Shown: positions 1 through 33,446 of the stretch, piece by piece
Layout: each line of letters begins with the position of its first letter
Position numbering within the stretch: position 1 is the first letter of the stretch
Assembly (NCBI GenBank): GCA_013151865.1
Contig: JAADHN010000089.1
Coordinates: 104,353-137,798, forward strand
From: Kiritimatiellota bacterium
GTDB lineage: Bacteria > Verrucomicrobiota > Lentisphaeria > Oligosphaerales > JAADHN01
DNA length: 33,446 bases
Reading direction: 5' to 3'
Position numbers and translations under genes: made by a program
The notes under the pieces: model-generated
Databases searched by the model: none
What the model was told of the DNA's origin: nothing
Seen by the model: only the letters and a program-made list of their open reading frames with translations

Positions 1-263
1 CCCAGCCGATCCCGCTCAGCGGAAGAGACAGGCCACCCGAAGGCATGGCAGCGATCCGCCTCTGGCGAAGGGCGAGGAGCGACAACTCCCGCGGCTCACG
101 CCCCCTTTGTGGACGGACTTAATCTACTGCCTCGACCCGTCCCTGTCCCCAACTCGCAGGGCCGGGACCTGCAAGTTTTGTCGGAAGACCGCCCCGTGAC
201 GGGCCTATGGGAAACGGACAGACCGCTCCGGCCCGGTTCTCCGGACGACAAAGGAACGCAAGC

Positions 264-1829
264 ATGGGCGCCAGACCGAACATTCTGCATTTTTTCGTGG
301 ACCAACAACGATTCGACACCATTCATGCCTTGGGCAATCCCGTCATCAAAACCCCCAACCTCGACCGACTCTGCGCCCGGGGCGTGGCTTTCACGAGCGC
401 GTACAGCCCGTCACCGGTGTGCATCTCGGCCCGGTGCAGCATGATCCACGGGCAGTATCCCATGCACACCGGGTGCTATGCCAATACCCGTATGCCCACT
501 GACGGGCGCCAGACCTTCATGGCTGCCCTGACCGAGGCAGGTTACCGCACACACGGCATCGGCAAGTGCCATTTCAACCCGGACAGCTACGGGTTGCGCG
601 GTTTCCAGAGCCGCGAACGCCAGGAGGAAGGGGGCACGTCCCTCGACGACCTGGAGCGAAATCCGTATCTGAAACTGCTGGCCGCGGAGGGATACGACTA
701 TCTGATGGAACCAAACGGCGTCCGGGGCGAGATGTATTACATTCCCCAGCCGTCCCAATTGCCGGCCAAACACCACCCGACCCAATGGATCGGCGATCGC
801 TCTGCGGCGTTTGTCGCGGAACAGGCCGGGAACGCTCAGCCCTGGTACCTGTTCTCGAGTTTCATCCATCCGCACCCACCCTTTGCACCGCCCAACCCCT
901 GGCACAAACTGTACCGGGCCCCGCTGATGCCTCTGCCCAACCGACCGCCGGACTTCGAAACGCTCCAGACTTATGTGAACCGGTGCCAAAACCGGTACAA
1001 GTACCGCGACCAGGGAATCGACCGGAACCTGCTTCGCAACATCAAAGCGTACTACTATGCCTGCATCTCTTTCGTCGACCACCAGATCGGCCGCATCCTG
1101 GATGTGCTCGAACAAACCGGGCAAATCGAAAGCACGCTCATTCTGTTTACCGGGGACCACGGCGAGCATTTGGGCGATTACGATTGCTTCGGCAAGCGAA
1201 GTATGCACGACTCATGCGCCCGAATCCCCATGATAGCCGCCCTGCCCGGCCGTCTCGACGGCGGGCGCATCTGTGATGCGCCGGTCAGCCTCGTGGACTT
1301 GGCTCCCACCTTCCTGGCCGCCGCGGGCGCCGCGGTGCACACTCACCCGCTGGACGGCGCGGACCTTGCGGAGATCGCATCCGGAACGTGCGACCGGAAA
1401 AGGGTGTTCGCCCAACATGCCTACACCCATCACGTGGACATCGTCAACCGGGACAGATGCGTCCGCCCCGAATATGCCGAGAATCCCGCACTCGAAGTCG
1501 CGGCTTTCTCTTCCTACATGGCCGTATCGCGAGACTGGAAGTATATCTTCAGCGCCCCGGACGACCGCGAATTCCTGTTCGACCGGAACGCCGACCCGCG
1601 CGAAACCCGGAATATGGCCGGGCTGCCTTTCTGCCGGCAACCTCTGACCGACGCGCGCGAAGCCTTGTTCGAGTTTCTCCGCAGCGGCGGCGAAGTCTCT
1701 GGAATCGACGGCGACCGCTGGCGGTCCTTTCCAAAACCCGAATTTCCGGAAGATCCGGATACCGGTCTCCTGATCCAAGACGGATACACCCCCTGGACCA
1801 GCCCGCGCATCCCCGGATACACGGACTGA
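264..1829 (+). CDS. sulfatase-family hydrolase (S1 fold), cytoplasmic
   Basis: Member of the alkaline phosphatase/sulfatase superfamily, 521 residues, predicted to hydrolyse a sulfate ester of a glycan fragment. The N-terminal strand NILHFFVDQQR supplies the first metal Asp (D13), and GDHGEHLGD supplies the C-terminal metal Asp/His pair. The nucleophile loop reads C53-I-S-A-R57, so the FGly-convertible Cys and the Arg are present but the usual Pro is Ser. The ATG at 264 was chosen because AAGGA at 251-255 sits 8 nt upstream and the protein then starts just before the first beta strand; an earlier in-frame ATG at 207 has no family-like sequence. No signal peptide is visible. It opens a plus-strand run of four genes. 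The fold assignment is firm; the substrate is unknown. Confidence 0.9.
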   Translation: MGARPNILHFFVDQQRFDTIHALGNPVIKTPNLDRLCARGVAFTSAYSPSPVCISARCSMIHGQYPMHTGCYANTRMPTDGRQTFMAALTEAGYRTHGIGKCHFNPDSYGLRGFQSRERQEEGGTSLDDLERNPYLKLLAAEGYDYLMEPNGVRGEMYYIPQPSQLPAKHHPTQWIGDRSAAFVAEQAGNAQPWYLFSSFIHPHPPFAPPNPWHKLYRAPLMPLPNRPPDFETLQTYVNRCQNRYKYRDQGIDRNLLRNIKAYYYACISFVDHQIGRILDVLEQTGQIESTLILFTGDHGEHLGDYDCFGKRSMHDSCARIPMIAALPGRLDGGRICDAPVSLVDLAPTFLAAAGAAVHTHPLDGADLAEIASGTCDRKRVFAQHAYTHHVDIVNRDRCVRPEYAENPALEVAAFSSYMAVSRDWKYIFSAPDDREFLFDRNADPRETRNMAGLPFCRQPLTDAREALFEFLRSGGEVSGIDGDRWRSFPKPEFPEDPDTGLLIQDGYTPWTSPRIPGYTD

Positions 1830-2059
1830 CGCAGGGGCGGCAGATATTCGGGACGCCGGGGGTCGCAGGCCGGTGCGAGCACTCGATTCGGCCGCCTCGG
1901 GTCGGCAAAGACGAACGGTCCGACAGCAGCGCCGGAGCGGATCGTCTCGAGCTGGTTTGTGTCCTGCGGACGGGCTCGTGCTTGCGCTGTCCGAGGACGT
2001 CCGGGAATGTGGCGCGAAAGTACAGAACAAACACACACACCACAACAAAGGATAATCCG

Positions 2060-3499
2060 ATGAAGAACATCATTCTGTTAATCACCGACACGTACCGGTA
2101 CGACAATTTGGGCGATCGGGCCGTCGCCATGCCCGTACGCACGCCCGAGCTGGACCGGTTCCGGCATGAACACGCTGCGGAGATCCACGGTTTCTACACA
2201 GGCAGTTTCCCCACAATCCCCCACCGGACGGACGTGGCCACCGGACGGGTCGGCTGGCCCCGGTACGGTTGGCAGTCCATCGAACGAAGCAGCGGCAACC
2301 ACGTGGCCGCCCTGCTGGGAAAGGAAGGTTACGCCACTCAGCTCATCTGCGACTGCCCGCACCTTTTCAACGCAAACTTCAATTCGGCGTTCAACGCCGC
2401 CTTCCAACACCGGGGACAAGAGGGCGACAGACCATTGCTCCGTCTCGATGAGCCGATCATCGAAATCATGCCGCCCGACAAGACGCGGCAGCGCCCTTCG
2501 TTTCGCGGCCATCCCCTGGTGGACGTCCACCGCTGGACCAACCGCTATTCATCGAGCGAGCTGGACAAATTCCCAGCCCGCACCGGCACGACGGTCGTCC
2601 GCTGGCTCGAGGAAAACCGCAATGCGTCCCCTTTCTTCCTTTGGGTCGACTTCTTCGATCCGCACGAGCCCTGGGATGCCCCCGAATACATGGTGCGCCG
2701 CTACGACCCGGATTACAGCGGTCCGCCCATGATGCACCCGAACTATGGCCGGACCGACGCCTACACCTCGAGCGAACTCCGCAATCTGCGGGCGCACTAT
2801 GCCGCAGAGGCGGAACTGGTGGACCGGTGGCTCGGCCGGGTCCTCCAAAAAATCGACGACCTCGAACTCTGGGACGATACGGTCGTCGTGGTGACCAGCG
2901 ACCACGGAATGTCCCTCGGCGAACATGGGCGCACCGGCAAAAGCAACATCAGCGACGACGATTCCCGTTATTGGCCGATCTACCCGGAAATCGCACACGT
3001 CCCCTTCCTGGTCGCCGCACCGGATGTACCGGCCGGCGCTTCCCTTGAACTGCTGGCCCAGCCGTGCGACCTGCTTCCCACGGTCTGTGAATTGGCCGGC
3101 GCCGAACCGGCTGCACCCGAACCCTTCCACGGCCGCTCGTTCGCACCGGCCCTCCGCCATGGGTCGGGGACCCACAGAACACAGGTGGTCAGCGGCTGCT
3201 TCCTGCGCCCCGACGCAGCGAGAGGTGTGCCCCGCCGCGCCTCCACGCCGTTCGTGGTCTCGTCCGACGGTTGGGGGTACGCTCCGGTGGGAGCACGGGG
3301 GACGCCCGAATTGTATGCCCTCAATGAAGACCCTTTGGCCGAAAACGATTTGGCCGTTGCCCACCCCGACAGGGTCGCCGCGATGCATAAACGGTTCCTC
3401 GAATATCTCCGACAGTTCGCACCCGAGGAGTGGATCGCAGCCTGTTGGGGCGCCGCACCGCGACTCGATACCGGCGGAAGCTGGGCGGTCGACTACTGA
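2060..3499 (+). CDS. sulfatase-like hydrolase with Thr at the nucleophile position
   Basis: Sulfatase/phosphodiesterase superfamily protein of 479 residues. Metal-site elements are intact: D10-T11 at the end of the first strand (NIILLITDTYRYD) and DHGMSLGEHG near the C-terminal half, plus a DPHEPWD substrate-loop motif. The loop that normally reads C/S-x-P-x-R is GSFPTIPHRTDVATG, which puts Thr52 where the formylglycine precursor Cys or Ser belongs, with Pro54 and Arg56 kept. Thr cannot be converted to formylglycine, so the enzyme may be a phosphodiesterase or phosphatase-type hydrolase using Thr directly, or a divergent sulfatase subfamily. ATG at 2060 has AAAGGAT just upstream (2047-2053). 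No signal peptide. It follows the first sulfatase by 230 nt and precedes a MocA oxidoreductase by 73 nt, probably in one transcription unit. Confidence 0.88.
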   Translation: MKNIILLITDTYRYDNLGDRAVAMPVRTPELDRFRHEHAAEIHGFYTGSFPTIPHRTDVATGRVGWPRYGWQSIERSSGNHVAALLGKEGYATQLICDCPHLFNANFNSAFNAAFQHRGQEGDRPLLRLDEPIIEIMPPDKTRQRPSFRGHPLVDVHRWTNRYSSSELDKFPARTGTTVVRWLEENRNASPFFLWVDFFDPHEPWDAPEYMVRRYDPDYSGPPMMHPNYGRTDAYTSSELRNLRAHYAAEAELVDRWLGRVLQKIDDLELWDDTVVVVTSDHGMSLGEHGRTGKSNISDDDSRYWPIYPEIAHVPFLVAAPDVPAGASLELLAQPCDLLPTVCELAGAEPAAPEPFHGRSFAPALRHGSGTHRTQVVSGCFLRPDAARGVPRRASTPFVVSSDGWGYAPVGARGTPELYALNEDPLAENDLAVAHPDRVAAMHKRFLEYLRQFAPEEWIAACWGAAPRLDTGGSWAVDY

Positions 3500-3572
3500 A
3501 ATTGCCCGATGCCCAACGGCGGCGGCGCCCCGGCCCGGCCGATCGCACCGCCCCTCTGGAGGAGCGAAGACC

Positions 3573-4688
3573 ATGTCGAGCCGACAAGCGCTCAAAGTCG
3601 GAGTCCTGGGCCTGAGGCGCGGAATGACGTTCGCGACCCAGTTCAACACGTTGCCGGAAACGCGAACCGTCGCTGTCTGCGACCAGGACTCGGCGCGCAT
3701 CGAACATGCCCTCAACACGTTGGGTAGCGACGCTCGCGGGTTCTCCGAGTACAACGAAATGCTCGCTACGGATCTGGATATCGTGGTCGTGGCCTCGGGC
3801 GCCCCGGACCATGTGCTTCACTGCTGCCAAGCGCTTGAAAGCGGACGACACGTCCTCAGCGAAGTCCCGGCCGACATCTCGCTGGACCGTTGCCGGGAAC
3901 TCGTGGCTTCCGTCCGGAAAACAGGCCGCAAGTACATGCTGGCCGAGAACTGCTGTTACTGGGGCTTCGTACAGGAATACCGCCGCCAAGTCCGGACCGG
4001 ACGACTCGGCGACGTGCTCTATGCCGAGGGGGAATACCTGCACGACGTTCGGCGCCTCTATCTCGAGAACCTCGACCTGCCGAAAGACGCCGGGTTTCGG
4101 GCGCTTCGCGAACACCCGAAAAGCCGTCGAACCTGGCGCGCCGACCTGCATCCCATCAATTATCTGACGCACGATCTGGGCCCCCTGCTCGAGATCCTCG
4201 ATGACCGTTGTGTGAGCGTCTGCGCCATGGCCACGGCCTCCGCCTGCGGCGAAGGGTTCGCACCCGCGGCCGAAGTCGCCCTGTTCAAGACCGCCGGAGG
4301 CCGGGTCATCAAGCTGTTGACCGAGTTCTCCCTGCCCCGCCCCAGTCATCACTGGTTCGCCCTGATGGGGACAAAGGGCAGCCTCGAGTCGCCCCGCGGT
4401 CCGGCGACGAAGCACCTTCTTTACTGCGAGGACGAAAACATGGAGTCCTGGTCCGAAATGGCTTGGTCCACCCGCCTGCTGGCCGGACCGGCAGCCGCCT
4501 GGAAGTCCGGACACGGCGGGGCCGACTGGCACATCTCCCGCGAATTTGCAGACTGCATTCTCCACGATACCCCCTCCCCCATCGACGTGTTTCGGGCCAT
4601 GGATTACACGGTACCCGGGATCTGCGCGGTCCGCTCCATCGAACAAGGCGGCGCCCCCGTGCCCATCCCCGATTTGCGTGAAGATTGA
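3573..4688 (+). CDS. Gfo/Idh/MocA-family oxidoreductase lacking the EKP lysine
   Basis: NAD(P)-dependent sugar dehydrogenase family, 371 residues. The N-terminal Rossmann strand is LKVGVLGLRRG; the C-terminal alpha/beta domain includes DLHPINYLTHDLGPLLEIL and ends with the family-typical stretch MDYTVPGICAVRS and PIPDLR. The conserved Glu-Lys-Pro at the domain junction, whose Lys assists catalysis in most members, is here E97-V98-P99 (HVLSEVPAD). This substitution marks subfamilies whose chemistry is less certain. ATG at 3573 is preceded by a strong GGAGGAG (3558-3564). No signal peptide, so cytoplasmic. It sits between two sulfatase genes and a secreted lyase-like gene, which suggests oxidation of a released sugar. 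Family call firm, substrate unknown. Confidence 0.9.
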   Translation: MSSRQALKVGVLGLRRGMTFATQFNTLPETRTVAVCDQDSARIEHALNTLGSDARGFSEYNEMLATDLDIVVVASGAPDHVLHCCQALESGRHVLSEVPADISLDRCRELVASVRKTGRKYMLAENCCYWGFVQEYRRQVRTGRLGDVLYAEGEYLHDVRRLYLENLDLPKDAGFRALREHPKSRRTWRADLHPINYLTHDLGPLLEILDDRCVSVCAMATASACGEGFAPAAEVALFKTAGGRVIKLLTEFSLPRPSHHWFALMGTKGSLESPRGPATKHLLYCEDENMESWSEMAWSTRLLAGPAAAWKSGHGGADWHISREFADCILHDTPSPIDVFRAMDYTVPGICAVRSIEQGGAPVPIPDLRED

Positions 4689-4774
4689 TGGAAGACGCGC
4701 GAGATGCATCTGCGCCGCAGATGACGTGCGAGTAATCCAGGCCGGAGCGCCGCCCCAACCACAGGACAAACGAG

Positions 4775-7700
4775 ATGCAATACGCTTCGTCTTTTTGGGT
4801 CGTGGCGGTCGGCATTGCTGCTGCCGGCTTGTCCGGGGCGACCGCGCCCGCAGCGACCGATGCGTCCCGGGTTCGAGCCCTCCCCCTCAACAATCCGGGA
4901 TTCGAAGAGGGGACCGATGCACACGGTGTTCCCGCCGGATGGGGACTGTACGGGGGGACGGGAGAACAACGACAGATCGCCCTCGCCCCACAGGCCCACA
5001 CCGGGAAACAGGCCCTGCTCATTCAAGATCACGACCCGGCCGCCGAAATCGGTATCGTCCAAAAGGTCCGGGGGATTCGCCCCGGCGAGAATTATGAAGC
5101 GTCTGTCTGGGTGCGGGGCGTCACGGGCGGCAAGCGCAGCGGGACGGCCGGCGCCTACCTTCAGCTCCGGTTCCTGCCTTCGAACAAGCTCGTACAAAGC
5201 GCGCTCCGCCCCGAACCCGTCGACCGCTTCACCCGCATCGTGGCCGCAGGCGCCGCTCCTCCCGGTACGACTTCGGCCCTGATTTACCTTTACACCCATG
5301 CCGGACCGACCCCCGCCGTGATCGTGGACGACGTAACATTGCGAGCCGGTGTGGACCTCCCGAAACCGCCGGCGGCGCCCCCACCCATGCGGGCGCCTGT
5401 CTACAAAAAGGTCAAGGACCTCTTCCTGCGCACCGACCTTGTCGTGAACGGACAACCGCACGCCTGCATCGTGGTCCCGACCGGCGGCGCCTATACCACC
5501 GAGGCCGAACGAATCCAAAAGGAAATCGCGGCGCGAACAGGCGCGACCGTCCCCATCGTCTCCGACGCCGCCCCCGCCGCCGCCGTGCCCCTCCGCAGCA
5601 ACCTGATCGTCCTCGGCAACCGTTCGACCAACCGGACCATCTCCGACCTCTACGACCGCTACTATTGCCTGTTGGACCTGAAGTACCCCGGCAAGGGCGG
5701 ATATGTCGTCCGGAGCCTGCACAATCCCTTCGGCAATCGACGCAACGCGATCCTCGTCGGCGGCAGCGACCCCGCCGGGGTCCGCCGTGCAACCGACGCT
5801 CTCATCGGACGCCTGCCCCCCCCGTCCGCCCCCAATACCCGGGACCTCGCGCTCGGCTGGGTCCTGGATGTGCGCCTGGGCAATGGGCTCAATCCCCCGC
5901 GCGCGGCCAAGGACTGCGAAACCTGGGAGGCGTCGGTCGGCTACGGTTCCGTCGGATACTTCGGCTGGAACAGCCTCAGCAAGTATATGGCCCTGTACTA
6001 CATGACCGGGCAACGCCGGTACGCGCACGAGTTCCTGCGCCTGGCCTTCCCGGATGCCAAGGCCAAGAAGGAAATCGCCGAGATCGACGGCGAACGCATC
6101 GAGAACAAGAACGATCCGCTCGCCGGCGCCTATCATTACAACCAGCACATGACCGTCTTGTTTTGGGATTTGATCGAAGAGAGCCCGGTCTTCACCGATG
6201 CGGACCGGCTGAAAGTCACCAATGCCCTGGCCCGTCAACTCGAACACGACGATTACGCCCGTCGAGGTGTCTATAACCTTCGGGCCCCGGGCTCGGCCGT
6301 AGGATCGCGCCACGGCCAGTGGGCCGCGGTCGGCCTCTATTGTTTGGGACGATATTTTTCGACTTACTATCCCGCACCGGTTTGGACGCACTGCAGGAAA
6401 GCCGGGGAGTTTGCGTTCGCCTCGCTCCACAAACACGCTTGGGTCTCGGGCGAAAACGACAACCTCTTTTGGTACAGCACCGGTATCGCCCCGCTGACTG
6501 CGTATCTGGTGCTCAGCGGCGACCGCGTCCCCGTGGCAAACGGTGTGTACGCCGAACTCGTCCGCGGACTCGAAATCCTGCTGTCCGGCGTACCGGGCGA
6601 CCGTCGGCTCCGCTATGCCTCGCTCGGATTCCTCAACAAGACCGCACACCTGACGAGCGACGGCCGCTGGATCTATTACCGGGAGCGGCTCAAACTTGAC
6701 ACGAACACGTTCCGCGTGGGACAATCCTTCTGGCCGGGCCCCGAGCTTGCCCCCGCACCGCCGCTCGATCTCTGCGGCAAATGGTCGTTTCAGCGCCTGC
6801 CCGAGCCCCTCTGGCTCCGGCGCGGCAGCGGGATCCCCCTCGAACAGTCCTTCTTCTTCGGCAGTTTCCGTACGACCCCCGATGCCGCCGGCGATTTCAT
6901 CCTGCTCGATGGTTTCAACGGCGCCTCCCGCAACCCGTATCATACGTTCGACATTCTCAATTTACGCATCGCCGGCGCCACGCTGCTCGACGGCTACCAC
7001 AATCAGGTGCTCACCCGGGCAGACGGCATGGTGGAACCCAAGGTGGCCATGGATGCCGGCCTGCTTTGGTCCCAGCGACTCGGCAACACGGCGGCCGCGT
7101 GCGGGGAGGTTCCCCGCGCCGCATTCTGCAACTGGCGACGCACCCTGGTCCAGCGTTTGGGGCGATACGCACTGATCGTCGACGACCTCGGGTACAACCG
7201 CGACAGCGCCAACATGGCCGTGACCACGGAGTGGCAGCCCCGGAGCGGCCGCTGGATCGCCGGCCAGGAGCGAATTGCAGTCCGCGGCAGCGGCGGGGCG
7301 CCGATCCCACCCGGCTGGCTTGGGTTTCGCGCCCTGGATGCCGCCTGCCTCGCCGTGCCGGACGGTCCCGGCGCCATGGTGCGACTGCAAAGCCTCGGTA
7401 TCGTCCTGTTGCGCGCCCGCGAACCCGGACCGGCCCTCGAGATGCCGTTCACCCTCGAAAAGCCCTGCCGCGGCGAGGCCTTCCTCGAAACCCTGCGGTA
7501 CAAAGATCGCGGATTCGTGCGCATCCTGCTCGACGGCAAAGTCCTCAAAGACCGTGTCAGCCAGTTCGCCAATACCGCTCAGCCGGACCGAGTCCCCCTC
7601 GGCCGCGTCCAACTCGCCGCCGGGCCCCATCGTTTGCGGCTCGAAGCCGTCGACCGGGACGGCGGTTCGGCCTGCTACGCCGCCATCGCCGCCTTGCTGA

Positions 7701-9538
7701 TCAAGCCGGACACCATGCCGCCTCTTTCCGAAAAACTCGAGTGGCGCCTGTCCACATCCGACCCCGTGACGGCCGGCGGAGGCGGCGTCGTCACCATGCA
7801 GTGGAACGGGGCCGTGAAAAAGGGAGAACACGGGACCTTCTTCCACACCCTCGTCCGAGGTCGCCGCGCCGACCCCGGCTCCGATTGCCTGCGCTTGGCC
7901 CAGAGTGCCGCAGCCCTGCGCCTGCCCGAACCTGCCGTTGCCTGTGTAGGGTCTTTCAAGGGCATTCAGGCGGACTTGGCCGTACTCGCCCAGTCTCACC
8001 TTTACGCGCGCGGACTCCGCAAGGCCGGTTTGGGCGCCGCCCTCATCGCCGCCGACCGCCCGCTGGACCTGGACTGGGATTTCACGACCGGACGGCTGGT
8101 CGCCCAAGTCCGTACGCCAACTACGGTTGAATTGACCGTGCGGACCCCGCAGACGCTGAAACTCGATGGAAAAAGCGTCGCCGGCCCCCGCGTCCATCTC
8201 GACCCCGGCCGCCACGAGTTGACCGGCGCGTTCCCGAACAACACGGAACTGGCCCGTGTCCGGGAGAAACTCGAAGCCCTGTGGGCCACCGGCCGCCGAA
8301 TCCGCACGAAGACCAAGGCGGCCCGCCGTCGGCAGGCAGCCCTGCCCAAAGACACCTCCAGGCTGATTGTTGCGGACTTCGCAACGCTGCCGCACCAAAC
8401 CACGGACCTCGTCATTGTGCCAGACGGCCGCGGCGGACGCCTGATTGCGGCCGCCGAGAACAGCACCGTGCACCTCTTCGACATGCAGGGCCGCGAACTT
8501 CGTGCTCTCCGCGCCGACGCCCCGATCCGGATGCTTCAGTGGTGGCCCGAAGCCAAGGCGTTACTGGCCGGCTGCCGGGACGAGAAAGTCATCGCGTTCG
8601 ACCGCGATACCGGCGCCCGGAAATGGGTCTTTGTGTCGGAGATGGATCCGGCCGTGTTCAGGGCGGCCAAAACGTATTGGTTCAAGTCCGCGCCCGGTCA
8701 CGAGGGCATTCACGGCTTGACAACCGGACCTTTCATGGGCGGCAAACCCCAGTGCCTGATCGGCAGCGCCTGCACGCTCGAGATCATCGGCGCCGACGGT
8801 AAACTCGCCGAACGTCTGCCCGTTTTCTGGGGGCCCGGCAAAATCATGCGGATCGTCGCAGTCGCCGACGGCTCTCATGACGTGCTGATCGCCCGCTGGC
8901 CCAACGGCACCGACGCGCTCAGTATCGTGAACAGCCGCACGCTGTCCGTGCGACGGGGATTCTACGGCGTGCCCGCCGGGCAAACCATGGTCGGGGGCTG
9001 GAGCGCCCAAAACCGGGTCGACCTGATTTGGCGCGATGTCGACGCCGACGGCAAGCCGGAACTTGTCTCCGCCACCAACGGCCGTTGGAACCGTGTCACG
9101 GTGTTCGATCGGGACGGCAAGCCGCGATACAACGCACAATTCGGCCCCGGCCCCACCACGGCGTTCCGAGAATGCCTGCGCGATCTCAAGTGCGCGGACC
9201 TCGATGGCGACGGCAAATCGGAAATCCTGACCGCAACATGGGAAGGACTCGTCATCGCCCTGGACGCCCAATGTCGTCTGCGTTGGGGCCGACGACTGCC
9301 CACACCCCCCCGGCGCCTGCACATCGTCGAGCGAAACGGACAGCATCCGGTCATCTTGTGCGGCTGCGACGACGGAACCGTGGTTCTCCTGGACGCCGCC
9401 GGGACGGTCCGAGCCTTGGGCAAAGCGCCGGGCAGAGTGCTCGCCTTCATCGGCCTGCCGGACGGCCAAGTGCTCGCCGCCACGGCCCGAGGCCGCCTGG
9501 TGCGAATCGCGATCCCCCTGCCTCGAGACGACCGATGA
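4775..9538 (+). CDS. secreted heparinase II/III-like protein with C-terminal beta-propeller
   Basis: Very large (1587 residues) secreted protein. Residues 1-26 form a signal peptide ending near APA. Residues about 35-190 look like a CBM4/9-type beta-sandwich (NNPGFEEGTD start, VIVDDVTL end). Residues about 215-340 resemble the N-terminal alpha/beta domain that precedes many glucuronidases and hexosaminidases (AERIQKEIAARTGATVPIV). Residues about 370-1150 fit an alpha/alpha toroid followed by a beta-sandwich, as in heparinase II/III-type polysaccharide lyases (SRHGQWAAVGLYCLGRYF; YHNQVLTRADG). Residues about 1190-1585 form a propeller of PQQ/FG-GAP type with DVDADGKPEL and DLDGDGKSEI calcium-loop motifs. 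The catalytic residues could not be assigned with confidence. ATG at 4775 has AGGA at 4763-4766. Last gene of the first plus-strand run; a hairpin lies about 40 nt after the stop. Confidence 0.8.
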   Translation: MQYASSFWVVAVGIAAAGLSGATAPAATDASRVRALPLNNPGFEEGTDAHGVPAGWGLYGGTGEQRQIALAPQAHTGKQALLIQDHDPAAEIGIVQKVRGIRPGENYEASVWVRGVTGGKRSGTAGAYLQLRFLPSNKLVQSALRPEPVDRFTRIVAAGAAPPGTTSALIYLYTHAGPTPAVIVDDVTLRAGVDLPKPPAAPPPMRAPVYKKVKDLFLRTDLVVNGQPHACIVVPTGGAYTTEAERIQKEIAARTGATVPIVSDAAPAAAVPLRSNLIVLGNRSTNRTISDLYDRYYCLLDLKYPGKGGYVVRSLHNPFGNRRNAILVGGSDPAGVRRATDALIGRLPPPSAPNTRDLALGWVLDVRLGNGLNPPRAAKDCETWEASVGYGSVGYFGWNSLSKYMALYYMTGQRRYAHEFLRLAFPDAKAKKEIAEIDGERIENKNDPLAGAYHYNQHMTVLFWDLIEESPVFTDADRLKVTNALARQLEHDDYARRGVYNLRAPGSAVGSRHGQWAAVGLYCLGRYFSTYYPAPVWTHCRKAGEFAFASLHKHAWVSGENDNLFWYSTGIAPLTAYLVLSGDRVPVANGVYAELVRGLEILLSGVPGDRRLRYASLGFLNKTAHLTSDGRWIYYRERLKLDTNTFRVGQSFWPGPELAPAPPLDLCGKWSFQRLPEPLWLRRGSGIPLEQSFFFGSFRTTPDAAGDFILLDGFNGASRNPYHTFDILNLRIAGATLLDGYHNQVLTRADGMVEPKVAMDAGLLWSQRLGNTAAACGEVPRAAFCNWRRTLVQRLGRYALIVDDLGYNRDSANMAVTTEWQPRSGRWIAGQERIAVRGSGGAPIPPGWLGFRALDAACLAVPDGPGAMVRLQSLGIVLLRAREPGPALEMPFTLEKPCRGEAFLETLRYKDRGFVRILLDGKVLKDRVSQFANTAQPDRVPLGRVQLAAGPHRLRLEAVDRDGGSACYAAIAALLIKPDTMPPLSEKLEWRLSTSDPVTAGGGGVVTMQWNGAVKKGEHGTFFHTLVRGRRADPGSDCLRLAQSAAALRLPEPAVACVGSFKGIQADLAVLAQSHLYARGLRKAGLGAALIAADRPLDLDWDFTTGRLVAQVRTPTTVELTVRTPQTLKLDGKSVAGPRVHLDPGRHELTGAFPNNTELARVREKLEALWATGRRIRTKTKAARRRQAALPKDTSRLIVADFATLPHQTTDLVIVPDGRGGRLIAAAENSTVHLFDMQGRELRALRADAPIRMLQWWPEAKALLAGCRDEKVIAFDRDTGARKWVFVSEMDPAVFRAAKTYWFKSAPGHEGIHGLTTGPFMGGKPQCLIGSACTLEIIGADGKLAERLPVFWGPGKIMRIVAVADGSHDVLIARWPNGTDALSIVNSRTLSVRRGFYGVPAGQTMVGGWSAQNRVDLIWRDVDADGKPELVSATNGRWNRVTVFDRDGKPRYNAQFGPGPTTAFRECLRDLKCADLDGDGKSEILTATWEGLVIALDAQCRLRWGRRLPTPPRRLHIVERNGQHPVILCGCDDGTVVLLDAAGTVRALGKAPGRVLAFIGLPDGQVLAATARGRLVRIAIPLPRDDR

Positions 9539-9578
9539 CGGAATGGGGCGGAACTGGACTCGGCCGGGACGGTCCTGT

Positions 9579-9603
9579 CGCACGGTCAGACCGTGTGCTT
9601 TCA
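9579..9603 (+). terminator. possible terminator hairpin after the lyase-like gene
   Basis: Inverted repeat CACGGTC (9581-9587) and GACCGTG (9589-9595), extended by one G-T and one C-G pair, followed by the weak T-run in GCTTTC. It begins 40 nt after the stop at 9538. The short U-tract makes intrinsic termination uncertain. Confidence 0.35.
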
Positions 9604-9786
9604 TGGTCAGGGAGTTCAGGATGCATGGAGTCGGAGAACTCGGCGACCCACTGCCGAGTTTTGCTGAACTGCCATTGTAAACGGGTGACGTGGGGACGCT
9701 CCCGGACCAACCCGAACGCCTTGGCGTGGGCGGGACATCCAGACTGAGTCATCGCCGCTTCCCGTGCCGGCCTCGGTAGATCAAAC

Positions 9787-10143
9787 TCAGCCGGCCGCGG
9801 CGCGACGACACGGGAAGAGGAATCCGATTCTGCGGCAGCAGGCCGCGGCAATCCAGCTTCCCCGGCCATATCTCCGGACCGGAACGTTGGTTTGCTGTCG
9901 CGAGTCCAGGCGGTGTCCACTCCAAACGCCGTCGCGGAAAAACTGCATGCCCCCCCCGCGGGCAGGAGCCGTGTCGAGGCCCGCCGGTCCGTCCCAATGC
10001 TTGGCGCCCCGGATGGCCTGGAAGACGATAGGGCCCCGATCGACCGAAGCGCTGCGAGCATCGCCGAACCAACCTCCCGTGCAAGGCGAAACATCCGCCT
10101 GAATCGACTTCGCCCCAAGAACGGACTGAAGCGCCGCGACGCG
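9787..10143 (-). pseudogene. possible severed C-terminal part of the 92-residue coiled-coil gene
   Basis: Reading on the minus strand in the same frame as the upstream gene, 118 sense codons follow its TGA (10144-10146) before the next stop at 9787-9789. The conceptual peptide begins RVAALQSVLGAK and contains GPIVFQAIRGAKHWDG and GGGMQFFRDGVWSG, which look like protein with balanced composition and mostly G/C third bases. After about position 9910 the translation becomes Arg/Cys rich, so the frame may be lost there. This is compatible with a nonsense mutation (CGA or TGG to TGA) plus decay, with a chance open frame in GC-rich DNA, or less likely with recoding of TGA. No family was recognised. 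Confidence 0.3.
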
Positions 10144-10422
10144 TCACTTTCCGGTTTCGAGTTTGGCGATGATCCTGGCATTCCCGGCCTTGACCCTACG
10201 GTAGTTGGCAAGTTCCGCGTTCTTCTGCTTGATTTGCGCCTCCAGCGCCTCGACCCTGGCCCGGAGCCTTTTGGTTTTCGCCTGGACCTGACGGGATTCC
10301 TCGTACGCCTTCCGAGCGGACCGTTTCCCTGTGGGGTCGGCCGAAAAAACACGCGGCGCCGACGTCCCCCCGGCCAGGAGCATCAAACCGGCGAGCAGCC
10401 CCAATGTCCTTTCCCGTCTCAT
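10144..10422 (-). CDS. small secreted coiled-coil protein (possibly truncated)
   Basis: Protein of 92 residues. Residues 1 to about 28 are a signal peptide or lipoprotein-like leader (RRERT, then hydrophobic LGLLAGLMLLAGG). Residues about 38-88 are charged and helical with heptad spacing (SRQVQAKTKRLRARVEALEA), a predicted coiled coil. The segment closely resembles one inside the neighbouring GH2 enzyme (SRVQARAERLQAILDKKSAEL, shown in part there). ATG at 10422 has AGGAG upstream on the minus strand, and the gene starts 24 nt after the GH2 stop, so the two are probably co-transcribed. It may work with the GH2 enzyme in the envelope. It may be the severed N-terminus of a longer protein, because the frame stays open after the TGA. 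No enzymatic function can be assigned. Confidence 0.6.
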   Translation of the reverse strand: MRRERTLGLLAGLMLLAGGTSAPRVFSADPTGKRSARKAYEESRQVQAKTKRLRARVEALEAQIKQKNAELANYRRVKAGNARIIAKLETGK

Positions 10423-10446
10423 GGCTCTTTCTCCTGTGACAAGAGA

Positions 10447-13400
10447 CTATTCGATCTCAATTTCGACCCGTTTCAGGTAATCGAACCCCGGGCTTGGCGG
10501 GTCGTTCGGGACTTCGTCGACCGTGACCGTCTTCTCCACGCCGCCGACGCGGATCCGATATTTCCCCGACCGCCAAAGAAGGAACCACGCCGCACCGTTG
10601 CTGTCGGCCATCACCCCGACCGGCGGAACAGCCTGCCCCTCCGCCGGAGTGAGAAACGCCTGCGCAAATGGCGCCGGTTCCCCGTGCTTCACCACTCGCA
10701 CAAGCAACTCGGGCGCCCGGGTTCTCTTCAAGGGCGGCATGGGAGTGAGCGAATCACGGTAGGCGTCGTTCACGGCGTTCCGCAAATGTGTAGGCGCTTT
10801 CGGGTCGAACCAGTTGATGGAGCGTTCGCCGTGAATGCCGGCCGTGTTTCGGGCGAATTCCCGCTTGTAGCCCGGCCCGGACATGCTGGGCCAGGCCACG
10901 GGGATATAGGGATAGCGCGGCATGGATTTGACGATGCCGTCGGCCTTGTATTCGGCAATCATTTCCGGCGTGATGCGCCAAGGCCCGCACCCCTCCTTGT
11001 CCAGCTGTATGAAGCCGTCCAGCGACAGCCCCATATAGATGGCGCCGGGAATCTCCAGGTCGCGGTAGAGTGAGGCGACTCGGCGGACGGTCCTTGCTTT
11101 GGCCGTAACTTGAGACGGTGTCGCGCCGACCCAGCCGTTCCAGGCGCCGTAGGAGTGGTACAGGGTCTCACCGAAAAGCACTGGACGCCCGTCGTACACC
11201 GTCTCCCAATCCCGAACAAACTCGTCGATGCGAAAGTCGGGGTAGTGGTAGTTGGCGGTATCGCAAGGCGGGTCCTCTTGCCACTTGCCGGTGTGTCCCC
11301 AAGTACCCTCATCACCGTCGCGGGTGAGCACACGAGTGGGATCGAGGCGCTTGACATACTTCTCGTAGTAAGCGCCGAGCCGGTCGTTGCGGATGTTCGC
11401 CGCAAGCTTCTCCGGCGTGTCCCAGGCTTGGGTGAAAATCTCATTGTCCGTGGAATAGATCACCACACTCGGGTGGTTGCGCATCATTCTCACCCAACGG
11501 CCATAATTCTTCAGGTTCTCGTAGTGCATTTCACTCGCGAGCCACTCTTCTTCCGAAACATACGCCTCTCGTTCCAGTTCGCCGAGCTTCTTCATCCCCC
11601 GGGGACGCAGCACGGGATACATCTGCGCGCAGACCAGCATACCGAGTTCGTCCGCAACCCGGGGCAGTTCCAGACAAGGGTACCCGAACGCGCCCTGGTG
11701 GTTGCGAATGAGGTTTATTCCGTCGCGCCGCAGAAGCGGGAAGATCACCTCGAGCTGGCGGCGCACATTCTGCTTGAAGTGGCCGATGTCGCCCTGGATG
11801 AAGATGCGCTTACCGTTCAGGTAGAAGTGAAGCCCCTCGATCCAGAACTCGCGGAAGCCGAAACGAGTGAACTGCCGGTCCACCAATTCCCCCCCCGCCA
11901 GAATGTCCGTTACGAGGGTGTACAGGATCGGCTCGCCGTATTTGCCGCCGATTCCCCAAAACCGGGGATTCGTCCAAGGCCGCGACATGCGCACCTCGAC
12001 CGGTGTGTCCGGCGGCAACGAGTATCTCTTCCGGCCGAGACGAAGCCGTACCCGGCCGTCCAGCACACAGTATTGGCGGACCTCGATATCCCGGGTCGTT
12101 CTCATCCGGTTGACCAGCCAGGCCTTGGTCTTGATCCGTGCGTTTCGGTAACTCGTAATGGCCCACACATCCGTGACTGCGACTCCCGGGGTCGCTTCCA
12201 GGAAGACATCCCCCATGATCCCCCACGTACTGTCAAGCCCGAGCGGCCTGCCGTTGAAATGATCGAATCCGTAATTCCGTGCCGACCCCACATATACATC
12301 CAGTTGGTTTTCACCCCGCTTCACATCTTTCAGCGGGATGCGGATTACCCCCACCCAACCGAAACGCTCGCCGCAGAATGTCCCGTTGAAATAGACGCGT
12401 ACCTTGGTGTTCGCATTGTCGATCCGCAAAGTCAAGACCCGTTTCTCCCATCCATCCGGCATTCGAAAAAGAAGCCGATACCACACGCCCTGCGACAAAC
12501 GCGCGTCGGGCAACACGTAATCTCCCCCGCACGGCATGGTTTCGCTCGGCCCGTAGAACTTGTCGTTCTTGCGGGGGCCCCGGCCCCGGACCGGGTAGGA
12601 TCGGGAGCGGAAGTACGCCTGCAGGCATTCGATGGGCACACGAGTACGGACCCACCCCGTGTCCGGAGGAGTCTCCTCGTCGAATCCGGGGCCCCCGACC
12701 TGCCGCCTCGCCGCCGCAATCGCCCACTTGTCGCCGTTGAGACAGAGACCGGCGCGCGCGGTCCGTGCCGGCTCGAACGGTTCGTCGATCGACCGACCGG
12801 CTTTGCCGTACTTTTCCGCCAACGCGGTACGCCGGCGGGCATAGATATCCTCGATCCGAATGTACTGTGCCGCAATATCCTCACGCAACGCGTTCAGCTC
12901 AGCGCTTTTCTTGTCGAGTATAGCCTGAAGCCTCTCTGCACGCGCCTGGACCCGGGACGCTTCCTTGAGCGCCTGGCCGAGTTTCTCGTGTACCGCCTTG
13001 GGATCGAGGATCGTGATCGTTTTCGTCAAGTGTCCGAGGGATGTTCCCGTAGTCCGATCCTTCACCACGGCCGCGATGGTCACTCGCCCTGCCTGCTCGC
13101 ACTCAATATCGCGTTCGAGAAGGACCGCCTTCTCCGGCCTCAGATCCACGACCATCTGCTCGCGGTGGAGCAAACTGCCGCCGGAATCGGTGACCCGCAA
13201 CTCCACACCCGCTTTTGTCCTTACGGCGCGACCCAATCCGATGCTGAGCACATGCCTGCCCGGGAAATAGGGCGGCTTGCCCGTCAGCGCCATCCCGGCA
13301 AACGTGTCGCCATCAATGACGTCCACGCGTTCGAGGTTGCGACATTCCCGGGCAAACTTCGCTTTGGGATTGTCGAGAACGACCTTCAGATTCGTGCACG

Positions 13401-14070
13401 GCCGTCCCCGGGTGTCCGTAACCGCCAGACAGAAGGCATGTCCATAGCGCCGGTCCACAATCTTGAGCAGGACCAGGTTCGTGCCTTTCTTGAGTTCGAC
13501 CGTGTGGATGTTCGCGTTCGGCTGAACCGCCCGACAGATTGAAAGCCCCCCGATGTAAACGTGATTCACCCATAGTTTGTAGCCGTCGTCGCTTCCGATC
13601 CGGAACTGCACTTTCTGCGACCTCGGAGAGACGAGGTAGCAGGCTGCGTAGGCCACTACGTTGTCTTTCGTCTCCTGGAAAAGACCGTCCAGATCGATGA
13701 TCGGCGCAGCCCGCTTGCCCGGTTCCACCCAGTGGAACTCCTTCCACTCGATGTCGTAAACCTTGGTCTTCGTGAACCCCCATGCGTTGGTGGATCCGAT
13801 GCCGGCAATCAATTTCGACCGGTCCGCTTCAAACACGGCGCGGTCTTGCATGCCGGCGTACGGCTCGACCGCCGTCTCGCCGCCGAGGTTCTTCAATAGA
13901 TCGTCGGTGAACCCCCGCGGCCTGGGTTCGGCCGCATAGCTCGGATACGCACCGATAACCAACCAATCCCGAATAAAGCCCTCCCGGTCCGGCCGGTACG
14001 TGCCGGCACGCGCTTCCACCACCGCGAACAGCAGCGCCGATGCGAACAATAGTTTTCTGATCTCTGCCAT
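10447..14070 (-). CDS. secreted glycoside hydrolase family 2 enzyme with N-terminal PA14-like module and coiled coil
   Basis: Exo-acting beta-glycosidase (galactosidase, glucuronidase or mannosidase type), 1207 residues. A signal peptide (KLLFASALLFAVVEARAG) is followed by an N-terminal module with a PA14 or sugar-binding look (RIGSDDGYKLWVNHVYIGG, about residues 150-205). A coiled coil occupies about 360-415, the GH2 sugar-binding jelly roll about 430-600, an Ig-like domain follows, and the TIM barrel lies at about 760-1040. Predicted acid/base is E877 in STDNEIF and predicted nucleophile is E968 in PVLFGETLYH, both at the expected GH2 positions. An Ig-like tail ends the protein. ATG at 14070 was chosen for its AAGGAG (14075-14080) and signal peptide; an upstream ATG adds only Arg-rich sequence. 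The coiled coil inside a GH2 protein is unusual. Exact substrate unknown. Confidence 0.88.
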   Translation of the reverse strand: MAEIRKLLFASALLFAVVEARAGTYRPDREGFIRDWLVIGAYPSYAAEPRPRGFTDDLLKNLGGETAVEPYAGMQDRAVFEADRSKLIAGIGSTNAWGFTKTKVYDIEWKEFHWVEPGKRAAPIIDLDGLFQETKDNVVAYAACYLVSPRSQKVQFRIGSDDGYKLWVNHVYIGGLSICRAVQPNANIHTVELKKGTNLVLLKIVDRRYGHAFCLAVTDTRGRPCTNLKVVLDNPKAKFARECRNLERVDVIDGDTFAGMALTGKPPYFPGRHVLSIGLGRAVRTKAGVELRVTDSGGSLLHREQMVVDLRPEKAVLLERDIECEQAGRVTIAAVVKDRTTGTSLGHLTKTITILDPKAVHEKLGQALKEASRVQARAERLQAILDKKSAELNALREDIAAQYIRIEDIYARRRTALAEKYGKAGRSIDEPFEPARTARAGLCLNGDKWAIAAARRQVGGPGFDEETPPDTGWVRTRVPIECLQAYFRSRSYPVRGRGPRKNDKFYGPSETMPCGGDYVLPDARLSQGVWYRLLFRMPDGWEKRVLTLRIDNANTKVRVYFNGTFCGERFGWVGVIRIPLKDVKRGENQLDVYVGSARNYGFDHFNGRPLGLDSTWGIMGDVFLEATPGVAVTDVWAITSYRNARIKTKAWLVNRMRTTRDIEVRQYCVLDGRVRLRLGRKRYSLPPDTPVEVRMSRPWTNPRFWGIGGKYGEPILYTLVTDILAGGELVDRQFTRFGFREFWIEGLHFYLNGKRIFIQGDIGHFKQNVRRQLEVIFPLLRRDGINLIRNHQGAFGYPCLELPRVADELGMLVCAQMYPVLRPRGMKKLGELEREAYVSEEEWLASEMHYENLKNYGRWVRMMRNHPSVVIYSTDNEIFTQAWDTPEKLAANIRNDRLGAYYEKYVKRLDPTRVLTRDGDEGTWGHTGKWQEDPPCDTANYHYPDFRIDEFVRDWETVYDGRPVLFGETLYHSYGAWNGWVGATPSQVTAKARTVRRVASLYRDLEIPGAIYMGLSLDGFIQLDKEGCGPWRITPEMIAEYKADGIVKSMPRYPYIPVAWPSMSGPGYKREFARNTAGIHGERSINWFDPKAPTHLRNAVNDAYRDSLTPMPPLKRTRAPELLVRVVKHGEPAPFAQAFLTPAEGQAVPPVGVMADSNGAAWFLLWRSGKYRIRVGGVEKTVTVDEVPNDPPSPGFDYLKRVEIEIE

Positions 14071-14270
14071 GTCACTCCTTCCTCGATCAGTGGCGCTGAA
14101 AACACGCCGAACCTGTGCGGCCTTCCGCCTCGCAGTCGGGCGCCGCAAACACCCGGCATTCTCCCTGCCCTAGTCTTGCCAAATCTATTTGTCCGACCTG
14201 CTCAACCCGTCCCACGAACGCGGCCAAGGCAGTGTAGCGCATCGCCGGCAACACGGCAAGGCAGCCGACC

Positions 14271-14302
14271 CGTGCCGGAGTTACGTTCGGTTCCCCGGCA
14301 CG
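14271..14302. promoter_or_regulatory. inverted repeat, 8-bp arms
   Basis: Arms CGTGCCGG (14271-14278) and CCGGCACG (14295-14302) are perfect complements separated by 16 nt. It may be an operator or a transcript hairpin in the divergent spacer. Confidence 0.35.
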
Positions 14303-14387
14303 ACTCGGCGCCGCCGCAGGCAGATTCAGGGCCCCATAACCCCGGTGCCGTCTCGAATGCGAAAAACGGGCTATATTTCGGGGTCGA

Positions 14388-14409
14388 CTCGATGCAATAT
14401 CGTATCGAG
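14388..14409. promoter_or_regulatory. operator-like palindrome next to AT-rich element
   Basis: Arms CTCGAT (14388-14393) and ATCGAG (14404-14409) with a 10-nt spacer GCAATATCGT. The 22-bp size and the position just downstream of CTATATT (14371-14377) suit a binding site for a dimeric repressor such as a LacI or GntR type protein, but no regulator gene is in the window. Confidence 0.35.
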
Positions 14410-14572
14410 CGCGTCCGGACCGACTTCACGACCTCGACCTGCTTCGGACGTTCTCCGGCCTGCAACCCGACTGCTCAGCCACTCCCACGGGGCTGGCGGC
14501 CGGGCGACGGGTCGCGGACGACTCGGTACTTCTGCCCTCCCGGAATGCCGTCCGAGGGGGCAGGCGTTTTGA

Positions 14573-14593
14573 CCGGAATCGCAGCGATTCCGG
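14573..14593 (+). promoter_or_regulatory. leader hairpin upstream of the third sulfatase
   Basis: Perfect 9-bp arms CCGGAATCG (14573-14581) and CGATTCCGG (14585-14593) around CAG. It lies 89 nt before the sulfatase start, inside its probable leader. It lacks a following T-run, so a terminator is unlikely. Confidence 0.4.
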
Positions 14594-14681
14594 AGACGAT
14601 CCCGGGGGCGGCGCCGTCCGCTCCGGATGCGGGCGCGCCCTCCAAAGGCTGGTCCGCCCCAGCAGGAGATCCCGGCAGAAC

Positions 14682-16100
14682 ATGAACACTGCACTCCGAC
14701 GTTCCACGACTCCCGCCCAAGCCTCGACGGGGCAGCCTCCGCCCAACATCGTTTTCATCCTCGCCGACGACCTGGGGTGGGCCGATACCGGCTGCTACGG
14801 CGCCGACCTCCACGAAACCCCGAATATCGACCGCCTCGCACGTGAAGGCCTGCGATTCACCGACGCGTACGCTGCCGCGCCGGTCTGCTCCCCCACGAGG
14901 GCCTCCATCCTCACCGGCCGGCACCCTGCCCGGCTAAACATGACCATCTGGTCCGAAGCGGCCGAACACCCGCCGCGAAACCGCAGGCTCATCCCCCCGA
15001 TCACCCGGAGCGGCCTGCCCCTCGAGCAAGTCACTTACGCCGATGTGCTCCGACAGCGCTATTTCATGGCCCATGTCGGAAAATGGCACCTCGGCGACGC
15101 CTCGCATTATCCCGAAGCCCAAGGCTTCGACCTGAATATCGGTGGGACTCATTGGGGCTGCCCTGTGACGTATTTCTATCCGTACAAGGGGGCCTTCAAT
15201 TCAGAAGAGTTCCGGTACATTCCCGACCTCGAATCCGGAAACGAATCCGAGAACGCTTATCTCACCGACCGACTCACCGACGAAGCCCTGCGACTCATGG
15301 GGACCGTTCGCGACCGCCCCTTTTTCATCAATCTCTGCTACTACACCGTGCACACGCCGATCCAGGGAAAACCCGACTGGGTCGACCACTACCGAAAGCG
15401 ATCCCGGCCGGACCTGCATCACCGCAACGTCGGATACGCGGCGATGGTGGCGAGCCTGGACGAAAACGTCGGGCGCATCCTCCAACGCCTGGACGAACTC
15501 GGAATCGACGACAACACCGTCGTCTTCTTTTTCTCGGACAACGGCGGCTACGTGGGACGATATGCCGGGGAAACGGTCACGGACAACTTTCCGCTGCGTT
15601 CCGGGAAAGGGGCCCTCTACGAAGGCGGCATCCGCGAACCGCTGATCGTACGGTGGCCGGGACGGATTCCGGCAGGCGCCGTCTGCTGCACCCCGGTCGT
15701 CAGCACGGACTTTTTCCCGACCTTCCTCGATCTGGCCGGACTGGGTCGGGACCCCCGCCGGGAGGAAGCAGCGGACGGGCTCAGCCTGAGCCCGCTGTTG
15801 CGGACTCCGCAAACGAAACTCGACCGCGACGCCCTGTATTGGCATTACCCGCACTACTACGAGACCACCGCCCCCGTAAGCGCCGTCCGGCGGGACGCTT
15901 GGAAATTGCTCGAGTACTTCGAAGACGGCCACATCGAACTCTACCACGTCTCGGAAGATATTTCCGAGCAGCACGACATGGCCGATTCGGAGCCGCAGAT
16001 CGCCGCTGAACTGCGACAAATGCTTCAGGACTGGCGCCGGGCTGTGGGGGCACGTTTACCGAGCCCGAACCCGGACTTCACGCCGGATCGCAAAAAGTAG
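14682..16100 (+). CDS. sulfatase (canonical CxPxR, arylsulfatase-type), no signal peptide
   Basis: Formylglycine-dependent sulfatase of 472 residues, a normal length for the S1 family. Metal Asp pair D29-D30 is in FILADDLGWAD. The signature loop C69-S-P-T-R73 followed by ASILTG is the canonical FGly motif. GKWHLG, VHTPIQGK, FSDNGG and RSGKG supply the remaining active-site Lys, His, Asp/Asn and Lys. The C-terminal part EGGIREPLIVRWPG is typical of arylsulfatase-like exo-enzymes acting on sulfated glycans. ATG at 14682 has AGGAG at 14664-14668, a somewhat long 13-nt spacing. The first 20 residues are polar and Pro/Ser rich, so export by Sec is not supported. A single gene, divergent from the GH2 gene and converging on the GT4 gene. 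No maturase gene is in the window. Confidence 0.93.
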   Translation: MNTALRRSTTPAQASTGQPPPNIVFILADDLGWADTGCYGADLHETPNIDRLAREGLRFTDAYAAAPVCSPTRASILTGRHPARLNMTIWSEAAEHPPRNRRLIPPITRSGLPLEQVTYADVLRQRYFMAHVGKWHLGDASHYPEAQGFDLNIGGTHWGCPVTYFYPYKGAFNSEEFRYIPDLESGNESENAYLTDRLTDEALRLMGTVRDRPFFINLCYYTVHTPIQGKPDWVDHYRKRSRPDLHHRNVGYAAMVASLDENVGRILQRLDELGIDDNTVVFFFSDNGGYVGRYAGETVTDNFPLRSGKGALYEGGIREPLIVRWPGRIPAGAVCCTPVVSTDFFPTFLDLAGLGRDPRREEAADGLSLSPLLRTPQTKLDRDALYWHYPHYYETTAPVSAVRRDAWKLLEYFEDGHIELYHVSEDISEQHDMADSEPQIAAELRQMLQDWRRAVGARLPSPNPDFTPDRKK

Positions 16101-16480
16101 CCTCGGACGGCGGAACCCGGGGGTCGTTCCGGCTCGCGATCCGCTCGGTTCTCCAGGTGGTGGCTGTGCTGTGGGAATCGGGACCGCGCGTTTGCCCGGT
16201 CGGAACACGAATCAAGGCGACAACCGAATTTACCCGGTCCGCCGGGGACCACGAACCAACGCGGTGTCCGGTTTTGCTCGGCAGGGGGACATTGAAAAAA
16301 GTTCGACGGCGAGGCCCGCCATCGGGACTACCGACGGAATCGACATGCGGCCCACAGGGGCACATGAGGCGACCGGGCACGCAGACCGGCGCCGTGCGGC
16401 CGGCGAATCGAGCCCCAAGGGGCGCACGAACGCCGCAACATCAATTGCGGCCCGCGCGCGTAGGCGCCCACAAACCACCC
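16101..16480. other. 380-bp convergent spacer
   Basis: Between the ends of the sulfatase (plus) and the GT4 gene (minus). One hairpin-forming repeat lies at 16111-16131. Otherwise no gene-like sequence or promoter was recognised. Confidence 0.6.
16111..16131 (+). terminator. possible hairpin after the sulfatase gene
   Basis: Arms CGGAAC (16111-16116) and GTTCCG (16126-16131) with a 9-nt loop, starting 11 nt after the sulfatase stop. No T-run follows, so this is at best a weak or Rho-assisted terminator. Confidence 0.3.
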
Positions 16481-17626
16481 TCAGCCCCGAGCAATCAAGG
16501 TCTGGTACAAGGCCGTGATGTCGGCGGCTGTTTTTTCGATGGCAAAGTCTCCGGCACGCGCGCGCGCCGCCACCGCAACTGCGGTCGGGTCGATCTCGCC
16601 GAGGAAATGCTGGATTCCCATGGCAAGCGATCCCGGCACCGAGTCGCAAATCCGCCCCGCCAATGATTCGGCGAGGACCTCTTCCGGTCCGCTCCCCCCG
16701 ACGGCCACAACCGGCTTCCCCAATGCCAGGGCCTCGACAACCGTGCGGCCAAACGGTTCGTCCGGCGCTGCGGAAACAACCGCATCGGCGGCGGCAATCC
16801 AGGGCAGCGCGTCCTGGACGTCTGTGGCAAAGTGAAAAATCCCGGTCCCGTCCGGAGCACGGCCCAACTCCTGCAGTTCCGCGAGGTACCCTTGGGAGTC
16901 GGCCGCCACCGGTCTCCCGACGACAACCCCACGGAACCGGGGCAGACGTTCATACAGGATCCGGCCCGCTTTGAGAAAGAGATCGTGACGCTTCCAACGC
17001 ACCAAGTCGGCCACCAGAACCGCCGTTCGATGCTCCGGCGCCCAAGGCCATGCTTTGGTCGGAACGCTGGACGCGATGGCCTTGAGGTCGAACCCGTTCG
17101 GAATCACCCGGAGCAAGCCACGGTATCGAACTGTTGAACGCAGATGGCGCGCCACGGTTTCGGACACCGCAACGACCGCCGCAACCCGCGCTGCGATCCA
17201 GAGCGTCACCGCCACAGGCTCACGGAGGTCCCGCGCGTGCAACACCACGGGAGGGCGGTTGCAAGTGTCGGAAGCCTGAACCGCCAGTGCCGACCGAATC
17301 CCGTTGGCGTGGATGAAATCCGGGCGGTGCGTGTGAATGACTCGGCGCATGACACGCGTGATACGGCCGCGGTCGGACAAAAAATTCAGGAGGCCCCGTA
17401 GGTTCCGCTGCCAATGCCGGGCCGGAAGGTGCGCGCTGGGCACACCGAGCCCTTCTGCACGTTCGAGAAGTCCGCCGGGCGTATCGTCCGCCGCGACAAG
17501 GACCGGGCGGACGGCATCGCGATTCCGCAATGCCGTTATCAGGTCGAGCAGGCTACGCTGCCCGCCGCCGAACCACGGGCCGGCGTCAACAAAGAGGACC
17601 GTCAGCTTTCCCGCAATCTTTTTCAT
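16481..17626 (-). CDS. glycosyltransferase family 4 (GT-B)
   Basis: Retaining glycosyltransferase of 381 residues that transfers a sugar from a nucleotide sugar, probably in cell-surface polysaccharide or LPS synthesis. The N-terminal half has the GT-B glycine-rich loop (GPWFGGGQRSL) and IHTHRPDFIHANG. The C-terminal half has VADLVRWKRHDLF and the diagnostic E-x7-E motif in EPFGRTVVEALALGKPVVA followed by a GSGPEEVL donor-binding turn. No signal peptide or membrane segment; it acts at the inner face of the membrane. Start at 17626 (MKKIAGKL) is chosen because the family begins here; no clear Shine-Dalgarno is present, and an 8-bp hairpin lies about 20 nt upstream. It is alone on this strand and is not an obvious partner of the hydrolases around it. 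Confidence 0.9.
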   Translation of the reverse strand: MKKIAGKLTVLFVDAGPWFGGGQRSLLDLITALRNRDAVRPVLVAADDTPGGLLERAEGLGVPSAHLPARHWQRNLRGLLNFLSDRGRITRVMRRVIHTHRPDFIHANGIRSALAVQASDTCNRPPVVLHARDLREPVAVTLWIAARVAAVVAVSETVARHLRSTVRYRGLLRVIPNGFDLKAIASSVPTKAWPWAPEHRTAVLVADLVRWKRHDLFLKAGRILYERLPRFRGVVVGRPVAADSQGYLAELQELGRAPDGTGIFHFATDVQDALPWIAAADAVVSAAPDEPFGRTVVEALALGKPVVAVGGSGPEEVLAESLAGRICDSVPGSLAMGIQHFLGEIDPTAVAVAARARAGDFAIEKTAADITALYQTLIARG

Positions 17627-18020
17627 GGGGGGCGCCCCGCGATGCCGCCCCGCAGCCGTGCGGGGCAACCTCGGGTCGGGACTTCCGCAAAATAGCACCC
17701 ATCCGCACACGTCGCCAGCTCCCCCGAAAATGCGCGCCCCAAGCTCCTGTCACGACCGCTGCCGGTCGCCCCTTGTTCTGAAAACCGGTAACGGACGCCA
17801 AATGCCTCGCGTCGGCGCGCAGACCATCCCGGAACGCACGGTGTAGATTACCCGTCGGCTCCGGCCTGCACTCTGCGCTGGCGGCGGAGACCGGTAGGCG
17901 GACGGTGGGCCACGGCAGTTGTTGCGGAATGCCGCGGAATCGTGCAGACAGTCGCGCAGAGGCTTGGCATTCCCCTTTCCACTCCGGAACACGCGGCGAC
18001 GACCAATCAGGAGAATCGAC
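17627..18020. other. 394-bp divergent spacer between GT4 and TIM-barrel hydrolase genes
   Basis: Contains the leader hairpin of the GT4 gene (17647-17666), and a direct repeat GCGGAAT at 17924-17930 and 17934-17940 upstream of the hydrolase gene. No protein-coding signal was recognised, and no convincing promoter boxes. Confidence 0.55.
17647..17666 (-). promoter_or_regulatory. leader hairpin just upstream of the GT4 start
   Basis: Perfect 8-bp arms GCCCCGCA (17647-17654) and TGCGGGGC (17659-17666) around a 4-nt loop. It ends 20 nt before the GT4 start codon in a gene with no visible ribosome binding site, so it may affect translation initiation. It could equally be part of the GC-rich background. 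Confidence 0.35.
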
Positions 18021-21000
18021 GTGAGCCCATGGCCCCACAAAAACTTGCCTCCCGCTCTGCTCTGCTTGATCGCCGCAGCCTTGTTCGGGGCCGTCCCCTC
18101 GGACCAAGTCCGACACGTTCTGTTCCAGGACGATTTTTCGCAGGCCGCCCCCAATGCATGGCGACTGAATGCCGGGGGCCGCGGCAAAGCAGTGATCGCC
18201 GATGGACGCCTGGTGCTGGACCTGACCGCGCCCACTGCGGGCAAATGGGCCGTTGCGCAGTTGTCGAAAGGAATCCGGCTCCCCGCGACAATCCGGTGGG
18301 AGCAATACCTGGCCCACGACAGTCCCCATACGTGGTTCGCCGGAATCCAACTCATCTCGGCCAATGTCGGGTCGCGGGAACAGATCGTCGCCGGCGCCGG
18401 CGGCAGCGGCCTCGGCAGGGCCTTTTTCCTCGGCCGGACAAAAGGCGTCGAAGGGCGAGTCCCGGAAGGCGAGTGGCGCCGCTTCGTTCTCGTCCTGGAA
18501 AAAGATCGGCAGGCTCTGCGAGTGTATTCTGCGCGGACAGGCGCCTTGGTGGAGAAACTGAAGGACTGGTCGCCCCTGGTCCATGGTCCGTTCGTCGTGC
18601 GTTTTTTCCAGAACGACGCACGCCTCGGCCCGCGCTCCCCCGATACGTATGCCCAGGACCGTGGCTGCACATGGTTCGACAACCTCGAGATTCGGGCCCG
18701 CTCGGTCGAACCGGCAAAACTGAAGCCTGCCACGACGACGCATCCGTACAAAATTCCCTTGGTATTCAACCGTCGAATGCGTTGGGTCACTGCGGCGGAC
18801 GGCCTCTCCGCGGGAAGCATTGCCTGGGAAACGGGCCGCAAACTGCCGCTGACGGGCGCCGGCGCCGCGTCACGGTGGCTGTATCTTGAACCTTGGCGGG
18901 AACTCGCACCGGGACACTGGCCGAAACAGAGCCACATCCAACCCCGGTCCGACGGTTCGACCGGGTTCACGCTTCCGGCGGGAAAGAACACGGCGGTATT
19001 CGTGCTGCGCGCCTTCCAATTCAACGTCGAGCAGCACCAGGTCCTCCATTGGGAGGGCGATTCAATAAACGCGAACTGGCGCCTGGAAGTCACGGCAAGC
19101 GACGGCGCCCACCCCTTTCTGTGGTCTTTGCGAAAAACCCCGTTGCAGTCACCGGGCCCCGGCCACGGAACCATCGATCTGGCCAACGCCTACCGGGAAT
19201 CCGGACGGCCGAACCGCTATGCGGAAGTGGACATCCAGGTGCGGCTGCAGCGGAACGGGCCCGACACCACGAAACCGGCAAGCCTGCGCCTGAAGTTATC
19301 CATGCCGACACGGTCTGCAATCGTGCCGCGGGCTCCGGTCGTGGCCTCGGTCGCGTCGGCCCGACAAAAGGGTGTTTTGCTCGAAGCCGTTATCGTGGAC
19401 ACGCGGGGACGAATCGCGAGCGACCCGGGCGTTACGCTGGAGGCCGTGGCGGCAACAGTGCCGGGAGCACCGAAGGGACCTATTCCATTCGACCCACCCT
19501 CGGGGCCTGCGGGCATACGCCGTGCACGCCTGAGCGATTTGCCTCCGGGGGAATTCACGTTTCGCCTGACGGCACACGACGCCAGGAAGAAAACGCTGGC
19601 GAGAACCGACCTGAACGTCGTGGTCACCGCGATTCCCTTCGCGGACCATTACGAACGCGAGAAACGCTCGTATTGCACCGCCGCGGGGCAGGCCGTCGGC
19701 CCTCTGTGCGGTGACCTCCTCGCATGGGTCCCTTTCGCCCGGAACAGAAACGGGGACCGCACCCTGATTCGCGGGGCGGCCGAGTTCGAGCGCCTGATCA
19801 AGCGGGAAAAACGGTCCCTTTTCATCACCAAGTGGCGCGCGCTGCCACGCCCCACTCTGGACCGATACATTGACTACATGGCTCAGAGCGGAGTTCGAGT
19901 CATTCGCCTGACACCGAACGTCAGCCCGAGCGAATACTACCTGGATGCGTGCGGTCACCTCGCCCCGCACGGTCTCGAACAAACGGCCTTCATCCTTGCC
20001 GCGGCGCGCAGGAATCGCATCCGGGTAGTCATCAATCTCTTTCATTACCCGTACCTCAGTGCCTCCACCGGGCGCTCTCCCCCGGTGTGGCAGTATTTCG
20101 AAGCCGGGTTCTCGCTGAGCACGAAATGGACGGACCCGCGGATGGCACGCCGCCAGCGGAGCTATATTGCGGAGTTCCTCGGGTTCACCGGGCGTGATCC
20201 CGCGGTCATGGCGTACTCGATCATGGGAGAAAACGACCAGTTTTATCCCCCGGGCTGGATCAACTCTCTCTCGGGATTCATCCGGCGGCGCGCCCCGGGG
20301 CAGATGCTCGTACTGGAACAGGGCGGCAACATTCTGAACTGCCGCGGCCGAGACCCGGCGACGTACGGCCAGTATCGGCCGGCGCGTCTGGGGGGCGTCG
20401 GCTATCGGGCCTACAGCACCCTGCGCCACCCCACGGACCTGTTCCTCGCCGTGGCCGCCCGATTCTTCGATACGGCCCCTCCCGCCTATCTCGGCGAAGT
20501 CGCCTGCGGCGTCAAGACCGCTCCGCGGTTCGTCACCAAGTACCGTGACGCCATGGGCATTGCGCTCACACTCCAGCAGCCCATGGCCATCGCTTGGTCC
20601 GCCGCCATGGTCGAGGGGCAATGCAAAGTGTTCGCCGAGGTCGCCCGGCGGATCGACTGGAGCCGATTCCGGCGCGTCCGCGCGCCGGTCGCCGTCGTTG
20701 TCGACAAACCGGACAGAGAGCAAGTCCGACGTTTGGTCGCCTGCGAGGAACTCCTCTCTTCCGTGCCCGTTGACTGCGAGTACGTCCGGCCCGACGCCCC
20801 GAGAACACCATACACGGCCGTCTTGGACGCCCGGCGGGGACCGATCCCCGCGGGCATCGCTGACCTGCCCCCCGCCGTGACAGAGGCGAGCCCCATCCGA
20901 CTGTCGCCCGGCAATCATTGCTCGTACGCCGCCTCGTCGGATGGGCGTTTTCTGATCGCATATGTTCGAAACGCCCTCCATTACGAGACCGGCATCTGCG

Positions 21001-21272
21001 ACATCCGCAGCGTGGAACGGTATCGCCTTGCGGACCGGCCCCGTCGCGTCCGGACGGTGTTGAGTCGGATGGACGATGGACTGGTGTGCGACGTCTTCGA
21101 CGCCGCGAATGCTCGCCTCCTGCGCACGCTCGCCTTTTCCGGGAGCACACAATTCACGCTGGCCGAAACCGCCGCCGACCTGGTCCTCTTCGTTCACCCG
21201 GCGAAAAAACTTCCGCCCAAGGGACGGGGTACCGAAACGCCCCCGGTGCAGAGGACGAAGCACACGCGCTGA
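18021..21272 (+). CDS. secreted clan GH-A-like TIM-barrel glycoside hydrolase with N-terminal laminin-like domain
   Basis: Large secreted protein of 1083 residues. GTG at 18021 was chosen because AGGAG (18010-18014) precedes it by about 6 nt and a signal peptide (PPALLCLIAAALFGAVPS) follows at once; an ATG at 17919 would add Arg-rich sequence. Residues about 33-215 look like a concanavalin or DUF1080-type beta-sandwich (LFQDDFSQAAPNAW; CTWFDNLEIRA). Beta-sandwich domains fill about 220-540. A TIM barrel occupies about 565-870: the predicted acid/base is E737 in SIMGENDQF and the predicted nucleophile is E826 in YLGEVACG, at strand-4 and strand-7 type positions as in clan GH-A. Residues 870-1083 form a further beta domain. 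No single GH family could be named. A GNAT gene follows after 51 nt. Confidence 0.72.
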   Translation: MSPWPHKNLPPALLCLIAAALFGAVPSDQVRHVLFQDDFSQAAPNAWRLNAGGRGKAVIADGRLVLDLTAPTAGKWAVAQLSKGIRLPATIRWEQYLAHDSPHTWFAGIQLISANVGSREQIVAGAGGSGLGRAFFLGRTKGVEGRVPEGEWRRFVLVLEKDRQALRVYSARTGALVEKLKDWSPLVHGPFVVRFFQNDARLGPRSPDTYAQDRGCTWFDNLEIRARSVEPAKLKPATTTHPYKIPLVFNRRMRWVTAADGLSAGSIAWETGRKLPLTGAGAASRWLYLEPWRELAPGHWPKQSHIQPRSDGSTGFTLPAGKNTAVFVLRAFQFNVEQHQVLHWEGDSINANWRLEVTASDGAHPFLWSLRKTPLQSPGPGHGTIDLANAYRESGRPNRYAEVDIQVRLQRNGPDTTKPASLRLKLSMPTRSAIVPRAPVVASVASARQKGVLLEAVIVDTRGRIASDPGVTLEAVAATVPGAPKGPIPFDPPSGPAGIRRARLSDLPPGEFTFRLTAHDARKKTLARTDLNVVVTAIPFADHYEREKRSYCTAAGQAVGPLCGDLLAWVPFARNRNGDRTLIRGAAEFERLIKREKRSLFITKWRALPRPTLDRYIDYMAQSGVRVIRLTPNVSPSEYYLDACGHLAPHGLEQTAFILAAARRNRIRVVINLFHYPYLSASTGRSPPVWQYFEAGFSLSTKWTDPRMARRQRSYIAEFLGFTGRDPAVMAYSIMGENDQFYPPGWINSLSGFIRRRAPGQMLVLEQGGNILNCRGRDPATYGQYRPARLGGVGYRAYSTLRHPTDLFLAVAARFFDTAPPAYLGEVACGVKTAPRFVTKYRDAMGIALTLQQPMAIAWSAAMVEGQCKVFAEVARRIDWSRFRRVRAPVAVVVDKPDREQVRRLVACEELLSSVPVDCEYVRPDAPRTPYTAVLDARRGPIPAGIADLPPAVTEASPIRLSPGNHCSYAASSDGRFLIAYVRNALHYETGICDIRSVERYRLADRPRRVRTVLSRMDDGLVCDVFDAANARLLRTLAFSGSTQFTLAETAADLVLFVHPAKKLPPKGRGTETPPVQRTKHTR

Positions 21273-21323
21273 AACCACGGACAACAGCCCCGAGAAAGTT
21301 TTTTCGAACAGAAGGATCGTCCC

Positions 21324-21938
21324 ATGAAACTCGACGATGCAAGGAGGTTCCCGCCCCAAAAACTCGTCCTGAAGGACGGGCGCCGGGTGCGCCTGCGGTT
21401 CTTGCGGCGGGACGACGGCGAGCGGCTCGCGGCTTTCTATGACCGTGTCCCTCCCGAAGCCCGGCGGTTTTATTGGCCGCACCCGCTCGACCGGGAACAC
21501 GCTTTGGCGAATGCCGCAAAGGCCGAGAGTCCCCTGGAAGTCGTACTGGTCCTGGAGACGAGCGAGGGGGAAATCGGTGGGTACGCCTGGTATCGGTGGA
21601 AGGACCTCGAGGCCGATTCGAGCACGTTCGGCATCTGCGTCCGCCCGGACTGCCAGGGATGCGGCGCGGGCCGCGCCCTCATGGAACGCCTGCTTTACAT
21701 CGCCGACCGGCACGGTCCCCCGGTCATGAAACTGACCTGCCAGCACGCCAATGGCCGTGCCGTGAAATTGTACCGGAGAATGGGGTTCCGCGTGGTCCGG
21801 GAGGGCATGCGGGGTGAGTGCGCCGGTTTCCCGCCCGAACCGCAATTCTGGATGGAGCGGCGGAGTGCCCCGGCCGTCCAACACACCGATCCGCCCGGAC
21901 CGACAGCGGCGCGAACTCAACCGTCGGCAAGCACTTGA
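21324..21938 (+). CDS. GNAT-family N-acetyltransferase
   Basis: Acetyl-CoA-dependent acetyltransferase of 204 residues, substrate unknown. The acetyl-CoA pyrophosphate loop is seen in FGICVRPDCQGCGAGRALME (Q-x-x-G-x-G pattern), followed by the helix ERLLYIADR and the motif B strand HANGRAVKLYRRMGF. The N-terminal part DGRRVRLRFLRRDDGERLAAF resembles the domain that is often attached to acyl-CoA synthetases, but here it stands alone. ATG at 21324 has AGAAGGAT upstream. The C-terminal 25 residues are Pro/Ala/Thr rich and look disordered; the stop at 21938 overlaps the converging aminotransferase gene by 22 bp. It lies 51 nt after the secreted hydrolase gene and may share its transcript. No signal peptide. 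Confidence 0.85.
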   Translation: MKLDDARRFPPQKLVLKDGRRVRLRFLRRDDGERLAAFYDRVPPEARRFYWPHPLDREHALANAAKAESPLEVVLVLETSEGEIGGYAWYRWKDLEADSSTFGICVRPDCQGCGAGRALMERLLYIADRHGPPVMKLTCQHANGRAVKLYRRMGFRVVREGMRGECAGFPPEPQFWMERRSAPAVQHTDPPGPTAARTQPSAST

Positions 21939-23104
21939 TCCAGAATGCCAAGGGCGAGATCGATCTCTTCCGGCTGCACCGTCAGCGGCGGCAACAGGCG
22001 CAATACGGTCTCGCCGGCCGGCAGAATCAACAACCCTTTGGCCCGCGCCGCGGTAATCATATCGGCAACCGGGCGACCCACATCGACTCCGATCATCAGG
22101 CCCTTGCCGCGGACTTCGCGAATCTCGGGATGGCGTGTCCGGAGCACCTCCAATCCTTGCCAAAGACGCGTGGCCATGTGTCGAACGTTTTCGAGGACGG
22201 CATCCTGCTCGAAGGTCTCGAACACGGCAAGCGCGGCGGCGCAGGCCAACGGATTGCCTCCGAACGTGCTGGCGTGTGTGCCTGGCGGCAGGGCCCCTGC
22301 AAACTCGTTTCGCACCTCGAACGCCCCCATGGCCATGCCGTTCGCCAACGCTTTGGCCATGGCCATGGCGTCCGGCGTCACACCATAGGCTTGGTAGGCG
22401 AACAGGTGACCCGTTCGCCCCATACCGCACTGCACTTCATCGAAAAGCAACAGCACGCCCTCGGTCGAACAGAGCTTGCGTACGCCCTCGATGAATCCCC
22501 CGGTGGCGGGCACGATGCCGCCCTCCCCCTGCACCGGTTCGAGCAGAACGGCGGCCGTTTGCGGCCCAATGGCGTCGCAGACCGCCTCCAGGTCGTTGAA
22601 CGGCACATGAACGAACCCCGGCATGTCCGGCTGAAACCCTTTCCGATATTTGGCACGGCCGGTCGCGGCAAGCGTCGCCAAAGTGCGTCCGTGGAATGAA
22701 CCTTCCATGCAGACGATTTCGAACCGGCCGCGCTCGGCGCCCCAGCGGCGGGCCAGCTTGATGAGTCCCTCGTTGGCCTCGGCCCCGCTGTTGCAGAAGA
22801 ACACCTTGCCCCCGAACGTCGCCTTCGAAATCACGGCCGCGAGGCGAGGCTGGTTCTCGTTGTAGAACAAATTCGATACATGCACCAGCCGGGCCGCCTG
22901 GCGCTGAATCGCCTCCGTCACCCGGGGATGACAGTGTCCGAGATTGCAAACGCTGATGCCGGTGGTGAAATCAAGGTATTCCCGCCCCGCGATGTCCCAC
23001 ACATTCGACATGGCCCCACGCACCAACATCAAGTGCGGTGAGTAGGTGTTCAGCGTGTACTCGTCATGAAGGGCCAACAGATCTTTTTCAGTCAGTTCGT
23101 TCAT
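21917..23104 (-). CDS. argD: acetylornithine aminotransferase-type PLP enzyme
   Basis: Class III PLP-dependent aminotransferase, 395 residues, normal length for ArgD, which converts N-acetylglutamate semialdehyde to N-acetylornithine in arginine synthesis. Visible motifs: GHCHPRV (57-63), NSGAEANEGLIKLAR (105-119), GSFHGRTLATLAATG (135-149), LLEPVQGEGGI (188-198), FDEVQCGMGRTG with D222, the PLP lysine K251 in AMAKALANG, and HASTFGGNPLACAAAL (277-292). The start MNELTEKD at 23104 fits the family; upstream sequence is not family-like, and AAAGG lies about 13 nt before. It follows the SDR gene on the same strand after 130 nt. Related ornithine or succinylornithine transaminases share these motifs, so the gene symbol is by best resemblance. 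Confidence 0.85.
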   Translation of the reverse strand: MNELTEKDLLALHDEYTLNTYSPHLMLVRGAMSNVWDIAGREYLDFTTGISVCNLGHCHPRVTEAIQRQAARLVHVSNLFYNENQPRLAAVISKATFGGKVFFCNSGAEANEGLIKLARRWGAERGRFEIVCMEGSFHGRTLATLAATGRAKYRKGFQPDMPGFVHVPFNDLEAVCDAIGPQTAAVLLEPVQGEGGIVPATGGFIEGVRKLCSTEGVLLLFDEVQCGMGRTGHLFAYQAYGVTPDAMAMAKALANGMAMGAFEVRNEFAGALPPGTHASTFGGNPLACAAALAVFETFEQDAVLENVRHMATRLWQGLEVLRTRHPEIREVRGKGLMIGVDVGRPVADMITAARAKGLLILPAGETVLRLLPPLTVQPEEIDLALGILDQVLADG

Positions 23105-23234
23105 GGGCTCGTCGTGCCTTTCTCGGTCGGTACGGCGGTTGGGACGGGAGACCGGACATGGCGGATTCGGAAACACAAGTTGTCCCGTGTCGCGTAAAGA
23201 CAGCGAAGCAATTCCGTGTCCCGGAGCGCCCACC

Positions 23235-24047
23235 TCACCTCGGGTCGGGGCGCGTGGCCCGGCGGACGATGTCCCGGTCGAAATAGTTGATCGACATGCC
23301 GGCGTCCACCACGACCGTCTGTCCGTTGATGCCCGTGGAGCGCGGACTCAGCAGAAACGCCGCGACGTCGGCGACCTCCTCGGTCCGCAGCGCCTCCTTG
23401 CGAGGCACCACCTGCTCGGCGAACAGGTATGAATCGATATACCCCGGAATGCCGGCGGACGCCGAGGTCTTGAGCAGGCCGGCCCCGACGGCATTCACGC
23501 GAATCCGCGTATCGACGCTGAGGGATTTGGCCAGGAACACGACGGTCGAATCCAGGGCCGCTTTCACCGGCCCCATGTACCCGTAATTCTCCGCCGCCAT
23601 GCGCGTCGTCGAGATGGACATGGTCACCACCGCCCCATCGGAGGCCATACGGGGCTTCAGGGCCCGAACCAGGGCGATGAGCGAATAACACGAGATGTCG
23701 ACCGCCTGCAGAAAATCGGCGCGGTCGGTCTCGATAAACGGACCGAACCCGTGACTGTAATTGGCAAAGGCGATCGAATGGACGATGCCGTGAATCGGCC
23801 CCGGTCGCAGAGCTTCCAATTCCGCAGCCAATCGGGCGATACCCCTGCCTTGTTCCACGTCGCAGGTGAGGACCGGAGCGTCTCCGAGCAGCCGTGCGGT
23901 CCCGGCACGAACCGTCTCGTCCCGCACCACGTACACCACGTCGGCCCCCGCCCGGGCCAAAACCCGACCGATGGCATGAGCCACACTACGGCGGTTTGCC
24001 ACGCCGAAAACAACGATCGTTTTATCGGTCAATTCCAAGAAATTCAT
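23235..24047 (-). CDS. enoyl-ACP reductase-like SDR (FabI-type)
   Basis: Short-chain dehydrogenase/reductase of 270 residues, probably NADH-dependent enoyl-ACP reduction in fatty acid elongation. The FabI-type nucleotide loop GVANRRSVAHAIG (15-27), VHSIAFANYSHG (89-100) and the catalytic pattern Y155-x2-M158-x3-K162 in NYGYMGPVKAAL agree with FabI, as does the late segment NAVGAGLLKTSASAGIPG. It differs from the E. coli enzyme in having Ile145 where Tyr146 lies and in a C-terminal GMSINYFDRDIV, so it belongs to a divergent clade and could be another enoyl reductase or oxoacyl reductase. Start at 24047 matches the first beta strand (KTIVVFG). The gene is divergent from the promoter at 24173-24201 and precedes the aminotransferase. 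Confidence 0.8.
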   Translation of the reverse strand: MNFLELTDKTIVVFGVANRRSVAHAIGRVLARAGADVVYVVRDETVRAGTARLLGDAPVLTCDVEQGRGIARLAAELEALRPGPIHGIVHSIAFANYSHGFGPFIETDRADFLQAVDISCYSLIALVRALKPRMASDGAVVTMSISTTRMAAENYGYMGPVKAALDSTVVFLAKSLSVDTRIRVNAVGAGLLKTSASAGIPGYIDSYLFAEQVVPRKEALRTEEVADVAAFLLSPRSTGINGQTVVVDAGMSINYFDRDIVRRATRPDPR

Positions 24048-24172
24048 GGCATACCATAGCCTCGGACCTTCCAACCTCAACCCCGACGGGACCGGCCCGC
24101 ATCCTCGAACCGCGACGCGCCGACGGGACCGCAAACCGGGCCGCGAGTAAACGACAAGCGTACCAGCGTCTG

Positions 24173-24201
24173 TTGCGCGCTTTGCCGGGACGTGTTACAA
24201 T
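24173..24201 (+). promoter_or_regulatory. sigma70-like promoter
   Basis: A -35 box TTGCGC (24173-24178; 4 of 6 matches to consensus) and a -10 box TACAAT (24196-24201; 5 of 6) are separated by exactly 17 nt. Transcription would begin near 24208. It is the best promoter in the window and points towards the MocA, URO-D, cyclase and acetyltransferase genes. Confidence 0.6.
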
Positions 24202-24218
24202 CCCAGGGTTCGCTTTCA

Positions 24219-24233
24219 GCGAGAAAAACTCGC
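24219..24233 (+). promoter_or_regulatory. short leader hairpin after the promoter
   Basis: Perfect arms GCGAG (24219-24223) and CTCGC (24229-24233) around five A residues, right after the predicted start site and 4 nt before a GGAG (24238-24241). It could shield that ribosome binding site or be an mRNA-stabilising end. Confidence 0.35.
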
Positions 24234-24243
24234 CGCCGGAGAT

Positions 24244-24774
24244 TTGTTCCGTGCGCGCGATGGGGCCTCTGTGCCCTACGTTCCCCGGGACAGGGGACAC
24301 GTCGCCCTGGTCTTGGGTGACGAACTCGGGGCCGAGTCTGTGCCGTTTGCGGAATTCGCGGCTCTGGTCCGCAATGCGGGCGCCCGCATTGCGGACCCCG
24401 ATTCGCCGCTCCCGGTCAACCGCCGCGACCGAATCGGACAGCCACGCCGGACTACTGCCGAACGCCGATCGCCGATCCGGGACTTGGCCGGGCCCGGAAA
24501 CGTGGAACGCAACGCAGTCGGTCTGCCCGGAGTCGAGCCGATCAGCGCCGACGCCCGCCGCACTTTGGCCGGACCGTACCTGGCCGTGCGTGAGGCGGAA
24601 ATCAACACCGCATATCGGCTCGTCGACGTCCAAGTCCGCCGTTTTTCCGGGTGGATAGAGCGCCGGAACACCCTGGCGCCACGGTCCGTTCGGCGCCATG
24701 GCGCGGCTGGAACACCGATCCGGAGAACTCCGGGACCGTCGGCACACGAACAAACAAGAAGGGGCGGAAAATGA
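24244..24774 (+). CDS. candidate hypothetical protein, 176 codons, doubtful
   Basis: Open frame starting at TTG 24244 (alternative GTG near 24271) and ending at a TGA that overlaps the next gene's ATG as ATGA (24771-24774). The first 55 residues have protein-like composition and GC-rich third bases (GHVALVLGDELGAESV, FAEFAALVRNAGARIAD). The second half is Arg/Pro rich and looks non-coding. A promoter and hairpin precede it, and a perfect 32-bp palindrome lies inside it at codons 41-51. No family was recognised. It may be a small gene, a decayed gene or a chance frame in a leader. Confidence 0.3.
   Translation: MFRARDGASVPYVPRDRGHVALVLGDELGAESVPFAEFAALVRNAGARIADPDSPLPVNRRDRIGQPRRTTAERRSPIRDLAGPGNVERNAVGLPGVEPISADARRTLAGPYLAVREAEINTAYRLVDVQVRRFSGWIERRNTLAPRSVRRHGAAGTPIRRTPGPSAHEQTRRGGK
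24366..24397. repeat. perfect 32-bp palindrome
   Basis: The 16 bases GGTCCGCAATGCGGGC (24366-24381) are followed at once by their exact reverse complement (24382-24397). As RNA it would fold into a 14-bp stem with a 4-nt loop. No T-run follows, so it is not a standard terminator. It may be a repetitive extragenic palindrome, an attenuator, a cruciform or a dimer-protein site. Confidence 0.85.
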
Positions 24775-25871
24775 CCATGAAAACACCGGTCGGAATCGCC
24801 GTGGTCGGCTGCGGACAGATCGCTCAGCACTATGCCCGAAGTCTTCTCAGTCGGCCGGACCGGGTGCGGCTGGCAGGCGGCTATGATATCATCCCCGAAC
24901 GCACCATGGAATTCGCAACCGAATACGGCGGCAGGGCCTACCCCGACTTTCAGGCCGTGCTCGATGACCCGGAAGTGCAGATCGTTGCCAACCTCACCAC
25001 GCAACAGGCCCACGCCGAGGTGTCGGAGCCGGCGCTCCTGGCCGGAAAGCATGTGCACAGCGAAAAACCGCTCGCCTGTACCCGAGAGGACGGCCGCCGA
25101 CTCCTGCGCGCCGCGCAACAGGCGGGGACCATCTTGAGCTGCTCGCCCTTCACGTTCATGGGGGAGGCGCAGCAGACCGCCGTCAAGGCCATTCGGGGCG
25201 GAAGCGTCGGCCGCGTGCTGGCGGTTTATGCCGAAATGAACTGGGGGGCCATCGAGAGGCACAACGCCCGCCCAATCCCTTTCTACCAAAAGGGCGCGGG
25301 ACCGCTCTTGGATGTTGGAGTGTATGCCTTAACCGTATTGACTGCCGCGCTCGGACCGGTGACGCGTGTGACCGGCTGCGCGCGAATCGTACAGCCCGAA
25401 CGCGTCATCGGCGACGGCCCGGACGCCGGACGCCGATTCCGGGTCGAGACCCCGGATCAGGTGGTCGGATGCCTCGAATTCGAGTGCGGCGCCGTGGGGC
25501 GACTCACGGCCAGCTTCCGCACGGGCAAATCCAGACAGGCCAACGGCGCTGAGTTCCACGGAGAACTCGGCTCTTTGATACTCGACTCGAATGTGTTGTT
25601 TCACGCCGGCGTCGAGCGTTGGGACGCGGAACAGGACCACTGGTCTGCCGTCCCGGCCGTTCGGAAGCCCTTCAACGGAGTCGAATGGGGGCGGGCCGTG
25701 TTCGATTTGGTGGACGCACTCGAGGCAGGCGGCCCGCGCCACTGCACGGGCGAGCAGGCATTCCACGTACTCGATGTCTGCCTCGGTGTTCTCGAATCGG
25801 CGGAACAGGCCCACCCTGTCGAAATCAAGAGTCGTTTCGACCTGCCGCCCCTCATGCCGTGGGCTGAGTAG
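24771..25871 (+). CDS. Gfo/Idh/MocA-family oxidoreductase (EKP intact)
   Basis: NAD(P)-dependent sugar or cyclitol dehydrogenase family, 366 residues, cytoplasmic. The nucleotide-binding strand is GIAVVGCGQIAQHYARSL (G-x-G-x-x-A); the catalytic junction motif HVHSEKPLA is intact, with the Lys missing from the paralogue at 3573. The central motif GPLLDVGVYALTVLTAALG carries the conserved Asp and Tyr where other members have a D/H pair. ATG at 24771 overlaps the stop of the preceding frame as ATGA and has AAGGGG 7 nt before; an in-frame ATG at 24777 is possible. First confident gene after the promoter at 24173-24201 and 97 nt before the URO-D gene. The substrate is unknown; xylose, inositol and pseudosugars are typical for the family. 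Confidence 0.92.
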   Translation: MTMKTPVGIAVVGCGQIAQHYARSLLSRPDRVRLAGGYDIIPERTMEFATEYGGRAYPDFQAVLDDPEVQIVANLTTQQAHAEVSEPALLAGKHVHSEKPLACTREDGRRLLRAAQQAGTILSCSPFTFMGEAQQTAVKAIRGGSVGRVLAVYAEMNWGAIERHNARPIPFYQKGAGPLLDVGVYALTVLTAALGPVTRVTGCARIVQPERVIGDGPDAGRRFRVETPDQVVGCLEFECGAVGRLTASFRTGKSRQANGAEFHGELGSLILDSNVLFHAGVERWDAEQDHWSAVPAVRKPFNGVEWGRAVFDLVDALEAGGPRHCTGEQAFHVLDVCLGVLESAEQAHPVEIKSRFDLPPLMPWAE

Positions 25872-25968
25872 CCGCCCGCAAACATCGGCGTGGCCCCGCC
25901 GGGCACGAACGCGGATGGAAGGTGGTTCGAGAGAATCGAGTCCGACCCATTAGAAAGCAGGTGCGCTC

Positions 25969-27099
25969 ATGTCCATGACACCGCGCGAACGCATACTGGC
26001 GACACTTCACCATCGAATACCAGACCGCACCCCCACGGAAGCGTGGTTTCACGCGGAAGTCATCCGCAAACTCAAAACACATTACGGCACGGACGACTGG
26101 GCAGAGGTGCTCGACGACCTGGGTATCGTCGGTTGGACATCGGTCGGAATCGACACGCGCATCGCGGAATTCGAGGCGCGGGCGGAAACGCGCACCTATA
26201 AACAGATGGTCCGCCGCGGAATCTGGCTGGATGAGCGAACCTACGCCAACCACTGGGGGGTGGTGCACCGTATCGGCGAGTCCGGTTGGTACGAGGAATG
26301 GGTCGGCGGCCCCCTGGCCGACATGGACGGCGAAGATCCGGGCGCCGTGGCCGATTTCAACCTGCCCGGTATCGACGATCTCGTGGAACCGCCCGACCTG
26401 TCCGAGCGTGTCGCTGCACTTAAGCAACGGGACTTGTTCGTCTCCGGCGGCATCCCGAACCCCTACAAAATGGCCTGGATGCTCCGGGGCATGGACAACG
26501 TGCTCTGCGACTACCTGATCCACCGCGACTTTCTCGAAGCCCTCTACGACCGCCTTTACGCGCTCTACACCGAAATCGCCGTGCGTCTGGCCCGAGCCGG
26601 AGTCGACATGGTCCGGATGGTGGGAGACATCGCCATGCAGGATCGCATCATCATGGGGCCGGAGACCTGGCGGGAAGTGGACAAACCGCGAATGGCCCGA
26701 CTCGTCGCCCAATGCAAAGCGGCCAATCCGGACCTTTTCATGTTTATTCACTCGGACGGGAATCTGACCGATCTGCTCGACGATCTGGTCGAAATCGGCT
26801 TCGACGTGATCAATCCCCTGCAACCCGAGTGCATGGACCCGGTCGCTGTCAAGCAGCGGTACGGCGACCGGATCACCCTGCACGGCGGCGTCAGCCTGCA
26901 ACGCACCCTGCCCAATGGTACGCCGAGGGAGGTGCGCGCCGAGATCGAAGACTTGATTCGCAAGTGCGGCTACAACGGGGGCTTGGTGGTTTTCCCGTCC
27001 AATGTCATCCAACCGGACACCCCCGTCGAAAACATCCAGGCGTGTTTTCACGCTGCCCGGGATTTCGACGTGGCTGCCCTGGGCGGCCGACCCGGTTGA
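25969..27099 (+). CDS. uroporphyrinogen decarboxylase superfamily protein (MtaA/URO-D-like)
   Basis: Protein of 376 residues of the URO-D/MtaA fold. The N-terminal MTPRERILATLHHRIPDRTP is the usual opening of the superfamily. The core shows GIPNPYKMAWMLRGMDNVL, VDMVRMVGDIAMQ, FMFIHSDGNLTDLLDDLVE and INPLQPECMD, then HGGVSLQRTLPNGTPREV, in the normal order. The superfamily includes haem-pathway decarboxylases and corrinoid methyltransferases; expansions in polysaccharide-degrading bacteria are thought to serve corrinoid-linked demethylation or other C1 transfer rather than haem synthesis. The metal site appears as H-S-D-G, not the MtaA H-x-C type, so a haem-type or unknown role stays open. ATG at 25969 has GCAGG 8 nt upstream. 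It follows the MocA gene by 97 nt. Confidence 0.88.
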   Translation: MSMTPRERILATLHHRIPDRTPTEAWFHAEVIRKLKTHYGTDDWAEVLDDLGIVGWTSVGIDTRIAEFEARAETRTYKQMVRRGIWLDERTYANHWGVVHRIGESGWYEEWVGGPLADMDGEDPGAVADFNLPGIDDLVEPPDLSERVAALKQRDLFVSGGIPNPYKMAWMLRGMDNVLCDYLIHRDFLEALYDRLYALYTEIAVRLARAGVDMVRMVGDIAMQDRIIMGPETWREVDKPRMARLVAQCKAANPDLFMFIHSDGNLTDLLDDLVEIGFDVINPLQPECMDPVAVKQRYGDRITLHGGVSLQRTLPNGTPREVRAEIEDLIRKCGYNGGLVVFPSNVIQPDTPVENIQACFHAARDFDVAALGGRPG

Positions 27100-27426
27100 A
27101 CGACCGGCGAACCCGGGCCGTGCCTCGTGGCCTCCATCTGCATTCCGAGTCGAAACGAGTATAGTACGACCGTTGTTGCGAGACCTCGTTCCGACCTCGA
27201 GAACGGGCGACGGGCCCAAACTCGGTCACGCCGGTTCGCCGCTGTGCGGGCGGACGCGAAAAAGGCGGCCGGGCCGTAGGAAAAGGACCCGATACGGGGG
27301 AGGAGAGCGGCGGGGAGAGCAGGTCCGTCAAGCGGTCAAATCCATGTGGCCCGGTTGCCGCCGGGCGGACTGCGGCCCTTCTGCCGTATGCCCTCTCCCG
27401 GCGACGTTCCGAGGAGATACGAACCA
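27100..27426. other. 327-bp spacer with possible promoter and inverted repeats
   Basis: No gene recognised. It holds the near-palindrome around TATAGT (27150-27194), listed separately, and a hairpin with arms GCCCGG (27349-27354) and CCGGGC (27361-27366). It could be an internal promoter or processing region of the right-hand cluster. Confidence 0.5.
27150..27194 (+). promoter_or_regulatory. dyad flanking a TATAGT -10-like box
   Basis: Arms TCGAAACGAG (27150-27159) and CTCGTTCCGA (27185-27194) match in 9 of 10 positions when reverse-complemented, with a 25-nt centre that begins with TATAGT (27160-27165). No good -35 box is seen, so this is a possible operator with a weak promoter upstream of the cyclase gene. 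Confidence 0.3.
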
Positions 27427-28071
27427 ATGCTTCTGGTGGACTTGACGCTCCCCCTTCCGGAACAGACGGCGAGATTGACCGAAGTGCCCATCCGCTCGTC
27501 CGGGGCCGCCTACACCGGGATGACATACCGACTCTCCATCAATTCCATGCACGGCACGTACATCGACTTTCCGGGACACATCAAGGAAACGGACGACGGT
27601 GCGCATGCTTCCAACTATCCGGTTGAAAAACTGTTTCGAGTCGACGCAGTCGTCGTGCGCCTGGACAGGGCAAGCGGTTCCGGGGCGGTCACGGCCGAGG
27701 AACTGGCTGCGGCCTTCCCGAAAACAACGCCCCCGGACGGACCGCCCGGCGCCCTGATCGTCAATGCCTTGGGAAACCGCCGGTTCGATGAAATCGCCCC
27801 TCGGAGCGTCTACTTTGCGCACGACGCAATCCGATGGATCATCGAACGCAACGTCCACCTGCTGATCTCCGACATTTACGAAAGCCGCGCCATTCACGGT
27901 GTGTTCACTGAGCTGTTCAGGTCACGCATCGCGGCCGTGTGCTCTGCCGTGAACCTGGCGTGCCTGACCGCACCGGTTGTGAAGGTGTCCGTCTTTCACC
28001 TGCCGATCCCCGGCGTCACGCAGCTCCCCTGCCGGGTCATCGCCGAACTGACCCCCCGAGAAATCCAATGA
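27427..28071 (+). CDS. cyclase-family protein with variant metal site
   Basis: Protein of 214 residues of the putative cyclase family, which includes kynurenine formamidase and other metal-dependent amidases or hydrolases. The motif normally H-x-G-T-H-x-D-x-P-x-H is here S40-M41-H42-G43-T44-Y45-I46-D47-F48-P49-G50-H51, so the first and second metal His positions hold Met and Tyr while Asp47 and His51 remain; His42 is shifted by one. This suggests changed metal binding or a different reaction. ATG at 27427 has AGGAGAT (about 27411-27417) upstream. The stop overlaps the next gene's ATG as ATGA (28068-28071), pointing to coupled translation with the acetyltransferase-TIM fusion. No signal peptide. 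The role is unknown; it may open a lactam, ester or formyl group on the shared substrate. Confidence 0.8.
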   Translation: MLLVDLTLPLPEQTARLTEVPIRSSGAAYTGMTYRLSINSMHGTYIDFPGHIKETDDGAHASNYPVEKLFRVDAVVVRLDRASGSGAVTAEELAAAFPKTTPPDGPPGALIVNALGNRRFDEIAPRSVYFAHDAIRWIIERNVHLLISDIYESRAIHGVFTELFRSRIAAVCSAVNLACLTAPVVKVSVFHLPIPGVTQLPCRVIAELTPREIQ

Positions 28072-29507
28072 CCCGAATCGACATTGCCGCCGAATTGACC
28101 GCCCTCGGACTGCGGCGGGGCGACATCGTGTTGCTCCACAGTTCCCTTTCCAGCCTCGGGCACGTCGAGGGCGGCGCCGATGCGTTGATCGATGCGTTCC
28201 TGGACGTTCTCGGTCCCGAGGGGACCCTGGTCGTGCCCACTTTCGGGGCGCTGGGGATCGTCACCGAGCACCTGCGCGCCAGGGCGGCGGCAATCGAAAG
28301 TTGTCACCCCCGAGCACGCGTGGCCGCCGTCGGCAAGGACGCCGCGGAGATCTGTGCAGACCACTGGAAGGCGGAAACCGCTCACGGCGCAGGGACCCCC
28401 TATACCCGTATCGCGGCCCGGGGCGGATATGTCTGTCTCCTCGGGGTCGACCAAGACCGCAACACCACGCTTCACACGGTCGAGGCATTGCTCCGGCTGC
28501 CTTACCTGAAGACGACATCCGAAACCACATTCGAGACCCCCGAAGGCACCGTGGCCCGATCCTGGAAGTACTTCCCCGGACCGCACCGCGATTTCATCGG
28601 TCTGGACCGCGTCCTGCGCGAGAGCGGCAAACTGAGGATCGGTCGGATCGGCAGTGCGGTCGTGCGCCTGATTCGCAGCCGCGACCTGATCGACATTTCC
28701 CTCGAAGTCGGACGCCGGGATCCCGCTTTCGTGCTTTGCGACAACCCCAACTGCACAGACTGCGTCCTGCAACGGGCCGCCCTTCGGCAAGATCGCTTCA
28801 GCCGTGAGCACTTCACCCCGGTCGCGGCAGCGGGCCTGGCGGGTCGTTACGTTCCGGAAATCGTCGAAAATGTCCGGGCCGCGGGAGTCACCGGAATCGA
28901 ACTCGACATGCTTGAGGGCAAACCGGTTCAGGCGCTGAATCCGGACAAACTCGCGGGAGCCATAGGCGATTTCCGGGAAGCCGGATGTCCGGTCGCGTCC
29001 CTTCGATTCAGCGCCGTACCAAACCGCATTGAATCGGTCCTGGAAATCGCCGCGGCGGCTGCGGTGCCGCGCCTGGTGCTGCCGCTGTCCCACTTGGCGG
29101 AACGTTTTCTGGCAACGGCGGTCGAAACGGGTATCACCCTATCGTTCTTCAATATCGGCATGGCTGCGGAAGCCGCGGCCGAATTGCTGCTCGATCTGCG
29201 GAAACGCGGGTTGCCGGCCCGATTCACATTCAATGCGGCGAATTTCGCGCGCGCCGGCGAAAAACCGTTCCTGCACAGTTTCCGAACCAAGGTCCGTCGG
29301 TTTGTTGACCAATTGGATGTTGAGGACTGCCTGTTCGATGGTCGTCCCACGCCGCTCGCCCGTGGAAACGCCGAGGTCAAGGAACTGATTTCCATCCTGC
29401 GTTGCACGGGGTTCTCGGGCCCGCTCGTGCTCGGGACCGGAAACCGTCCGGTGGCCGACCTGCGGGAGACCGTCGCGCGCTTCGACGAACTCTTGCAGGC
29501 GATGTAA
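28068..29507 (+). CDS. AAC(3)-type acetyltransferase fused to a sugar isomerase/epimerase-like TIM barrel
   Basis: Two-domain protein of 479 residues. Residues 1-245 match the antibiotic N3-acetyltransferase family (PF02522 type): H24-S-S in VLLHSSLSSLG, S78-C-H80-P in IESCHPRARVAAVG, and N132-T-x-x-H136-x-x-E139 in RNTTLHTVEALL, the expected catalytic His/Glu. Residues 224-232 form C-DNPN-C-TD-C, a possible zinc cluster. Residues about 255-479 are a TIM barrel like sugar phosphate isomerase/epimerase or AP-endonuclease-2 proteins (EIVENVRAAGVTGIELD; LARGNAEVKELISIL). The family is known for aminoglycoside resistance, but many members act on other amines, and this context suggests an amino-sugar-like substrate. 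Its start overlaps the cyclase stop by 4 nt. No signal peptide. Confidence 0.85.
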   Translation: MTRIDIAAELTALGLRRGDIVLLHSSLSSLGHVEGGADALIDAFLDVLGPEGTLVVPTFGALGIVTEHLRARAAAIESCHPRARVAAVGKDAAEICADHWKAETAHGAGTPYTRIAARGGYVCLLGVDQDRNTTLHTVEALLRLPYLKTTSETTFETPEGTVARSWKYFPGPHRDFIGLDRVLRESGKLRIGRIGSAVVRLIRSRDLIDISLEVGRRDPAFVLCDNPNCTDCVLQRAALRQDRFSREHFTPVAAAGLAGRYVPEIVENVRAAGVTGIELDMLEGKPVQALNPDKLAGAIGDFREAGCPVASLRFSAVPNRIESVLEIAAAAAVPRLVLPLSHLAERFLATAVETGITLSFFNIGMAAEAAAELLLDLRKRGLPARFTFNAANFARAGEKPFLHSFRTKVRRFVDQLDVEDCLFDGRPTPLARGNAEVKELISILRCTGFSGPLVLGTGNRPVADLRETVARFDELLQAM

Positions 29508-29619
29508 TCCCAAGCATCGGTTTTCGACGCCGAACCGCGATGCCCGCAGCCCACGTCCCCCCCCGCGGCGAGTCTTGGCCTCGGATGCAGCCACACGCAG
29601 AAAAAAAGGACCCCACCCC

Positions 29620-30612
29620 ATGACGGCAGAAACAATCAGGGTCGGTGTAATCGGGACCGGCGCGTTGGGCCGGCACCATGCGCGACTGTACCGGCAGTGC
29701 GAGGGAGTCGAACTCGTCGGAGTGTACGACCGGGATCCGGAAGCGGCCCGACGCGTGGCCGAGGAAGCCGGGACGCAGGTGTTCGAATCCGATTCGGAAC
29801 TGGCCCGTGCCGTAGACGGCCTCAGCGTGGCCGTCCCGACCGACAGGCATTATGAAGTCGTCGCCGCATTGTTGGCGTTGGACCGGCACGTCCTGGTCGA
29901 AAAACCCATCGCGGCCACCGTGGCCGAGGCCCGCCGACTCGTGGCCGCAGCAGCCCGGCGCGGCCTGGTTCTCGAAGTCGGCCACGTCGAGCGGTTCAAC
30001 CCGGTCCTGGATACCCTCCACCAAGTTCCCGGTGCGCCTCGATTCATCGAAGCGCACCGTTTGGCCCCCTATCCCCCGCCCCGCCCCGGCCTCCGCCCCA
30101 GGGGCACGGAAGTCAGCGTCGTGCTCGATCTGATGATCCACGACATCGACGTCGTGCTCGATCTGGTTCGCAGTCGACCGAAACGGGTGGATGCGGTGGG
30201 TGTCCCGGTCCTCAGCCCCAGCGAGGACATTGCCAACGCCAGAATCCTGTTCGAAAACGGCTGCATCGCCAACATGACAGCCAGCCGCGTGAGCCCGGAA
30301 CCCATGCGCAAAATTCGAGTGTTCAAACCCCGCGCCTATTTGTCCTTGGATTATCAGGAAAAAAAGGGCGAGATCGCCGCACTCGGACCCGCCGGAATCG
30401 TCCGCCAACCCGTGCCGGTCCGTGCAGCCAACGCCCTGCTCGAAGAGTTGCGGGACTTCTGCCGCTGCGTCCGCCAGGCAAAGGCGACGGGCGCGGTGCC
30501 CGAGCCCAGAGTCAGTGGACGGCAGGGACTCACCGCGCTCAGGCTGGCCGAGCGAATTTTGCGGCGCATCCACGCCGCCGCACCCAAAACAGAAGGGCCC
30601 GACGCATCCTGA
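29620..30612 (+). CDS. Gfo/Idh/MocA-family oxidoreductase, close to nucleotide-sugar dehydrogenase type
   Basis: Cytoplasmic NAD(P)-dependent dehydrogenase family, 330 residues. Nucleotide loop VGVIGTGALGRHHARLY, intact catalytic HVLVEKPIA, and VGHVERFNPVLDTL plus VVLDLMIHDIDVVLDLV follow in order. These last segments are reminiscent of the family branch that includes UDP-N-acetylglucosamine 3-dehydrogenase (GnnA), but the resemblance is from memory and the substrate is not proved. ATG at 29620 is preceded by AAAGGA (29605-29610). It lies 112 nt after the acetyltransferase fusion and ends the right-hand cluster. A dehydrogenase beside an acetyltransferase would fit oxidation, amination and acetylation steps on a sugar, although no aminotransferase of the sugar type lies in this cluster. 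Confidence 0.9.
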   Translation: MTAETIRVGVIGTGALGRHHARLYRQCEGVELVGVYDRDPEAARRVAEEAGTQVFESDSELARAVDGLSVAVPTDRHYEVVAALLALDRHVLVEKPIAATVAEARRLVAAAARRGLVLEVGHVERFNPVLDTLHQVPGAPRFIEAHRLAPYPPPRPGLRPRGTEVSVVLDLMIHDIDVVLDLVRSRPKRVDAVGVPVLSPSEDIANARILFENGCIANMTASRVSPEPMRKIRVFKPRAYLSLDYQEKKGEIAALGPAGIVRQPVPVRAANALLEELRDFCRCVRQAKATGAVPEPRVSGRQGLTALRLAERILRRIHAAAPKTEGPDAS

Positions 30613-31063
30613 AAACTCTCCGCTCCGCCTCGAGGAGAAGCTCCCTGCCCCCGGACAGTTCGGAATTCGCGTCGGGGACGATACAACGCTATAGTAATAT
30701 ATTATGCACAGAGCGTCTCGGATTGGGTCGGGCACTCCTCCGGGGGCTGCGAGTTCGCCGACTCCCCGGGTTCTTTCGAGACGATACAATCATGCCCGGA
30801 CACCGGCTTCCTTGGCCCGGTCAGCCCTGATCGATTCATGGACTTCATCGCGAGAGGGCGCAGTTTACACGGATTCAAGTCGTTGCGTCGAACGCCCGAC
30901 CGGCCGAGGCCGGCTTGAAACACCGCCTCGGTGAGCGGCGGCACTAGAACCTGAAGGCGTGTGAGATGCGCTGCAACAGCAGATGGCTCGTCCATTGTTC
31001 AGCGTGGCACACCGAGGGACCGGAACGATAAAACCTGGATCGGAACATCAGAGGTGGGAAAAG
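30613..31063. other. 451-bp spacer with AT-rich promoter-like element
   Basis: No gene recognised; the open frames have poor composition. An AT island TATAGTAATATATTATG (30690-30706) stands out in this GC-rich DNA and contains TAATATATTA, a perfect 10-bp palindrome, and -10-like boxes, but no -35 box is clear. The ten bases GACGATACAA occur at 30677-30686 and again at 30780-30789. Confidence 0.5.
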
Positions 31064-33169
31064 ATGGCAAAAAAGCCCCGGAAACCCGTTCAAGCCGCAA
31101 CCTCCGACGGCGCGTCCGACCATTCCACAACCGACCTGGACCAGATCCGACGGGAAATGAGCGCCCGCCAGCCCGGCCCGAACAAACGACTCGTCAGACT
31201 CGCGGCCGTGGGGGGCACGATCCTGCTGGCGGTCGCGTTGCTCTGCGTTTGGTCCTTCTATCGCTACAATCTGGGCAGGCAGAGCTTCAGGGCCATTTAT
31301 CAGAACGCCGACCTTGAGAACATGCGCATTTTCGCTCCCGGCGATTACAAAGAAATCGAGGAACTCCGCAAGAAAGCGCAGGCCCAGAATTGGCTCTTCC
31401 ATCCCGGCGCCGTGGCCAGCCTCTACGGCGAGGCCGGCCGCAAAGTGTCCGCGGCAACCGCCAAGGTCGACAATGTCAAGCGCAACTATGAAGTCCTGCG
31501 CAAGCAGTTCGGGAAGCTGAAAGAGGAAGCCAAAGCTCAGAATTTGGCCCAGTATGCGCAATCGGCCTGGCAACGCATCGAGCAGATCGACCGAAACACC
31601 GCCGACCCCACGGCCGCGGACTTCGATCCGGACGCGGCGATCCGGGACCTGCACACCGCCATCCAGATACTCGAACAGCAGCGGAACAATTTCGGCGTCA
31701 TCAAACAATACGAGGCGGCTCGACAGGCATATATCAAGATGGCCAAAGACCTGAACCCCGAGGAGTGGAAAAAGGTGGCCCCGAGAATCGAGGCCACACT
31801 GCGCAGTTCCCTGGGACGGGCCAAGGCGGCCGCAGCCGCAGCCCAGTGGAAACGTGCCGCAATGGCCTACCGCGATGCCTTGTCCATCCTCGAAAAAGGC
31901 AGTTCGGAAATAATGAGCGCACGAAAGGCGGCTCGACAGGCTCAGACCCGCCTTGAGGCGGCGCTGGCCAAGGCCGACCGCCGCGAACTGGCCGCGAGCG
32001 CCGCACGTGCCTGGGCCGCAATTCAAAAAAAACAGGCGGATTTCAAGGCGGCGCTCAAAGCGTACCGCTACCGGGAAGCCGCCAAAGCAGCCGAGGACAC
32101 TGTCGCGTTGCTTCAAAAAGTCCAGGCGGACATCAAGGAAGCCAAAACTCGCCGCACCGAGGTACTCAAGAAACTTGAAGACCGCTACACCATGCTGGCC
32201 AAACAGGAAGAACTGCTCCTTCGAAATTGGAAACCCGAATGGACGGCCGCCAAGGACCGATATCGGCAAGTGCAGAAATTGGCCCGCGGCCGAGATTACG
32301 TGGCCTTGCTCGAAGCGGCCCGTAACCTGTTGAACGAGCTGGACGCACTCGCCCAAAAACTCGGCGGCATCTCCGGGGAATTGGGAAAGGCCAAAACAGC
32401 CTTCGAGAAGCTTTATAAGAAAGCCGTCCCCGAACTCCTGATTGTCAATGCACCCGACCTTTGGGATAAAGTCGCCAATCGCCGCGCCGAGGCGCTCGGG
32501 GCCGAAAAACGCGCCAATATGCGGGAGGCCGTCAACGCCTACAACGATGCCGCCGCCGCCCTCGGCCAAGCCTTGGACACAGTCGACAAGCTGATCGCGA
32601 CAGGAAAAAAGCTGCGGGCTGAAATAAGGCGCCGACAACACGAGTACCGGCGAGGTCTCAACGCCTTCGCAACCCGGAAGAGGACGTTGGCCCGCCGGCT
32701 CATCCGGACAGCCGGACGAGCCTGGGAAAAACGGAACTACCGGAGCGCCGTCGAAATGCTGCGCAAGGTCGCAAGCTTGCTGCCGGCCAACCGGTTCGAA
32801 GCCAGAACCGACGGTACGGTGGTCGACTACGGTCGAGGCTTGCTGTGGGTGGCCGACGGCGCGGGAAAAGGTTGCATGAACGGCGAGAAACTCGACTGGT
32901 ATAGCGCCCGCACGCGAGTCAACCAACTCATTTTCGCCGGCAAACGCCTCTGGCGACTGCCCACCGACGACGAGCTGCAGTCACTGCTTGACGTCGACCC
33001 AAAAGAATTCGCCAAACTCTTCCCGAACACACGGCCGGACTACTATTGGACAAAGACGCAGATGACCGACGACACCGAACACGCCCTCTGCATCCATTTC
33101 GGCACCCGAAAAACCCGGCTCTGCCGCAAGAACGACCGCTCCTTCGTTCGCCCCGTTTTCGCCCCGTAA
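31064..33169 (+). CDS. inner-membrane-anchored helical-repeat protein with C-terminal DUF1566 domain
   Basis: Protein of 701 residues. A polar 45-residue N-terminus (KKPRKP, then acidic and Ser/Thr rich) precedes one membrane segment (RLAAVGGTILLAVALLCVW, about 46-64), with the long part most likely periplasmic. Residues about 110-570 are highly charged, almost all helical, and show a Trp-containing unit that recurs every 66-86 residues (Trp near 168, 234, 315, 391, 466 and 552). Residues about 580-701 match the DUF1566/Lcl C-terminal domain: GRGLLWVAD, WYSARTRVNQLIFAGKRLWRLPTDDELQSL in parts, DYYWTKT and FVRPVFA. The domain is found in surface and adhesion-like proteins. ATG at 31064 has GAGGTG 7 nt upstream. 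Likely an envelope scaffold; no enzymatic motif is visible. Confidence 0.82.
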   Translation: MAKKPRKPVQAATSDGASDHSTTDLDQIRREMSARQPGPNKRLVRLAAVGGTILLAVALLCVWSFYRYNLGRQSFRAIYQNADLENMRIFAPGDYKEIEELRKKAQAQNWLFHPGAVASLYGEAGRKVSAATAKVDNVKRNYEVLRKQFGKLKEEAKAQNLAQYAQSAWQRIEQIDRNTADPTAADFDPDAAIRDLHTAIQILEQQRNNFGVIKQYEAARQAYIKMAKDLNPEEWKKVAPRIEATLRSSLGRAKAAAAAAQWKRAAMAYRDALSILEKGSSEIMSARKAARQAQTRLEAALAKADRRELAASAARAWAAIQKKQADFKAALKAYRYREAAKAAEDTVALLQKVQADIKEAKTRRTEVLKKLEDRYTMLAKQEELLLRNWKPEWTAAKDRYRQVQKLARGRDYVALLEAARNLLNELDALAQKLGGISGELGKAKTAFEKLYKKAVPELLIVNAPDLWDKVANRRAEALGAEKRANMREAVNAYNDAAAALGQALDTVDKLIATGKKLRAEIRRRQHEYRRGLNAFATRKRTLARRLIRTAGRAWEKRNYRSAVEMLRKVASLLPANRFEARTDGTVVDYGRGLLWVADGAGKGCMNGEKLDWYSARTRVNQLIFAGKRLWRLPTDDELQSLLDVDPKEFAKLFPNTRPDYYWTKTQMTDDTEHALCIHFGTRKTRLCRKNDRSFVRPVFAP

Positions 33170-33195
33170 TACCGCGCCACTGCATTCCCCTCCCC

Positions 33196-33446
33196 TCAAC
33201 GCACGGTGAAAGCGACCGATTTCTCAAGGCCGGCGTGCGGCACGCGCACGGTCGCGTCATAGCGACCGCGCGCGACATTGAGCGGGATGTTCAGGACGAC
33301 TTTCTGCCGGCCGTCCAACGGCGCACAATGCCGACTGAACCGAGTCACCCTCCCCCCGTCCGGACCGCGGACGTCGATGTCGAGCAGCACCCCTCCGGCC
33401 ACCGGCCTTCCTGCGCCGCCCCGCACCTCGACGGCAAGCTCGACGC
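33196..33446 (-). CDS. C-terminal fragment of a secreted protein ending in an Ig-like domain
   Basis: The frame runs off the right edge without a start, giving 82 codons of the 3' end. The sequence (VELAVEVRGGAGRPVAGGVL, then PLNVARGRYDATVRVPHAGL) shows alternating beta strands and a macroglobulin- or Ig-like fold, often at the end of glycoside hydrolases or adhesins. It converges on the DUF1566 gene with only 26 nt between stops. Family and function are not identifiable from this fragment. Confidence 0.65.
   Translation of the reverse strand, partial: VELAVEVRGGAGRPVAGGVLLDIDVRGPDGGRVTRFSRHCAPLDGRQKVVLNIPLNVARGRYDATVRVPHAGLEKSVAFTVR

Follow-up and report, generated by a model that had tools for sequence, protein, structure and literature searches.

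Antibiotic_NAT proteins (PF02522), the family that includes the aminoglycoside 3-N-acetyltransferases or AAC(3) enzymes, carry a catalytic TxPhiHPhiAE motif (PMC8956665). Group 1 of the family is represented by AAC(3)-IVa (PDB 6mn3-6mn5), whose C-terminal extension holds a C3H1 zinc site that this group conserves and whose minor-subdomain insert 1 carries contacts to the aminoglycoside (PMC8956665). Kynurenine formamidase (KynB) and isatin hydrolase belong to a separate family, PF04199, with the metal motif HxG[T/A]HxDxPxH (PMC6117287); the histidines serve KynB as zinc ligands, and 99.7-100% of its sequences have them (PMC4243253). The PF01261 family of sugar phosphate isomerases and epimerases (e.g., 3p6l) is represented here by standalone barrels of Latescibacterota, which have Glu, Asp, His, and Glu at the canonical metal positions. 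This report describes a locus in which an AAC(3)-type acetyltransferase is fused to a PF01261-type barrel and preceded by a PF04199 cyclase-fold protein. The locus lies in a 33,446-nucleotide stretch of DNA from a Kiritimatiellota bacterium, called the window below. The acetyltransferase-barrel fusion is genuine and widespread.

The fusion gene is one intact open reading frame (translation of 28068-29507). The reading frame, coordinates, and two-domain layout proposed by a first-pass annotation agree with the translation, Pfam, an AlphaFold2 model, and structure comparison, and both halves match the fold and descent ascribed to them (Pfam, hhalign, fold comparison). The full-length model, built on 41 relatives, has a mean pLDDT of 93.8 and a pTM of 0.86. 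The N-terminal half matches Antibiotic_NAT at 145.2 bits against a cut-off of 25 (E 2.9e-42), and residues 1-239 of the model superimpose on AAC(3)-IVa 6mn3 with a Z of 30.4 and an rmsd of 2.0. The barrel scores 12-15 bits against PF01261 and does not reach the curated Pfam cut-off of 31.1, but its assignment is confirmed by profile-profile alignment to standalone isomerases (e.g., L089, L090, and L095; hhalign E 1.8e-14 over 214 columns) and by fold. Fold comparison was needed because a five-sequence barrel profile retrieved nothing meaningful from the sequences of solved structures; modelled residues 241-479 gave a Z of 22.8 with the sugar phosphate isomerase/epimerase 3p6l and 22.6 with the isomerase Art22.

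Table 1. Positions in the window of the fusion gene, its upstream partner, and their diagnostic residues.
Feature	Position	Strand	Basis
PF04199 cyclase-fold partner, metal histidines missing	27427..28071	+	Pfam E 9.3e-13; AF2 pLDDT 94.9; Z 20.4 to isatin hydrolase; co-occurrence
Fusion gene, 479 aa, Antibiotic_NAT + PF01261-type barrel	28068..29507	+	translation, Pfam, AF2 model, 41-sequence alignment
Antibiotic_NAT domain, residues 1-238	28068..28781	+	PF02522 E 2.9e-42; Z 30.4 to 6mn3
Gap point, residues 59-62, minor-subdomain insert 1 missing	28242..28253	+	gap vs class 2 relatives and AAC(3)-IVa
Catalytic motif T133-xx-H136-xx-E139	28464..28484	+	invariant 41/41; matches published TxPhiHPhiAE motif
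H173, proposed fourth zinc ligand	28584..28586	+	invariant 41/41; C3H1 set in 49/51 fused sequences
C224-x4-C229-x2-C232, predicted zinc knuckle of group 1 Antibiotic_NAT	28737..28763	+	alignment to AAC(3)-IVa CEEC; published C3H1 Zn site; 44/46 class 1
TIM barrel, residues 247-479, metal site lost	28806..29504	+	hhalign E 1.8e-14 to standalone isomerases; Z 22.8 to 3p6l, 22.6 to Art22
F361 for first metal-ligand Glu	29148..29150	+	column count
N389 for metal-ligand Asp	29232..29234	+	column count
D417 for metal-ligand His	29316..29318	+	column count
G456 for last metal-ligand Glu	29433..29435	+	column count

Records labelled Latescibacterota, Kiritimatiellaeota, and Planctomycetota contain full-length relatives of 54-62% identity. 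Within the window's phylum, a barrel-only query matched 43 of 388 genomes, distributed over 22 of 198 genera. Each of the 43 genomes has one chromosomal copy, and in the extracted genes the open frames are long enough for both domains; the exceptions are genes cut off at contig ends and a single split gene. The Latescibacterota phylum (64 genomes) and the Planctomycetota phylum (392 genomes) yielded additional fused members, among them the five sequences (L082, L106-L109) of a divergent class 2. Class 1 members show 47-62% identity and are open in frame. The chance that two genes were joined by an assembly or annotation error is negligible. More than 50 genomes share the architecture, class 1 stays in frame at the identities given above, the junction sequence is conserved, and the model is a confident single chain; one relative is split into two frames, but the split is inside the NAT domain and away from the junction. 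This split relative (L059:8302-9741) probably reflects an assembly frameshift.

In the NAT-domain tree, a branch with support 95/86 sets all 24 sampled fused sequences together, and the fused group adjoins a group holding standalone zinc-knuckle NATs, a placement that fits a single fusion event. Haloarchaeal proteins named "AAC(3) family N-acetyltransferase" (L115 and L116, 39-41% identity), the best-covering standalone matches in the plasmid collection, sit in this sister group. They share the zinc knuckle (LLCDEPGCWWC) with the fusion, but they stand alone, retain insert 1, and have no cyclase neighbour. The full fusion itself was not found in any record of the plasmid collection. A literature search confined to open-access papers found no earlier description of such a fusion, and the domain pair is assessed as new against this literature and the Pfam results.

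The acetyltransferase half resembles AAC(3)-IVa in the fold of residues 1-239, in the TxxHxxE motif, and in the C-terminal zinc-site extension; it differs in the absence of insert 1, in Pro170 for Glu185, and in the 240-residue barrel that follows the zinc knuckle. The AAC(3) signature residues H136 and E139 named in the first-pass annotation are, with T133, invariant in the alignment of 41 relatives. The motif in the window reads TTLHTVE, in which Val replaces the motif Ala before Glu. A histidine-proline pair at residue 80, put forward as part of the same signature, is not conserved: the 41 sequences have Cys (28), Ala (7), His (5), or Val (1) at this position.

Three cysteines, C224, C229, and C232, are also invariant (41/41), and the GCEEC of AAC(3)-IVa aligns with C229-T-D-C232. 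The cysteine cluster noted at the domain junction exists, but it is not a separate junction motif and belongs to the C-terminal zinc extension of the NAT domain. The known zinc site was preferred to an iron-sulfur or redox function, which had been weighed as an explanation of the cluster. H173, C224, C229, and C232 form a complete set in 44 of 46 class 1 sequences. Class 2 has Asp at 224 and a gained Cys at 169, and three Cys and one His are present in all five members. H173, C224, and C232 are lost together in L110; in L112 all three Cys are gone, and the His and the Cys at 169 stay. Ligands that are retained and lost together point to one metal site made from H173, C224, C229, and C232. The C-terminal extension with C3H1 ligands places the fusion in group 1 (AAC(3)-IV type), with zinc binding predicted.

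The barrel shares with PF01261 isomerases an FxPANFxxxGExPF-like stretch and the topology of the catalytic face, but it has F, N, D, and G for their E, D, H, and E and is always fused to a NAT domain. The quartet of the standalone barrels (EDHE or EDDE) is kept in none of the 51 fused sequences. At the first ligand position, these sequences have Y, R, F, V, C, A, or other residues; the early-branching L111 and L112 alone have Glu there. N or S prevails at the second position and D at the third, and the residue at the fourth is G, S, A, R, or W. Q415 was rejected as the counterpart of the metal-ligand His, as the barrel-only alignment puts this position at D417. With its metal-binding residues lost, the barrel is probably a substrate-binding module. 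Judged by its residues, it is unlikely to be a metal-dependent isomerase, and a pocket that lacks the usual metal and would serve binding is the simplest reading. The earlier idea that the substrate or product of an isomerase or epimerase barrel is then acetylated, by channelling, is unsupported, as the four ligands are replaced in the window and the set survives in no fused relative. At another locus, the gene directly upstream of a fusion gene with a metal-less barrel encodes a PF01261 isomerase (L049:6968-7822) whose ligand set, E, D, D, and E, is intact.

In the barrel, E278, D280, P339, N362, D417, and D420 are conserved at the strand ends of the catalytic face, and D417, N362, and E278 could form a different active site. 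A doubtful alternative is a bifunctional enzyme, in which the barrel acts with altered chemistry, either metal-free or at a re-formed site (D417 and other acids), on the substrate or product of the acetyltransferase, in line with the first-pass annotation. Near-invariance of E278, D280, N362, D417, and D420, and also of Q415 and E436/E439, would suit such an enzyme, as would an acidic residue at 417 in 43 of 46 class 1 sequences and the Asp found there in the intact isomerase upstream of L049. The two metal-ligand Glu residues, however, never occur together in the 51 fused sequences, position 361 varies freely, and the barrel is conserved less than the NAT domain (33 of 234 versus 68 of 245 positions at >=95%).

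The upstream partner gene ends in a stop codon that overlaps the start of the fusion gene (ATGA). Its product shares the fold of kynurenine formamidase and isatin hydrolase (4cog, 4j0n; Z 19.6-20.4) and keeps the Asp and last His of their motif, whereas the first two metal histidines are Met and Tyr. The HxGTHxDxPxH motif thus reads MxGTYIDFPGH in the partner (MHGTYIDFPGH in the window), where Met replaces the first His in 29 of 31 sequences and Tyr the second in all 31. These replacements suggest that the metal site has been lost from the partner as well. In 31 of 54 loci the cyclase gene is found no more than 4 kb upstream of the fusion and on the same strand, in most cases as its immediate neighbour; it is just downstream in the early-branching L112, and it is encoded elsewhere in several genomes where the pair are not neighbours. 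Among the 388 genomes of the phylum, 43 have the fusion, 42 the cyclase, and 39 both. The cyclase is therefore present in 39 of 43 fusion-bearing genomes versus 3 of 345 others (Fisher p 2e-45, a value that ignores shared ancestry).

A role beyond resistance, as the first-pass annotation suggested, is likely for a gene that is present as a single chromosomal copy in 22 genera of one phylum, is tied to a cyclase, is absent from the plasmid records searched, and has mostly lost insert 1. The contrary explanation, a group 1 AAC(3) with an accessory domain that protects the cell from aminoglycosides, is improbable. It draws on the kinship with AAC(3)-IVa (30-33% identity, Z 30, and the same zinc extension) and on F59 and D231, which occupy the places of the drug contacts Trp63 and Glu249. 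In the alignment with class 2 relatives and AAC(3)-IVa, however, insert 1, with the drug contact Asp67, is almost entirely deleted in the fusion, and P170 stands at the place of the contact Glu185. A conserved single-copy chromosomal gene tied to a cyclase-fold partner also speaks against a resistance enzyme, as does the lack of the full fusion in the plasmid records searched.

Apart from the cyclase, annotation of the fusion loci revealed no constant operon mate, and PADLOC gave no match. A DegT aminotransferase, Gfo/Idh proteins, a creatininase, and ROK proteins occur near the fusion in a minority of loci and hint at amino sugars or aminocyclitols as the substrate class; as the non-cyclase neighbours vary widely, this class is weakly supported. 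Downstream of the fusion in the window, 29620-30612 encodes a protein that resembles UDP-N-acetylglucosamine 3-dehydrogenase (NF040723, E 1e-54, below the equivalog cut-off). Elsewhere in the window, two sulfatases and a Gfo/Idh protein that ends in a GH109-type domain (207-1829, 2925-4688, and 14682-16100) suggest sulfated-glycan catabolism, and 30983-33169 encodes a 728-aa protein whose C-terminal Lcl domain follows a long N-terminal region that looks helical. It is quite improbable that the acetyltransferase modifies a macromolecule, such as an amine of a protein, glycan, or lipid, to which the two metal-less folds would help it dock as a scaffold. The link between a catalytic domain that seems intact and two non-canonical folds of former enzymes would agree with this arrangement, as would the nearby sulfatases and glycoside-hydrolase-like dehydrogenase, but glycan-assembly neighbours are not consistent across loci. 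We know of no Antibiotic_NAT protein that acts on a macromolecule.

The genome of the window has five Antibiotic_NAT genes. In one of them (L003:1-2244; G000:C163:6313-7134), the NAT is fused behind an M28-peptidase-like domain. NAT matches in G388, G390, and G391 likewise lie in long open frames (about 890-950 aa), which suggests a second recurrent NAT fusion.

The explanation that best accommodates the locus, given a probability of about 0.5, is a conserved two-gene module built around a small-amine N-acyltransferase, in which the metal-less barrel and the cyclase-fold protein would serve for binding or as a scaffold. The fusion protein would be an acyl-CoA-dependent N-acyltransferase of the Antibiotic_NAT family and of the group 1 zinc-bearing type. 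H136, primed by E139, would deprotonate the amine, which would then attack acetyl-CoA. The barrel, derived from a sugar-phosphate isomerase by loss of the metal site, is probably a substrate-recognition, cap, or assembly module, and the cyclase-fold protein probably binds the same substrate or else binds the fusion protein in a complex. The most likely target is not a clinical aminoglycoside but an endogenous small amine (e.g., an amino sugar or aminocyclitol). A more far-reaching form of this reading, tentative and at clearly less than even odds, is a metabolic machine with one live acetyltransferase permanently coupled to two retired metalloenzyme folds that select or hold a new amine substrate.

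AAC(3) enzymes are chiefly known for resistance, and little is settled about what else the family does in bacteria. The fusion, of single origin and present with its near-obligate partner gene in several little-studied phyla, provides a concrete protein pair with which to address this question. In this pair, two metalloenzyme folds have lost their metal sites yet have stayed under selection beside an apparently intact transferase. If true, the coupled-module reading would give the group 1 AAC(3) lineage a native, non-resistance role.
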